From Planctomycetota bacterium (GTDB taxonomy: Bacteria; Planctomycetota; Phycisphaerae; WQYP01), in assembly GCA_021805985.1 (NCBI GenBank), contig JAJZDN010000007.1, positions 30,155 to 94,154 on the forward strand: DNA of 64,000 nt, given 5' to 3'. Positions within the stretch are counted from its first letter, which is position 1; every line of letters begins with the position of its first letter. This document shows positions 1-64,000 of the stretch, piece by piece. The notes below the pieces were generated by a model that was given only the letters and a program-made list of their open reading frames with translations, searched no databases and was not told the DNA's origin. Made by a program: the position numbers and the translations under genes.

Positions 1-481
1 TGTAATCATCAATATATATATTATGGAAGCTTTTTTCGCCCATCGCCTTGAGATGACGCGCCCAATTATCAAAGGCGGTTGTCACTTTCCAGCCGACCTG
101 CTGACAGAGCACCGGATCGCCCAGCGCCGGATCACCACCGCCGACAATGACAAGATTATTTCCCACACGATAAAGGCGCGTTTGCAGCGTACCGTGCGCG
201 CCAAGGTGATCAAAAGCATCCGAGGTTGTCAGCAATTTGCCGCAGCTTCCGGGCATCAAAGGCAGATCAGGATGGTAACTGTAGACTGTGACGGCTCGCC
301 CCTGCCGCAATTCCACCAGATTAATGGCAACCTGCCCGCCGCGCAGTTGTGGATTGGTCAGCAGCCCCGCAATCCGCCCGGCCAGCGTCTGCCCCCCGGC
401 CACCGCCGACAACGCCGAAAGCGTTGCAGCTAACATCACACAATAGCCAATTGCCCGGGGGAAAAATCGCTTTCGGTACAT
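1..481 (-). CDS. dacB: D-alanyl-D-alanine carboxypeptidase / PBP4-type (S13 family), truncated by window edge
   Basis: Reverse strand reads MYRKRFFPRAIGYCVMLAATLSALSAVAGGQTLAGRIAGLL...LMPGSCGKLLTTSDAFDHLG...NNLVIVGGGDPALGDP with no stop to the window edge; signal peptide, SxxK-like SCGK and VGGGDP motifs. Missing from ORF track because it is open-ended. Confidence 0.7.
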   Translation of the reverse strand, partial: MYRKRFFPRAIGYCVMLAATLSALSAVAGGQTLAGRIAGLLTNPQLRGGQVAINLVELRQGRAVTVYSYHPDLPLMPGSCGKLLTTSDAFDHLGAHGTLQTRLYRVGNNLVIVGGGDPALGDPVLCQQVGWKVTTAFDNWARHLKAMGEKSFHNIYIDDY

Positions 482-603
482 CCATGCAACCTTAAAAAAA
501 GTCCTCAAGGCATGATCCGTCAAAACCATGTTGCGGAACATGCCCATTGATTTATCTTGAGCCTATACCCAAGTGGTAATTCCTATACGCTCGGCGTACC
601 GAG

Positions 604-1986
604 TTAGTGCGATACTGGCGTTCCCAAAAGTCGGCCGACTTCGTCAAGCTTCTTTTTCATGGTCTCTGCCGTATTGGCTTCGAGATTCAACCGCAATAAC
701 GGCTCCGTATTACTTTTGCGGACATTAAACCACCATGTGTCGTATTCTACGGTAATGCCGTCAAGATAATCTATAGAAGCGTCCTTATATGTTTGGGCCA
801 GCCGGGCGATGGCCGCATCCTTGTCAGACACTTCGTAGTTTATTTCGCCGCTGCTATGCCAGCGCAGCAAAGGCTTAAGCACATGACTTACGGGAGTGTC
901 GTAGCGCGAAAGCACCGACAGAATACAGGCAAAAGCAATTGCGCCGCTGTCACAGTTGAAGTTATCCCGGAAATAAAAATGCCCCGATAGTTCGCCACCG
1001 AAGACCCCTTTGCTGTCGGCCAGAGATTTTTTCATAAATGCATGGCCGACGCGCTCACGCCGGGGCACGCCACCGGCATTCTGGATTTCCTCTTTCACCA
1101 CGCGGCTGGACCGCAGATCATACACCACCGCTGCCCCCGGATTGGCTTTCAGGAAATCTTTTGCCAACAGTGCTGTGGCGATGTCGCAACGTATGATGCG
1201 GGCCTGTTCATCAACAAATATGCACCGGTCGGCATCACCGTCAAAACACACGCCTAGATCCGCAGCGTTGGAAAGCACAGATTCCTGCAACTGCCGAAGG
1301 TTGGCATCCACCAGAGGATTGGGGTCATGCTTAAATGACCCGGTGATTTCCATATTGATGGGAATGATATTGAGGTTGGGTTGATCCATGAAAATATCGC
1401 GGATAAATTTTCCCGCCATGCCGTTGCCAGCGTCCACAACAACCTTCAACGGACGCGCCAGTTTCAGAAAACGCAGCACATGTCCTTTGTAGGGTAGCTT
1501 CAGATCCATGTGTTCGACGGCACCAAACTGCGCTGGAGGATTTTTTCGCATGGAAAATACCAGTCTTTTAATTTCTTGCAGGCCGGTATTTTCCCCGATC
1601 GGCCGCGCATGTACGCCGCTGATTTTAAACCCGTTGTACTGGGCGGGATTGTGGGATGCCGTGGTTTGGATTCCGCCGCAGCAGCCCAGATGATTAATGG
1701 CAAAATAAATTTCCGGCGTGTCGATCATCCCAATATCAATACACCCTGTACCGGTGGACCGAATGCCTTCAATGAGCGATTGACTAAGCGAAGGGCTGCT
1801 AAGCCGCATATCCCGGCCGACAATAACCATATTTTTTCGCGGATCCGCCTTGTCCAGACCGGTAAGATTCATCCGCATGAACTGGGCGCACGCGTAACCG
1901 ATTTTCCAAGCCATTTCTTCGTTGAGTTGATCCGGGTATGTCCCTCGCACGTCATACGCCTTAAAAACTTTTTCATTCATGTACAT
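604..1986 (-). CDS. phosphomannomutase/phosphoglucomutase
   Basis: FKAYDVRGTYPDQ N-terminus, phosphoserine loop TASHNPAQYNGFK, metal loop DGDADRC, C-terminal RKSNTEPLLRLNLEA. Confidence 0.93.
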   Translation of the reverse strand: MYMNEKVFKAYDVRGTYPDQLNEEMAWKIGYACAQFMRMNLTGLDKADPRKNMVIVGRDMRLSSPSLSQSLIEGIRSTGTGCIDIGMIDTPEIYFAINHLGCCGGIQTTASHNPAQYNGFKISGVHARPIGENTGLQEIKRLVFSMRKNPPAQFGAVEHMDLKLPYKGHVLRFLKLARPLKVVVDAGNGMAGKFIRDIFMDQPNLNIIPINMEITGSFKHDPNPLVDANLRQLQESVLSNAADLGVCFDGDADRCIFVDEQARIIRCDIATALLAKDFLKANPGAAVVYDLRSSRVVKEEIQNAGGVPRRERVGHAFMKKSLADSKGVFGGELSGHFYFRDNFNCDSGAIAFACILSVLSRYDTPVSHVLKPLLRWHSSGEINYEVSDKDAAIARLAQTYKDASIDYLDGITVEYDTWWFNVRKSNTEPLLRLNLEANTAETMKKKLDEVGRLLGTPVSH

Positions 1987-2174
1987 TCCTCATGGATTCA
2001 TGTTTATTGAACTTCCGGTCGGGAAGCTTAGTAAGCCAATGTCGCACATTATCCGTCGCGTTTCAAACGCCGCAGGTTCGAACCTTGCCGCATTTCCGCA
2101 TCCGCGGTGTGGAAAGCCGATCCATATACAGCGCGGCTCGACGGATATGGTATCGCAGAATCAGGGGTTATTCC

Positions 2175-2282
2175 ATGGCGCAAGCAGGACAATCACATAT
2201 CCGCGGAGCGCTCAACGTCGGCTACACGCCCCGGCAAGTCGTGCAAGTGGTGACGCAAATTCCTGCAATTTGCTTTGTTTTA
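2175..2282 (+). pseudogene. carboxymuconolactone decarboxylase (AhpD-like) C-terminal relic
   Basis: Frame reads AQAGQSHIRGALNVGYTPRQVVQVVTQI, resembling the CMD signature (HI.GALN.G.TP.E..EV..Q); no start or remaining domain around it. Confidence 0.45.
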
Positions 2283-2411
2283 CGTGATCGGCTATCATTT
2301 TTGCATCATCCTTCCCGACGATGAACCCCTCAATGTTGAGTTGCTTACGCGGGAAATTCGCCGAAGCCCGCACCTAAGCGTTTGCGGGATCGGCTATTCT
2401 ATTGGAGCCTT

Positions 2412-3992
2412 ATGGCCTTTTCCTCTTTCGGCCTTCATGCCGACATTTTGCGCGGCATCAAAGACCTCGCATTTACTCATCCCACACCCATTCAGACACA
2501 GGCGATTCCGCCGGCTATGGAAGGCAAGGATGTCCTGGCCTGCGCCGCAACCGGCTCAGGTAAAACCGCCGCGTTTATGTTGCCCACGATCCATCATTTG
2601 ATGAATCGTCAACCGCAACAGCCCCGCCGCACGGCGCGCGCCCTGGTGTTGACACCGACGCGCGAGTTGGCCACACAGATACTTGAAAATCTTAATACTC
2701 TGGCGGTTCACACGCCGATTTCGGGCGCGGTCATTATCGGCGGCATGAGCATGGGGCCGCAGGCGCACGCGTTCCGCACGGGAACGGAAATTTTAATTGC
2801 CACGCCGGGGCGGCTGCTAGATCATCTTCGGCAATCCTACGCCAAATTCGACGGCCTGGAAATTTTGATTCTGGATGAAGCCGACCGGATGCTGGATATG
2901 GGCTTTCTTCCGGATATCCGGAGAATTTTGAAGATGCTGCCCGCCAAGCGGCAGACGCTGTTTTTCTCTGCGACGATGCCCTCGGAAATCCGCCAACTGA
3001 CGCGCGAGATGCTCAAGGACCCGACAACAATTCAAATTGATCGACAAACCACTCCGCCAGCCGCTATTACGCAGGCTATTTATCCGGTGGCGCAACACTT
3101 GAAATCCGCCCTTTTGATCAAACTGCTGGAAAATCAGGGGCTGGAATCGGTCATCTGTTTTACGCGCACCAAACACCGCGCAAATCGTTTGGCGACCACG
3201 TTGGATAAAAGCCATATTTCCTGTGCGCCCATTCACGGCAACCGTTCCATGGCCCAGCGAACCTCTGCACTGGCGGGGTTCAAGGCGGGAAAATTTCGGG
3301 TGCTGGTGGCCACGGATATCGCGGCACGCGGCATTGACATTGCCGACGTTTCACATGTCATTAATTTCGATTGTCCGCATATTCCAGAAGATTACGTACA
3401 CCGCATTGGCCGAACCGGCCGGGCATCGGCCACGGGCGACGCGTTTACATTTGTAGCGCCGGATGAGGAAAACAGCGTCCGATATATCGAAAAGACCATC
3501 GGCAAGCGACTACCGCGCGTGACGCTGCCTGATTTTGACTACACGCAGAAATCCGTTGAATCTCTGGAAGTGCCGATTGCCCAGAGGATCGCGGCCATTC
3601 GCCAGCGAAAAGCCGACGAGCGGGCGCGGCGTGAAAAAAATACTCCCAACCGCCCGGATGCCAATGCCCCGCGCCCCTTTGGACGCACCACCCATCCGGA
3701 TGCAGCGCCGCAGGGGCAGCATCATCCAAGGGCCGGTCAGTTTCAGAACCGCGGCGGTGCCGACCGGACTCAACCACGTCAATCTACTGATGGGCCACGG
3801 CCTTTTAATTCAAAATCATCCGGTCAGGGCAACCGTTCCGGCGGGGGAGAACCCGGGCGGCGCTTTGGCGGCAAGCCTAATCATCCGCGATCGGGGCCTG
3901 CACGCTCGGGCGGTGGTGCACCGTTCTGGCAACAGCGCGGTGACAGCGGCCAAGGTGGACGCTCCAAGCCGAATCGTCGCGGTCCACGGTAG
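2412..3992 (+). CDS. DEAD-box ATP-dependent RNA helicase, RhlE-like
   Basis: FSSFGLHADILRGI Q-motif region, ATGSGKT, PTRELA, DEAD, SAT, RGIDIADV, HRIGRTGR; Arg/Gly-rich basic tail. Confidence 0.95.
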   Translation: MAFSSFGLHADILRGIKDLAFTHPTPIQTQAIPPAMEGKDVLACAATGSGKTAAFMLPTIHHLMNRQPQQPRRTARALVLTPTRELATQILENLNTLAVHTPISGAVIIGGMSMGPQAHAFRTGTEILIATPGRLLDHLRQSYAKFDGLEILILDEADRMLDMGFLPDIRRILKMLPAKRQTLFFSATMPSEIRQLTREMLKDPTTIQIDRQTTPPAAITQAIYPVAQHLKSALLIKLLENQGLESVICFTRTKHRANRLATTLDKSHISCAPIHGNRSMAQRTSALAGFKAGKFRVLVATDIAARGIDIADVSHVINFDCPHIPEDYVHRIGRTGRASATGDAFTFVAPDEENSVRYIEKTIGKRLPRVTLPDFDYTQKSVESLEVPIAQRIAAIRQRKADERARREKNTPNRPDANAPRPFGRTTHPDAAPQGQHHPRAGQFQNRGGADRTQPRQSTDGPRPFNSKSSGQGNRSGGGEPGRRFGGKPNHPRSGPARSGGGAPFWQQRGDSGQGGRSKPNRRGPR

Positions 3993-4221
3993 CGGCCCCG
4001 GATCGCCCTGGGTGCAAAATCTTTCCTCAATTGGGTCCATAACGTATGTAGTGCGATATGGCAGGCACCTTATTATTGCTTCGATCGCTCGCGACAATGC
4101 CATGAAGTCCCATATTTATTCGTGATTGCGAAATAATTAATTTTTCATTTATTGCATCACTGTTTCGATGTTGGCGTTGTACAATAGTGGGAGGCGGTAC
4201 TGGTTCGTGTTGAGGTGGTCA

Positions 4222-5733
4222 ATGAAGTTTGCAAATATAACCCGTTGTGTGGTCTTGACTTTGGCCGGGTTTGGAATTCTTCTTCCGACGTTGACAGCCC
4301 AGGCAGAGTTTTTTAATCCTAAAGCGCATATTCCACCCCGCGCACATCGCGTGCGCATGTCCGGCGGTGAAGCCACCGCCCCGTTGCCGCTGCCTGCGAC
4401 ACCGGTTCGCAGGTCTGAGCATCATCGCAAGCCTGCCCCCCCGGCTCTGATCGGGATGTTGAATCTGAATGTGATTAAAGATCATCGGGTGATGAATTAC
4501 CCCACCGAAACCATTGACATTGAAACGCTGATGAATTGGACCAACTCCCAGTTGGGCCTGCACTATCGGTATGTGCAGGTGGATCCCATGAAGTTCAGTT
4601 ACAGCCCTACTCAGTTACCCGTACTGTATATCACCGGTTGGACGCCGCTGCCCCATTTCAGTCAGGCGGTACTGGCGCGTATCCGCGGGTACATTACCGC
4701 GGGCGGAACGCTGCTGATTAACTCCAGTTGCGGCCGGCCGGAATTTAATCAAAGCGTCATCCAGTTTGAACATGATCTGTTTCCGGATCGTCCGTTCGGC
4801 CCCTTATCGCTGGATGATGCCCTGTACCATGATCTTAACCGCATCAGCACTCTACGGTTCCGCAAGGGCACAGGGCCGTGGAAACAAATCCCCGCCTACC
4901 TTGATGTTATGTACATGGGTTGCCGAGCCGCGATTATTTTCTCCCCCATTGATATGAGTTGGGGCTGGAATGCCGGAGCGCACCCGATCAAGGGCGGCAC
5001 GCTGTACGCTCAGCAGGATGCGCTGCGGTTGGGCGCTAATATTCTCACGTATGTGCTGGCTAATTTCCAATATGGCCGCGCCTTTGAAATTCAAAAAATT
5101 TATCAGCAGCAGCGCATTCCGACGCGGGATCAGCTTGTTGTTGCGCAGGTCGTGAACAATGGCGATTGGAACCCCACCCCCCATGGCCTGCCCAATCTGC
5201 TGAAATTCATCGACCAGAAAACTACTTTAAGCGTGCAGTTCAAACGCCAAAAAGTCACCCTGGATTCCTTAAAAATTGGGGCTTATCCGATTCTCTACAT
5301 GACGGGCCTGCGCAATTTCGCGTGGACCGCAACGGAAATTAAAAATCTCCACAACTATCTCCACGCCGGCGGCGTGCTGATTGCCGACGACGCCATGGGG
5401 GCCAGCGCCTTTGATCAGGCCTTCCGCAAGGAAATTAAACTGGCCCTGCCGCACCACAAGTTGCAAATGCTGCCAATGGATTCACCGGTCTACCATGACG
5501 TATTTAACGTCGAACACGTGGATTATTCAGCTGTAGTGCAAAGCACCGCCCCGACTCTTCACCGTCCGGTGCTTGAGGCTATTAGTATTGATGGAACGCC
5601 GGTGGTAATTTACAGCCGTCTGTCGCTTTCCAACGGCTGGGAAGACTTGCCCAATCCATATGCCAAGGCGTATTCAACCGAGGATTCGCTGAAGCTCGGG
5701 ACAAATATTCTCGTATATGCCATGACGCACTGA
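4222..5733 (+). CDS. exported protein with two DUF4159-like domains
   Basis: Signal peptide; YITGWTPLPHFSQAVLARIRGYITAGGTLLINSSCGRPEF and LYMTGLRNFAWTATEIKNLHNYLHAGGVLIADDAMGASAF are two copies of the same fold signature. Confidence 0.8.
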   Translation: MKFANITRCVVLTLAGFGILLPTLTAQAEFFNPKAHIPPRAHRVRMSGGEATAPLPLPATPVRRSEHHRKPAPPALIGMLNLNVIKDHRVMNYPTETIDIETLMNWTNSQLGLHYRYVQVDPMKFSYSPTQLPVLYITGWTPLPHFSQAVLARIRGYITAGGTLLINSSCGRPEFNQSVIQFEHDLFPDRPFGPLSLDDALYHDLNRISTLRFRKGTGPWKQIPAYLDVMYMGCRAAIIFSPIDMSWGWNAGAHPIKGGTLYAQQDALRLGANILTYVLANFQYGRAFEIQKIYQQQRIPTRDQLVVAQVVNNGDWNPTPHGLPNLLKFIDQKTTLSVQFKRQKVTLDSLKIGAYPILYMTGLRNFAWTATEIKNLHNYLHAGGVLIADDAMGASAFDQAFRKEIKLALPHHKLQMLPMDSPVYHDVFNVEHVDYSAVVQSTAPTLHRPVLEAISIDGTPVVIYSRLSLSNGWEDLPNPYAKAYSTEDSLKLGTNILVYAMTH

Positions 5734-5745
5734 GTAGTTGATTAT

Positions 5746-6255
5746 TTACAGGGTGACGTTAATGTTGCGCCGGTAGGTTTCAAACAGGGCCATAAATTCG
5801 CTGTTGAATACAAAATTAAATTCCGGAAATTTCATGCCCGCCATATTCTGATCAATATGGGAAAACATTAATTCCACTTCTCCAACGGCAAGCTCTTCAA
5901 TTTTATTGTCTGCACCGGCCCTGCGGGATCGGATCGCACCGAAAATTGAAGCGCCCGCGGGCGAGACATTGGCGATGGAGGCATCATAAACCAGTTGCTC
6001 ACCGGGACGCACAATGCGGCTGAACGTAGCGCGGCTAATTTTGGCCAGGATCACTTTCTCTTTGAAATCCCGCGCCGCCCCCACCAGAATGCCGCTGGTC
6101 TGGGCCATGCCTTCAATCATCAGGCTTGCCGGCATTACGGGAAAGCCCGGGAAATGATCGTGCAGATGATCTTCCGCAAGCGAGACATTTTTTATGGCTA
6201 CCGCCCGTTTACCGGGTTCAAAGAGTTCGAATTTATCAATCCAGATCCACCGCAT
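5746..6255 (-). CDS. FabZ/FabA-like 3-hydroxyacyl-ACP dehydratase family protein
   Basis: HDHFPGFPVMPASLMIEGMAQTSGIL hot-dog active-site motif. Confidence 0.85.
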   Translation of the reverse strand: MRWIWIDKFELFEPGKRAVAIKNVSLAEDHLHDHFPGFPVMPASLMIEGMAQTSGILVGAARDFKEKVILAKISRATFSRIVRPGEQLVYDASIANVSPAGASIFGAIRSRRAGADNKIEELAVGEVELMFSHIDQNMAGMKFPEFNFVFNSEFMALFETYRRNINVTL

Positions 6256-6282
6256 CTTACGCTCCAGTTGAAATGTTTTATG

Positions 6283-6312
6283 AAAAAAGCCCCGGGCAGT
6301 TTCGCCCGGGGC
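6283..6312 (-). terminator. Rho-independent terminator downstream of gap
   Basis: Perfect GCCCCGGGC-AGTTTC-GCCCGGGGC hairpin followed by T6 on the minus strand. Confidence 0.9.
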
Positions 6313-6339
6313 CTCTATTCATTTGCCGATCATGCCGAA

Positions 6340-7482
<1,143 letters not shown>

Positions 7483-7685
7483 TCAAGGAACCGACAACAA
7501 ACCGACGACAGAACCGCCGAAAGAAAGGTGTTTGAACGGGGTCGTTTAATTTTCGGGGCGTGGTATTTTTTCCGGGCCGGGCCGAAATAACCCTAAATCA
7601 GAGGCACCATTGCCGATGGAATGGCAAGGCCTGCCGCCGGTCAAGGGCGATGAGTATGACCGTGTCCGTAAAGCGAAGACGTCTT

Positions 7686-8150
7686 TTAGAAAAACCCCGA
7701 TAGTAAAGCCTGTTGCTCGACGCCTGCGGCGAGTTCCGGCCACTGTTTGATAAACACATCACCGGAAATTCGCGCCAGTTCCTTTGGCTCAATCTTATAT
7801 AGACCGTCGCCATAGACCCTGCCCCGGGACCGCAACTCATGGCCGGTTATGCCGCTAAGAATCTTGAATACTTCGGCCGCCAGTTCCGGGTGCCCCCGTA
7901 GCAACGCTGCCATGCGGTGGCGCGGATAAAGCATGAGATAAAGATTGGTGGCAATCGCGTGCGATTGATTCCAGATGAATCTGAACGGCTTTTTTTCATC
8001 GTTGCCGCGCCCCATATAAGTACAGAGAAATGGGGCGGCGTCGCGTCGCTCCTGGGCGTACCATGGAGTACGCTTGCCAAGCAGATATCCCTGTTTAATT
8101 TCAATGGATTCCGCACTCGACAAATACGCCCATAACCAAAACAATTTCCC
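7686..8150 (-). pseudogene. C-terminal remnant of class I SAM-dependent (N6-adenine, Eco57I/TaqI-type) DNA methyltransferase
   Basis: LFWLWAYLSSAESIEIKQGYLLGKRTPWYAQERRDAAPFLCTYMGRG...PFRFIWNQSHAIATNLYLMLYP...GRVYGDGLYKIEPKELARI resembles the C-terminus of large R-M methylases; no catalytic NPPY/SAM domain present, ORF runs into the HD-GYP gene. Confidence 0.65.
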
Positions 8151-8257
8151 GATTTGCCCTGCAATCGAGTTCGGCATCGCCGGCGAAGCCGGCGGTTTTA
8201 TGATGGACGGCAAGATGGATGTTGGGGTTCTTGGGCAGCGGGCCACGGGCAGCGGCG

Positions 8258-9277
8258 TCAGGTGATAATTTGCGGGCATTCGGCGAAGCGTTCTTTTACT
8301 TCGACGAAGGCGTCTTGAATTTTCAGGAACATGGCTACGATGTCGGGATCAAACTGGGTGCCGGAACCCGCTTCGATCATGGAGCGGGCGATTTCATGGG
8401 TGAAGGCGTCTTTGTATAAACGGCGGGAGGTCAAGGCATCATAAACGTCGGCCACGGCCACAATGCGGCCGCTGATGGGGATGTCCATGCCTCGCATTTG
8501 CGTAGGGTAGCCGGTACCGTCGATGCGTTCATGGTGCGTGGCGATAATTTCCTTGGCGATTCGCAAAAATTCCGCCTGGGGAAATTTGCGTAAGGCAATA
8601 TCAATGGTGTTGGCCCCCAGCGTGGTGTGCGTTTTCATCAAGGCAAATTCGCGATCCGTCAGGCGACCGGGTTTCAACAGAACATAATCCGGGATAGCAA
8701 CCTTGCCGATGTCATGCAGGGGGCTGGTAAGGTACATCCAGCGTATGAAGTTGGCGGTTATGTCTTCCTGATATTTGGGGTTGGACGCCATTTCCTGGGC
8801 CAGCAGGCGCGAATAGGTTTGCACGCGCTCCAGATGCATACCGGTTTCCGGATCACGCGATTCGGCAAGCTTGGCCATGGCGAAAATTGCCAGGTTGCGC
8901 GTATCGGTGGATAGCACACGCTCGCCGCTTCGCACGCGCGCCACGAGTTCATCCGGGTCATACGGCTTGCTGATAAAATCATCGGCCCCAGCGGTCAGGC
9001 CGCGGACGCGTTCCTGGGCGTCATTAAGCGAAGTCACGAGGATAATATACACATACCCCCAGACTTCCTCGCGGCGAACGGTCTGGCACAAAGATAAAGC
9101 GCTTAGGGATGACTGAATCTCCCAGTCGGCCACGATCAAATGCGCCAATCCCTGGCGGATAATTTCCAAAGCTTCTTCCGCGGTTTCAGTGCAGACGACC
9201 TCATGGCCCGCGGCTGCCAGCGTCTTGCGAATCAAGGCAAGACTGACTTTATTATCTTCAACTACCAGTACGCGCAT
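8258..9277 (-). CDS. response regulator with HD-GYP phosphodiesterase domain
   Basis: MRVLVVEDNKVSLALIRKTL receiver; HDIGKVAIPD, HHERIDGTGYP HD-GYP motifs. Confidence 0.95.
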   Translation of the reverse strand: MRVLVVEDNKVSLALIRKTLAAAGHEVVCTETAEEALEIIRQGLAHLIVADWEIQSSLSALSLCQTVRREEVWGYVYIILVTSLNDAQERVRGLTAGADDFISKPYDPDELVARVRSGERVLSTDTRNLAIFAMAKLAESRDPETGMHLERVQTYSRLLAQEMASNPKYQEDITANFIRWMYLTSPLHDIGKVAIPDYVLLKPGRLTDREFALMKTHTTLGANTIDIALRKFPQAEFLRIAKEIIATHHERIDGTGYPTQMRGMDIPISGRIVAVADVYDALTSRRLYKDAFTHEIARSMIEAGSGTQFDPDIVAMFLKIQDAFVEVKERFAECPQIIT

Positions 9278-9406
9278 GAATTAAAACTCCGAACACCGCT
9301 GCAGAGCCGCCATTTAATCCGAAATCATCAGGAAATACAATGCCGCACGGTCGCCGATTTGTCTGAAGTTAATATTTTCCCACGCGAACCGGATAGAATG
9401 CCATCT

Positions 9407-11476
9407 ATGAGAATTGCATTGCTTATGCTGGCCGCGTGTCTGTTAACTTCTGAACTGTGCCTTGGTGCGCCGTTACGCGTTGTGCTAACCGCCCAAAGCC
9501 ATCCGTCGGGTTTATACCATCCGGGCGATCATACAAAGCTCAATATCCGCATAATAAATACGGGAAAAAACGCGCATCTGCTGTCGGGCAATCTGCGCTG
9601 GGTGTGGCAAGGAGGGGATGGAAAAAAAGCGATTTTGTTGGCCAAAACTCCCATCCGCCCCACCATGCTTACGCAGGGACAAATCGTGCGCATCGCGTTG
9701 CCGGAAACATTGGTAGCCGTAGGCCGATATCGCTTGCTTTGGCACAAAGTTGTTATTCCGGCACTTAAAACAGTTCAGTATCCCCGCTGTATTTACGCCG
9801 CGCGCTCCGCGGCTGCGGCAGGCAAAAAAATCCCATGGATTGCCCCCCTGCCGCGACAGTTTATTTCAGGAAATTCCTCCGGGTTTATAGCGGACTACAT
9901 CAGGGAAACGGGAATTAAACAGTACGTATATAACATCCGCCTGTCGGGGGAGCGGGGCAACGATTTCCCTAAACGGACTTTGCGTGTGGCCAAACAACTT
10001 GAACAGGCGGGGGCTAAAATTATTGCGGTTTTTACCGTTGCGGGATCAAGCCCCGACCAAAATCCACAAATTATATACCGCGCGATTACCGATAACCTCA
10101 AAGCTATGAGCGCGGTTTGCCAGGCGGTGGTGGTGCGATTTTCAGGTTCTCCAACGCCGCAAACGGTCTCTATTGTCAATGCAGTTATTCCACGCGTGCA
10201 TGACGCTTTGCGGGCCTTGCATTGCAGAGCGAAATTGTTTGCCACGCCGGATGTCATCGGGGCGGGAGAAGGCAATATGGCGCTGGCGACGATGATCGGC
10301 GGCGTGGCCTTATCGGATACTCGGCAATCGCTGCACCTATGCCACAACCTGGAACAATCCGACCCGGCATTGCCGGTGATGATTTTACCGGCAGCCTATA
10401 CGCGCGCTAACCGCGTTCCGCACCGGGCGGAGCCTGATCCTGCATTGTTTCTGGCGGCGGCAGCGCGGTACGTACCGGTCTTGACTTATTCCAATAATTT
10501 TGAGCCGCACGTACTGGGATCGCGCCAATTTTATAGTCTGGTGCATCCACAGTTGCCTTTCTTGGCGGCGGTTTTTAAGCAGGGCAACGGCTCTTGTGCT
10601 GTGGTCACCGGTTTAGGCTCTGGAGCACTCCCGGATACGCAGTACAGCGATTGGCGTACTAGTCCTCCGTTAATGATCAAACGCAGCGTTTGGCGAGCCG
10701 CGATCAAAGGTGGCACCGCCAGTTGGAAGCACTTGCGGGCACTTTTGCCAGAACCGGGAAAATTTCCACGCGGAAAAATGATCGTCGTGGATGCGGAGGG
10801 ATTAATGGCCACCCGCAATGCGCACGGCCGGAGGCCGCCCGTGCCCTATCCCGGCTGGCAGGAAATTCCCTTAAATCAGCACGTCTACTTTCTTACATAT
10901 CCCGGCACGGCGGCCGATCTCGCAGCAGGGCTGCGAACCGCTGCGATTAAAGATATTCCACTGGGTGTGGTCACCTTGCCGGCCAAGGCAAATGGCCCAT
11001 TGGGACACACAATAAGCCTGTTAATCCGCAACGCCCGCGTGGGGCGATTGCAGGGAATACTTTCTTTGTGGGGGCTTGAAAAATCAGATAAGCACTGCCG
11101 CGTAGTTCAAATGAGTTCCGCGGTTCATTTCGGGCCGATTCACAGCGGTAAGACTGGTGATGTTACGCTGCACCTAAGGCACGGCTATAAAGCCCGCTCA
11201 GGAGAAAAACTCTTCGCGGTGTTAACCTGGCACCGTTGGGTTCAAATTACGAAGCTTTCAACTACCCTTTTAGCACCTGATGCAATTGCACCACCTGAGG
11301 TTGGTGCCTCGCACAAGCCGCAGAACCTGAACATTGCCGGGGCTGGCACCACGAAACCGGAGCCAAAAGCAAGATCAGCCAATTCTAAAAAGGAAAATCT
11401 AAAGCCACAGAATACCACGCAACCAGTGCAACATGTGGAATTGCCGTACATGCCGACAATGAAAAGTCAGAAATAA
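9407..11476 (+). CDS. exported hypothetical protein
   Basis: ORF with signal peptide MRIALLMLAACLLTSELCLGAP; no family recognised. Confidence 0.7.
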   Translation: MRIALLMLAACLLTSELCLGAPLRVVLTAQSHPSGLYHPGDHTKLNIRIINTGKNAHLLSGNLRWVWQGGDGKKAILLAKTPIRPTMLTQGQIVRIALPETLVAVGRYRLLWHKVVIPALKTVQYPRCIYAARSAAAAGKKIPWIAPLPRQFISGNSSGFIADYIRETGIKQYVYNIRLSGERGNDFPKRTLRVAKQLEQAGAKIIAVFTVAGSSPDQNPQIIYRAITDNLKAMSAVCQAVVVRFSGSPTPQTVSIVNAVIPRVHDALRALHCRAKLFATPDVIGAGEGNMALATMIGGVALSDTRQSLHLCHNLEQSDPALPVMILPAAYTRANRVPHRAEPDPALFLAAAARYVPVLTYSNNFEPHVLGSRQFYSLVHPQLPFLAAVFKQGNGSCAVVTGLGSGALPDTQYSDWRTSPPLMIKRSVWRAAIKGGTASWKHLRALLPEPGKFPRGKMIVVDAEGLMATRNAHGRRPPVPYPGWQEIPLNQHVYFLTYPGTAADLAAGLRTAAIKDIPLGVVTLPAKANGPLGHTISLLIRNARVGRLQGILSLWGLEKSDKHCRVVQMSSAVHFGPIHSGKTGDVTLHLRHGYKARSGEKLFAVLTWHRWVQITKLSTTLLAPDAIAPPEVGASHKPQNLNIAGAGTTKPEPKARSANSKKENLKPQNTTQPVQHVELPYMPTMKSQK

Positions 11477-11503
11477 CATTTTCTGCGTTGACGGATCAAC
11501 GAC

Positions 11504-13912
11504 TTATGCTCCGGCACGATGCACCACCACCGCGTGGCCATCATAATGCACAATGTGATCTGGTTGGGCCGGTTCAATGCCCACGCCATGATCCGGGCTG
11601 ACAAACACAATGCGGAAAGTCCGGTGATTAAGCATTCCGGGGAAGGTGCCTTGGCGATGGCCAATGGTCAATGTGCCGGCTTTATCATCCCAGCTAAACG
11701 CGATGGTGGCGTAAGTGCCCTTTTCATAATCGTAGGAATCGCCTTCATCTTCATATAGCGTAAATTCGCCGTTTGCGCCGTCATAAACGCGCAATTCGAC
11801 CGGATCCGCAGGTTCTTCCGCATTCTGCACGGATGGTCCCAATGGAATAATGGCTCCAGCGCGAATGTACAGCGGCAACGAATCAATGGCGGCCGGTGAC
11901 TTTATGCTTTGGCCGCCCTGCCATTTACGACCCGTCCAGAAATCAAACCATTGCGTGGATTGGGGCAGATATACTTCACGTGAAACCGCCCCGGCTTGGG
12001 TGACCGGATTTACTAAAATTGCAGGACCAAACATAAACTGGTCAGGTATGTCATAGACTTTGGAATCCGTGCGAAAATCCATCACCAAACCGCGGAGCAT
12101 GGTATAGCCCTGATTGGTTACCATCCATGCTACGGAATAAATGTACGGCAGAAGGTGATAGCGCAGGCGGTCAAATTTTTTCAGAATGGCCGTAGCAGGG
12201 CCGCCAAAACGCCACATTTCCTTGGCGTAATTAGCACCATGCACCCGGAACATGGGACAAAAGGCCCCGAACTGGAACCAACGGATAAAGCATTCACGAT
12301 AGACGGGGTCCTGTGGATTGCCGCTTAGATAGCCGCCAATATCGGTATTCCAATAAGGAATGCCGCTTAAGCAAAAATTAATTCCTGCGGGAATCTGCAA
12401 CGCTAGAGTGGGCAAATTTCCGGCCACATCACCCGACCAGGTAATGGCCGCATGACGCTGCTGTCCGGCCCACGCCGAGCGGGTTAAAATCATGACGCGC
12501 TTTACAGTCGTGGTGCTGCGCTGGCCATTATAGACGGATCCGGTATGCATCAGCGGGTAGGCATTGTAAACAAAGGCTCCCCAGCCCAGGTGTGTTTTAA
12601 CATCCGCAAATTCGCCCCATTTTCCGCCCAGTTCCGGTTCACTGGCATCCAGCCACCAGGCGTCAACTCCTTTGGAAAACAAGTCTTTATTGAGCATGGA
12701 CCAATAGAGTTTCCGGGCCAGAGGATTAAATGCGTCATAGTACGCGGTGGCGGGATTCCACATTTTGTTATTACCGCCGGTAAGCGGATATAAAACGCCC
12801 GCCTGTTTAAGTAAATTATAATTGCTGGACCCCGGGGCAAACTTCGCCCAGACTGAAATCATGAAGTGAATGCGCTGCGCGTGCAATTCGTTAATCATTT
12901 CTGTGGGGCGCGGATAACGTAGCGGATCCATGATATTGGAGCCCCAGGGGTGTGGGTACCAATAAAACCAGTCCTGCACGATACCGTCTATGGGGATTTT
13001 CAGGGAACGATATTCGCTGGCGACCCCCAACACCTGGAGTTGGTTTTCATAGCGATTTTTGCTTTGCCAATAGCCCCACACCCACCGGCCGAACATCGGA
13101 GCAGCACCGCTCAAATTTCGCCATTGGGCCATAGCGACATCTAAATCCGGGCCGTACATGACATAATAATCAACGACCGAACCGACATGCGAATGCCAAT
13201 TCAAAATATTTGGTTCTTTTCCGGCACCGACCTTGACCACGGTCATGGCCGGATTATCCCAGAACAGGCCGTAGCCCATGCTGGACATCATGAAAGGAAT
13301 GCCTATGTGTGTCGGGTTGCGCTGGGCGAGATGAACAGTAGCTCCCCGATTATTGGCTACACCCCGCGGATGTTCGCCTAACCCGAAGATGGCCTCATTG
13401 GGCTGAAGCGCAAATTTCTGGCGCACGCGGTAGGTGGCGACATCCTTAAACTTCACGGGCAACATGCTTCTTCCACCGCGGCTTTCTGCCAGAAAAATAT
13501 TTCCCTGAGCATCCAGAAATTCCACAACTGCCGTAGAGCGGTCTATGCGGGCGGAAATATATTGTGCGGAAACGACAATATGTGTCGCAGTTTTATGTAG
13601 TTTCCAAGGCGTTTGAACGGGGCCGTGTATGATGGCCAGACTTTCATGTTGCGGGTTGCCACCGACGGGCGAAAAAAGAACGCGAATCACCCGATCCGAG
13701 TAAACCATCACTCGCATGGAACCGGTGGCTAATGCCAGCAGAACGCCATAGGCTTCCGGTTTGATTGCCGTCACTTTTAATGCGCCGGTAGCTGCTCCCC
13801 GCTTTGCTGCCATGGAGGCCGACGCATCGGCCGCCAGAACTGTAGTCGCCGCCGCAGCCTTTAAAAAACTGCGTCGATCCGGGGTATTGGTCCAATGTCT
13901 TATTTCGCTCAT
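11504..13912 (-). CDS. glycoside hydrolase family 31 (alpha-xylosidase/alpha-glucosidase), Tat-exported
   Basis: DRRSFLKAAAATTVLAADASAS Tat-like leader; GIVQDWFYWYP, DAWWLDASEPE catalytic Asp, WSGDVAGN, FQFGAFCPMFRVHG. Confidence 0.92.
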   Translation of the reverse strand: MSEIRHWTNTPDRRSFLKAAAATTVLAADASASMAAKRGAATGALKVTAIKPEAYGVLLALATGSMRVMVYSDRVIRVLFSPVGGNPQHESLAIIHGPVQTPWKLHKTATHIVVSAQYISARIDRSTAVVEFLDAQGNIFLAESRGGRSMLPVKFKDVATYRVRQKFALQPNEAIFGLGEHPRGVANNRGATVHLAQRNPTHIGIPFMMSSMGYGLFWDNPAMTVVKVGAGKEPNILNWHSHVGSVVDYYVMYGPDLDVAMAQWRNLSGAAPMFGRWVWGYWQSKNRYENQLQVLGVASEYRSLKIPIDGIVQDWFYWYPHPWGSNIMDPLRYPRPTEMINELHAQRIHFMISVWAKFAPGSSNYNLLKQAGVLYPLTGGNNKMWNPATAYYDAFNPLARKLYWSMLNKDLFSKGVDAWWLDASEPELGGKWGEFADVKTHLGWGAFVYNAYPLMHTGSVYNGQRSTTTVKRVMILTRSAWAGQQRHAAITWSGDVAGNLPTLALQIPAGINFCLSGIPYWNTDIGGYLSGNPQDPVYRECFIRWFQFGAFCPMFRVHGANYAKEMWRFGGPATAILKKFDRLRYHLLPYIYSVAWMVTNQGYTMLRGLVMDFRTDSKVYDIPDQFMFGPAILVNPVTQAGAVSREVYLPQSTQWFDFWTGRKWQGGQSIKSPAAIDSLPLYIRAGAIIPLGPSVQNAEEPADPVELRVYDGANGEFTLYEDEGDSYDYEKGTYATIAFSWDDKAGTLTIGHRQGTFPGMLNHRTFRIVFVSPDHGVGIEPAQPDHIVHYDGHAVVVHRAGA

Positions 13913-14218
13913 GATATAATCTCCTATCAATAGCGCAAAGGAATTTTACACGATAATTCCCGATTGGGAAACCATTGGCGAACGAAATTAGAAGTGTCCC
14001 CGCCGAGGGGGCAGACTACCGCTAATTGTTACGTGACGCCCATCATTAGATCAATGCGGCAGCGTTGAGATCGCGGCGGAGATAAAATTTTATGACGCCC
14101 TGCGTTTCGGCCCGTCGCGATTGGATGTCGCGCTTGGACTTGCTTTCTTCCTGCCGCCCCGCCTATGCTAATGCGTGTGGCCTGCGGAGATAGAGCGGCC
14201 GATATGAGGAATTGCGTC

Positions 14219-14458
14219 ATGCCAATATACGAATTTGAATGCAAAGACTGCGGTAAAACTTTTGATCATCTTGCGCCTACGATGCAGGCGACGAATCAAA
14301 AAGCGCTCTGCCCGCAATGCCAATCCAAGAATACGATCCGTAAAGTTTCTGTCTTCGCGGTGGCCAATGCCCAGCCAGCGGGTACGCCCATGGCCGGCGG
14401 TGCGGGAGGCGGCGGTGGTTGCTGCTGCGGGGCCGGGGGATGTGGCACCAATAATTGA
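14219..14458 (+). CDS. FmdB-type zinc ribbon protein
   Basis: MPIYEFECKDCGKTFDHL...CPQCQSKNTIRKVS; Gly/Cys-rich tail. Confidence 0.9.
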   Translation: MPIYEFECKDCGKTFDHLAPTMQATNQKALCPQCQSKNTIRKVSVFAVANAQPAGTPMAGGAGGGGGCCCGAGGCGTNN

Positions 14459-14560
14459 CGCTGCGTTGTTTTTTTGTGAAGTGTTTCATGCCCGTTGCAT
14501 GGCGCTTTCATCTTCAGTGGGTCGCCTTTTTTTGGCCTTTTTTAATTTTAGGGGGCACTA

Positions 14561-15088
14561 ATGTCTACCAATATTAACGGCAAAAAAATTCTCATGTTTG
14601 TGGACAATGTGTATGAGGATTTGGAACTCTGGTACCCCAAACTCCGGCTTGAAGAAGCTGGCATGAAGGTCGTGCTGGCAGGGCCAAAGGCCGGGGCCAC
14701 ATACAGTGGTAAGCACTCCTACCCTGCGGTATCGGACGCGGCGATTGAGGACATTAAGGCCGAGGATTTTATCGGCGTGGTTTGCGTGGGCGGTTTTGCG
14801 CCAGACCAGCTGCGCCGCGACCCTAAAGTTAAATCACTGGTGGCCCATTTTGCCAATAAAGGTCAGTTGGTTGCCGCTATATGCCACGGAGGATGGGTTC
14901 CCGCTTCCGCCGGGATATACCGGGGTGTTCGCGTAACTAGTTCGCGAGGAATTAAAGACGACTTGGAAAATGCGGGCTGTATTTGGATTGATGCGCCAGC
15001 CGTGGTAGACCGACATTTTGTCTCAAGCCGAAAACCGGACGATCTGCCGGCATTCTGTAAGTCCATTTTGCAGGTGCTGACGGCATAA
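14561..15088 (+). CDS. DJ-1/PfpI family protein
   Basis: KKILMFVDNVYEDLELWYPKLRLEEAG..., nucleophile elbow AAICHGGWV. Confidence 0.92.
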   Translation: MSTNINGKKILMFVDNVYEDLELWYPKLRLEEAGMKVVLAGPKAGATYSGKHSYPAVSDAAIEDIKAEDFIGVVCVGGFAPDQLRRDPKVKSLVAHFANKGQLVAAICHGGWVPASAGIYRGVRVTSSRGIKDDLENAGCIWIDAPAVVDRHFVSSRKPDDLPAFCKSILQVLTA

Positions 15089-15239
15089 CGTCTGATAACT
15101 GTGCGGAATAGCAAATATACACCAGTCGACAGCATGAAAAATTCCCAAGAGTGAAAAAACTGACAGAAAAATCTCTGTCGCTTTTCTTTAGGCCGCGCGT
15201 TGCGTAAAATAAGAGAGTGTTATTTAGGAGTCTGAAAAG

Positions 15240-15569
15240 ATGGCGATTGCATTAACGGAAACAGCGGCGAGAGAAATCAAGAACATTATCAAGGATCAGG
15301 GGCTTTCTGAGCAGGCGGCCTTGCGCGTGGGCGTCAAGGGCGGTGGCTGCTCTGGATTCAGCTATGTGCTGGATTTAACTGAAGATTCCGTGGAAACTGA
15401 TGAAGTCATGGAATCTCAAGGCGTTAAAGTACTGGCTGATCGGAAAAGTTATTTGTATCTTAATGGCACAGAAATTGACTTCAAAGATGAAGTCATGGGC
15501 CGCGGATTTGTGTTTAAGAATCCCAATGCCACGCACACATGTGGCTGCGGTTCATCGTTTAGCGCATAA
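15240..15569 (+). CDS. HesB/IscA/ErpA-type iron-sulfur cluster assembly protein
   Basis: LRVGVKGGGCSGFSYVLDL and C-terminal CGCGSSF conserved Cys. Confidence 0.95.
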   Translation: MAIALTETAAREIKNIIKDQGLSEQAALRVGVKGGGCSGFSYVLDLTEDSVETDEVMESQGVKVLADRKSYLYLNGTEIDFKDEVMGRGFVFKNPNATHTCGCGSSFSA

Positions 15570-15702
15570 GCAACAGCGCAAGATAAGTTCCTGATTTGCG
15601 ATGAGGTCCAATTCTTCACTTCCGGCCAAGCCGGTGGCGATGCGTAGGATGCTATCGTAAGGGTTTGGCGCTTGTGGTTTTTAGATAAAATAAATCAATT
15701 CA

Positions 15703-15741
15703 AAGATGCACCGCCATGCTTAAAAACTGGTGGTGCATCTT
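15703..15741. terminator. bidirectional terminator-like hairpin between convergent genes
   Basis: AAGATGCACCGCCA / TGGTGGTGCATCTT, 14-bp stem with one G-U, between convergent genes. Confidence 0.8.
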
Positions 15742-15745
15742 AATA

Positions 15746-16516
15746 TTACGGCACAATGATCACTTGAGGAATGCGCTCCGCGGCGGTGCCGCGCGCGGCC
15801 ATCGCAGCGGAATAGGTCATGTAGACGCCGCCCTGCACCAGAAACAGGGTTGTTCCGGTAACTGAGTGCGGCAGTACAACTGCCTGTAAACCTTGTGCCT
15901 TGAGGGCGGCAACCTGCTTCCAGGCGGCCGGGGCATTATTCCATGCACCAAATTGCAGGGTAAAGTGATTCATGGATAATCGTTGTAGAGCACTTTTTGC
16001 TAAGGGCGACTGCGGAAAATTTGCAACTAATTGATCCAAGTATTGCCGGGCGGCATTCCAGTGGCCGGTATTTTCCAGCGACGTACCCAGGCGATAAAGC
16101 ATCCGTTGATCAGGCTGGGCGGATGGGGCTACAGACAGCGAATTTCTGTAGTCCGTAGCAGCGCGGCTGAAGCGAGCCTGTACATAAGAAATATCGCCTA
16201 GCGCCTTGTATGATTTACTCTGCAAATCCGGGCGTTGAGAATGGTTAATCGCCAAGCTGTAATCCCGGGCAGCCAAAGCTAGTTCAGCCTGATGTTCTTC
16301 AGAAATAGCAGCAAGGTAATAAGCCTCGGCCAAATTCCGCCCAGTGGCATCCTGGGCAATATAGGCCCGTGCGGTAGTTTCCGCAGCCATAAATTGGCCC
16401 TGCTGATAGGCCTGATACCCAGAAGCCAGACTCGTTGTTTGAGAGGGAGGCGCAGCACAACCTGAAATCAGACCGATGGTGGCAAGAATTCCCAGTCCGA
16501 ACATCCATTTTCGCAT
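15746..16516 (-). CDS. lipoprotein with TPR-like repeats and C-terminal SPOR-like domain
   Basis: Lipobox LISGCAAP; repeat-like helices; FTLQFGAWNNAPAAWKQVAALKAQGLQAVVL..TLFLVQGGVYMTYSAAMAA SPOR-like. Confidence 0.7.
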   Translation of the reverse strand: MRKWMFGLGILATIGLISGCAAPPSQTTSLASGYQAYQQGQFMAAETTARAYIAQDATGRNLAEAYYLAAISEEHQAELALAARDYSLAINHSQRPDLQSKSYKALGDISYVQARFSRAATDYRNSLSVAPSAQPDQRMLYRLGTSLENTGHWNAARQYLDQLVANFPQSPLAKSALQRLSMNHFTLQFGAWNNAPAAWKQVAALKAQGLQAVVLPHSVTGTTLFLVQGGVYMTYSAAMAARGTAAERIPQVIIVP

Positions 16517-16556
16517 GAGCGGTTCTCCATGAACCCAAACAGATCGCGATGGCTCA

Positions 16557-16973
16557 TCAGGCCTGTGGTGCGGGGGCGGCCGGGGCGGCAGCGGGAACTC
16601 CCGCCGTCTTATCGGATGGAACGATGGGTGCTCCCTCCTTTAAGCGGGTGGCCTTGCCGGTTAGATCGCGAAGATAATAAAGCTTAGCGCGGCGAATTTT
16701 GCTCTTCCGTCGCACATCCAACTTTTCAATTTTCGGAGAGTGCACCGGGAAAATACGCTCCACGCCTTCGTTGTTTACGATCCGGCGTACGGTAAAGGTT
16801 CCGCTGATGCCCGCACCTTTGCGAGATATCACCGTTCCGGAGAATACCTGAATACGTTCTTTGTCACCTTCCACAATGCGGCAGTGCACATCCACAAGAT
16901 CGCCGATGGCGAATTGCGGCGGCTTGGCCAGCAGGTGTTTGGATTCAACATGACTAAGTAGTGCATTACGCAT
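16557..16973 (-). CDS. rplS: 50S ribosomal protein L19
   Basis: GDLVDVHCRIVEGDKERIQVFSGTVISRKGAGISGTFTVRRI...FPVHSPKIEKLDVRRKSKIRRAKLYYLRDLTGKATRLKE. Confidence 0.97.
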   Translation of the reverse strand: MRNALLSHVESKHLLAKPPQFAIGDLVDVHCRIVEGDKERIQVFSGTVISRKGAGISGTFTVRRIVNNEGVERIFPVHSPKIEKLDVRRKSKIRRAKLYYLRDLTGKATRLKEGAPIVPSDKTAGVPAAAPAAPAPQA

Positions 16974-17056
16974 GGATAACTCCAATTCGGATATTTATTC
17001 CCGGTTCCGTTTACCCGGGGGCATTGATTAGCCGTGGGGTCATTATTTTCCGCCCC

Positions 17057-17758
17057 TCACCGGGGTGGCAGTAAATCCGGTCTACGCTGACCGGTTCGTT
17101 GCCTGGATTGCTGTGCCCGCCATCGGGCGATGGCCGCATGATCACCGGAAGTTAAAATTTCCGGCACTTCAAGGCCCTGATAATTTCGCGGGCGGGTATA
17201 GTGGGGATATTCCAATCCACCGCTGATTTCCGCATCCGCAATCGCAAACGATTCCGCCCCGGCACTGGCGTGATCGCCCAGTACACCGGGAATTAAACGA
17301 ATCACCGCATCGAGAACGACCATGGCCGGCAATTCACCGCCTGATAGCACATAATCGCCGATGCTTATTTCCAGCGGATTCAGCACCTGCCTGATCCGCT
17401 CATCAAACCCTTCATAATGGCCGGAAACCAGCAACAGCCGGGGCTTCCCTGCCAACTCATGCCCCAAAGCCTGATCCATTTTCCGGCCCTGTGGACATAA
17501 CAGAATCCGCGTGGCGGGTACAGAATCCATCGCTTCAATAGCGGATACTGCATCCAAAACCGGCTGGCACATCAGCACCATACCCGGGCCGCCGCCAAAA
17601 GGCCGATCATCCACTTTTCGATGCGGATCCGTGGTGTAATCCCGCAACTGATGCAGATGATACCGGGCCAGCGATTTTTCCACAGCCCGCTTAAGGATGC
17701 TGCTTCCCAATACACCGGGAAACATTTCCGGAAACAGCGTAAGGATATCGACGCGCAT
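17057..17758 (-). CDS. trmD: tRNA (guanine-N1)-methyltransferase
   Basis: MRVDILTLFPEMFPG, DDRPFGGGPGMVL, SGHYEGFDERI, SIGDYVLSGGE. Confidence 0.97.
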   Translation of the reverse strand: MRVDILTLFPEMFPGVLGSSILKRAVEKSLARYHLHQLRDYTTDPHRKVDDRPFGGGPGMVLMCQPVLDAVSAIEAMDSVPATRILLCPQGRKMDQALGHELAGKPRLLLVSGHYEGFDERIRQVLNPLEISIGDYVLSGGELPAMVVLDAVIRLIPGVLGDHASAGAESFAIADAEISGGLEYPHYTRPRNYQGLEVPEILTSGDHAAIARWRAQQSRQRTGQRRPDLLPPR

Positions 17759-17810
17759 CATTGTTTCAACCTGCAATGCGGCCGAGCCAGCAACGCCCCT
17801 GATTTAACAA

Positions 17811-18095
17811 TCAGGCCGAAACGCCGGCGGGAATGGCCGCTGCTGCGCCCGAATCCGTCGCGGTTTTCAGCAAACCGGCAACTGTATCGCTGGGCAACGC
17901 GCCAACTTTGATCCAATGCTCTACCCGCGCTTTATTGACCACCACGCGCCGGGCGGGGTCTTTGGCGATGGGATCATAATAGCCCAACTCTTCAATGACC
18001 TTGCCATCCCGCGGAGAGCGGTGATCCACCGCATTTATACGCCAGAATGCACGATTTTTACGACCAAAGCGCTTTAACCGAATTTTTACTGCCAC
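17811..18095 (-). CDS. rpsP: 30S ribosomal protein S16
   Basis: VAVKIRLKRFGRKNRAFWRINAVDHRSPRDGKVIEELGYYDP; likely GTG start. Confidence 0.96.
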   Translation of the reverse strand: MAVKIRLKRFGRKNRAFWRINAVDHRSPRDGKVIEELGYYDPIAKDPARRVVVNKARVEHWIKVGALPSDTVAGLLKTATDSGAAAAIPAGVSA

Positions 18096-18502
18096 GCGAT
18101 ACCTCGTTTGCCTGCCTGATGAATCCACCTGATCCGCTCCATGCACCACGCACCGGAGATCGTCATCGGATTTTTCATCAGCCCGATGGCGGGAACCGCT
18201 GTTCCCGACCCATCGGTAAACCCAAGATATTACCCGCCAACGCCAAGGCTTTCAAGCGACAAGGACCCCTATTCGGGAACAGACCGGGCTTTTTTTCGAC
18301 AAAGGCTGAAAAAATGCCAAATCTGGGCAAAAATCGCTGCCTCGGCCCGTGGCGTCGCCAGGAGCAGCCCCGCGCTCATGCCGCCAAGGTTGGCTATACG
18401 GAATGGCTCGTACATCACAAACCCATTCTTTAATCACTCCTCAGGCTCTTCGGCCCGCAGGATTTAGTTGACAAATAAAGTAGGAATTCATACGATTAAG
18501 GT

Positions 18503-18733
18503 ATGAAAACCATCGTATCGGAAAAGGGACAAATTACCATTCCAAAGTTGTTACGACGGAGGCTGGGGCTGCGCAAGGGTCAGGTGCTGGAAGTCCGTGA
18601 GGAAGCAGGCCGGCTCACGCTTACCAAATCCGGTGTGGACGATCCGGTTGCGGCAGCTTATGGAATACTTAAGCTTAATAAGTCCACGGATCAACTCATC
18701 ACCGAACTTCGTGGGAAGGCACTCCGCCGATGA
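18503..18733 (+). CDS. AbrB/MazE-type antitoxin
   Basis: MKTIVSEKGQITIPKLLRRRLGLRKGQVLEV SpoVT-AbrB fold; overlaps the PIN gene by 4 nt. Confidence 0.92.
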   Translation: MKTIVSEKGQITIPKLLRRRLGLRKGQVLEVREEAGRLTLTKSGVDDPVAAAYGILKLNKSTDQLITELRGKALRR

Positions 18734-19146
18734 TAACCGCCATTGACACTAGTATTCTGCTGGATGTGTTTGGTGCCGACAACACATTCGGCCGGTCGTC
18801 GATGGAATTGCTGCAACGCGCCATCGCAGAAGGTCAACTCGTCGCGTGCGAAGTGGTCTGGGTGGAGGTTGGAGGATTCTTCGCCTCGACGTCGGCGGCG
18901 GGCACCGCAATGCAGCAGTTGGGCGTGGAATTCACCCCCCTGACACTTAAGACCGCATTGGAAGCATCGCAGACTTGGCGGAATTACCGCCGTGCCGGCG
19001 GGCCGCGGAACCGGGTGGTGGCGGATTTTCTGATCGGTGCGCACGCACTGCACCAGGCGGATCGCCTGCTGACCAGAGATCGCGGCTTTTATCGCGATTA
19101 CTTCAAGCCGCTTACTATCCTGGCCCCCGGAGGCCATCATGAATAA
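18730..19146 (+). CDS. PIN-domain (VapC-like) toxin
   Basis: AIDTSILLDVFG, VVADFLIGAHAL, ADRLLTRDRGFYRDYF acidic PIN motifs. Confidence 0.92.
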   Translation: MITAIDTSILLDVFGADNTFGRSSMELLQRAIAEGQLVACEVVWVEVGGFFASTSAAGTAMQQLGVEFTPLTLKTALEASQTWRNYRRAGGPRNRVVADFLIGAHALHQADRLLTRDRGFYRDYFKPLTILAPGGHHE

Positions 19147-19431
19147 ATGGGCTATTGCATCGCCCATTTCCACTATCGGAAAGAGAAAACATCAATGCCT
19201 ACCAGCGACTGCCCTTCCAGCGGCGCTGATGCCGGCAATTTTAGCATGATGCACCATAACGGCAGGGCCGCGGGAGGCGGTAATGCTGCTATTTTGAAAC
19301 CGTATATCGCGTGCGTCTGCGATAATCATCCCCGTCTTCATTTTTACCCGAGGCGTAAAGAGTTGATTGGTGAAAATCCGGCGATGACAATTATCCCAAT
19401 TTCGTGCGCCATCAAGACATGGTCGCGCGCA

Positions 19432-19760
19432 CTATGGCTTAAATTTAGGTATAGCCCTTTTCATAAATTCGTCAAAAAGCGGGACGGTGAAGGCCATATC
19501 ACCGTATGCGGGACTGTAGATCATCCCCTTTTTTATCAGGCTGCCACGCACAGGCCCACGGCTGGTAACCTTATACATGAAGTTTTTCAGCAATGTCGCT
19601 GGTGCGCATGGCCCCGGAATCGAGTTCAGCCATGGCTCGGAGATACGTTTTCTCTGCGGGCGTAAGCCGCTCATAACGGACGCGGAAGAAATTTGCATCA
19701 AGAGCCGTTACTCGGAAAGAATTCTAAGGCACCGTACAACCAGGATTTTAGGGCGAGGGC
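19432..19760 (-). pseudogene. AAA-family ATPase, C-terminal relic with frameshift
   Basis: One frame reads LDANFFRVRYERLTPAEKTYLRAMAELDSGAMRTSDIAEKLHV-stop and the adjoining frame continues KVTSRGPVRGSLIKKGMIYSPAYGDMAFTVPLFDEFMKR; together they form a continuous ATPase C-terminal winged-helix signature broken by a frameshift. Confidence 0.75.
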
Positions 19761-19891
19761 ACCTGTCAAACCGCGACTGCCCCTGTCGCACAACCCCGCA
19801 GCGTACACTTTGTTCCGCTGCGCGGGCCGCCGGGGCTTAACATGCCGCGAATAAGGAGCATCGGTTCACGGGCGCTGGAATAATTGCCACG

Positions 19892-21046
19892 CTATTCCAG
19901 CGCCTGATTGCGGCGAAATGCGGCGGGGGTTTCGCCGGTGACTTGCCGAAAGACGCGGCAAAGGCGGCCAGCGCTGCCGAATCCGCTGCGTTGTGCCACC
20001 ACGGAAAGTTTAATATCCGTGGTAACCAGAAGGTTTTTCGCCCGCGCGATGCGACATCGCTGAACTTCGTCAAGAATGCTACGGCCAATGAGTTCTCGGA
20101 AGCGGTGCTCCAATGTACGCCTGCGGGTGGGCACAATTCGCAGCACTTCAGTAACGCCGATGCCGCGGTGGGCGTTGGCCTGAATAAATCTGACGGCGGA
20201 TAGGACCTCGGTGTCCTCAATGGCAAAAATATCCGTGGATTGTCGCTCTACCACCCGCACGGGTTGTATCAGCAACGGATTGGCGACACGTTTTCCCTCC
20301 ATGAGTTCTGCCAAAGCCTTGCCGGCCTCCCACCCGATCCGCTCAGCACCGGTATCAATGCTGGATAGTGGGGGCCGTGACATTTGGCAGAGAAGTTCCT
20401 CGTCGTCAACTCCCAGAATAGCCGCCTGATCCGGCACTCGAATTCCTTCCTGATTGCACAATTCCGAAAGTGTCAGCGCCCAGTCATCGTCAATCGCAAA
20501 AATTCCGACGGGCTTCGGAAGCTCGCGCAGCCATTTACGTAATGTTTTGTCCGGCGTGGTACGGAATGCTACCGACCACGAGACAGTCGGCCGGGCCACT
20601 TCACCGATTCTGAAACAGGTTACGTTGGCGGCGGCAAGCGTTGCGACAAATCCATCGCGTCGTTCGGTTGCAAATTTTGCAGAGGTCTCGCCAATAATAG
20701 CGAGATTCTTAAATCCGCGCTGCAATAGATACTCGGCACCCATTCGGCCGACCGCAACATCATCAATGCTCACGCGTATTGAGCCGGGAAGGTCAAACCA
20801 GTTGAAGACATCGATGGTTGGCAAGGAAAATCCTCGCAGCAACTGTTTTACGCTCTGATCATGGTACCCAGCTATGATCCCATCAGGACGCCACTTGCGA
20901 AGTGCTTGGAGTTCTTTGGATTTTAATTCACAGCCTTGATATAACCATTCGGGGCGCGTTTCCATGAATCGTAGAAGCCCCCGAATTACATCTTCTCTGT
21001 AGCCGACGGCCAGTTCGATGACGATAGCGATACGCTTCGTGGTCAT
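19892..21046 (-). CDS. XylR-type transcriptional regulator (LacI-like sensor + AraC HTH)
   Basis: MTTKRIAIVIELAVGYREDVIRGLLRFM...GVDDEELLCQMSRPPLSSID...AraC HTH C-terminus RIARAKNLLVTTDIKLSVVAQRSGFGSAGRLCRVFRQVTGETPAAFRR. Confidence 0.93.
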   Translation of the reverse strand: MTTKRIAIVIELAVGYREDVIRGLLRFMETRPEWLYQGCELKSKELQALRKWRPDGIIAGYHDQSVKQLLRGFSLPTIDVFNWFDLPGSIRVSIDDVAVGRMGAEYLLQRGFKNLAIIGETSAKFATERRDGFVATLAAANVTCFRIGEVARPTVSWSVAFRTTPDKTLRKWLRELPKPVGIFAIDDDWALTLSELCNQEGIRVPDQAAILGVDDEELLCQMSRPPLSSIDTGAERIGWEAGKALAELMEGKRVANPLLIQPVRVVERQSTDIFAIEDTEVLSAVRFIQANAHRGIGVTEVLRIVPTRRRTLEHRFRELIGRSILDEVQRCRIARAKNLLVTTDIKLSVVAQRSGFGSAGRLCRVFRQVTGETPAAFRRNQALE

Positions 21047-21649
21047 GGATATCTCCAAAGTATTAGTTGCCACAGCGTACCGCACTTTCTCTATGCCGGT
21101 CAATTGGCCCACAACGTATGGCCGCTGGTTTATTTTCGGCTGCGGGAGGATCATGCCGCCGAGCGGTCCGCATTCCAGCCCACAAACATCCAACCGTTGA
21201 CGTACACTGACACTTTGGCCGAAGGCCGGTGGGAACAACATCAAAAACCTGAAGAACCAAGCGTGGGAGTCGCTTGCGCGAAACGCACATAGTTTTGCCG
21301 CGTTACGCCAATTTCACGAGTTATAGTAAGTTCATTGGCGGAAGCAATCTGCACGCCAAGCTTTTGCAAAATGTCTGTCGCCAAAGCAATTCTGCAGAGG
21401 GCGGCGGGTAGAAGGTTGGATGAACAGGAAAGGAGGCTGGTAGAACGCATGACGCCTGGATCCCATGTGGCCGCCGCAGCCGCATGGCCGAGGCGGGTAT
21501 CCCTTGTACTGTATGCGGAAAAGCCCACGCCCGTAATTGCCGCCCGGATTTTTGGCCGAGCAGTGCACGCTACGGCGTTAACGCTCCACAATTTCTGACC
21601 GCGCGGTTAGGTGGGAGCTGAGGTTCTGAACTTTTTTGGAGAAATGACC

Positions 21650-22423
21650 ATGTTTTCAAAATTTTCTTTCGCGCGTTTTCCCTTATCAAACGTCTCGGCG
21701 GTCGTCGGCATCGCCGTCGCCGGGATAGCACTGTCCACGACGGGTGTTGACGGCGGAACCATTTCCGGCACAATGGCTGCGGCCCCGGCAAGTTCGGCCA
21801 CCAGCCCCATTGATATCAGCACGGGTGCGTCAGACTGGGTCTATTTCGGTCTGAACAGCGCTGGCTCGTACAGCATCACCCCAAGTACCAAGGCAGGCGG
21901 TCCCAATTCTTTTAGCGCGTTGACGGGCGGTAATTTAGTCGACGGATTTCAAAATGGAACCACTCCTCAATACGCTACGGGGCTTAACTTCGTATCCTTC
22001 AGTGGCGGAGCTCCGACATCTTCTGACAATTCGAATATCTACGCTTATTCCAGTTTTACACCGTCGTCCTTTTCATTCACCCAGACGCTTTTGGGATCGT
22101 CAGAGGTTATGGACGTTTATCTCAACGCATATAATGCGAATCATGACATTACTGCAAACCTTAGCTCCGGCGGAAGTTATACCTTCGATAATGCGCTTCC
22201 ACAAAGCGGCGTCGCTGGTGAGCTTGCGTTGAATATTACCGGCTCACCGGGAGATACACTGACTTTCTCCGACACGGCGGTGAGCACCGGGCAATATGCC
22301 AATATCGGCATTCAGGCGGTGACTGTCACTGCGGTGCCGGAGCCGACCACAATCGGCCTGATAGCCCTGGCAGGTTCTGTAGCACTGATTGCCCGGAAAA
22401 GAGTGCTACGGAAAAAGGTTTGA
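21650..22423 (+). CDS. PEP-CTERM sorting domain protein, exported
   Basis: N-terminal signal; C-terminal VPEPTTIGLIALAGSVALIARKRVLRKK. Confidence 0.88.
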   Translation: MFSKFSFARFPLSNVSAVVGIAVAGIALSTTGVDGGTISGTMAAAPASSATSPIDISTGASDWVYFGLNSAGSYSITPSTKAGGPNSFSALTGGNLVDGFQNGTTPQYATGLNFVSFSGGAPTSSDNSNIYAYSSFTPSSFSFTQTLLGSSEVMDVYLNAYNANHDITANLSSGGSYTFDNALPQSGVAGELALNITGSPGDTLTFSDTAVSTGQYANIGIQAVTVTAVPEPTTIGLIALAGSVALIARKRVLRKKV

Positions 22424-22431
22424 TGCCTCCC

Positions 22432-22475
22432 AAGGTAGGGCCGCAGCCTAATGCGACGCGACGGCCCTACCTTTT
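22432..22475 (+). terminator. Rho-independent terminator
   Basis: AAGGTAGGGCCG ... CGGCCCTACCTTTT 12-bp perfect stem directly after the PEP-CTERM gene. Confidence 0.85.
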
Positions 22476-22544
22476 AGTGGGGCTGTCGTTGTTTTAGCGT
22501 CGCTTCCAGACATAAAAATGTCCACATTTTCAGGAGATACATCC

Positions 22545-23414
22545 ATGGCATTTTCTTTTACACAAACGAGGCGTGGCTTTACGCTCATTGAACTTTTAGT
22601 GGTAATTTCAATTATTTCATTGCTCATTGCGCTGTTGCTTCCGGCACTTGCTTCAGCGGAAAAGGATGCGCAGGCAGTTCAATGCTCCGCCAAGCTTCGA
22701 TCTTTGGGGCAACTGACAGAGGAGTACGTAGATACAAGCGGAGGCCTGTATCCCTATGGTTACAATGCGGGGTCAGGTGCCGGCGATTTGGCCGCAGGCA
22801 GCAGTTGGTTCGATATGCTCAACGACTATTATGTTGGCGACGTGCCCTATGTCGGATGGTGGAATCTTCGAAATAACTACACTCCGCCGGTTGTTCAGAA
22901 ATGGCAGGGGTTATTTTACTGCCCGTCGGCCGTTATAACGCCCACGCTTTTGCAGGCAGTAGAATACGGAGCGAACCCCAATATATTTGTATATGTCAAT
23001 GAACCGGCATGGTGGTTTGGCGGCGGACCGGAGCCCAGCATGGTCAGGGATGCTGAAATCAAATCTCCGGCCCATGTCATTATGATGGGGGACGCCAATC
23101 AGGATGCCCCGCAGGGCAGTAGCGAGGCCATCTTTAACTGGACGACTCCCGGTTGGCTGCCGACCACCACTCCCACAACTGAAGTAATCCCGGCGGGCTG
23201 GCCAGAAGGTATGAGCAATACCGATGCCGCGGACTGGAATACCTGCGGATTGCGGTATCGGCACGGGCTTAATGCGGTTAACGTTCCAGGGCTGGGGGCA
23301 GCCTTAGGCTCGGGAAACTCGGATACCGGGTATGCCAATGCGGTCTTCTGTGACGGCCACGCCGCCCCGGTGCAGGCTAACACGTTACGCTACTATAATG
23401 TGACGATTCGCTAA
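22545..23414 (+). CDS. type II secretion/pilin-like prepilin (DUF1559/H-X9-DG style)
   Basis: RRGFTLIELLVVISIISLLIALLLPAL N-methylation motif; C-terminal FCDGHAAPV. Confidence 0.88.
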   Translation: MAFSFTQTRRGFTLIELLVVISIISLLIALLLPALASAEKDAQAVQCSAKLRSLGQLTEEYVDTSGGLYPYGYNAGSGAGDLAAGSSWFDMLNDYYVGDVPYVGWWNLRNNYTPPVVQKWQGLFYCPSAVITPTLLQAVEYGANPNIFVYVNEPAWWFGGGPEPSMVRDAEIKSPAHVIMMGDANQDAPQGSSEAIFNWTTPGWLPTTTPTTEVIPAGWPEGMSNTDAADWNTCGLRYRHGLNAVNVPGLGAALGSGNSDTGYANAVFCDGHAAPVQANTLRYYNVTIR

Positions 23415-23484
23415 GTTCCCGGTTGGCAGCCAAACAATTGGATTCGCCTGCCATACCCAGTCGTAGTAACGGATCAATCTCGTA

Positions 23485-23536
23485 GTCGGCTCCCGCGCAG
23501 TGAAGTAGGCGGTCTGCAGGGAGCCGGCTTTTTTTT
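23485..23536 (+). terminator. Rho-independent terminator
   Basis: GTCGGCTCCC / GGGAGCCGGC stem followed by T8. Confidence 0.8.
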
Positions 23537-23619
23537 GCTTCTGGCAACTATCCATTATAGTGCCGGTGTAATTCCGATTTACAGGCGGATAACCCAGTTT
23601 CTATCTCAGGAGAATACGC

Positions 23620-25818
23620 TTGACCAGATTTACTCACAGGCTTGCGTTATGCCTCGCGGTTCTTTTAGGCGCTGCTACTGCAAACGCCGATGCTCATACC
23701 ATGGTCCATGCACGCGTGAAAGCTGTTGACCACTGCCCCACTTTGTTTATTGCAGGAAAGCGGGTTCCTCCGCTGGCGCTTTACGTCTACATCGATTTTC
23801 AATTTCCGTTGAGTATGTCGGCTTCCGCTGCGGAAATAAAATTGGCCGCCGCACACGGCGTTAATATTATTACTTTTCCCGTTGGTCTGCCGAATCCGGC
23901 ACATCCGTTTGCCAATCATACACTCGATCGCCTCAGCGCTTTTATTTTGAAAAACAATCCAAAGGCGTGGCTGTTGCCCCGCATCTGGTGCGGCGTACCT
24001 GGCTTTGATGCGGCGCACCATTCGCAGCTAATTAAATACGCCGACGGACAACGCCCGCAGTGCTCACCGGCGTCCGGTCTTTGGTATCACGCAGTAGCCA
24101 GCGATCTGAAGTTGTTTATCAAGCACGTGCAACATTCACCCGTCCTTGCCGACCGCGTTATTGGATATCATATCTGCCATGGGAATACCGGAGAATGGTT
24201 TACTCCGGGATTCTGGAATAAAGTTCGACCAGGATTTGATTATTCCAAACCCAATCAGGCGGGTTTTAAAAAATGGCTGCGGAAGCGGTATAGGACAAAC
24301 GCCGCATTGCGCGCCGCCTGGCACAATAGACGTATCCGTTTTGGCTTGGCTGATATTCCTCCGGCACAGGCCGCCAATGCCTATCCATTTTATCGCCCGG
24401 ATGAACAGAATTATGTTGACTATATGCGATATCAAAGCGACATGGCGGTGCATCGGATTTCACAATTTGCGGAAGTTATAAAGCGACAAACTTCGGGCCA
24501 TTCCTTGGTGGTTACCTTTTACGGTTACGGGTTTTCCCTTCCAACCCCAGATAGCTCCGATGGGGCACTTGGCAAACTGCTTCGATGCCCCTATATCGAT
24601 GCCGTTGCGTGTCCCGTGGACTACGCGTTTCGCCAACCCGGCGGTGCCCCGCCGCTGGAGGGTGCGCAGGATAGTGCCGCGTTGCATGGCAAGCTATGGA
24701 TGATGGAGGATGACACGAGCACATTTTTGGATACCACGAAGCATTCCGGCCCGGGGTTTTATGCCCGGTGTGTTAATCTGAATCAGACCATCGCCGTACA
24801 CCGCAGGAATTTCGGGCAGGTGCTCATCCATCGTATGGGAATGTGGTGGATGGACCTTCAAGGCAAGGGATGGCTCAACAGCAACGGCATATGGAAAAAC
24901 ATCGGAAAACTGCGTGCTATTTATGCGAGATATGGCGGACGTTCGCAATACAAACCTGAGGTTGCGGTGATTTTGGATGAAAGATCCAGCAACCATGCTC
25001 GTGTCGGACCGATAGATATGCCGCTCTTAGGCGCGCTTACGTTCAATCCTGGTCAGTTCTTCCGTTGCGGGACAGGTGTGGGATGTTATCTGATGTCGGA
25101 TATTAACAACCGTCACTTTCCTCCAGCAAAGGTCATTATTTTTCTTAACGCCTGGCACGTAAGCGCCGCCAGACGCAGGGAAATAAGGGCAAAGCTGGAA
25201 TCGCGAGGACGCACTCTAATCTGGATTTACGGTGCAGGCTTTATAAAGCGCGATACCATTAATGTCGGTGCGGCCAGCCGGCTGGCAGGCATGAAATTGC
25301 GGTTACTCCCTCCCAGCAGCCTCCCCGGCAGTCAAATCATCGCCAGCAACAAACTCGGCCTGCCAATGCAGCACATTGCCGGACTTAATGCCTCCATAGC
25401 CACATTCGGGATATTCCGCCATGCGACGGACACACCCAGCTTCGCCGTAGCAGACCATTCCGCGATGGCGCTGGCGCGCTATGACAATTCCAAGTCCGTT
25501 TCAGTTGCTTTGGTCCGCCATAAAAGCTACAACTCTATTTTTATTGGTGATCCTCGCCCGTCCGCAGCATTCTGGCGGTCATTATTTCCGCGTCTTGGCG
25601 TGCCGGTTTACCTGAATACCAACGATGCTTTTGAAACCGACGGAAGTCTGATGATGATCAGCAGTGATGGCATAGCGGGCGATCGCACCATCACGTTGCC
25701 CCACAGAAGTTCCATCTACGACCTGTCTAATGGAAAGTGTTTAGCGACCCATGTAAACACCTTCAAGTTCCGCATGCGCCGCTTTCAGACCAAGTTGCTG
25801 CGCGTTGTGCCTGAATAG
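23620..25818 (+). CDS. exported GH42-like (beta-galactosidase-like) glycoside hydrolase
   Basis: Signal peptide; YHICHGNTGEWFTPGFWN..DYSKPNQAGFKKWLRKRYRTNAALRAAW, LWMMEDDTSTFLDT; GH42-like architecture. Confidence 0.7.
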   Translation: MTRFTHRLALCLAVLLGAATANADAHTMVHARVKAVDHCPTLFIAGKRVPPLALYVYIDFQFPLSMSASAAEIKLAAAHGVNIITFPVGLPNPAHPFANHTLDRLSAFILKNNPKAWLLPRIWCGVPGFDAAHHSQLIKYADGQRPQCSPASGLWYHAVASDLKLFIKHVQHSPVLADRVIGYHICHGNTGEWFTPGFWNKVRPGFDYSKPNQAGFKKWLRKRYRTNAALRAAWHNRRIRFGLADIPPAQAANAYPFYRPDEQNYVDYMRYQSDMAVHRISQFAEVIKRQTSGHSLVVTFYGYGFSLPTPDSSDGALGKLLRCPYIDAVACPVDYAFRQPGGAPPLEGAQDSAALHGKLWMMEDDTSTFLDTTKHSGPGFYARCVNLNQTIAVHRRNFGQVLIHRMGMWWMDLQGKGWLNSNGIWKNIGKLRAIYARYGGRSQYKPEVAVILDERSSNHARVGPIDMPLLGALTFNPGQFFRCGTGVGCYLMSDINNRHFPPAKVIIFLNAWHVSAARRREIRAKLESRGRTLIWIYGAGFIKRDTINVGAASRLAGMKLRLLPPSSLPGSQIIASNKLGLPMQHIAGLNASIATFGIFRHATDTPSFAVADHSAMALARYDNSKSVSVALVRHKSYNSIFIGDPRPSAAFWRSLFPRLGVPVYLNTNDAFETDGSLMMISSDGIAGDRTITLPHRSSIYDLSNGKCLATHVNTFKFRMRRFQTKLLRVVPE

Positions 25819-26076
25819 ATCTTTAGCGGCTGGAAAGTTGCACGACAATTTCCGGAGTCGCTTTGTGAAACTCTTTTTCTCCGGTGTGTCGGCCCTGGGA
25901 AGCCGTGACGGTGAATAATCCGGTTCGGCCGTCTGGGTGAATCGCTTTTCTGACAGTGTTCCAGGATTCATTTCTGACGCGGCCGGTTGCTGAAAAACTC
26001 AAATGCGTTGAGAATGATGCTTTGAAGACCGGCATGTGCCGGTGCTGAAATTTTGACCATCCATAAGGAGTTCGTA

Positions 26077-26577
26077 ATGGCTAATATTACTTTCAAAGGC
26101 AGTCCTATTCACACCGGTGGCGACGTTCCAAAGGTGGGCGGAAAGCTCCCGGCTTTTACCTTGACCAAAACGGATTTAAGTTTGTTGAAATCTACAGAAC
26201 TGACGTCCAAGACGATCATCCTCAACATATTTCCCAGTATTGATACATCGGTTTGCGCCCGGTCGGTTCGCCAATTTAATGTCGACGCGGCAGGTCTTGC
26301 CAATACCACGGTCTTGTGTATCTCCGCGGATCTTCCGTTTGCACAAAACCGTTTTTGCGGGGCCGAGGGAATTAAGAATGTTGTGATGCTTTCAACATTC
26401 CGCCATCCGGAATTCGGCAATGTCACAGGCTTAACTATTGCGGATGGGCCGTTGGCTGGTCTGCTGGCGCGAGCGGTGATCGTGGCCGATGGCACCGGAA
26501 CGATTAAATATGTGCAATTAGTTCCAGAAATCGGACAGGAACCCGATTACGCCGGGGCCATTGCTGCTGCAAAATAA
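26077..26577 (+). CDS. tpx: thiol peroxidase (Tpx-type peroxiredoxin)
   Basis: MANITFKGSPIHTGGDVPKVGGKLPAFTL, IDTSVCARSVRQFN, SADLPFAQNRFCGAEGI. Confidence 0.95.
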   Translation: MANITFKGSPIHTGGDVPKVGGKLPAFTLTKTDLSLLKSTELTSKTIILNIFPSIDTSVCARSVRQFNVDAAGLANTTVLCISADLPFAQNRFCGAEGIKNVVMLSTFRHPEFGNVTGLTIADGPLAGLLARAVIVADGTGTIKYVQLVPEIGQEPDYAGAIAAAK

Positions 26578-26666
26578 TCAGGAAACGCTGCACATCCGGC
26601 TCTTTTCGGTTGATTGCGATTGGGCGTTAAGCTACCATTACTAATTGTAATGGAGGCATGTTTCCT

Positions 26667-27077
26667 ATGATTCATACAATTTTAGCAACAGATTTGCACG
26701 TTCCCGATGGCGTCCGGAGGCTGGTGAAGCACCATTTGCGTTTCAAGGATGAACCGCTGCTCATGGCCATCGTATTCAAGCCCCGGCGGGCAAAGTCGGA
26801 TATTGTCCTGTTTGAGGTTATAGAAAATTTTGGTGCCGGAGCAGTTGATGCTGATCAGGAACTGTTTGAAGTCAGTCTCGGCACCAATTCCGGAGTCGAG
26901 CTCGACCCGGGACAGAGACTCCGCCTGGTTCTTACTAACCCCGATGAATTTCGGCAGGCTGTCAGGGATGGGTGGTCGGGTATTCAAGATTTGACCAAGG
27001 CTATTGATCGCGGAGATTTCAAAGTTTTGCATTGCCCTCGTAACCAAGCTGGACTTCGAGAATTGATCAATGCTTGA
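26667..27077 (+). CDS. hypothetical protein, first gene of HEPN-like two-gene operon
   Basis: GGAGG about 10 nt before ATG at 26667; stop overlaps start of next ORF by 8 nt. Confidence 0.65.
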   Translation: MIHTILATDLHVPDGVRRLVKHHLRFKDEPLLMAIVFKPRRAKSDIVLFEVIENFGAGAVDADQELFEVSLGTNSGVELDPGQRLRLVLTNPDEFRQAVRDGWSGIQDLTKAIDRGDFKVLHCPRNQAGLRELINA

Positions 27078-27612
27078 TCCCCCCGCTCATCTGTGGTTGT
27101 CACAGGCACATTCCGATTTCTGCGCCGCGAAGCGTGTCTATCAGGCTGATGACGACAGCACCTATTGCCAGGCAATTGCCAAGTACCAACAAGTAGTTGA
27201 AAAGTCCGTTAAAGCCTTGGCAGCCGGACTGCAAGACGCCAAAATTGCCCAAGTATCCAGAAGCCATTATTATAAACACGACGTGGAGCGCTTGGCGCAA
27301 GCCATTCGACACTCGCTTGCCCCCAAGAATGTCAACGAAATTCACAGCAAGGTAGCCGAATTATTCAATGAGCACTACCGTGAAGAAATCAGAATCCTTT
27401 CCAGTTTCGCGCCGCACAGGCCACCACCCGGAGCACCTCACCAGCGGAACACAGAATACCCGTTCCAAAACGCGAACGGCGACTGGACCGCGCCGGCGAT
27501 ACCGAAGTCTTTCAATTCACAGGAGGTGACTCGATTCAAGGATTTGGCCGTTCGCATCTGGCAACGGTGTAACAAAATTATCTCGGCACTGCCGCGGCTC
27601 AATCAAACTTGA
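27070..27612 (+). CDS. HEPN-domain-like protein
   Basis: WLSQAHSDFCAAKRVYQ...YCQAIAKYQQVVEKSVKALAAGL..HDVERL: helical HEPN-type N-terminus. Confidence 0.65.
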   Translation: MLDPPAHLWLSQAHSDFCAAKRVYQADDDSTYCQAIAKYQQVVEKSVKALAAGLQDAKIAQVSRSHYYKHDVERLAQAIRHSLAPKNVNEIHSKVAELFNEHYREEIRILSSFAPHRPPPGAPHQRNTEYPFQNANGDWTAPAIPKSFNSQEVTRFKDLAVRIWQRCNKIISALPRLNQT

Positions 27613-27657
27613 ATTTCAAATCGATCGCCTCCTTTTGCGACCCGCGCTTAGCTGCCT

Positions 27658-29322
27658 TTACGCCACACCGACCTTACCGTCCGCCGATTCGTTGTTCACG
27701 CCGATTTTCATTGGGATTTTTGACATGGCTCGCCAATCCAGGTGGCATTTCCAATTGCGGTCATCGCGTTCGGGGTAATCTGTACGGTAATGCACACCGC
27801 GCGTTTCCTGTCGTACACCGGCTGCCGCCGAAATCAGACGCGACATTTGCAGCATGTTCTGCAATTCCCAGCCTGCGGGCTTATCAAATACTTTGTCCAG
27901 AAGGTAGTGGGACCAAAACTCAATAATTTCCAATGCCTCATCCAGGCGCGGTCCGACACGTTCAATTCCGACATTGCGCCACATTAATGATCGCAATGAA
28001 CCGAAGACATCCTGAATGTCGAATTCGGTACGTTCACTAGGTGCAATTTCCGCGGCCACGATTGGAACTTCCAGAGAGCGGCTGTGGCCGGCCAGCGCGG
28101 CCGCAGCATCCTCACCGGCTCGCTTACCAAAGACCAATGCCTCGATAAGCGAATTACTGGCCAGGCGATTGGCTCCATGTAGCCCGCTGTAAGCGGCTTC
28201 CCCAATGGCGTATAAGTTTTCAACGTCCGTGCGGCCCAGCAGGTCGCACGCAACCCCGCCCACCATGTAATGGGCACTGGGGTGCACAGGTATGGGTTGG
28301 CGGGAGGGATTAATGCCAAACTGCATGCACACCTGATAAATGCCCGGAAAACGCAACTTGAACGCAGCTTCGCTGATGTGCCGGCAATCAAGAAAGACAT
28401 GCGTTGTACGGGTTTTGGCCATTTGCGCCATGATGCTTCGGGAAACAACATCGCGCGGAGCCAAGTCCGCCTGCGGGTGATAATCCGGCATAAAACGATA
28501 GCCGGCCCGGTCAATAAGTGTTGCTCCTTCGCCGCGCACGGCTTCACTGACCAGCGATCGGGCCGAACCGGCAATGTAAATGGTTGTGGGATGGAATTGT
28601 ACCATTTCCATATCTCTAAGTGTCGCCCCCGCTCGCCAGGCCATGGCGTGCCCGTCTGCGGTGGCGATGGAGGGATTGGTTGTTTCCCGATATAAAGCTC
28701 CCGCTCCGCCGCTGGCCAGAAGGGTTTTGCGACCGAACATGACGAATAATCCGCGCTGCTGACTCCAGGCTAGAGCGCCTAAAACACGATTCTCCTGCGT
28801 CAGCAGATCCAGAACAAACGTATGCTCCAGTATCGATACCTGCTCATAACTGCGGACCACGCCCATCAGGCAGTTGGCCAGTTCCCGGCCGGTGGCATCA
28901 CCCAGGGCGTGGACAATGCGCGCAAAGGAATGCCCTCCCTCCCGCCCAAAGGCCAATCGGCCGTCGGTTTCGCGGTCAAAGTTTGTTCCCCACCGTATCA
29001 ACTCTTCGATGCGCGCAGGACCTTCCCGAACCACCGTTTCCACAGCCGGTCGGTCGCCTAATCCACACGCCACGGTTAGCGTATCTTCAATATGGCTCTG
29101 AAAACTGTCATCCGCCTGCATCACACTGGCAATGCCGCCTTGCGCATAATACGTGTTTGATTCCGACAACTGATGTTTGGACACCACCAGCACATCCAGT
29201 GATTCCGCCGCCGCGGCCGCCGCGGCCCGCAAGCCAGCTACGCCACCGCCGATGATTAATATATCAGTGTGTATTTGCGGCAGACGTTTGGTTTTAAAGG
29301 GCAGCAGATACCGGCGGTTCAT
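27658..29322 (-). CDS. nadB: L-aspartate oxidase
   Basis: DILIIGGGVAGLRAA, YYAQGGIASV, GREGGHSFARIVHALGDATG, VHPSAHYMVGGV, GLHGANRLASNSLIEALVFG. Confidence 0.94.
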   Translation of the reverse strand: MNRRYLLPFKTKRLPQIHTDILIIGGGVAGLRAAAAAAAESLDVLVVSKHQLSESNTYYAQGGIASVMQADDSFQSHIEDTLTVACGLGDRPAVETVVREGPARIEELIRWGTNFDRETDGRLAFGREGGHSFARIVHALGDATGRELANCLMGVVRSYEQVSILEHTFVLDLLTQENRVLGALAWSQQRGLFVMFGRKTLLASGGAGALYRETTNPSIATADGHAMAWRAGATLRDMEMVQFHPTTIYIAGSARSLVSEAVRGEGATLIDRAGYRFMPDYHPQADLAPRDVVSRSIMAQMAKTRTTHVFLDCRHISEAAFKLRFPGIYQVCMQFGINPSRQPIPVHPSAHYMVGGVACDLLGRTDVENLYAIGEAAYSGLHGANRLASNSLIEALVFGKRAGEDAAAALAGHSRSLEVPIVAAEIAPSERTEFDIQDVFGSLRSLMWRNVGIERVGPRLDEALEIIEFWSHYLLDKVFDKPAGWELQNMLQMSRLISAAAGVRQETRGVHYRTDYPERDDRNWKCHLDWRAMSKIPMKIGVNNESADGKVGVA

Positions 29323-29442
29323 TCCAATACTCCTCACGCTTGTGACGGCGGCAACGGGACGATTATACAGGACAATGTGTTTATTTTGGTTGGGAAGCGT
29401 TTGGGCCTGTTTTAATTTACTGTGTCTGCTGATGTTGGGGGT

Positions 29443-30777
29443 TCAGGCCCGTATTATTTTACTGCGCCCCGCCCGGATACCGGCGGTAGCGTTGCGCGTG
29501 TCTACGATACAGCGGGCGTGCTGTACAATAAATTTCCAGTCATAAACCGTATGATCCGTGGCGATCAATACAAGATCATATTTCTTAAGATTGGCGGTCG
29601 TGAGCTTAACGGACTTCATTTTCAGATCATGCTGCCGCTGCGGATGCGTCCGGGGTATGAAGGGATCATTGTAATCAACGCGTGCGCCGCGGCTTTTGAG
29701 TTGTTCAATCAGCACTACGGAAGGCGATTCACGCAGGTCATCAACATCTTTTTTATACGCCAGGCCCAGCACCAAAATCTTTGATCCGCGAATGGCCCGC
29801 CCCACATTATTAAGCGACTCGGCGACTTTGCCTATCACGTGATACGGCATGGCGGTGTTTAACTCGCCGGCCAATTCGATAAAGCGCGCCGTGACATCAT
29901 ACTGCTTGGCTTTCCAGCTTAAATAAAACGGATCGATGGGAATGCAGTGGCCGCCAAGGCCGGGACCGGGATAAAACGCCTGGAACCCAAACGGCTTGGT
30001 TTTGGCGGCTTCAATAACTTTCCATACATCAATACCCATGCGGTCAAGAATAATTTTCAGTTCATTAATCAAGGCGATGTTGATACAACGGTAACAGTTT
30101 TCCAGTATTTTCCCGGCCTCAGCAATTTCACAGCTCTCTACCGGCACCACGGTTTTAACTGCTTGACCGTACAAAGCGCACGCGGCTTTCAGCGCACCGG
30201 CATCCATACCGCCGACAACTTTTGGAATATCGACCGTTTGGAAATCCTTGCGGCCCGGATCTTCACGTTCCGGTGAATAGGCTAAAAGAAAATCTTTCCC
30301 GGATTTTAACCCCCCGGCCTCAAGTACCGGCAGCACAACTTCACGTGTGGTGCCGGGATACGTCGTGGATTCGAGAATAATCAGTTGCCCCGGGCGCAAA
30401 TATCCAGTGATCTCCGAGGCGGTTCCGGAAACGTACTGCATATCAGGCTCGCGGTTAACCGTTAGCGGCGTGGGAACACAAATAATCAGGGCATCGCAAT
30501 GGGCCATACGGGAAAAATCAGTGGTAGGCGTGAAATGCCCATCTCGCACAAGGGAGCCAATAGTCTGGGGAGGGATATGCCGAATGTAGCTTTTACCGGA
30601 TTGCAACATCCGAACTTTGGCTTCATCTATGTCAAAACCGATCGTGGTGAAACCGGAATCAGAAAAGGCTTTTACCAGAGGCAGGCCGACATAACCTAGA
30701 CCAATAACGCCCACAATCGCTTTTTTTAATTTAATGCGTTGAACCAGTTCGGAAACAGACCAACTCGTATTTTTCAT
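29443..30777 (-). CDS. nucleotide-sugar dehydrogenase (UDP-N-acetyl-D-mannosamine/glucosamine 6-dehydrogenase family)
   Basis: GVIGLGYVGLPLVKAF, ESTTYPGTT, YSPEREDPG, GPGLGGHCIPIDPFYLSWKAK. Confidence 0.93.
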   Translation of the reverse strand: MKNTSWSVSELVQRIKLKKAIVGVIGLGYVGLPLVKAFSDSGFTTIGFDIDEAKVRMLQSGKSYIRHIPPQTIGSLVRDGHFTPTTDFSRMAHCDALIICVPTPLTVNREPDMQYVSGTASEITGYLRPGQLIILESTTYPGTTREVVLPVLEAGGLKSGKDFLLAYSPEREDPGRKDFQTVDIPKVVGGMDAGALKAACALYGQAVKTVVPVESCEIAEAGKILENCYRCINIALINELKIILDRMGIDVWKVIEAAKTKPFGFQAFYPGPGLGGHCIPIDPFYLSWKAKQYDVTARFIELAGELNTAMPYHVIGKVAESLNNVGRAIRGSKILVLGLAYKKDVDDLRESPSVVLIEQLKSRGARVDYNDPFIPRTHPQRQHDLKMKSVKLTTANLKKYDLVLIATDHTVYDWKFIVQHARCIVDTRNATAGIRAGRSKIIRA

Positions 30778-30791
30778 CCGCGTTTCCAAAT

Positions 30792-30950
30792 TCAAGGCTG
30801 CTTATTCGTCTGGACGGTCATAGGAACAACATGTTCGACTGCCTGCCGGACTCGGGGCGTCCGAGGGGAAGGCTCATGATGGGCCAGATAAAGCAGTCCC
30901 AGCAATAACAGCAATCCTATAACAATTTCAACTGGGTAGTTTGTATCCAT
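30792..30950 (-). CDS. small single-TM membrane protein (52 aa)
   Basis: Reads MDTNYPVEIVIGLLLLLGLLYLAHHEPSPRTPRVRQAVEHVVPMTVQTNKQP with upstream GAGG-like SD; below ORF-track size cutoff. Confidence 0.45.
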   Translation of the reverse strand: MDTNYPVEIVIGLLLLLGLLYLAHHEPSPRTPRVRQAVEHVVPMTVQTNKQP

Positions 30951-31014
30951 GATGACCCATCACCTCGTAGCTTTGACTTTCAAATAATCCGATGCCCTCT
31001 GCCAGCGAAGACTA

Positions 31015-31614
31015 TCAGCTTTGCTGTTCAGCGTGCAATTGCGCACCCTGAAAAAGCCAGCAGATAACCAGCAACGGCACGCCAATGCATAGCATGGCGT
31101 CCGCAAGGTTAAATATCCAGGGCCAATATTGCAAGTGAATAAAATCCCGCACTTTGCCGCCATTGAACGCACGATCGTACAAATTACCCATAGCCCCTGC
31201 CAGAATAAGTCCCAGTGCGATATGCATGACCCATTGGCGGCGCTGCGTGTTCATGAAAACATAGACAACAAAACCAACCGCGACCAAACTGATGAGAATA
31301 AACAGCGGAGCCAACCCCGGGCCGACGCCGAAAACTGCTCCGGGATTCAACGTCGTGCGCAGCCGCAGAACATCCGGAATCAGCACCACATGATGCGAAT
31401 CCGGTCCATAACCGAGCTTGGCGAAAGCCAGATGCTTGGTCCACAAATCTGCAGTCAGGCCGCAGGCAGCAATCAGCACAAAGCGTGCCCATGCAATCGG
31501 AGATGATTTCGCTAATGAGAGTGTGGCGTCGGCATGGGAAGGCATCGGAGATCCGGACTTTACCGAACTGATTGGTTGATTCATGGCACCGTCCAGCCGA
31601 AACATTTTAGTCAA
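31015..31614 (-). CDS. lspA: lipoprotein signal peptidase
   Basis: DLWTKHLAF, NPGAVFGVG, GAMGNLYDRAFNGGKVRDFIHL, FNLADAMLCIGV. Confidence 0.92.
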   Translation of the reverse strand: MTKMFRLDGAMNQPISSVKSGSPMPSHADATLSLAKSSPIAWARFVLIAACGLTADLWTKHLAFAKLGYGPDSHHVVLIPDVLRLRTTLNPGAVFGVGPGLAPLFILISLVAVGFVVYVFMNTQRRQWVMHIALGLILAGAMGNLYDRAFNGGKVRDFIHLQYWPWIFNLADAMLCIGVPLLVICWLFQGAQLHAEQQS

Positions 31615-31634
31615 TAAATGAATCTATTATTCGT

Positions 31635-32402
31635 CTATTCGTCTTCTTCATCCGACGTTTCTACGGTCGAATTCTCATGGCCATTACGCGGCAACATTCC
31701 GCTTTCCAGCATCCGGGCATACTCAATACAGTATTTCGCCCAGGGCTTGGCTTCCAACCGCGCTTTTCCGATGGCTTTCCCGGTCGCGACGCATATGCCA
31801 AACGTGCCATCTTCTATCCGGGCGATGGCTTCTTGAATTTCTTTCAGCAGTTCTCGTTCGCTTTCAATCAGGCCGAGCGTAAATTCTTGTTCAAAATTGT
31901 CGGTTCCAACGTCGGCCATGTGCATAGGACTGCTGGAATGATTGTCCTGGTTTCGGAAGGCTTCGCTTTCCATCGAACCGACATCACCCAGAATTTCTCG
32001 GCGTTTTTCCAGCAGCAACGTGCGGAAATTCTCCAGTTCGGTTTTTGAAATTTTGACTGCCGGTATTTTCGCTGCCCCACCGCTCCCGCGGATTGAGCCG
32101 TTGATCTGATGGGCATTGCCGTTAATCACTTTGCCATTCATGGGCTGGGACCGCCGGCCCTGAGGAAGGGTGCGATTTTTTTTGGCTGGCGACGGCTCCG
32201 GCCGGGAAGCGGCCTTGCCTACGCGCACAACTTTGTATGCGGCGGCTTTGCTGAGAGCTTTAACCGAACTGCTGCCGGCAACTTTCCTTTTTGTACTGCT
32301 TGTTTTGGGCGGCAATTTATTTTTAGCCTTGGATTTCGGTTTGATGATCGGCCTGCGCGCCGGCTTTACCGGTTTGGCTTTGCTTATTTTCTTAGCGGAC
32401 AT
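31635..32402 (-). CDS. TraR/DksA-family protein with Lys/Ala-rich N-terminal extension
   Basis: FRTLLLEKRREILGDVGSME..., AIARIEDGTFGICVATGKAIGKARLEAKPWAKYCIEYAR; basic SAKKISKAKPVKPARRPIIKPKSK tail. Confidence 0.88.
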   Translation of the reverse strand: MSAKKISKAKPVKPARRPIIKPKSKAKNKLPPKTSSTKRKVAGSSSVKALSKAAAYKVVRVGKAASRPEPSPAKKNRTLPQGRRSQPMNGKVINGNAHQINGSIRGSGGAAKIPAVKISKTELENFRTLLLEKRREILGDVGSMESEAFRNQDNHSSSPMHMADVGTDNFEQEFTLGLIESERELLKEIQEAIARIEDGTFGICVATGKAIGKARLEAKPWAKYCIEYARMLESGMLPRNGHENSTVETSDEEDE

Positions 32403-32619
32403 GTACACTCCATCAACTGCCAAAAACCAACTATTCGCCCCTCTTATTCTTGACCATCGCGGTAGGTCTCCGCGCAAAGTGCCAAGATTCATTAAGATAT
32501 CGGCTCAATGCCGTTAAGTCAATTGAAACCCTTGAAATTTTTTCCTGAAAAATGACTTTTTGGCCTGATTTAGGACGCTTTATTCCATGGAAGGGCGGCC
32601 TTTCGCGACACCAGTTTAT

Positions 32620-33243
32620 TTAGCGAGAAAAGGGCCGCAGCACGCCAATGACTACGCCTTGAATGGTCACATCGGAATCCACGTAAATAGGATCCATGGA
32701 TTTATTGGCGGGCTGCAAGCGAACACGATCCTTTTCGCGATAAATGCGCTTCAGCGTTGCTGCCCCATCCGCCAGCAGAGCCACAACGGTTTCTCCGTCA
32801 CGCGCACTGGAGCGCTGTTCAACGATGACCAGATCACCATCGGCAATATGATCCTCAATCATCGAATCGCCGCGCACGCGCAGAGCGAACGTCCCGAACC
32901 GTGATGAAAACATATCTCCCAGGCTGATTGTATCGGGATTTTCCACCGCTTCGATCGGATACCCCGCCGCGATGGAACCGGCCAGCGGAAAGTCCGTCGC
33001 CTGACTGTGTTGATTCCATGGCTCAGGCAGCTTCACTGCCGGATGCACAGTCAAAGAGCGTGCCTTGTGCGGTTCGCGCTGAATGAGCTTTTTTCGCTCC
33101 AGAGCCTGAACGTGCTCGAACACGGTGACCTTGGATACTCCGAGTTGATCGGCCAGTTCCTGCATCGTCGGCGAAAAGCCCTGTCGAAGTCGAAAGTCGC
33201 GGATAGCGGTAAGGATCGCCAGTTGTTTCGGTGTTGGTGTCAT
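32620..33243 (-). CDS. lexA: LexA repressor
   Basis: MTPTPKQLAILTAIRDFRLRQGFSPTMQELADQLGVSKVTVFEHV; cleavage region SIAAGYPIEA; RVRGDSMIEDHIADGDLVIVE. Confidence 0.95.
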   Translation of the reverse strand: MTPTPKQLAILTAIRDFRLRQGFSPTMQELADQLGVSKVTVFEHVQALERKKLIQREPHKARSLTVHPAVKLPEPWNQHSQATDFPLAGSIAAGYPIEAVENPDTISLGDMFSSRFGTFALRVRGDSMIEDHIADGDLVIVEQRSSARDGETVVALLADGAATLKRIYREKDRVRLQPANKSMDPIYVDSDVTIQGVVIGVLRPFSR

Positions 33244-33766
33244 GTGTGGTCTCCATGTAAAGAGATGAGCCGGTTTCCAGAGATGCATCGGGTTTTCCCG
33301 GAAGTTTGATTTTTCCCGGCGATCCAATTTGCATCGGAATGGTGTTCAGTCCAGGCATCGGAAATATGCCGTTTTTCCGTACGTGGCCAGAGATAGCCTT
33401 GGCAGGCGCTGCTCCTGCCCCAATGATCTGGGCCCATGGTGAATACTGGCTTTTCTGCCCACACGCGGGGCATGGCTCCAGCAAGTCGGGCCGAGCTTCG
33501 CTGCGGTAGCTCCGCCCCGGGTGAATGCCCAGAAAGACGTCCCGAAATTCTCGAAACAGCAGTTTTAACGGCGACAATATTTCGTCGTCGGCAACCTCCT
33601 GGTCTTCCAGCAACTGCGGTCGATATCGATTGGAAAACCAGTCTACTATATATTCTCCGCCGGGACCAAAGGTGCATAACGGAACTTCCATTTGCCGCAA
33701 CGACCGGCCGATCGCAAGATCGCCGTTGGCCAGCAGCTTTCCGGTATGAATCCGATATATTTTCAT
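33023..33766 (-). CDS. hypothetical protein with PCPACG zinc-ribbon-like motif; 3' end overlaps lexA
   Basis: ORF MKIYRIHTGKLLANGDLAIGRSLRQMEVPLCTFGPGGEYIVDW...LLEPCPACGQ; plausible composition upstream of lexA. Confidence 0.45.
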   Translation of the reverse strand: MKIYRIHTGKLLANGDLAIGRSLRQMEVPLCTFGPGGEYIVDWFSNRYRPQLLEDQEVADDEILSPLKLLFREFRDVFLGIHPGRSYRSEARPDLLEPCPACGQKSQYSPWAQIIGAGAAPAKAISGHVRKNGIFPMPGLNTIPMQIGSPGKIKLPGKPDASLETGSSLYMETTHDTNTETTGDPYRYPRLSTSTGLFADDAGTGRSTRSIQGHRVRARSGSGAKKAHSARTAQGTLFDCASGSEAA

Positions 33767-34363
33767 CCCGTTTACGTTGCGGTTTGGCAACCCTGCCACA
33801 GGTGTGGACTTTGTACTGCCGGAAATAGTCGCCCGGATAACTCCCGATATTTTCCACTTCAAGATGTTGGTAATCATGAGCCTGGACTCCTTTCCAATTT
33901 GCGTTCAAGGCGGCACCCGTCATCGAGGAGGCCGCCGAGTGGTTCAAAGCACCCATCCTGGTGCCTTGCTTAATACTATGTCGGAACATTACGACCTCTT
34001 CCTTGAGAAAATCCGTAAGGCATCTGTTTGGATACTATACAGAACATTTTGCGAACGTCCAGTCCCATAGCGATTTTTTTGGGTTAGTGAACGACCTCCG
34101 AAACCGTCGGTATGTATTTTTTGCCATCTATTTGTGCAAAAATGCCTTATAGAGTCCCAGCGGGACGGCAGTAATCAGTCATTTTACATTTCTCTTTTGC
34201 GAAAAAACAGTTCGGTGTTATTCTGTAATTCGTTAAGAAGCGGCGAATTTCAGCGTGCAGTGTAAGGAATTATAAAAATTAAACATCAATTGTTGAAACT
34301 TTTCTTCTATGCCGAAGTATAATGATGAAGGGTGAGACTGATAACAGTAAAGAGGAGTCCATC

Positions 34364-36241
34364 ATGAAACCGAGAAATGCAAACGTAGTGGCCAGTCAAT
34401 GTTCCGGCAGCAGTGGAAATTTGCGGCAGCCTTGTCTGCGATTTGTACGCGGGCAGTTAAGCTTGGGCTGCATGCTAATGCTCGCGGCGATTTATGCGCT
34501 TTCCGCCAGCGGTGGTGCGCAGCAGGCTGCGGCGCAGGTCATGGTCCAAACCGGCAATGCTCTGGATGCGAATAATCAAGTCGGTTCCGGCGGCAGCAAC
34601 GCACCGATTCCGGGGTATGTGCCGATGAACCCTAACGCCGTGGGATACGCGAACTCCAATACGGGAATGTATAACTCTGTTCCGCGTGTGAATTATCAGG
34701 TGGTGCCAGTACCACTGCCGGGCGGGGGCACGAGCTTTGCCCGAATACCCCAACTCGGTCAATCATCTTTTGGAACCAATGTCCCGCCATCGGCGGTGCC
34801 GCTGTATAATGTCAACGCCATCAGTTCCGGCGTGCCAAGCTCTGCCGTAAATTCTGCCTTAGGTTCGCAGGGGCTTATGAATTCTCAGGGAGCTTTAGTT
34901 CAAACTCCTGTCGGCATGGGCGGCAACCCCTATTCGCCGTATGCCATCAACGGGCAGGCCTATACGAATCCTGCGTTTACGTCGCCGTACAACAGTCAGA
35001 ACCCAGCGGCGCTGATGCCGGGGACTGGCGTTTCGGCTTACACCACGCCGGGCTTCGCGGCGGTGCCAATGGGGACAACCACTGGGGTTGTGGGACAGAT
35101 CAGTCCTTTGTTCGGACTGCGGCAAGTCAGCGTGCAACAGCCGATTTCAGGCCAACTGACAAATCCGTTTGGTCTGGCATCGCAAAGCCACAAAGTATCA
35201 GGCTTAGAAAGCCAATCGCAAACCGGCAATTCGTTTAACAGTCTCACGCCTGTCAACGTAGGCATAAGTCAAGCGACTAATGCACAGGCGATCAATGGAA
35301 ACGTTAACCATATCAAAGCTAGCCGTCCCACGGGCGAGGCCATTAATGGTTCGGTTAATGATGGCAGCCAACCCGGCAAAATTAATGGCGGCGGCCTGTA
35401 TCAGCAATTGCTGACCGAGCTGGCAGGCGGCAAGGCCACCAGCATTACCGCCCCCGGCTTGCCCGGTAAGCCAGCCATGACCATGACAGACTTAACGCCC
35501 CGATCTAATCATGCCACTTTAACCATCGATCCAATTACCGGCTTGCCGATTGCCCCGATTACTTCTAAACGGCTCATTGGGGTATCCAACGGAATCGGAC
35601 AAGGCACAACGGTCCATACCGGCCTGGGCTCGATGAGCACTATCATGCCATCCGGGATAGGGACCCATGGCAATATTTCCAATACCCTGACAAACCAATT
35701 GCAGGCCGGGCGGAGTCTGGCTCCCCTGAATTCACTGGCTGGCGGAACGCCGGGGAATTTTGGTCAGTTGATGCGCCAAGCGGAAGCAGATCAGAAAACC
35801 GGCCGCTTTGTATCCGCGATTGAAAATTATCAAAGCGCCATCCAGTTGCAGCCCGGCAATGCTCTGCCGCTGGTGGGACAAGCCAATGCCGAACTGGCCG
35901 CCGGCCTTTATCAAAGCGCCGCTTATAATCTGAAGTTTGTCTTCGGCCGCCATCCGGAATTAACTGCTCTGCACTACGACTTTAAAGCTCTGTTACCGGC
36001 TACCTCCCTGCAGGCGTCCCATCGACAGTTGCAGCGGATGTTCAATGAGAAAAGTGACCTTGCCGCATTTTTACTGGCGTACGTCGATTATCAAACCGGT
36101 CGCGGCCCGGAACTAAAATCCACGCTTAACCAATGGGCCAAGTGGAAAAATAAGGGGCCGTGGCCTGCGATCCTTCAGAAGGCTTGGATAAAGGCCGCCG
36201 ATACCAAAGCTGCAGGGCCAGGAAAAGCGGAGAAGCCGTGA
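34364..36241 (+). CDS. exported Asn/Gly/Ser-rich protein with C-terminal TPR-like domain
   Basis: Signal-like segment LSLGCMLMLAAIYALSASGGAQQAAAQ; low-complexity middle; AEADQKTGRFVSAIENYQSAIQLQPGNALPLVGQANAELAAG TPR. Confidence 0.75.
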   Translation: MKPRNANVVASQCSGSSGNLRQPCLRFVRGQLSLGCMLMLAAIYALSASGGAQQAAAQVMVQTGNALDANNQVGSGGSNAPIPGYVPMNPNAVGYANSNTGMYNSVPRVNYQVVPVPLPGGGTSFARIPQLGQSSFGTNVPPSAVPLYNVNAISSGVPSSAVNSALGSQGLMNSQGALVQTPVGMGGNPYSPYAINGQAYTNPAFTSPYNSQNPAALMPGTGVSAYTTPGFAAVPMGTTTGVVGQISPLFGLRQVSVQQPISGQLTNPFGLASQSHKVSGLESQSQTGNSFNSLTPVNVGISQATNAQAINGNVNHIKASRPTGEAINGSVNDGSQPGKINGGGLYQQLLTELAGGKATSITAPGLPGKPAMTMTDLTPRSNHATLTIDPITGLPIAPITSKRLIGVSNGIGQGTTVHTGLGSMSTIMPSGIGTHGNISNTLTNQLQAGRSLAPLNSLAGGTPGNFGQLMRQAEADQKTGRFVSAIENYQSAIQLQPGNALPLVGQANAELAAGLYQSAAYNLKFVFGRHPELTALHYDFKALLPATSLQASHRQLQRMFNEKSDLAAFLLAYVDYQTGRGPELKSTLNQWAKWKNKGPWPAILQKAWIKAADTKAAGPGKAEKP

Positions 36242-38055
36242 CGCAGTTTGATGTCTCCCAATCGCGAGATTTACGCGACCCCAATGTCGCCGACGAGATC
36301 GTGCGCCCCGAACTTAACCCCGTGGTGGGGTCAGCCATGGCAGCGCGCATTGAGGCCACGACGCGTCTTACCGATTACATTGATGCGGCCACGCTGCAGG
36401 ATATTCAGGATTCGCTTGCATCGGTAGCTCGCGTCAAGGCCACGATTCTGGATTCGCAGGGCGTCCCACTTACGCATACCACGGTAAGCAAGCGTTTTCA
36501 GACGCGCTCGGCCGCTATTGCCGCGTCACACAGTGCCAAGGGCGATACCGCACTGGATCAGCCATTCTCTGCTCCGATCGTGGTGCGCGGGCAACGTTTG
36601 GGCAGCATTGTCATTGAACCGGCCAAAGCCACGCCGGTGCGGACCGCCGCGATTAATGAATTGGCCGCCAAATTGCAATTGCCCCCCGCGCAGGTCCGCA
36701 CCGTTGTTGACGCCCTTAATCAGGAAGCACTGGTCCAGCGGACGGCGGGCGTTCAGTTTTTATATCTTCTGGCCAATGCCATCTCACGCCTGTGCGAGCA
36801 GGAAATTCAATTGCGCCGCCGCATCGTGGAGTTATCCACACTTTTCAATATCTCCAACATGCTTACCGAGGCCCGCGGCCTTCAGCAAACCCTGGACCGC
36901 GTAACATTCAGCGTCACTGAGGCACTGAATGTAAAAGCCTGCTCACTGCGACTGCTTGATGACCAGCGCGATGAAATGGTTATTAAGAGCGTTTACAATC
37001 TTTCAGAAGCTTACCTGCATAAAGGCCCCATCATGCTGCGCCAAAGCGGTATTGACCGGGAGGCCCTGGAGGGTAAGGTCGTCTACATTCCCGATATTGC
37101 TACCGATGAACGAATCATTTACCGCGATGACGGTCGCCGGGAGGGCATTGTTTCGGTGCTCTGCACCGCGTTGATTTATAAAGACCGTCCCATCGGTGTA
37201 TTGCGGGTCTATTCCGCGGAACGCAAGGAATTTTCAGATTTTGAAGTTAAACTTCTGCAATCCATTTCAGGTCAGGCCGCCGCCGCCATTGAAAACGCGC
37301 GTCTGCAGCAGGAAACCGTGGAAAAAGAGCGCCTCCAGCGGCAGGTTCAGATTGCCGCTGAAGTTCAGCGCCGCATGATTCCCGCCGGGGCACCGGTCGT
37401 ACCGGGCTTTGATATTGCAGCGCTTTACGCCCCATGCTTTGAACTCGGTGGAGATTTTTACGACTTCATTGAATTTGGAACCTCCACGCTGGGTATTGCG
37501 GTTGCGGATGTGGTGGGCAAGGGCCTCCCCGCTTCGCTGCTAATGGCCTCCGTTCGGGCCGCCATCCGCGCCTATGCCAATGATATCTACGACCTCGACG
37601 AAATTATCGCCCGCGTGAACCGAGCCATGGTAGCTGACACCCGCAGCAACGAATTTATTACCCTCTGGTATGGCACATTAAACTATGCCCGGCGGCAACT
37701 GACGTATTGCGCAGCGGGCCATGATCCGGCCCTGCTGGTGCGTGATGGGAAAATCCAGGAACTTTCGGCGGGCGGAATGGTACTGGGCGTGGACCCGTCC
37801 GAACGCTATGTCAAAGAAGTTTTGCAGTTACAACCCGGCGATCTGATTTTTATTTACACGGATGGTTTAAGCGACGCAGTGAGTTTCAGCGGAGAAAAAT
37901 TCGGCAAAGCGCGTGTGCGTGAAACTCTGCTGCGCCACAAAGACTCTACCGCCGAGCAAATTTGCCAGAATATGATCTGGGAAACCCGCCGCTTCGTAGG
38001 GCTGAATCGCCGCACTGACGATACCACCATGGTAGCCCTTCGCGTCACGCAGTGA
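36238..38055 (+). CDS. GAF-domain, PP2C-type (SpoIIE/RsbU-like) serine phosphatase
   Basis: GTG start overlapping upstream stop (GTGA); GAF region; FELGGDFYDFIEFG, VADVVGKGLPASLLMASVRAA, DDTTMVALRV. Confidence 0.93.
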   Translation: MTQFDVSQSRDLRDPNVADEIVRPELNPVVGSAMAARIEATTRLTDYIDAATLQDIQDSLASVARVKATILDSQGVPLTHTTVSKRFQTRSAAIAASHSAKGDTALDQPFSAPIVVRGQRLGSIVIEPAKATPVRTAAINELAAKLQLPPAQVRTVVDALNQEALVQRTAGVQFLYLLANAISRLCEQEIQLRRRIVELSTLFNISNMLTEARGLQQTLDRVTFSVTEALNVKACSLRLLDDQRDEMVIKSVYNLSEAYLHKGPIMLRQSGIDREALEGKVVYIPDIATDERIIYRDDGRREGIVSVLCTALIYKDRPIGVLRVYSAERKEFSDFEVKLLQSISGQAAAAIENARLQQETVEKERLQRQVQIAAEVQRRMIPAGAPVVPGFDIAALYAPCFELGGDFYDFIEFGTSTLGIAVADVVGKGLPASLLMASVRAAIRAYANDIYDLDEIIARVNRAMVADTRSNEFITLWYGTLNYARRQLTYCAAGHDPALLVRDGKIQELSAGGMVLGVDPSERYVKEVLQLQPGDLIFIYTDGLSDAVSFSGEKFGKARVRETLLRHKDSTAEQICQNMIWETRRFVGLNRRTDDTTMVALRVTQ

Positions 38056-38095
38056 CATCCCCGCGACCTCAAGTATTTCCCCTCTGATTGCGAAT

Positions 38096-38121
38096 AAAAA
38101 AAGGTGTCAGGTACCTTTTTT
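38096..38121. terminator. symmetrical A/T-flanked hairpin AAAAAAGGT-GTCAGGT-ACCTTTTTT
   Basis: 9-bp perfect stem, 7-nt loop, T6 tail about 40 bp after the phosphatase stop. Confidence 0.65.
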
Positions 38122-38300
38122 CCGGAAATATACGGGGTTGCGTACCGCTCCCGGTAGACCATTACCATTTATTCTGCCCAATGCTGAAGCGTTGAGCTGA
38201 TCGCAGAAATGGGATCTGATGACACGATGGGCTTAAGCCCGTCGCGGTTGAGGTAAACGCCTCGCCCGACTTGGTGTGCCATTATTAGCGGCGGACGGTA

Positions 38301-38486
38301 TCAAGCCCAGGTCCAGCACGGCGTGTGCGGCATCTGCACGAGTTGTGGCAGGTAATTAATGGTATGCGCCTGCGATATTCTCGCAAGGTACGCCTGTAAT
38401 TCCTGTTCAGTAAATTTTTCAAGAAAAGCCCGCCCGGCGGAGCGGTTCAAGCGGATAATCTCATCCATCATTTCAGGTTTGCTCAT
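38301..38486 (-). CDS. small conserved-looking hypothetical protein
   Basis: MSKPEMMDEIIRLNRSAGRAFLEKFTEQELQAYLARI amphipathic, preceded by purine-rich SD. Confidence 0.5.
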   Translation of the reverse strand: MSKPEMMDEIIRLNRSAGRAFLEKFTEQELQAYLARISQAHTINYLPQLVQMPHTPCWTWA

Positions 38487-38699
38487 GCGCGACTCCTTTC
38501 GCTTAACATTCCCTATACCAAACCGGCCAAAGCCGACCTGGTACATGAGAAAATTCTCGGCGTCCAATGCCGATAATCTCTAACGATAAGGGCTTATCGG
38601 CCAACCATTCAAATAACTTTAATAATTTTTTGGATTTTTCAAACGTCTTGCGGCATTGATCCCAAGGCGGTGTTCCAGTAATATATTATCTCCGTGATC

Positions 38700-38773
38700 G
38701 GGCGTTTAGCTCAGTTGGTTAGAGCGTACGGATCACACCCGTAAGGTCGGGGGTTCGAGCCCCTCAACGCCCA
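38700..38773 (+). tRNA. tRNA-Val (anticodon CAC)
   Basis: Cloverleaf by eye: GGGCGTT/AACGCCC acceptor, GCTC-AGTTGGTTA-GAGC D arm, TACGG-ATCACAC-CCGTA anticodon arm, GGGGG-TTCGAGC-CCCTC T arm; CCA not encoded. Confidence 0.93.
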
Positions 38774-38962
38774 ATCCGTGATTTTTTTGATCAGCACAGG
38801 CAGGCGCGATGGATCACAATCCAGGCTGTTTTCAACCCTATTGGCTATAACGGCACTTTCGCGCGGTGCCTCCCTGCGATCGCCTTTCCTCGCCGCGTGC
38901 GCCGGAAAATGCGCCGCTTACCTTGTGCCATCATCGCCGGCGGTTTAATTCCTGCGACTGCC

Positions 38963-40471
38963 TTACGCTTCAGTTTGGGGGCGTTTCGCGGCTGGCCAAT
39001 CAATGTGGAAGAATTTTCCACGCGCTTGATCAACGCGCTCATAGGTATGGGCGCCAAAATAATCTCTTTGCGCTTGAATCAGGCTCGCCGGAAGCACCGC
39101 GGTCCGATAGGAATCATAGTAAGCCAACGCGGACATAAACGCCGGGGCGGCAATTCCGTTTTGTGCCGCCAGGGCTACAACTTGGCGCCATTGTTCCTGG
39201 CCGTTTTGGATCTGTTTGCGGAAATAAGGGTCCATTAACAGATTGACCAGTTCAGGATCAAGGGTGTAGGCATCCGTAATTTTCTGAAGGAATCCGGCGC
39301 GGATAATGCAACCGCCCCGCCAGATGCTGGCGATGGTTCCGAAATCAAATTTCCAGTGATATTCCTGCTGGGCCTGGAACATAAGCTGAAAACCCTGCGC
39401 ATAGGCGCAAATCTTGGAGCAGTAAAGCGCTTGCCGAATGGCCTCGACCATTTTTTTTCCATGCTTCTTATTGCCCACCTTGGGGCCTCGAAGTTTTTTC
39501 GACGCCGCCACACGCTCTTCTTTTAAGGCGCTCATGCACCTCGCGAAAACTGCCTCGGCAATTGAATTGGCCGGCACACCCAGATCCAATGCACTGGTGG
39601 AAGTCCATTTGCCGGTGCCCTTCTGGCCGGCTGCATCCAGAATGCTGTCCACCAGATATTTCCGCGGCTTGGCCGGGTCGCGCTGTTGCAGAACATCGGC
39701 GGTAATTTCAATCAGATAAGAGTCCAGCTCGGTAAGATTCCATTGGCTGAAAATTTCCGCCAATTCCGGCGGCGTAAGGCCCAACAAATGCCGCAGCAGA
39801 AAATAGGCCTCGCTGATTAACTGCATATCGACATATTCAATGCCATTATGCACCATTTTAACGTAATGGCCCGCTCCATCCGGCCCGAGGTAGGCTGTGC
39901 ACGGCACCCCGCCAGTCACCGGCTTGCCGGGTTCGGCACCGGGAATTGGCTTGCCGGTTTTGGGATCAACCTTCGCCGCAATGGCTTCCCAAATGGGTTT
40001 AAGATGTTTCCAAGCTTCCGGATCGCCGCCGGGCATCAAGGATGGGCCAAATCGGGCACCGAGTTCGCCGCCGGATACGCCGGAGCCGAAAAATTTGAGT
40101 TTGTCGGCATATTGCTTTTCCCGCCGAATGGTGTCGGTCCACAGGCTGTTACCGGCATCAATGACAATATCGTTTTTATCCACACCTGCATCGATAAGCT
40201 GTTGCGTGACCGCATCAACCGCAGCGCCGGCCTTGACCAGAATAATAATGACACGTGGCTTTTTTATGGCCAGCACAAAATCCGCCAGCGTATCACAACC
40301 CACCAGCTTTCCCGGCGTGTTCGGATTCTCCTTGATGAATTCCTGCGTTACCTTGGTGGTACGATTAAACACCGCAATATTAAAATCATGATCGGCGATA
40401 TTCAGGGCCAGATTTTTTCCCATCACCGCCAGACCAATTAAACCCACTTGAGCAATTCCGGATTCAGACAT
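38963..40471 (-). CDS. gnd: 6-phosphogluconate dehydrogenase, decarboxylating
   Basis: [72 protein letters not shown]. Confidence 0.97.
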
Positions 40472-40633
40472 GAATCATTTCCTTTCAATGAATTCAACCC
40501 CTGACTATGTTAGAGCGCTGGCCGGAAACTTTCCAGCGAAGAAACACTTTTTAATTATTCCCACTTTCTCATGTGCGCACAATTTCGCCACGCCGATATT
40601 GCTGTCGCAGATGTTCCTCCCCCACGTCAAACA

Positions 40634-43594
40634 TTAGTGCGTAGCGGCTGTCAGTCTTAGCGTCTCACCAACGCCCACGGTGATGGGTAGTGTTTTAACG
40701 ATGGCTATTGTTTTACCCTGCATAACTTTTCGCCCATGCTCCAAGACCGCCACCGCTACCAGGCGGCCCGGCCACGGGTTTACGAGACGGCATAGGCCAC
40801 CTCCGTGCCGGCAGCTGATTTGCACATACATGACGTGGCCCTTGTGCAGCCGACTGGATATTAAAAAATCTCCGCACGCCAGGAGATTCCCGAAGGATGC
40901 ATTCTGATTTTTTGGCCAGTTTGGAAACACCAGAATATTCTTCTGGTAGCTTTGGACAAACATACCGCAGATTGTGGTCGGAATGGTCGCAAAATTTTCC
41001 GTTCCGCCACCCCCCATCTGAAATAAAAAATTAGGATACGAAAAGTGCCTGATCAGCACATCGAGATGATACAAAATTCGGTCGGGATTATAGCCTACTG
41101 CCGCACATGCCGGATAAAAACTCGACGTATTGTTAAAGTCATCCCAGGTCTTTTGGAAGCTCACAGTATTAATCGCTGCCGCCAGTTCCCGCTGCGGGCT
41201 TTCCAAGCCGATCGCCCATGCCGGGAAAATAACCTGGTGCGAATTCATCCCCGCCGATGAACCGCTGATACGCACAGGTGGATGCGCCGAGAGCAATTGG
41301 CCCAGATTAATCCATTGAGACCCAATCAAGGCGTTCCGAATCACGAATTTTCCTTGCACACCAGCGCCGCCGACAGCATGGGCAATGCTGGAAATGGACG
41401 ATGCCGGCACCATCGGCAACGGACTTAAATGCGCAAGGATATGCTGCCATCGCACCGCATCCGCGTCATAAAATCCCAAGGAATGATTCATATCCAGCAA
41501 CCCGGAATACAGCATCTGTAAAAAGGCAATGCTGGTTGCCGGGTTTACATCATGCGGCGACTGCAATTCATCGGCGGCGTCGTCAGGGTCCATGTAAATG
41601 CCATTCTTCAGTACCAGATAATGGTCCCAGAATTGCGCCACGCCCCGCAGAAATGGATAGACCTTGCGTGCGTAAGTTATGCTGCGTGTGTAACGCCATC
41701 GCTGCAGGCAGTCCACACAACTGAATAACGCATCGGATTTCTGCCGAAGTGTTTTTGCACCGTCTGCGCTCCAGCCGGGCAGTGGGCTTAAGTGGGCGTA
41801 GTAAAACAAGCCGTGATAATGCCGATGCCGCGCCAAGGCATGCCCGCGTTGCATCCAATCCAATAGCGCCTGATCGTAATTATCTGCCAGCGCTATGTGA
41901 TTGGTGGGGTACGCCGCCCAGAAAGGTGCTTCATAATTATAATCCAGCGTGTAATCGCCATTCCAACCCATATGCGGCGAGGTAATAAAATTACCCCACA
42001 AACCCGGCGCAATTTGCCCCGGTGCACTGCTGCATGCGAAAGCATAAAGCGAACCGTACCAGAAATTCTCAATGGGCTTATTGGCTATGTGAATATATGA
42101 ATGGCGCCAGAAGTGCTTCCACCATGCCAAATGCCTGCTCCACAGTTGATTCACGGCCGAAATATTTAATGCATTGAGCAGTTTTAACGATGCGTTGCGA
42201 TAATTCGCCACATCGCGATTATCCAGTACGGATACAGCAATCGTTGCATCGGCCCCGGGTTGCAGCGTCAGCGCTGCGCGCCCGCTGTTAACCTGCACCC
42301 CGCCGCCAATAATGCGGAACGCCAGCAGCCCTTCCGGCGACGCGCCATTAAAAATAATCTGCTTATCGCCGGGGTGAATCGCGTTCCAATCCCACTTAGG
42401 TCCGATGACTTGGGCGGCGGTGGGGAATTGAGCCGTTGTTGCTACGGATACGCCATTGACCACCAAGGATAGTCTTTTTCCGTTATAAATCGCCGCCACA
42501 TGAGACCAACGATTTAATGCCAACCGTCCGGGCGCTGTAACTCGCACGCGATTGAGCATCGCGGACAATTTCCCGCCCACCGTCGAAAAAGTAAAGCCGT
42601 AGGAAATCTGCGGCGGATTAGGACCTGGTTGCCCCCAGTGTTGCCAGGTATCACTGGTCATGGCACTGAAAATCGCCTCTGTGCCCTTGGCGGATCTTGG
42701 AAAAACATCTGCCGATACGATAAAGCCTCGCTGCGGCATCACCAAATTGCCACAATCAAACCGCGTTGATTTTCCGCGCGAATGAGCATTGGCGCGGATA
42801 GAACGGGGCAAAAACCCAAACTGCGGCTCCAATTGCACCGCCCGTGCAGCCGCTGGCATGTCACCGGGCAAACCCGGGGCAAATGCCTTGGGCCAAACTA
42901 GCACATTGGCAATCAGGCCGTGAAATGGCCCCGCCGGATCACGTCCACTGGACAGGCCGATCCGCGCATCGACTGTGTCAGGTGATACGCATAAATATCT
43001 TATCGTGCCCTTTCGCCCGGACATTCCCGCCGCGCCGGTTGTGCCCCACGCATCCAATAATTTCGGGCGAATCACCAAAGGCAGTCGGCCGCTGTTATGC
43101 AGTTGCATAACCAGAAGATTTTCCGGTTTTGCCACCCAAGATTTAAACTGCAAATCATGACCATTATTCGTCGTAAAATTTCCGGCAACATCCGCAGGGC
43201 CAATATTTTCGCGCGTCAAATACTTCCCGTTATGCAACGCCGGAATGGACAAATTCAACCGCCCCACCGGCATGATGCGTCCGCGCAACACACTCCAGAA
43301 ATCCTCCCGCCCGATATACATGGCAATATGATCAGTATTGCGCCCTTGAATCGCCACTCCCACGCTTCCATTACCAAGCAGCGGCCCATCCGGAAAATTA
43401 TTCGCCGGCGCGTGGCTGGGCGCAAGGGTCCGAATGCCCGATATTTTGGAAACAATATTCCACGCCGCCTGCGACACAGAATTATGCACTTCGGCACCGG
43501 CCGTCGTCGCGCCTATGGCCAAACCAAGCAAGGCCACCAAAACGTTGAACCGCCGCGAAATAATGCGTATTACCCCAGGCCAGACACTGCGCAT
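40634..43594 (-). CDS. exported GH95-like (alpha/alpha)6-barrel glycoside hydrolase with inserted LamG-like domain
   Basis: GPLLGNGSVGVAIQGRNTDHIAMYIGREDFW; WGNFITSPHMGWNGDYTLDYNYEAPFWAAYPTNH; LamG-like LALNRWSHVAAIYNGKRLSLVVNGVSVA. Confidence 0.75.
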   Translation of the reverse strand: MRSVWPGVIRIISRRFNVLVALLGLAIGATTAGAEVHNSVSQAAWNIVSKISGIRTLAPSHAPANNFPDGPLLGNGSVGVAIQGRNTDHIAMYIGREDFWSVLRGRIMPVGRLNLSIPALHNGKYLTRENIGPADVAGNFTTNNGHDLQFKSWVAKPENLLVMQLHNSGRLPLVIRPKLLDAWGTTGAAGMSGRKGTIRYLCVSPDTVDARIGLSSGRDPAGPFHGLIANVLVWPKAFAPGLPGDMPAAARAVQLEPQFGFLPRSIRANAHSRGKSTRFDCGNLVMPQRGFIVSADVFPRSAKGTEAIFSAMTSDTWQHWGQPGPNPPQISYGFTFSTVGGKLSAMLNRVRVTAPGRLALNRWSHVAAIYNGKRLSLVVNGVSVATTAQFPTAAQVIGPKWDWNAIHPGDKQIIFNGASPEGLLAFRIIGGGVQVNSGRAALTLQPGADATIAVSVLDNRDVANYRNASLKLLNALNISAVNQLWSRHLAWWKHFWRHSYIHIANKPIENFWYGSLYAFACSSAPGQIAPGLWGNFITSPHMGWNGDYTLDYNYEAPFWAAYPTNHIALADNYDQALLDWMQRGHALARHRHYHGLFYYAHLSPLPGWSADGAKTLRQKSDALFSCVDCLQRWRYTRSITYARKVYPFLRGVAQFWDHYLVLKNGIYMDPDDAADELQSPHDVNPATSIAFLQMLYSGLLDMNHSLGFYDADAVRWQHILAHLSPLPMVPASSISSIAHAVGGAGVQGKFVIRNALIGSQWINLGQLLSAHPPVRISGSSAGMNSHQVIFPAWAIGLESPQRELAAAINTVSFQKTWDDFNNTSSFYPACAAVGYNPDRILYHLDVLIRHFSYPNFLFQMGGGGTENFATIPTTICGMFVQSYQKNILVFPNWPKNQNASFGNLLACGDFLISSRLHKGHVMYVQISCRHGGGLCRLVNPWPGRLVAVAVLEHGRKVMQGKTIAIVKTLPITVGVGETLRLTAATH

Positions 43595-43761
43595 AAATCA
43601 AATCTCCAATTCCACTGGATTGTCGCAATCATTTAGTATCTGCAAATCGCGCACTTTGCAAGCCACACAGCCAATTAAGTTCATGACCACTGGCCGTGAC
43701 CCACGCAGCAAAAGGCCGCCGTGGATGCGCTATCCTTATGATCGGCTGAATAATACGGTCA

Positions 43762-44832
43762 TTAGATCAATAAGGCGGCTTCGATGGCCAAGCCTGGGCC
43801 GAAGGCCAGCATCATACACGGCAGCGGTGCCGACTTCTGCCGCAGACGCTCCACAATAAACAGGATCGTCGGGGAGGACATATTGCCGCAGTCGGCTAAC
43901 ATCGCACGCGAAACATCCAAAGCGGCCGCGGGTAAATTCAGGCTGTTGCTAACGGCATCCAGAATTCCCGGGCCGCCGGGGTGAACCGCCCATGAGCCGA
44001 TATCCGCAATGGCCAGATTTTGCTTCGCCAAGAACTGCTCCAGCCAGGGCTTAAGATTGTCCGCGATCAGCGTTGGCACACGCCTCGAAAGAGTCATCTG
44101 AAAACCATGGTCACCGATGCGCCAGGTCATATCGGCATTTGATTCGGGCAATAAATATGAGCCGGTGGCGTGGCACGTCCAGGGTTCACCCGGCGCAGCA
44201 GACCTTCCCACAATGGCCGCGGAACCGTCGGCAAATAAAGCATTGGGCAATACGTTGTCAGTATTCCAGCCTTGTTGAAAATGGAGACTGCATAATTCCG
44301 TGGCACATAATAAAACCGTCGCATCCGCCTGTGCATTGGTAATGGCCAGCGCCACCTGCAAGGCGTTAAGCGCTGCATGGCAGCCCATAAAACCAATATT
44401 CACGCGGCTGACTGACCGGGATAATTGCAATGTTTCTATAATTTCTCGATCCAACCCCGGAGAAAAAAAACCGGTGCAGGAGACCGTTATCAGATGCGTC
44501 ACGGCGGCTGCCGCGCAGCTTGCGTTGCTCAAGGCGGCATGCGCGGCACGAACCGCCAAGGGAACAGCTTCGGCGCAATAACGCTCCATGCGCTGCCTGG
44601 TGCCCGGCCCCGCGGAGAAAGAAGTATCTGAGACATCATAAAACGGCGTGGCACCATTCTCCCCATCCAACAGCACGGTATGCCGGCGTTTAATGCTGGA
44701 TTTACGGTAAATGGTGGCCAAGAGGCGGGACTGCTTTTCCGTAAGACCCTTTTGGGCAATAGCGCACGCTTTGTCCTGACTAATGCCGAAAGTCGGCAAC
44801 GCCGTCCCCACACCGGTGATATGCAAACCCAT
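43762..44832 (-). CDS. type III polyketide synthase (chalcone/stilbene synthase family)
   Basis: TVSCTGFFSPGLD catalytic Cys, WAVHPGGPGILD His, ADCGNMSSPTILFI Asn. Confidence 0.93.
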   Translation of the reverse strand: MGLHITGVGTALPTFGISQDKACAIAQKGLTEKQSRLLATIYRKSSIKRRHTVLLDGENGATPFYDVSDTSFSAGPGTRQRMERYCAEAVPLAVRAAHAALSNASCAAAAVTHLITVSCTGFFSPGLDREIIETLQLSRSVSRVNIGFMGCHAALNALQVALAITNAQADATVLLCATELCSLHFQQGWNTDNVLPNALFADGSAAIVGRSAAPGEPWTCHATGSYLLPESNADMTWRIGDHGFQMTLSRRVPTLIADNLKPWLEQFLAKQNLAIADIGSWAVHPGGPGILDAVSNSLNLPAAALDVSRAMLADCGNMSSPTILFIVERLRQKSAPLPCMMLAFGPGLAIEAALLI

Positions 44833-44845
44833 TTGAACTCCAAAA

Positions 44846-45991
44846 CTAAGCCATAGCCACAGGCCGATTTATCTGCCTGACAAGCGGGCCAGCCAGTCCC
44901 GGCGACATTTTCAGCGCCTCAACGGCCAAGCGTGTAATGGCCCGATTCCGCAACACCAGTGTGACGGCGCGGCAGGTGCGATGCCGCGATCCGACAAGCT
45001 TACGGAACTGCTTCTGCCATTGGAGCCCAAGCTCATCGCGCCATTCTGTAACTGCTTGCTCAAGCAGTGGCAGGATTCGCTTGGCACCGGCTAAGGCCCA
45101 GGCCATTCCCTCTCCGGAAAACGGTTCAACATACCCCGCCGAGTCACCAAGAACAAAAAGCCGCGTTTCAAAAAGTCTGCTCCGATGGCGCGTTAGCGCC
45201 GGTGCGCCATGCCAGCGGCAGGCAGGAAGGCCCGCCGGCACCGGCAATCCCGAATCACGGATTATTTCAGCCAGGGCGTTGGCCGCCCCTGCGGCGTCAC
45301 GTGCGGCATGAACATCCAGCGCAGCCGCGATATGCAGCCTCTGGTTTTCCACCGTGACCAGCCCGGCGTAGCCCCGCTTACCGCAGGCCATGTAAATGAT
45401 TCCCGGGGCGTACCCCTGGGTGGGATATTCCAGCATTCCCGCGATACCAACGCGCGAATTGGCCGCAATTTCCAACCCGTCATCCGCACGCAGCAGCCGC
45501 CCGCCCAGTCCATCGGCAACCAGCACGATTTTAGCCCGCACCGACCCCACGATGCCGTCCTGCACGACCGATACTTCCCGATGCGTGGAAAAGGCGGCTG
45601 TGGCCTGCGCCGTGGTGCGCGGCATAAAAGCTGCTCCGACATTTTGTGCATGGTTAATCAATGCCATATCCAGCACCTCACGGGAAATCGCCAACCCGCT
45701 GGGGATGGGTATTTTGGCCGTTGTGCCACCACAAGCCAGATAAAACCGATCAAGCGGCGTGGCACCTAAAGCGCGGATATTAAATTGTGCCTCTTCAAGC
45801 AACAGCACTGCCGCCTGATTCAAACAACACCCGCAGGCTTTGCCACGTGGAAACGCTGCCTTATCAATCAACAACACACTTAATCCCCGCCGCGCGGCCC
45901 CATAAGCTGCCATAGCACCTGCTACTCCAGCCCCCACCACCAGCACATCCCACAGGCGATCAGCCTTCCCGGCCGCGGAAAAGCAAATCAT
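44846..45991 (-). CDS. FAD-dependent oxidoreductase (geranylgeranyl-reductase-like)
   Basis: DVLVVGAGVAGAMAAYGAARRGLSVLLIDKAAFPRGKACGCCLN; LFVLGDSAGYVEPFSGEGMAWAL. Confidence 0.92.
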   Translation of the reverse strand: MICFSAAGKADRLWDVLVVGAGVAGAMAAYGAARRGLSVLLIDKAAFPRGKACGCCLNQAAVLLLEEAQFNIRALGATPLDRFYLACGGTTAKIPIPSGLAISREVLDMALINHAQNVGAAFMPRTTAQATAAFSTHREVSVVQDGIVGSVRAKIVLVADGLGGRLLRADDGLEIAANSRVGIAGMLEYPTQGYAPGIIYMACGKRGYAGLVTVENQRLHIAAALDVHAARDAAGAANALAEIIRDSGLPVPAGLPACRWHGAPALTRHRSRLFETRLFVLGDSAGYVEPFSGEGMAWALAGAKRILPLLEQAVTEWRDELGLQWQKQFRKLVGSRHRTCRAVTLVLRNRAITRLAVEALKMSPGLAGPLVRQINRPVAMA

Positions 45992-46647
45992 GTCCGACTC
46001 CCGGACAAGACAAAGCGAAATGGAAACCGCGGTTCAATTTTGACATTGGCCAAGCCGGCTTGTACTGCCAAGGCCGCACTTTCCGCCATGGTATAAGCGG
46101 CTCGAACCGACCTTGGGCCGTCCACGCACACCACGCGCGAACCCAGTACACATGCGGCACCTGCTGCCAGAAGCCACCCGATGGTGGAGCGGCGCAGATC
46201 ATTGACGATCAACCGCTGCCCGGCCCCACCGGCCAACTTTTTCAAGAACGCAACGGCCTGTGAAGAATCCAGATGATGCATAAACAATGAACTCACAATA
46301 ACATCATAGCCTTGTGGAACGCTGTCCGTAAAAACATCCCAGATAAACCAGTCAATGGAAGCACCGTGCTTTTCCGCATTGGCTTTGGCATGGGCCATGG
46401 CGGTCGAGCTTTTATCACATCCTGCGATCTCCAATTTTACGCCCGTCTGATGGGCCAATTTCCACAGAGCGATAGGCACATCCCCCCCGCCAGTAGCGAC
46501 ATCCAGCACCCGCAATACCTTTTTGTTCTCTAACATCGGATGAATTTCACGCCACACAATTCCAGCACTGTCACTCCAATGATTAATGCGTTCCAGCGCG
46601 GCCAAAGCACGGTGGTGACTTTCTGGAGAAATGTCCGAAGAATCCAT
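45988..46647 (-). CDS. class I SAM-dependent methyltransferase
   Basis: VLRVLDVATGGGDVPIAL motif I; 4-nt overlap with the FAD gene. Confidence 0.9.
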   Translation of the reverse strand: MDSSDISPESHHRALAALERINHWSDSAGIVWREIHPMLENKKVLRVLDVATGGGDVPIALWKLAHQTGVKLEIAGCDKSSTAMAHAKANAEKHGASIDWFIWDVFTDSVPQGYDVIVSSLFMHHLDSSQAVAFLKKLAGGAGQRLIVNDLRRSTIGWLLAAGAACVLGSRVVCVDGPRSVRAAYTMAESAALAVQAGLANVKIEPRFPFRFVLSGSRT

Positions 46648-46670
46648 AATCTCGGGCACGCGATTCTGCT

Positions 46671-48083
46671 TCACAACATTTCTCCTGTTAATGCACACAT
46701 TAACGCCGACGCTTTGGCGAGGATTTCTGCATACTCTTCATCCGGGTTGCTGTCTGCAGTGATACCAGCGCCGGAACGAAACGTTGCAATGCCATTCGCA
46801 ATATGGATGGTACGAATGGCAATACTTAGCGTGCCGTCACCAGTCGGACTGATCCAACCGATGTTACCGCAATATATGCCGCGCCGCTGATTTTCCAGTT
46901 CACAGATAATCTCCATAGCTCTTATTTTAGGCACTCCGGTAATGGATCCACCCGGGCACATTGCCATGATGATTTCATCCCACCGTTGGCGCACATGACG
47001 CTGTAGTTTACCCGTGACTACGCCATGCGTATGCCAAAGCGTAGGCAATTTTTCGATCTGCCGGGGCTTTTCCACGCATACGCTGGTGCACACGCGGCCC
47101 AGATCATTGCGCAGCAAATCCACAATCATCGCCAGTTCAGAGCGATCTTTTGCGCTGTGCAACAATTCGTCACACCGTTGCTGATCCGCAACAGGGTTAT
47201 CACATACACGTCGGCGGGTGCCTTTGATGGGGCGTGTTTCAAGTAATTCTCCGGTACGTTGCAGAAATAACTCCGGCGATCCGGAAATAATTTCATCTTT
47301 CCCATAGCGAAAAAAAGCGGCATATTGGGCCGGGTTGTTTTTCACCAGACGCCGGAAAACTTGGTAGCCCGGTTCCGCCACTCTGGCGGTCCATACAGCG
47401 GATATATTGGCCTGATAGATATCCCCGGCGGCAATGTATTCTTTGCATCGATGCACCGCCGCCTTGAATGCGGAGCCGTCAGGATGCTGCAGGCTTGTAG
47501 CTTTCACCGGAGCATCCCTCGATGGATCGCGGGAGTTTGCTGCGTTAAATTGGCACTGCATTTGCCCGATGACACTTTCCGCGTTCCGGGAATCACCGTG
47601 CAACGCCACCAGAAGCCATTCCTGCTTATCAGCATCAAAAACGAAATAGCGTTCAAAGAGTTGCCAGCGTGCCAGCGGAAAAGCCCCCGCCGACCGAGCA
47701 CACAGTTGCGGCAATTCCGCCATCATGCCTGATTCGTAACTAAACCAGCCAAGCCAGCCGACCCGATCCGGGGGTGGTTGGGAAAAGGAAATAGCGGTGA
47801 TAATATCCTGCCAGCGCTGCCAGGCCTCGGGCGGCGTCATGGCCATGGCTCCATGAGCTTGGGCAGCTGCTGCCAAACCGGTGCAGTCCAGTTTAATTTT
47901 CCAGTCTTTCTCAGTTAGCTGCACGCCAGAAATCGCGTTCACCGCCAGGACCGCATGACCTCCGGTTCCACTGTGCAGCATAGCGATGTCTCCGCCCTGC
48001 CCAGCCAACACGCCCAGCAGCCGCACGGGATCAACGCTGCCGCCGGCAGTGCGACTATGCAGCGTAAGTTTGCAGTCAGCCAT
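46671..48083 (-). CDS. pabB: aminodeoxychorismate synthase component I / anthranilate synthase component I-like
   Basis: GDIYQANISAVW, GSPELFLQR, ETRPIKGTRRR, SELAMIVDLLRNDLGRVC, MCPGGSITGVPKIRAMEII, AGITADSNPDEEYAEIL. Confidence 0.9.
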   Translation of the reverse strand: MADCKLTLHSRTAGGSVDPVRLLGVLAGQGGDIAMLHSGTGGHAVLAVNAISGVQLTEKDWKIKLDCTGLAAAAQAHGAMAMTPPEAWQRWQDIITAISFSQPPPDRVGWLGWFSYESGMMAELPQLCARSAGAFPLARWQLFERYFVFDADKQEWLLVALHGDSRNAESVIGQMQCQFNAANSRDPSRDAPVKATSLQHPDGSAFKAAVHRCKEYIAAGDIYQANISAVWTARVAEPGYQVFRRLVKNNPAQYAAFFRYGKDEIISGSPELFLQRTGELLETRPIKGTRRRVCDNPVADQQRCDELLHSAKDRSELAMIVDLLRNDLGRVCTSVCVEKPRQIEKLPTLWHTHGVVTGKLQRHVRQRWDEIIMAMCPGGSITGVPKIRAMEIICELENQRRGIYCGNIGWISPTGDGTLSIAIRTIHIANGIATFRSGAGITADSNPDEEYAEILAKASALMCALTGEML

Positions 48084-48173
48084 TAAAACAACCTCACTCC
48101 AGGGAGGAACACTTTGGATTCGGACGATGGAGAAAATATCAGATTTCTGAACGCCCCATCACTGATGCAACGG

Positions 48174-48671
48174 TCAAATCGCCTGTACCACCAGTTGCCC
48201 TCCGGAAACCGCAACAGCGCGAATCGGCGCACCTTTTTCAATAATCGGACCTTCGCTTATACAGGCGATGCGGTGGCTGTCGATCAGACCGGTCCCCGCT
48301 GGGCGCAATGTCGTCACCGCTGATCCGGTGCGGCCGATCAAAGCGGTCAATTCAATCTGCTGATCTTTGGAAACAGCATTTACCTTCTGCGGATTAGGCC
48401 CCCGCAACAGCACGCGGCGGCCAACCGGGCTGTGGGGATAATACTTAACAAATCCGGTTATCACTAAGGGAGTCAGCAGCATAAAAGCCAAGGCGCTAAC
48501 CATGCCAAACGTCGGCCCGACAATAAAACTTAGAATCATGCCGGAAATAGCAAACGCGGCTGCGAGAATCGCCATAAAGCCGTGCGCCGGAACCACCAGT
48601 TCCGCCAATAGACATATAAAGCCTCCAACAAACAGCAGAACGCAGGCCATTAGAATGTCGAAATTCATCAC
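48174..48671 (-). CDS. NfeD-like membrane protein (short form)
   Basis: TM helices followed by OB-like domain LIGRTGSAVTTLRPAGTGLIDSHRIACISEGPIIEKGAPIRAVAVSGGQLVVQ. Confidence 0.85.
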   Translation of the reverse strand: MMNFDILMACVLLFVGGFICLLAELVVPAHGFMAILAAAFAISGMILSFIVGPTFGMVSALAFMLLTPLVITGFVKYYPHSPVGRRVLLRGPNPQKVNAVSKDQQIELTALIGRTGSAVTTLRPAGTGLIDSHRIACISEGPIIEKGAPIRAVAVSGGQLVVQAI

Positions 48672-48680
48672 AGTTCAATC

Positions 48681-50294
48681 CTAAATCGCTACTTCAACCG
48701 GGGTGCCATCATCCGATATTTTTTGCACGATAATCTGATTTTCCCGTATTTCCACGATCTCCACAGGCAATCCCGGTGCGATAAATTCATTGCGTGAAAC
48801 CACGGTTACCAGATGATTATCAAACCGCGCTTTTCCCGACGGCCGCAGTTCAGACACCGCCCGGCCGACCGCACCGACAAATAGCAGATCGCCCAGCGAC
48901 TCAGGCGACGTGTCATGACGCCGCGATGCGGATACCGGCCTTAATTGCAATCGCCGAAAGCCCGGCGTAATGTCCAGGAACTTGATCAGCAAGGCAATGA
49001 TCACGCCCGCGGTAATGATTGCCAAAGTTACCACGCCTAGACCGGTTTGAAAGGCCTCTTCCGCCCCAACCTCTGATGCGCCCATGGGAACGAAGGATGC
49101 AATCATACCGATAATGGCCAAAATAAATCCGGGAATCGCCAGCAGCCCCAAACCGCCAAAATGGATAAAGTCCAGGGCGATGATCACAATTCCCAGGAAA
49201 ATAATTCCCACTTCCCACCAGTTGGCAAGACCCGTGAGCATCGGGCCGCCAAGAAATAGTGCCAAGGCTACCAGCCCAATCACCCCGGGAATCAGCAGGC
49301 CCGGATGGCTGAATTCCATGTACCCGCAGACCAGCATAATAATCAGCAGAAAGAACCGGACCTGAAAACGCGAACAAAAGCGCGACGCTTTTTCCAGAAA
49401 ATCCAGACGCAATACGGGGATTTTTGACGCAGTAATGTTCAGCATGGCAGGCAGACTTTCCGGCTCATGGATGACTGCCGCTGCCGCGCCCATTTGCACC
49501 GCCTCCCGTGCGCCCAGTGTCAGAAGCGTACCGGCTGGCTTGGCGCGTTTAACATAGACCCACGGATGCACTGCGGCATGACCGGGCAGCGCCGCGGTCA
49601 GACGCATTAACTTAGCGCGGGCTTCTGGTGGAACAAACCGCGTTTCTCCGGTCATTTTATTAACAATTTCATCAATTTTTATTTTCCGATCCATCATACC
49701 CGCCAGAATCAACGCAGGATGATTCGCATGGTCTTTCTGCACAGACTTAAGTGCCGGCGATGACACCTCGGCCATCGGATCAACGGCGATTTTAGCGGCA
49801 TCAGCACCCCGCAGGGCAAAGCTTTGGCCGTCCCCCCATGCGGCATTACCCGACATGATGACCTTGGTACATGCCGCCGCAATAATAGCCGCCGGCCCGA
49901 CTGCCGCTCTGTTAACCCAGGCGACCGTGGCGACATGCGAATGCCGGATTAGCGCGGCAATTTTTAAAGCCTCACGGAGTTGCCCGGTGCGTGAATTGAT
50001 TTGAAAAATCAATATGGAACTTTTACGTTTCAATGCAGTTGCAATACGCCGTTGCACGCTGACCCATGTGATGCGATCAATCGAACCGGTTATCGTGATG
50101 ATTGCGGCGTGCCGATGCTCTGCAGCCTCCAGCGGTTTGGCAGCCACAGCGTGTGAAATCACACTCTGTCCGCGCACAAGTATCGGCAGGCATAAAATCA
50201 AGCCAAGCACAATGGCGTACAACACGCTGCCCCTGAAGGCCCCCTGCCGTCCAACACCAAACTTCCCAAAGCCGTTCCCACAACGCATTTTCAT
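48681..50294 (-). CDS. NfeD family protein (long form with ClpP-like domain)
   Basis: N-terminal ClpP-like region, TM bundle, C-terminal VGRAVSELRPSGKARFDNHLVTVVSRNEFIAPGLPVEIVEIRENQIIVQ. Confidence 0.87.
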   Translation of the reverse strand: MKMRCGNGFGKFGVGRQGAFRGSVLYAIVLGLILCLPILVRGQSVISHAVAAKPLEAAEHRHAAIITITGSIDRITWVSVQRRIATALKRKSSILIFQINSRTGQLREALKIAALIRHSHVATVAWVNRAAVGPAAIIAAACTKVIMSGNAAWGDGQSFALRGADAAKIAVDPMAEVSSPALKSVQKDHANHPALILAGMMDRKIKIDEIVNKMTGETRFVPPEARAKLMRLTAALPGHAAVHPWVYVKRAKPAGTLLTLGAREAVQMGAAAAVIHEPESLPAMLNITASKIPVLRLDFLEKASRFCSRFQVRFFLLIIMLVCGYMEFSHPGLLIPGVIGLVALALFLGGPMLTGLANWWEVGIIFLGIVIIALDFIHFGGLGLLAIPGFILAIIGMIASFVPMGASEVGAEEAFQTGLGVVTLAIITAGVIIALLIKFLDITPGFRRLQLRPVSASRRHDTSPESLGDLLFVGAVGRAVSELRPSGKARFDNHLVTVVSRNEFIAPGLPVEIVEIRENQIIVQKISDDGTPVEVAI

Positions 50295-50349
50295 GACCGC
50301 CTCTCATAGCGCTTATGATAGACGGGAAAAATGGCCGCCACAAGCGGAA

Positions 50350-51753
50350 TCATCGAGTCGCTCTTGGAGTATTCTCGCGAGCTTTTAGCAATTCCTCAAT
50401 TTTAACGAGAGGTTTTCGGCGATTCGGCCACGTCTGGGCCAGTGCTATGGCCTGTGAAAGCTTGATGCGTGTGGCAGCCGCATGGGCGTGGAGCAGGGCC
50501 CGCTGCAGGCGAAAGACGGTCACACGGTACCCTTCTATTCCGATTAATACACTGACCGAAAGCTTACGCACTATTTTTGACGACGAAGATCGAACGTTAG
50601 ACAGCATGGCCGGAACGGCGGGCGAGCCGATATCTGCCAGTGCATCCGCTGCGGGCAAGAGGGTTGCCGCAAGCGTCACAATGTGCAGCCGGGCATCAAC
50701 GTGTCTATGAAGGTTTAACAGTAGTATGCGCCGCGACAGGGCACCCACGGCCCCCTTCATTCGGAATTGTCCCAAGAGGAATGCCGCCTCACACTTAAGC
50801 CGGTTGGACGGCGAATCAAGATCACGCACCAGAATCGCCTCGATCCGCCGGCGCTGCACGACCATATCCAATCGTGATAGAGTTTTTTGCGTCACGGAGG
50901 CAAAGAGATTTGCCCCCAGGATTCGTTCAGCCGCAATCGGGCCAAAACGCTGGTCAGCAGCTTGAGATAGCCTATGGATTGCCAACTGTACATTCACAAC
51001 AGCCAGGTTGTACGAACGCCCTGATCTTGCGTAAAGTAATCCGCGGGCAGAAGCGGCATCGCCCAAGCGGATCGCGGCGGCAAGTTGGCGTAAAGCCGTT
51101 ACCGGGCCGCTGGCCGGAGTCACCGCAAATTCCAGTCGCGGGGGCGACGTACCCGTTTGTGGGGGAGCTTTCGGCCAGGCGACGCCCTTGGTGATCCATT
51201 TGACCGTTCCGTTGGCGGCGATATCCAGTTCAATCGCACTGGTTCCAACAAACGCCCAGGAGGGGGAGCCTTTCGCGCCGAATCCGACAAGGCGGCGTGC
51301 CATGACAAAAAAAATGCCTGGGTGGATTGCAAACAGCCTTCCGAGTGGCAACTTATTTGAACATGATTTGCCTGCCTGCAGGGGCACGTACCCGCCCGGA
51401 GAGAACGAAAACTTGGCGAGCACCAGAGAATCCTCGCCGGCTTTAGTCAGGGCGACGCACCTGTCGTCGCTATCCACCACGCGGACACGCCAGCCGCACG
51501 TCTTTGTGGTCTCCAGCCAGACGGGGCTTGGGCCTTGATTTACAACTACCGCATCCACGACCGCCCCTTTGTTTGCAGGGCGCAGGTCCACGGTGGTCTT
51601 GTGGAAGGATTCAAGGATCTTCGGGGGACGCAGCATGTGCCCATGCACCCAACGCGAGCCAAGGAGAGTCGCCACGAAAAATATCGCGGCCCCGAGGCTT
51701 ACGCGCGCAGCCCGAGCGCTCTCAGTCAACTGGGTTAGACGGGTGTGATCCAT
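50350..51753 (-). CDS. membrane-anchored HEAT-repeat-like hypothetical protein
   Basis: N-terminal TM; helical repeats LRQLAAAIRLGDAASARGLL...FLLGQFRMKGAVGALSRRILL; ATG overlaps upstream stop as TAATG. Confidence 0.65.
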   Translation of the reverse strand: MDHTRLTQLTESARAARVSLGAAIFFVATLLGSRWVHGHMLRPPKILESFHKTTVDLRPANKGAVVDAVVVNQGPSPVWLETTKTCGWRVRVVDSDDRCVALTKAGEDSLVLAKFSFSPGGYVPLQAGKSCSNKLPLGRLFAIHPGIFFVMARRLVGFGAKGSPSWAFVGTSAIELDIAANGTVKWITKGVAWPKAPPQTGTSPPRLEFAVTPASGPVTALRQLAAAIRLGDAASARGLLYARSGRSYNLAVVNVQLAIHRLSQAADQRFGPIAAERILGANLFASVTQKTLSRLDMVVQRRRIEAILVRDLDSPSNRLKCEAAFLLGQFRMKGAVGALSRRILLLNLHRHVDARLHIVTLAATLLPAADALADIGSPAVPAMLSNVRSSSSKIVRKLSVSVLIGIEGYRVTVFRLQRALLHAHAAATRIKLSQAIALAQTWPNRRKPLVKIEELLKARENTPRATR

Positions 51754-52298
51754 TATTGAACCTCCTGTTGGCACCAAATATCTGTGATCTGCTGAGCTTT
51801 CACGGACGTAATATTTGCAGTCCACTTCGGTTCCGTGTACGGGGTGGAGGTTGCAGAGGGATTGGGGGAACTCTCTCCGCTGTCTGTCCAGGCCTGGCCT
51901 GCCAAGGGGGCGTAATTCTTTACAACATTAGCTCCCTCCACGTTCCATTCCAGCGTCATATCCGCCGGGCAGTAATCCGCCACCAAGGGAATCTGCTGCC
52001 CAACTGAAACATCCTGCGTCTGGCCATCCACGACATTGCCACCGTATTCAATATGCGAAATGTAGGTGGTCAGCGGCTGCGGCCCGGCGTTGGCACATCC
52101 GGTCCAATATTGATTCGTTTTGGTGTCGGTAGCGGTCACACTGCAACTCACTGAAACCTGCCAATACCCCGCAGTCAGCGGCGTAAATGTCAACGTCGCA
52201 TATGACGATGTTGACGACTGCGTTGGGCTTATGGAATCAGTATAACTGCCTGATGGCGGTGAGCCAAAAGGATCCGCTTGCAAGGCCTGATATCGCTG
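51753..52298 (-). pseudogene. 5'-truncated copy (A2) of the exported Ig-like protein at 54178-55581
   Basis: GSYTDSISPTQSSTSSYATLTFTPLTAGYWQVSVSCSVTATDTKTNQYWTGCANAGPQPL matches GSYITPIPIIPKQPSPSPTATLTFTPLIAGHWRKFTSCSVSVRDAKTNQCWNGTANAAPQTL; in-frame TAG at 52299-52301, no ATG. Confidence 0.55.
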
Positions 52299-52356
52299 CT
52301 ACGCCGCCGTTCGCTTGCGGGGGGGGGCGTGGGACGGCTTCCGGCGAGGACAAATT

Positions 52357-53163
52357 TCATTTCCTTTTTGCTCCCGCGTGCGCCCCCGCCGGTTGGGGCA
52401 CCGGGTTTGCCATAATAAAAATATTAACGCGGCCCGTGGGTTTGCCGTTTTTGCCACAGTATACGTCTGCACTCCAAAGCTGCGGGCCTGATACATGTGC
52501 ATCCCAACTTTGCTGGCCTGTCCCTGCCGGGCCGCGCACGTACCTGATGCCAGTTGTCAGAAAGCGCCGGAGCGTCATTGCCTTGATATCGAAATGCATC
52601 GGCACTTTGAACTGTTTTGGCTCGGGGACCATCACGACGCCACTTCCCGATCCGCTCCCTATTCCTGGGGGGCCTTCGTTGTAGAAATGGACGGTCGGCA
52701 CCAACTTGGACAACACATGAGATTCCAGGCGATCAAAACTCATAGTGCCGTGAAAGGAAAGCTTTTGGTCCAGCGGGTCGTGCCGCCATGTCAGGAGGGG
52801 CCGGTTAACCAGGTAGATCACCCGCCGGGCATACGAGTACCGGCCGACGGCGAAATCCGGAAGGTGCGCTTGTAGAAACTTAACAAATTTGCCAACCGTC
52901 TGATCGGGTGGGGCAGGGGGTACACGGCTCTGGTCCATCCCGATGTACGGGCCCTTGGGCGTGGAGGAAATCATTCCTTCGACCGTGTACGCGAATCCGC
53001 CTCTGACGTAGGTCCGGGCCAAAAGCTCGCTGGGCCAGACTGCGCCCCGCCTCCCAGCAGCCGGCGTGCCCGATGTTTGCGGCAGAGTTGATGCGAGCGT
53101 AATAGCGAGCAAAGCCGCAACGATTGTGAAAGCCACATCGGCGTGAATACGCTTTGATTTCAT
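52357..53163 (-). CDS. exported protein of unknown function, paralogue B2
   Basis: Signal sequence; RVIYLVNRPLLTWRHDPLDQKLSFHGTMSF...MHFDIKAMTLRRFLTTGIRYV, full-length similarity to 53392-54141. Confidence 0.75.
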   Translation of the reverse strand: MKSKRIHADVAFTIVAALLAITLASTLPQTSGTPAAGRRGAVWPSELLARTYVRGGFAYTVEGMISSTPKGPYIGMDQSRVPPAPPDQTVGKFVKFLQAHLPDFAVGRYSYARRVIYLVNRPLLTWRHDPLDQKLSFHGTMSFDRLESHVLSKLVPTVHFYNEGPPGIGSGSGSGVVMVPEPKQFKVPMHFDIKAMTLRRFLTTGIRYVRGPAGTGQQSWDAHVSGPQLWSADVYCGKNGKPTGRVNIFIMANPVPQPAGAHAGAKRK

Positions 53164-53391
53164 GGAGGGTCTCCTTTCACGAACGATCCGCCCGTGCCCT
53201 GGTCCTTCTCGTTAACGACTTAGCCATCGTAGACGCTGCTCAACGGCTTGCCAAACTGGTCCACGACAGGAAACCGAAAAAGCCGTCTCGACCAGCGTAC
53301 CGAGAAGGACATCCCCAGGAGGGTCCAGCCCATCTGATCCCGTGTAAAGGGAACCGCTTTGCGCGGATTTTGTGGGCAGATTGCAGCCTTT

Positions 53392-54141
53392 TCACTTCGT
53401 CTTTGCAGTTGTTTGTTTTGCCGCCCCCCCGGCAGCCGCGGAAGCACGGACTGGCCATCCCTGCATCATGATGTCGACGCGACCAGTGAATTTCCCGCGC
53501 CTGACCATGTACGTGACCTGCCAGAGGGCGCCGCCAAAGTGCTGCGGGTTCATCTGATACACAATTCCCCTGGTAAGGAACTGCCGAAGTGTCATATCCT
53601 TGACGTTAAAATGCAGTGGTGTTTTGTAGGACTCCAAATTCGGACCCCCGGGCACGAAGAAAACCTTGGCGAACGGATTGTAATAAAAATGCACTTTGGG
53701 GAACTCCTTCGCGAATACCCTGGTCGCCAACTGCATGAAAGTCATGGTCCCATGGAAGTTGAATTTCTGGTTCATGGGATTAGACTTCCACTGGAGTGCC
53801 TTGCTGTAAACGATATGTATAACCCGCCGGTTGCCTTTATCACGCCAAACTGACCAGCCGGGAAGGTTTGTACTCAGAAATTTCACGGCTGCGCTCATCG
53901 TCCGCAAATGCGGAGGAACCGGCACCCGCATGTTGGATATTCCCGAATACTTACCGTTGCCCGTCGGCACCATATCCTCGATGGCAAGAATACAGTGGCC
54001 TCGGCTGGCGAGGTGCCCCAATAATTTGTAGAGCCAGACGGTTCTGCCCCGTACCGGTGCGACGGCGCTCGCAGCCTGCGACCATGCCAGAAGGCTCGCC
54101 AACAGCATGACTAAAGCGACTAAGTTCCTAAATTTATTCAT
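53392..54141 (-). CDS. exported protein of unknown function, paralogue B1
   Basis: Signal peptide; RVIHIVYSKALQWKSNPMNQKFNFHGTMTF...LHFNVKDMTLRQFLTRGIVYQ. Confidence 0.78.
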   Translation of the reverse strand: MNKFRNLVALVMLLASLLAWSQAASAVAPVRGRTVWLYKLLGHLASRGHCILAIEDMVPTGNGKYSGISNMRVPVPPHLRTMSAAVKFLSTNLPGWSVWRDKGNRRVIHIVYSKALQWKSNPMNQKFNFHGTMTFMQLATRVFAKEFPKVHFYYNPFAKVFFVPGGPNLESYKTPLHFNVKDMTLRQFLTRGIVYQMNPQHFGGALWQVTYMVRRGKFTGRVDIMMQGWPVRASAAAGGAAKQTTAKTK

Positions 54142-54177
54142 CTTCGGTAAACCTCTTCTTACGACGGTCCATTTGCC

Positions 54178-55581
54178 TCACGGCCAAGTGATAATAAGCG
54201 TGCCATTACTATAGGTAATCGAACGGCTCGCAATGCCTGGATTCAGCGTGAATCCTGCGACCTGCACCTGCCAATCCACGGACCTCGGCCCCGAATTCGG
54301 AATCGTCGACGGCGTAGCGTTCGCCCAATTCTGGGCTTTCTGGCTCCCGGCGGGGAGAGGATTTGGCGCAGGTGCGTCAACGCCGACGCCGACCCAATCG
54401 CTATATTGGCCGTTTTTGATTTTCACATTGATCGCCGCAAACAGTCCACTGCCGTTTTCCCGGACTTTCTGGCCATTGTAGAGGCCGCTGAGAACCTTCC
54501 CAAACTGGTCATCTACCGTCAGCGTTTGGGCAGTACCGGCCATAGTGGCCAATTCCACTTGTCCTGGTTGCAATCCCCAAACGGCTGGAATGCTCGACCC
54601 GGAGAGTGCCCTATTCTCGCTCGCGACCGCGTGGTTGAAGGTCGGAAGCGGTGGGCTGATGGCCTTGGGAATTTCGATGGTGACGATGGCTGTTCCGAGC
54701 ACGGCGTTGCCGTCCTTCCCCTCAATTTCCACATCTCCCTTCGGCATACTCGGTGCGGTGCCTGCGGTACCGTAGAGATCAAGGGTTATCTGTCCGGTCG
54801 TGGAATTTGAGTGGTAATTCTCGACGGCTGCCGCACCCGTGCTGCCGGGAAGCGTGGCGAAATTGGCCACATTTACGTTGTTGATCAGGTCCTTCGGTGC
54901 CACCGTCGCTGTTACCGACACGAAGATCGCCCCCGGATTACTGTTGTCCGCACCTGTGTATAACGGATTCGGTGAAAAGGACACTGTTGCGCTGGTCAGC
55001 GTCTGTGGTGCCGCGTTGGCGGTGCCGTTCCAGCATTGATTAGTCTTAGCGTCCCTCACGGACACGGAGCAACTCGTAAATTTCCTCCAGTGGCCCGCGA
55101 TCAGCGGCGTAAATGTCAGCGTTGCTGTCGGCGACGGCGATGGCTGCTTGGGAATTATGGGTATTGGAGTAATGTAGCTTCCCGACGTCGCGGTACCATA
55201 GGGCGCAACTTTCCCTTCGAAATTTAACCAAGTTCCTTTGTACTGTACGCTGGTAACCGACCATGTGTATTCTGCTGATAAATCGCCTTCGGAAACGCCG
55301 GGTGGCGGCGTGTAGCCCGCAGGCAGGCTTGCCGTCGCCGGGCTGCTTACGCAGACCGGATTGGGCGAAAATGCCTTCATACTTGCTGTCACGGTCACCG
55401 TCCCCGGGTTAGTGCATGCCATCGCAACTTTAACCGCCACCAGCATGGCACATATCACAGCGACTACAGCACCAATGCCTCCCCAAGCGCCGCCGAGGGC
55501 TTTGGGCCGGTGCACTTTCCACGGCGGTATTATCGGTGTCCGCATGGCGGTCTGCAATCTTTTTCGTTGCGGGTTATCCAT
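54178..55581 (-). CDS. exported Ig-like/beta-rich protein A1
   Basis: N-terminal TM/signal (GGIGAVVAVICAMLVAVKVAMACT), repeated Ig-like strands (FSPNPVCVSSPATASLPAG, VSFSPNPLYTGADNSNPGAIFVSVTATV). Confidence 0.72.
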   Translation of the reverse strand: MDNPQRKRLQTAMRTPIIPPWKVHRPKALGGAWGGIGAVVAVICAMLVAVKVAMACTNPGTVTVTASMKAFSPNPVCVSSPATASLPAGYTPPPGVSEGDLSAEYTWSVTSVQYKGTWLNFEGKVAPYGTATSGSYITPIPIIPKQPSPSPTATLTFTPLIAGHWRKFTSCSVSVRDAKTNQCWNGTANAAPQTLTSATVSFSPNPLYTGADNSNPGAIFVSVTATVAPKDLINNVNVANFATLPGSTGAAAVENYHSNSTTGQITLDLYGTAGTAPSMPKGDVEIEGKDGNAVLGTAIVTIEIPKAISPPLPTFNHAVASENRALSGSSIPAVWGLQPGQVELATMAGTAQTLTVDDQFGKVLSGLYNGQKVRENGSGLFAAINVKIKNGQYSDWVGVGVDAPAPNPLPAGSQKAQNWANATPSTIPNSGPRSVDWQVQVAGFTLNPGIASRSITYSNGTLIITWP

Positions 55582-55658
55582 TTCCCATTTCTCCTGAATT
55601 TGAATGAAAACGTTCTTGTAACTTGCTCCGCAGTGCATCAACGGGTAATCTCAAGGAC

Positions 55659-56219
55659 ATGCAGAAAGTCATGGCCGCTGAAGATGTTGCGCAGACAGTA
55701 AGACAGATTTCTCAACAGATTCTGGCCGCTGGCGAGCTTATGTCCGGTGGCCCTTTGGCGCTTGTGGGTATACGCCGCCGGGGCGAAATACTGGCCCAAC
55801 GGATTGCCGCAGCCATTTATGCCCAAACCGGGCGGAATCCTGATGTAGGGGCACTGGATATCACGATGTACCGCGATGATATTGTGGGGAATCGATCCAT
55901 CATTATTCCCATGGGAACGGAAATGAATTTCCGCATTGATGATCGTGCGGTGCTGCTGCTGGATGATGTATTGCACACGGGCCGAAGCGTGCGGGCCGCG
56001 CTGGATGCGCTGGTGGATTTTGGCCGGCCGCGGTTTATCCGCCTGGCGGTGCTGGTGGACCGTGGTGGAAGAGAATATCCAATATCTGCGGATTTTGTCG
56101 GGCGCCGCCTGGAAATTCCGGATGAATCCCGCGTGCGCGTGAGTTTAAAGCCCATTGATTCTGAGGATGCCGTGGTTGTGAATTCCGCCGCGCCGACCCC
56201 TGCAGGAGTCCGCTTATGA
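55659..56219 (+). CDS. pyrR: PyrR bifunctional regulator/uracil phosphoribosyltransferase
   Basis: LALVGIRRRGEILAQRIA, LDITMYRDD, VLLLDDVLHTGRSVRAALDALVDFGRP. Confidence 0.95.
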   Translation: MQKVMAAEDVAQTVRQISQQILAAGELMSGGPLALVGIRRRGEILAQRIAAAIYAQTGRNPDVGALDITMYRDDIVGNRSIIIPMGTEMNFRIDDRAVLLLDDVLHTGRSVRAALDALVDFGRPRFIRLAVLVDRGGREYPISADFVGRRLEIPDESRVRVSLKPIDSEDAVVVNSAAPTPAGVRL

Positions 56220-57172
56220 CAGCAAGCCCGACCTGGACTCGCCCGCATCTTCTGACCCTGGAGGCGCTTTCGAGCCAGGAAATTCTGACCGTGCTGGATA
56301 CCGCTGAGGCGCTGAAGGAAGTTTCCACGCGCAGTATCAAAAAAGTGCCGGCCTTGCGTGGCAAGGTGGTGGTCAATTTGTTTTTTGAAGATTCCACCCG
56401 CACCCGAACCAGTTTCCGCCTCGCGGCACAGCGCATGAGTGCCGACGTGGTGGATTTTTCGGTTTCCACGAGTTCGGTCAGTAAAGGGGAAACACTCATC
56501 GACACCGCCCGCAGCATTGTGGCCATGGGCGTGGATGCCATAATTATCCGCCATCGCAGCAGCGGCGCGCCTGAGGTACTAAGCCGCACGGTGCAATGCA
56601 GCGTTATTAACGCCGGTGACGGGAGCCATGAACATCCGACGCAGGGGCTGCTGGACTTATTTACCATGCGGGAAGCGTGCCAACGGCGCGGTAAAAAAAT
56701 CAGTGATATGCACGTGGCCATCGTGGGCGACATTGCTAATTCTCGCGTGGCCCGCAGTAATCTCTGGGCATTAACCAAACTGGGCGCAAAAGTCACGCTG
56801 GTGGGTCCCACCACGCTTTGCCCATCGGCCTTCGCTGAGTTCGGCGTGCAGGTCACGCATGATTTCGACTCCATCCTCGGTGAGGTGGATGTCATTAATA
56901 TGTTGCGTGTGCAGTTTGAGCGGCTGACCAGCGCGGCATTTCCCAGCGTGCGGGAATATAGCCGATATTTCGGCCTCAATGATGAACGCTTGAAGCGCTG
57001 TCGCCCCGATGTGCTGGTGCTGCACCCCGGCCCGATGAACCGCGGTCTGGAAATTACCAGCGCTGTGGCGGATGGTGAAAAATCTGCGATTCTGCGACAG
57101 GTCAGCAATGGTCTGGCGGTGCGGATGGCGGTGCTGTATTTGTGCATTGGTGCCGGGCAGTTCCGGGAATAG
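56216..57172 (+). CDS. pyrB: aspartate carbamoyltransferase catalytic subunit
   Basis: FFEDSTRTRTSFRLAAQRM, HRSSGAPE, GDGSHEHPTQGLLDLFT, HPGPMNRGLEI. Confidence 0.97.
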   Translation: MTASPTWTRPHLLTLEALSSQEILTVLDTAEALKEVSTRSIKKVPALRGKVVVNLFFEDSTRTRTSFRLAAQRMSADVVDFSVSTSSVSKGETLIDTARSIVAMGVDAIIIRHRSSGAPEVLSRTVQCSVINAGDGSHEHPTQGLLDLFTMREACQRRGKKISDMHVAIVGDIANSRVARSNLWALTKLGAKVTLVGPTTLCPSAFAEFGVQVTHDFDSILGEVDVINMLRVQFERLTSAAFPSVREYSRYFGLNDERLKRCRPDVLVLHPGPMNRGLEITSAVADGEKSAILRQVSNGLAVRMAVLYLCIGAGQFRE

Positions 57173-57197
57173 GAATTTATCAAGGAATTGGTCAACC

Positions 57198-58418
57198 ATG
57201 GGTAATCAAAGCATTACAGCGGTGAAGGGCTTTCTCGCGGGAGCCATGCACTGCGGCATCAAGCAATCTGGCAAGCCTGATTTGGCCATGCTGGTCAGCC
57301 GTGTTCCGGCCACAGCGGCAGCGGTGTTCACCACCAATAAAGTTGTTGGCGCACCGATAGTTGTGGGAAGAGAGCATATTCGCGGCGGGAACGTTAGCGC
57401 GTGCATTATTAACAGTGGCTGCGCCAACGTTTGCACGGGAAAGCGCGGACTGGTGGATGCGCGGGAAATGTGTGAACGCACTGCGGTGATTCTCACGGAT
57501 CGTGGCATTGCCATGCCAACGCGCAACGTGCTGCCCTCGAGCACGGGCGTGATCGGGCACTTTCTGCCGATGGAAAAAATTCGCTCGGGAATTGCCAACT
57601 TGGCGTTGCACATTGGCGACGCCGCGGAGCACGGGGAAGCCTTTGCTCATGGGATTCTTACTACCGATCTGAAAACCAAAACCGCGTTTACACAATTCAA
57701 CATCGGACGGCGAGCTGTCACGATTGCGGGCTGCTGTAAAGGCTCAGGCATGATTGCACCGAATATGGCCACCATGCTGGCGTATGTTGCCACGGATGCT
57801 GCCATCAGCCCAACCGCCCTTCGCGCCGCCGTAAGAGACACTGCCGAGAGTACATTTAATTGTGTGACGGTGGATCAGCACACCAGTACCAGCGATACCT
57901 TTGCGGTATTAGCCAATGGGATGGCGGAAAACCCGCGGATTGAACCAGGGACGCAATCTTGGCGGAGCTTTTCGCGCGCCTTGGAAGTGCTATGCGATTC
58001 TCTGGCCCGGCAAATCGCCGCCGATGGCGAAGGCGCGACGAAACTTGTCACCGTGCGAGTGCTTGGTGCCGCGACAGACGCCGACGCCCGGCGGGCCGCC
58101 ATGGCCATTGCCAATAGCCCGTTGGTAAAAACCGCAATTCATGGCGGCGATCCGAATTGGGGCCGCTTTGTCAGTGCCGCCGGATACAGCGGGGCCAAAA
58201 TGAATCCTGATAAAGCGCAGTGCCAAGTAGGAAAAATAACGGTGTTTCGCAATGGTCAGCCGACCGACGTTTCATTAGCCAATATTCAATCAGCCATGCA
58301 GCAATTCGAAGTGGATATTACGCTGAACCTCGGTGCCGGCGGAAAAGGCACCTGCCGGGTGTACACCTGCGATCTGTCGAGGGAATACATCGCCATCAAC
58401 GCGGACTACCACACGTAA
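57198..58418 (+). CDS. argJ: bifunctional glutamate N-acetyltransferase/amino-acid acetyltransferase
   Basis: SGCANVCTGKRGLVDA, CKGSGMIAPNMATMLAYVATDAA, GGDPNWGRFVSAAGYSG. Confidence 0.97.
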   Translation: MGNQSITAVKGFLAGAMHCGIKQSGKPDLAMLVSRVPATAAAVFTTNKVVGAPIVVGREHIRGGNVSACIINSGCANVCTGKRGLVDAREMCERTAVILTDRGIAMPTRNVLPSSTGVIGHFLPMEKIRSGIANLALHIGDAAEHGEAFAHGILTTDLKTKTAFTQFNIGRRAVTIAGCCKGSGMIAPNMATMLAYVATDAAISPTALRAAVRDTAESTFNCVTVDQHTSTSDTFAVLANGMAENPRIEPGTQSWRSFSRALEVLCDSLARQIAADGEGATKLVTVRVLGAATDADARRAAMAIANSPLVKTAIHGGDPNWGRFVSAAGYSGAKMNPDKAQCQVGKITVFRNGQPTDVSLANIQSAMQQFEVDITLNLGAGGKGTCRVYTCDLSREYIAINADYHT

Positions 58419-58510
58419 TAGTAACCACAGTAGCAGCAGCAGAAGTCCCGCTTACCAAGGCGAAGTTTCCGGCGAGCACGCGCGGAGAGGGAATATTGAC
58501 ACCGCCCCCG

Positions 58511-61207
58511 TTACCCACCGGTTTTCGAATAGGTGCGGGCGACATAATCGATAAGTTGCACCACCAGCGCCGTCCAACCGGTTTGGTGCGATGCGCCGAT
58601 TCCGGCGCCGTTATCGCCCTGAAAGTATTCATGAAACAAAATAAAGTCTTTCCATAATGGATTATCCTGGAACATGCTCTGGCCGCCAAATACGGGACGG
58701 TGACCCTTGTCATCCCGCACAAAAATAGAAATCATGCGGCGCGCGAGTTCTTCCGATAGTTGCAGAAGATTGATCTCCTCGCCGGGCTTACCTGGAGAAG
58801 CCACTTTAAGGGTTTCGCCATAAAAGCGATTGTAAGTTCGCAAGGAGGTGATCAGCAAATAGCTTGTGGGAAACCAAATGGGGCCGCGCCAATTGGAATT
58901 GCCGCCGAACGCACCATCACGGGATTCCGCCGGTTCATACTGCACGACACGCTCGGTGCCGTTAATTTGGAGGCGATAGGGGTCATTAAGATAATGTCGC
59001 GACAACGAGCGAAGCCCATATTGCGAAAGAAATTCATTTTCATCCACCACACGAGCCAGCGCCCGCTTCAGCCGCTCTCCGTGACAAATACTTAACAGGC
59101 ATTGAGAACCATCCGCGCTCCAGGTGCAGCCCACCGTGCGGTCTTTGACCTGTTGCCGAAATTCTTCAGATTCCAGACGATCTTTAATGGCGGGCAAATT
59201 TTCAATCCATTTTTTCTCCAGCACTTGCGCTGCATAGAGGGGCGTCAGCCCCACGTTGGAGCGCAGCCGCAGCGGCACACGCTGCCCCTCGGCCATGGTG
59301 ATTTTGTCATAATAAAATCCATCCTGCTCATCCCACAATCCTTCCCCGGCCCGCATGGAGCCATTAATTGCCTTGGATATTGCCAGAAAATGATCAAAGA
59401 ATTTCACTGCCAGATGGCTGTAAACCGGATCATGTTGCGCCAACTCCAAGCCGATCATCATCATGTTGAGGCAAAATAATCCCATCCAGCCGGTGGCATC
59501 CGCTTGTTCGAGTTTCTCGCCGTTAGGGAGTTTTTCACTGCGGTCAAACAGCGATATATTATCCAAGCCCAGAAAACCACCTTCAAATACGTTCTGGCCC
59601 TGACTATCCTTGCGATTGACCCACCAGACAAAATTCAAGAGCAGTTTGTGATAGACCCGCTCGAGAAAAGCCCGGTCGCCCACGCCATTATTGGTCCGCT
59701 TTTCCTTGTTGTACACCCGCCAGGCCGCCAGCGCCTGCACCGGTGGGTTCACATCACCAAAAGCCCATTCATAACTGGGCAGTTGTCCGGAAAGATTCTG
59801 GAAACGTTCCGAACAGACCAGTTCCAACTGGCTTTTAGCCATATCAATATCAACATAGGATAAAGTCAGGCAGTGAAAGGCCCAATCCCAGGCGGCAAAC
59901 CATGGGTATTCCCACTTATCCGGCATGACAATAACATCGTGCGCTTTGACACGACGCCAGGTACTGTTGCGCCCGCCAAGACGCTGCGTGGGTGCCGGGA
60001 AATCGCCATCACCTTTCAGCCATTGCCGCACGTCATAGTTATAAAACTGTTTACTCCACAAAACCCCCGCGATGGCCAGGCGTTGAACCTGCCGAAGTTG
60101 TTCCTCGCAGGCCTTCGGGAGTAAGGCGGCATAGAAGGCGTCCGCTTCCGCTTTACGCCGGTCAAAGACTTCGTTGAAATTCTTAAATGGGTCAGCAAGT
60201 TCGCCTTTGACCAGCACCACTTCTACTACCTGCGTTTCCCCCGGTGCCAGGTGCCAGTGGTAATGGGTCGCGGCTTTGGTGCCGTGCGGCTTCTGATGCA
60301 CCTTCGTATGATGACCATCCACCAAATATTCATGAAACGCATCTTTAACGGCGGGATGCGTGTTGGGCACGTTATAAAGTTTCTGCCGATTGGTCTCGTT
60401 AAAGGTAAAAAGCGTCTCCATCGCATCACGGCAATAGAGATAATATCCCCCCAATACCGGATGGTCTGCACGCAGAACCACATCCCCAGAATCAGATGGG
60501 CCATGCAAACCGATCACCGGCTCTTTTCCGGGCTGCGCATCCCAGGACCAGGTATTACGAAACCAGAGCGTAGGCAGAACATGCAGATCGGCGGCCTCCG
60601 TGCCGCAATTTTTCACCGCGCACCGGAAAAGAATGTGGTGCGTGTCCGCCTTGGCGTATTGAATTTGAATATCAAAAAAAGCGTTGTTGGAAAATATACC
60701 TGTATCCACAAGTTCATATTCCGGCTGACTGCGGTCACGATGGCGATTTATTTCCACAAGTTCCAGGTAGGGAAAGGCCGCATGAGGGTAGCGGTAAGTC
60801 ATTTTCATATAGGCGTGTGATGGCGTATTGTCCTGATAAAACCAGTATTCTTTTACATCCTCGCCATGATTACCCTCCGCGTTGGTGAGGCCGAACATGC
60901 GTTCTTTCAAAATCGGATCATGGCCATTCCAGAATGCCGGCGCAAAACAGAGTATCTGCTGATCATCGCTGATTCCACCGATGCCGTCTTCGCTCCAACG
61001 GTAGACTCTACTGCGGGCCATATCATGGGTTAAGTAGTTCCAGGCATTGCCATCGGCGGAATAATCTTCACGCACGGTTCCCCACGCCCGCTCTGCCAAA
61101 TAAGGCCCCCATGCCCGCCATAGCGGTGCCGTTTTTCCATCTGTGATGCGACGTTGTTCAGATGCAGGGTCGCCCGGGGGTGATGATGAATTTGCCGCAT
61201 TGGCCAT
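58511..61207 (-). CDS. GH63-like / MGH1-like glucosidase
   Basis: WGTVREDYSADGNAWNYLTHDMARSRVYRWSEDGIGGISDDQQ...FAAWDWAFHCLTLSYVDIDMAKSQL...GGNSNWRGPIWFPTSYLLI. Confidence 0.9.
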   Translation of the reverse strand: MANAANSSSPPGDPASEQRRITDGKTAPLWRAWGPYLAERAWGTVREDYSADGNAWNYLTHDMARSRVYRWSEDGIGGISDDQQILCFAPAFWNGHDPILKERMFGLTNAEGNHGEDVKEYWFYQDNTPSHAYMKMTYRYPHAAFPYLELVEINRHRDRSQPEYELVDTGIFSNNAFFDIQIQYAKADTHHILFRCAVKNCGTEAADLHVLPTLWFRNTWSWDAQPGKEPVIGLHGPSDSGDVVLRADHPVLGGYYLYCRDAMETLFTFNETNRQKLYNVPNTHPAVKDAFHEYLVDGHHTKVHQKPHGTKAATHYHWHLAPGETQVVEVVLVKGELADPFKNFNEVFDRRKAEADAFYAALLPKACEEQLRQVQRLAIAGVLWSKQFYNYDVRQWLKGDGDFPAPTQRLGGRNSTWRRVKAHDVIVMPDKWEYPWFAAWDWAFHCLTLSYVDIDMAKSQLELVCSERFQNLSGQLPSYEWAFGDVNPPVQALAAWRVYNKEKRTNNGVGDRAFLERVYHKLLLNFVWWVNRKDSQGQNVFEGGFLGLDNISLFDRSEKLPNGEKLEQADATGWMGLFCLNMMMIGLELAQHDPVYSHLAVKFFDHFLAISKAINGSMRAGEGLWDEQDGFYYDKITMAEGQRVPLRLRSNVGLTPLYAAQVLEKKWIENLPAIKDRLESEEFRQQVKDRTVGCTWSADGSQCLLSICHGERLKRALARVVDENEFLSQYGLRSLSRHYLNDPYRLQINGTERVVQYEPAESRDGAFGGNSNWRGPIWFPTSYLLITSLRTYNRFYGETLKVASPGKPGEEINLLQLSEELARRMISIFVRDDKGHRPVFGGQSMFQDNPLWKDFILFHEYFQGDNGAGIGASHQTGWTALVVQLIDYVARTYSKTGG

Positions 61208-61396
61208 GATAGGTCTCCAGCGTTAATTTCTTTAAAACGCTGACGGTGCCCCAAAGCGATCCCGCCAAAGTTTCAAGCCATCTACTTCATAACGGCTTTG
61301 CAGAAAAATTTCCAGTGCTTTTAACGACAACACGCCGCGGTTATCCCTGGGAGGAGGATGCGTCCTTGAAGACCATCGCGGAATTCCGGTAGATCG

Positions 61397-62185
61397 TTAC
61401 TTATTAAGTTTTGCCAACGATTCATAATATTGCTGCACCAGCGATTTATACTGGGGCAGCGTTTGATGCCGCAGTGCGTTGAGAATCATGTTGCGTTCAC
61501 GGGGCGGCAAATTACCCCATTGTCGCTTATTGGAGTTAAATGCTTTCAAATCCCCGGGATTCATTACCGCTCCGCTGGGAATGGATGAATTTGTTGCCGC
61601 TTGGGTGGGTGTTAGAGGTGAGCTATTGGCCCCGCGGGATTGCTGCATGGACATGGACTGCTGCTGCTCTGATTTGCCCTTTTTCTGCCCGGAGCTTTTT
61701 CCCTGCGATTGCTCGGCAATTTTAATAAGTTGATCCAGCCGGGCAATAATGTTTTTTTGCACGGTCTGCGTCTTCATACCGGCGTTCGCCGATTTGAGCC
61801 GCTGGGCGCTGGTGTTCATACCTTTCAGCACATCTTGCAGTTCGGCATTAATCTGCTGCTGTGACGGTTGTGATCCGGCATTATTGGGTTTCACCCATGG
61901 CCAACCCATCATATTAAATTCTGATTTGTGACTTAGCACGGCAGCCCCCGGCGCTACGGTTGTCGCGCCTTGATGATTTGGCGATGCGCCCGGGTTGGCA
62001 ATGGGTTTACCAATATGAAATGGCAGAATCAGCGGTGTTCGCCCCCCGGCTTCCCCCCCCCCCGCGGGAAGCGCTTCAACGGCAGACGAAGCCGCAATTA
62101 TCCCCATCGCCAGCAGCAGTGATAATGCGCAGCAGGAAGGGTTCCGGCTGAAAATCCTAATCGTTGGTGCTTGGTGCATGGGCAC
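61397..62185 (-). CDS. exported hypothetical protein with planctomycete-style C-terminus
   Basis: Signal peptide; Gln/Ser-rich middle; C-terminus WGNLPPRERNMILNALRHQTLPQYKSLVQQYYESLAKL. Confidence 0.75.
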   Translation of the reverse strand: MPMHQAPTIRIFSRNPSCCALSLLLAMGIIAASSAVEALPAGGGEAGGRTPLILPFHIGKPIANPGASPNHQGATTVAPGAAVLSHKSEFNMMGWPWVKPNNAGSQPSQQQINAELQDVLKGMNTSAQRLKSANAGMKTQTVQKNIIARLDQLIKIAEQSQGKSSGQKKGKSEQQQSMSMQQSRGANSSPLTPTQAATNSSIPSGAVMNPGDLKAFNSNKRQWGNLPPRERNMILNALRHQTLPQYKSLVQQYYESLAKLNK

Positions 62186-62248
62186 TACCTCACATCACAG
62201 GTTTTATTATACCCCATTAGGGATAGGCAAGAAAAACCCGTCAAATCC

Positions 62249-62842
62249 TTAATCGCAATATTTTTCCAGATATTCCAGTATCAGGTGCAATACCACCTCA
62301 TGGGCTTCCTGTATCGCAGCGGTCCGCGAACTGTTAACAACCAGAGCCTGATCGCAATGGGCCAAATTTTTCCCGCCACCTTTGCCCAGCAGCCCGATGA
62401 CCTTCCCCCCCCGCTGCCGCATGATCTGGCAGGCGCGGATAAGATTTTCACTATTACCGCTGCTGGAAAATACTACTAATACATCACCATTTTGGGCGAA
62501 GGCTTCAACCTGCCGGGAAAATACGCTCGCGAAATCCCAGTCATTGGCGATACAGGTTAAGGCTGTGCCATCCGCGGCCAGACAAATGGCCGGCAACGCT
62601 CTGCGATCCGCCCGAGAATAGCGACCGGTTAATTCCTCCGCCAAATGCAACGCGGCTGCGGCCGAACCGCCATTGCCGGCGGTCAGTAATTTTTTTCCGT
62701 TCAGCAAAGCGGATGTCACCATTTCAGAGATCGTCGCAATTTGCGGCAGTTGCCGGGATAATTCTCCAATAACGCGGGACGAATCTTCCACACATGCCAG
62801 CATCCAGTGATGATTGTTTGACACACATACTCCGTTACACAA
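62249..62842 (-). CDS. gmhA: phosphoheptose isomerase-like SIS protein
   Basis: AGNGGSAAAALHLAEELTGRY, VFSSSGNSENLIRACQIMRQRGGKVIGLLGKGGG, IQEAHEVVLHLILE. Confidence 0.92.
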   Translation of the reverse strand: MCNGVCVSNNHHWMLACVEDSSRVIGELSRQLPQIATISEMVTSALLNGKKLLTAGNGGSAAAALHLAEELTGRYSRADRRALPAICLAADGTALTCIANDWDFASVFSRQVEAFAQNGDVLVVFSSSGNSENLIRACQIMRQRGGKVIGLLGKGGGKNLAHCDQALVVNSSRTAAIQEAHEVVLHLILEYLEKYCD

Positions 62843-62860
62843 GCACTTTATCCGGCACGC

Positions 62861-63727
62861 TTACCCGTTCAGGGCCTCAATTTCCTCCGGACGCAGTTTC
62901 AACTGACAAGCTTTTGCCGAATCTTCAATGCTTCCCCTGCGACTGGCGCCCGGAAGAGGAATAACCTGCGGCCCCTTGGAAAGCAGCCACGCCAATACCA
63001 CCTGATAAATAGAGACACGATGCGATGCGGCCATACTTTCCAGCAATGGCTCAAAATGCCCCAGATTCTTGGCACCGCCGATGCCATTGAGCGGGCTCCA
63101 CGCAAGGAACGCCAGGTTTTTCGCTTTGGTATATTCCAAGACGCCATCGGCTTCCGGATCGCGATGTTTTCGGGAATATTGATTTTGCACGCTGACAATA
63201 TCCACGACGGCTTCGGCAGCTTCCAACTCCATAACCGAAAAGTTGCTCACGCCAATAAAGCGAATTTTGCCTTCCTGCTGCAATTTTTTCAAACAGCCCA
63301 TACTTTCGGCCACCGGATACTTGGGGTCAATGCGGTGATATTGATAAAGGGTTATACATGAGGTGCGAAGATTTTTCAGGGAGGCTTCACAGACCGCCCG
63401 CAGGTGCTGCGGTGATCCGTCCCGCTCCCATCGGCCGCCGGGCCGCACCAACCCACCCTTGGTAGCCACCACCAGCCGTTCACGTTTTGCCGGCGGCAGT
63501 TCCGCGAGAGCTTTACCTATCAGCCGTTCGTTATGCCCCGGTTCCGAGTCATCCAGGCAATAACTATCAGCGGTGTCAATAAGAGTTATGCCACAATCCA
63601 CCGCGTGATGAATCACGCGAATGGATTCCTGCTCGGATGGACGCGTGGCCGGAACGGACATCGGCATGGAACCAAGTCCAACACAACTGACCGGTAAACC
63701 AGTCTTCCCCAACTGACGTGTGTGCAT
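62861..63727 (-). CDS. aldo/keto reductase
   Basis: MHTRQLGKTGLPVSCVGLGSMPMS, TLIDTADSY, IRFIGVSNFSVMELEAA, VSVQNQYSRKHRD. Confidence 0.95.
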   Translation of the reverse strand: MHTRQLGKTGLPVSCVGLGSMPMSVPATRPSEQESIRVIHHAVDCGITLIDTADSYCLDDSEPGHNERLIGKALAELPPAKRERLVVATKGGLVRPGGRWERDGSPQHLRAVCEASLKNLRTSCITLYQYHRIDPKYPVAESMGCLKKLQQEGKIRFIGVSNFSVMELEAAEAVVDIVSVQNQYSRKHRDPEADGVLEYTKAKNLAFLAWSPLNGIGGAKNLGHFEPLLESMAASHRVSIYQVVLAWLLSKGPQVIPLPGASRRGSIEDSAKACQLKLRPEEIEALNG

Positions 63728-64000
63728 AACTAATACTCCGCAGCTTATTGATACCACCAGCAAATCTTAGCCGCATTTCCCGATAAAGCCAATTTTGGTT
63801 TGTGACCATTCACGGAGTTTCGACCGCAACGCAAATTTCGACACACGCGTATTCCCACCTCACGCCCAAGGTGGACGATCATAATTCACAAGATGTTTTC
63901 TGGTTTGTAAAGCCCGATTTTCTATTTTTTTGCTTCATAGTGTTACTCCATAAGAAGCTGACGTTTTTAAGTCGCTGTCGCGGTGGCCTTCGTGGCCGGG

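What the first reader, a model, noticed from the sequence alone, without database searches (positions are those of the whole stretch)
50350..55581. Duplicated cassette of exported proteins of unknown function: A1-B1-(relic)-B2-A2-C
Five minus-strand ORFs between nfeD and pyrR. B1 (53392-54141) and B2 (52357-53163) are full-length paralogues sharing FHGTM[ST]F and [ML]HF[ND][VI]K.MTLR.FLT.GI.Y. A1 and A2 share TATLTFTPL.AG.W and DAKTNQ.W.G.ANA.PQ.L. C is a HEAT-repeat-like protein whose ATG overlaps the A2 stop (TAATG, AGGAGG just upstream). All carry signal or TM segments. The B family has a beta-alpha unit reminiscent of STN/secretin N-terminal modules. I recognise no described system of this composition, so this is the best candidate in the window for a novel cell-envelope or surface system.
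Basis: partly seen in the sequence, partly recalled or inferred. Interest (0 to 1): 0.72.

Follow-up and report, generated by a model that had tools for sequence, protein, structure and literature searches.

The report
Orphan array of swappable exported-protein cassettes
The stretch is a partly decayed array of interchangeable gene pairs for exported proteins, found only in one family of uncultured planctomycete-like bacteria and built like the swappable tail-plus-partner cassettes of bacterial rivalry systems, although no toxin is recognisable and the function is untested.

Summary
The genes are real (A2 lacks a signal; the HEAT match is sub-threshold), but "duplicated cassette" is not the right reading. 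In the window's own family (f1), and in 0 of about 370 other genomes of the class, A genes have a constant ~180-aa export/Ig-like part and an exchangeable tail. Intact loci read E (exported Reg_prop propeller, ~900 aa) - A - X. Four tail classes pair one-to-one with four unrelated exported partner families (B, C, D, F; 29 of 29). Two heads in one genome share E plus constant A at up to 87% DNA identity, then similarity stops at the constant/tail boundary. Further A fragments without start or signal follow downstream, as in CDI/Rhs orphan modules. The window array lacks E except for its last codons (55574-55603). It holds A1-B1 (full module), B2 behind a tail relic, and A2-C (orphan, shortened tail). 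It sits on a breakpoint: sisters have murA-nfeD and BI-1-pyrR instead. Away from heads, partners outlive their tails (19 versus 0); two pairs of tail-less partners show purifying selection (dN/dS 0.24, 0.36). This recalls orphan immunity genes, but tails look structural and Ig-like, one is fused to its partner, and no toxin or delivery domain is found.

The parts
55574..55603 (-). Relic of E: last nine codons and stop (SNSGEMGNG*), overlapping the A1 start
   Evidence: Same frame and overlap as in intact E-A loci: ANSGEMGNE* (L121), SNSGEMGHE* (L130), PNSGELGNG* (L124)
55006..55581 (-). A1 constant part: long basic N-terminus, hydrophobic helix (residues ~34-53), Ig-like domain
   Evidence: tblastn to head A constant region E 3e-60; AF2 pLDDT ~90-98 over most of the Ig-like part; Ig-fold PDB hits E ~1e-5
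54178..55005 (-). A1 variable tail, class B (275 aa), intact
   Evidence: Clusters with ten other tails, all followed by a B gene
53392..54141 (-). B1, exported 249-aa partner, cognate to the A1 tail
   Evidence: model m03666d7d23ea pLDDT 81.7, pTM 0.74
53193..53300 (-). Relic of a class-B tail (residues 158-193 of 284), frame-broken
   Evidence: tblastn E 8e-6
52357..53163 (-). B2, intact partner whose A tail is lost
   Evidence: tree shows B2 outside the supported group that holds B1
52080..52310 (-). Constant-block fragment of A2, no signal peptide and no strong start codon
   Evidence: Matches constant part residues 114-190, E 2e-35; no hydrophobic segment
51753..52079 (-). A2 tail, class C, shortened (108 aa against about 335)
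   Evidence: 63% identical over 52-54 aa to class-C tails
50350..51753 (-). C, partner gene (ATG start; GTG at 51825 also possible), overlapping the A2 stop
   Evidence: Matches the partner part of the A+C fusion in L134 (32% over 256 aa, E 1.6e-19) and C of L167
50347..50348 (.). Left breakpoint: homology to the nfeD side of sister genomes ends here
   Evidence: 90.7% identity over 48169-50347 in three sisters, none beyond; their nfeD neighbour is murA
55619..55620 (.). Right breakpoint: homology to the pyrR side of sister genomes starts here
   Evidence: Alignments to five same-genus genomes start at 55619-55620, a sixth (G001) at 55608; the upstream BI-1-like gene of those five is on contig C163 here

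Best explanation
The window holds an orphan, partly decayed array of a lineage-specific polymorphic E-A-X cassette system. Shown: in intact loci an exported propeller protein (E) and the constant N-terminal part of an Ig-like exported protein (A) form a fixed head; the A tail and the gene after it (X = B, C, D or F) form a cognate, exchangeable pair. Extra modules (A fragment + tail + X) lie downstream in the same orientation behind a conserved DNA block, and tails decay faster than X. Inferred: recombination at the block places a new tail-X pair behind the head and pushes old X genes downstream, where they are kept. Inferred, least certain: E-A presents the tail at the cell surface for contact with kin or competitors, and X binds the cognate tail and protects or completes it, i.e. 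it works like an effector/immunity or self-recognition pair. In this genome E is gone from the array, so A1-B1, B2 and A2-C would be mainly a store of partners.
For: Head loci E-A-X in many relatives, with overlapping or nearly adjoining genes. Tail class predicts partner family 29/29 (B 11, D 8, F 5, C 5), clustered independently; chance of perfect concordance 2.6e-15, not corrected for shared ancestry. Heads of one genome share E+A-constant DNA (G023: 2780 bp at 87%, ending at L126:2767, constant part ends 2766; G007: 82%, ending at L124:1354/L167:3113, the boundary itself) and then nothing. Downstream A blocks follow the partner in L119, L120, L121, L124, L126, L167, in the same orientation. 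E relic in the window. Tail completeness: heads 12/12, other modules 11/30; 19 X without a full tail, 0 full tails without X; p 1.3e-4 and 3.8e-6 (modules scored by hand). Tail-less X pairs dN/dS 0.36 and 0.24. Paralogues of one genome do not group together on trees. Same anatomy as CDI/Rhs orphan modules (PMC3150448) and displaced immunity arrays (PMC5361080).
Against: No toxin, immunity or delivery domain in Pfam, NCBIfam, PADLOC or PHROGs. Invariant tail residues are mostly Gly/Pro/aromatic/hydrophobic, without an evident catalytic set; the tails begin with Ig-like strands. Partners are large for immunity proteins (250-840 aa) and exported. In L134 tail and C are one polypeptide without an internal signal, which suits a joint structural role better than toxin and antidote. 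Zhang et al. 2012 (PMC3482391) found no Ig-type immunity proteins. Exchange is inferred from patterns; no before/after pair of strains was seen. All genomes are draft assemblies.
Confidence: 0.55

Rival explanations
1. Variable surface adhesin or structural appendage: E-A-X is a cell-surface complex for attachment or glycan binding. Tails and partners are alternative structural modules, varied by recombination with silent cassettes as in S-layer or pilin variation; no antagonism is involved.
For: Ig-like fold of A; sensor-type propeller in E; no catalytic residues evident in tails; tail-C fused to its partner in L134; components exported by sequence.
Against: It does not readily explain why partners persist intact after loss of their tails while no full tail lacks a partner, nor purifying selection on tail-less partners.
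Confidence: 0.3
2. Partner genes (B, C, D, F) are the real effectors, secreted proteins with their own functions, and A tails are dedicated escorts or anchors; orphan partners are simply working genes without an escort.
For: Partners carry signal-like segments, are intact, and the two tail-less pairs tested are under purifying selection; pairing is strict.
Against: The 12 scored heads all have a full tail; no enzymatic or effector family is recognised in any partner.
Confidence: 0.1
3. Local tandem duplication of an A-B cassette plus C: one novel envelope operon.
For: B1 and B2 are homologous and adjacent; A1 and A2 share a block.
Against: Genome-mates do not group on B and D trees: B4's closest relative is in G004, and B2 falls outside the supported group that holds B1. 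A1 and A2 tails belong to different classes, each with its own partner. A2 lacks start and signal.
Confidence: 0.05
4. Meaningless decaying debris of a former gene cluster.
For: Truncated A2, tail relic, E relic, no head found in this genome.
Against: Four intact ORFs (A1, B1, B2, C). B1 against its G004 relative has dN/dS 0.15 with saturated dS (2.63); tail-less orphan partners in other loci have 0.24-0.36.
Confidence: 0.1

Closest known systems
CDI (CdiA-CT/CdiI) and Rhs polymorphic toxin loci with orphan modules (PMC3150448)
   Same: Constant N-part, variable C-terminal part demarcated at a conserved sequence, cognate gene directly downstream, downstream orphan fragments that lack translation starts and keep the boundary block
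   Different: No FhaB/TPS, VENN, RHS or PAAR features recognised; tails have no recognised toxin domain and look structural; partners are exported and large; a separate propeller gene (E) precedes A
Displaced orphan immunity-gene arrays of V. cholerae T6SS clusters (PMC5361080)
   Same: Arrays of intact partner genes with remnants of their lost upstream tails, not explained by in-genome duplication
   Different: No T6SS component matched in the array proteins; protection not demonstrated
Periplasmic propeller domains of hybrid two-component regulators (Reg_prop, PF07494; PDB 3v9f, 4a2l)
   Same: E matches Reg_prop (E 5e-16 to 3e-20) and these solved propellers (E 2e-23 to 5e-25)
   Different: No kinase or regulator domain matched in E, which ends in an unclassified region (RDDW.T.GDW.GRYG)
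STN/secretin N0-like domains and DotD (for B)
   Same: beta-alpha-beta-beta-alpha-beta-beta topology, twice
   Different: No STN Pfam match in any of 16 members; best fold hit not significant (E 0.23)
Recombining surface-protein cassettes (Campylobacter fetus sapA, Neisseria pilS; from memory)
   Same: Conserved 5' block with silent downstream cassettes
   Different: Here each cassette brings its own partner gene of an unrelated family

Membership tests
Polymorphic toxin systems (CDI/Rhs type) | Constant N-terminal part with variable C-terminal part joined at a fixed boundary | tested here: met
   Similarity between heads of one genome ends at the constant/tail boundary
Polymorphic toxin systems (CDI/Rhs type) | Cognate gene immediately downstream that changes with the C-terminal class | tested here: met
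   29/29 concordance over four classes
Polymorphic toxin systems (CDI/Rhs type) | Orphan modules downstream, lacking start and export signal | tested here: met
   window A2 is one
Polymorphic toxin systems (CDI/Rhs type) | C-terminal part is a toxin domain | tested here: not met
   No toxin family in Pfam, NCBIfam, PADLOC or PHROGs; no evident catalytic set. An unknown toxin cannot be excluded
Polymorphic toxin systems (CDI/Rhs type) | Downstream protein neutralises the toxin | not testable with these tools
   Needs expression assays
Polymorphic toxin systems (CDI/Rhs type) | Known delivery leader or machinery (TPS, RHS repeats, PAAR/VgrG, WXG, PVC) | tested here: not met
   None matched in A or E; only Reg_prop in E above cut-off
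Hybrid two-component regulators | Reg_prop propeller | tested here: met
   E proteins
Hybrid two-component regulators | Histidine kinase and receiver domains | tested here: not met
   None matched in the E proteins scanned
STN/secretin N-terminal domain (for B) | Profile match | tested here: not met
   No STN hit in 16 members at E up to 10
STN/secretin N-terminal domain (for B) | Fold | tested here: inconclusive
   Topology fits the AF2 model; best PDB match E 0.23, prob 0.51
HEAT-repeat proteins (for C) | Profile match above cut-off | tested here: not met
   HEAT_2 E 0.01, 16.6 against 27.7 bits
Ig-like exported proteins (for A) | Ig-like beta-sandwich | tested here: met
   AF2 model pLDDT above 90 over most of residues ~60-205; PDB Ig-fold hits E ~1e-5, prob ~1; TM-scores are low (0.13-0.18 by query), so the call rests on the local fold; tail region modelled poorly

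The most novel reading that the evidence does not exclude
A previously undescribed, fully extracytoplasmic polymorphic recognition or antagonism system of one planctomycete family: a propeller/Ig-like head presents exchangeable Ig-like tails, and exported partner proteins of unrelated families give cognate protection or self-recognition. Partner arrays such as this one would be immunity stores, and the cassettes act as sites of chromosome rearrangement.
Probability: 0.35. Interest if true: 0.85.

Novelty: new variant of a known kind. Interest (0 to 1): 0.66.

Why it matters
If the pairing and module exchange mean what they mean in CDI, Rhs and T6SS loci, this is a contact or kin-recognition system in bacteria for which few are described, made of protein families with no annotation, and it shows the constant/variable-plus-partner design built from Ig-like and propeller domains. 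It turns a set of unannotated genes into testable pairs: four tail classes with four cognate partners. The mismatch between the array anatomy (toxin/immunity-like) and the protein content (structural-looking tails, large exported partners, one fusion) is an open question that simple expression and binding assays could settle.

Tried and rejected
Pfam, NCBIfam, PADLOC and PHROGs for the components: no family above cut-off except Reg_prop in E. Sequence search of PDB with B and A profiles: nothing useful. Fold search with B: no significant match. B in plasmids: no match. Genome-contig scan with the 16-row B alignment could not be run; the 4-row one found only two loci, both already known from the genome search. 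tRNA near the array as an integration site: none in 48000-57000. Idea that the conserved A block is a free-standing mobile repeat: its DNA matches in this genome lie in or near A/B/D loci, so rejected. Idea of local duplication: disfavoured by trees. Literature: one search combining Reg_prop and planctomycetes found no paper.
Full report
What is in the window. A1 starts at ATG 55581; B1, B2 and C are intact; A2 (51753-52283) has no ATG start, no signal or TM segment and begins inside a block shared by the A genes. The 'relic' between B1 and B2 is a piece of an A tail (53193-53300, E 8e-6). Overlapping the A1 start, in another frame, are the last nine codons of a gene that is otherwise gone, SNSGEMGNG* at 55574-55603, with the C-terminal sequence of E proteins in related genomes. 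The same bases carry the A1 ribosome-binding region, so part of this conservation may be due to A; the joint is still that of an E-A locus.

Relatives. Full-length B genes occur four times in this genome (two in the window, C19, C158) and A-like or D-like pieces at several more places (C33, C73, C101). B is present in 8 of 28 genomes of the window's family and in none of about 370 others of the class; A in 17 of 28, likewise none outside. D is nearly as restricted, with two weak outside hits. E is found in 25 of 28 and in ten genomes of other families; in the three of these whose loci were looked at there is no A. Two of the relatives are public MAGs titled Planctomycetota bacterium.

The system. 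Mapping 28 loci shows the order E-A-X. E is about 900-960 aa with a Reg_prop propeller. A starts inside or next to the end of E. The first ~170-190 aa of A are constant: a long basic N-terminus, a hydrophobic helix and an Ig-like domain (AF2 pLDDT above 90 over most of it; Ig-fold PDB hits E ~1e-5). After a conserved block (TATLTFTPLxAGYWQVSxSCSVTVTDTKTNQYWxGSxNAGPxxLTS) the sequence changes class. Four tail classes were found, each followed by its own partner family: B 11/11, D 8/8, F 5/5, C 5/5, clustered independently (2.6e-15 under random pairing, a figure that ignores relatedness). The C, D and F tails were separated by best matches inside one loose cluster. A possible fifth class (L133, L131) has no resolved partner. 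In L134 tail C and partner C form one ORF with no internal signal peptide.

Constant head, variable tail, orphan modules. Two heads within genome G023 share 2780 bp at 87% through E and constant A; similarity stops at L126:2767, one base after the constant part. In G007 the shared stretch (82%) stops at the boundary itself (L124:1354, L167:3113). Downstream of the partner another A block follows in the same orientation in L119, L120, L121, L124, L126 and L167. These fragments resemble the orphan cdiA-CT/cdiI modules of CDI loci, which lack translation starts and keep the boundary sequence (PMC3150448).

Partners outlive tails. Scored by hand, all 12 heads have full tails, but only 11 of 30 other modules do; 19 partners stand without a full tail, while no full tail of these four classes with readable downstream sequence lacks its partner (Fisher 1.3e-4, sign test 3.8e-6). 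Two pairs of tail-less partners from different genomes have dN/dS 0.36 (B) and 0.24 (D) (Nei-Gojobori, dS 0.63 and 0.97). On trees of B and D the genes of one genome do not group together, the pattern used for V. cholerae immunity arrays to argue for displacement rather than duplication (PMC5361080). In the window: A1-B1 is a complete module without E, B2 a partner with a tail relic, A2-C a module with its tail cut to 108 aa.

Genomic site. DNA identity to three sister genomes (90.7%) ends at 50347, three bases from the end of C; on the other side it starts at 55619-55620. In three sisters nfeD is next to murA, and in this genome murA lies beside another cassette (A3-D5 on C33). In five same-genus genomes pyrR follows a BI-1-like gene, here on contig C163. 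So the array sits where two older gene neighbourhoods were broken. Insertion followed by recombination between arrays would explain this, but the order of events is not shown.

Function. Shown: exported components (by sequence), conserved order, strict pairing, abrupt boundary, asymmetric decay, purifying selection on the orphan partners tested. Inferred: exchange by recombination at the block, binding of tail and partner, surface presentation. Pair logic and decay point to an effector/immunity or self-recognition system. Against this, no toxin or delivery domain is recognised, invariant tail residues look structural, partners are large and exported, and one tail is fused to its partner. A variable adhesin or structural complex is the main rival. 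B may have an STN/N0-like fold, two beta-alpha-beta-beta-alpha-beta-beta modules, but the best PDB match is not significant. It is therefore not filed as a member of polymorphic toxin systems, although it is organised like one.

Limits. All genomes are drafts; many loci end at contig ends; module scoring was done by eye; relatedness among loci inflates the significance of the pairing and decay counts; dN/dS values near saturation are rough. Localisation, expression and binding are untested.

Noticed in passing
L028:5128-6042: A fragment of the A block is fused in frame to a methyltransferase-like ORF, apparently a chance junction left by array decay.
   Followed up: no
L027:6791-8341: The A3 ORF of contig C33 starts inside the 5' end of the divergent murA; its first ~100 residues are read from the strand opposite to murA and from the gap, and it has no signal segment.
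   Followed up: partly
L029:6422-8434: A 670-aa ORF joins a D-like region with a region similar to window C (E 5e-8) and appears frame-broken downstream; no A gene beside it was detected.
   Followed up: partly
L157:4065-6773, L158:6547-9153: Two E-like propeller genes in this genome without A neighbours; a small family of downstream genes (L157_231, L158_331, L162_466, L163_381) recurs near such E genes.
   Followed up: partly
L130:6404-7024: A second, partial E fragment lies after the C partner in G008, so E pieces can also be displaced downstream.
   Followed up: no
window:48174-50294: Two tandem nfeD-like genes (537 and 165 aa) lie beside the array; the order is kept in sister genomes.
   Followed up: partly
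L134:1684-4371: Single ORF joining constant A, tail C and partner C, without a signal peptide at the joint.
   Followed up: yes
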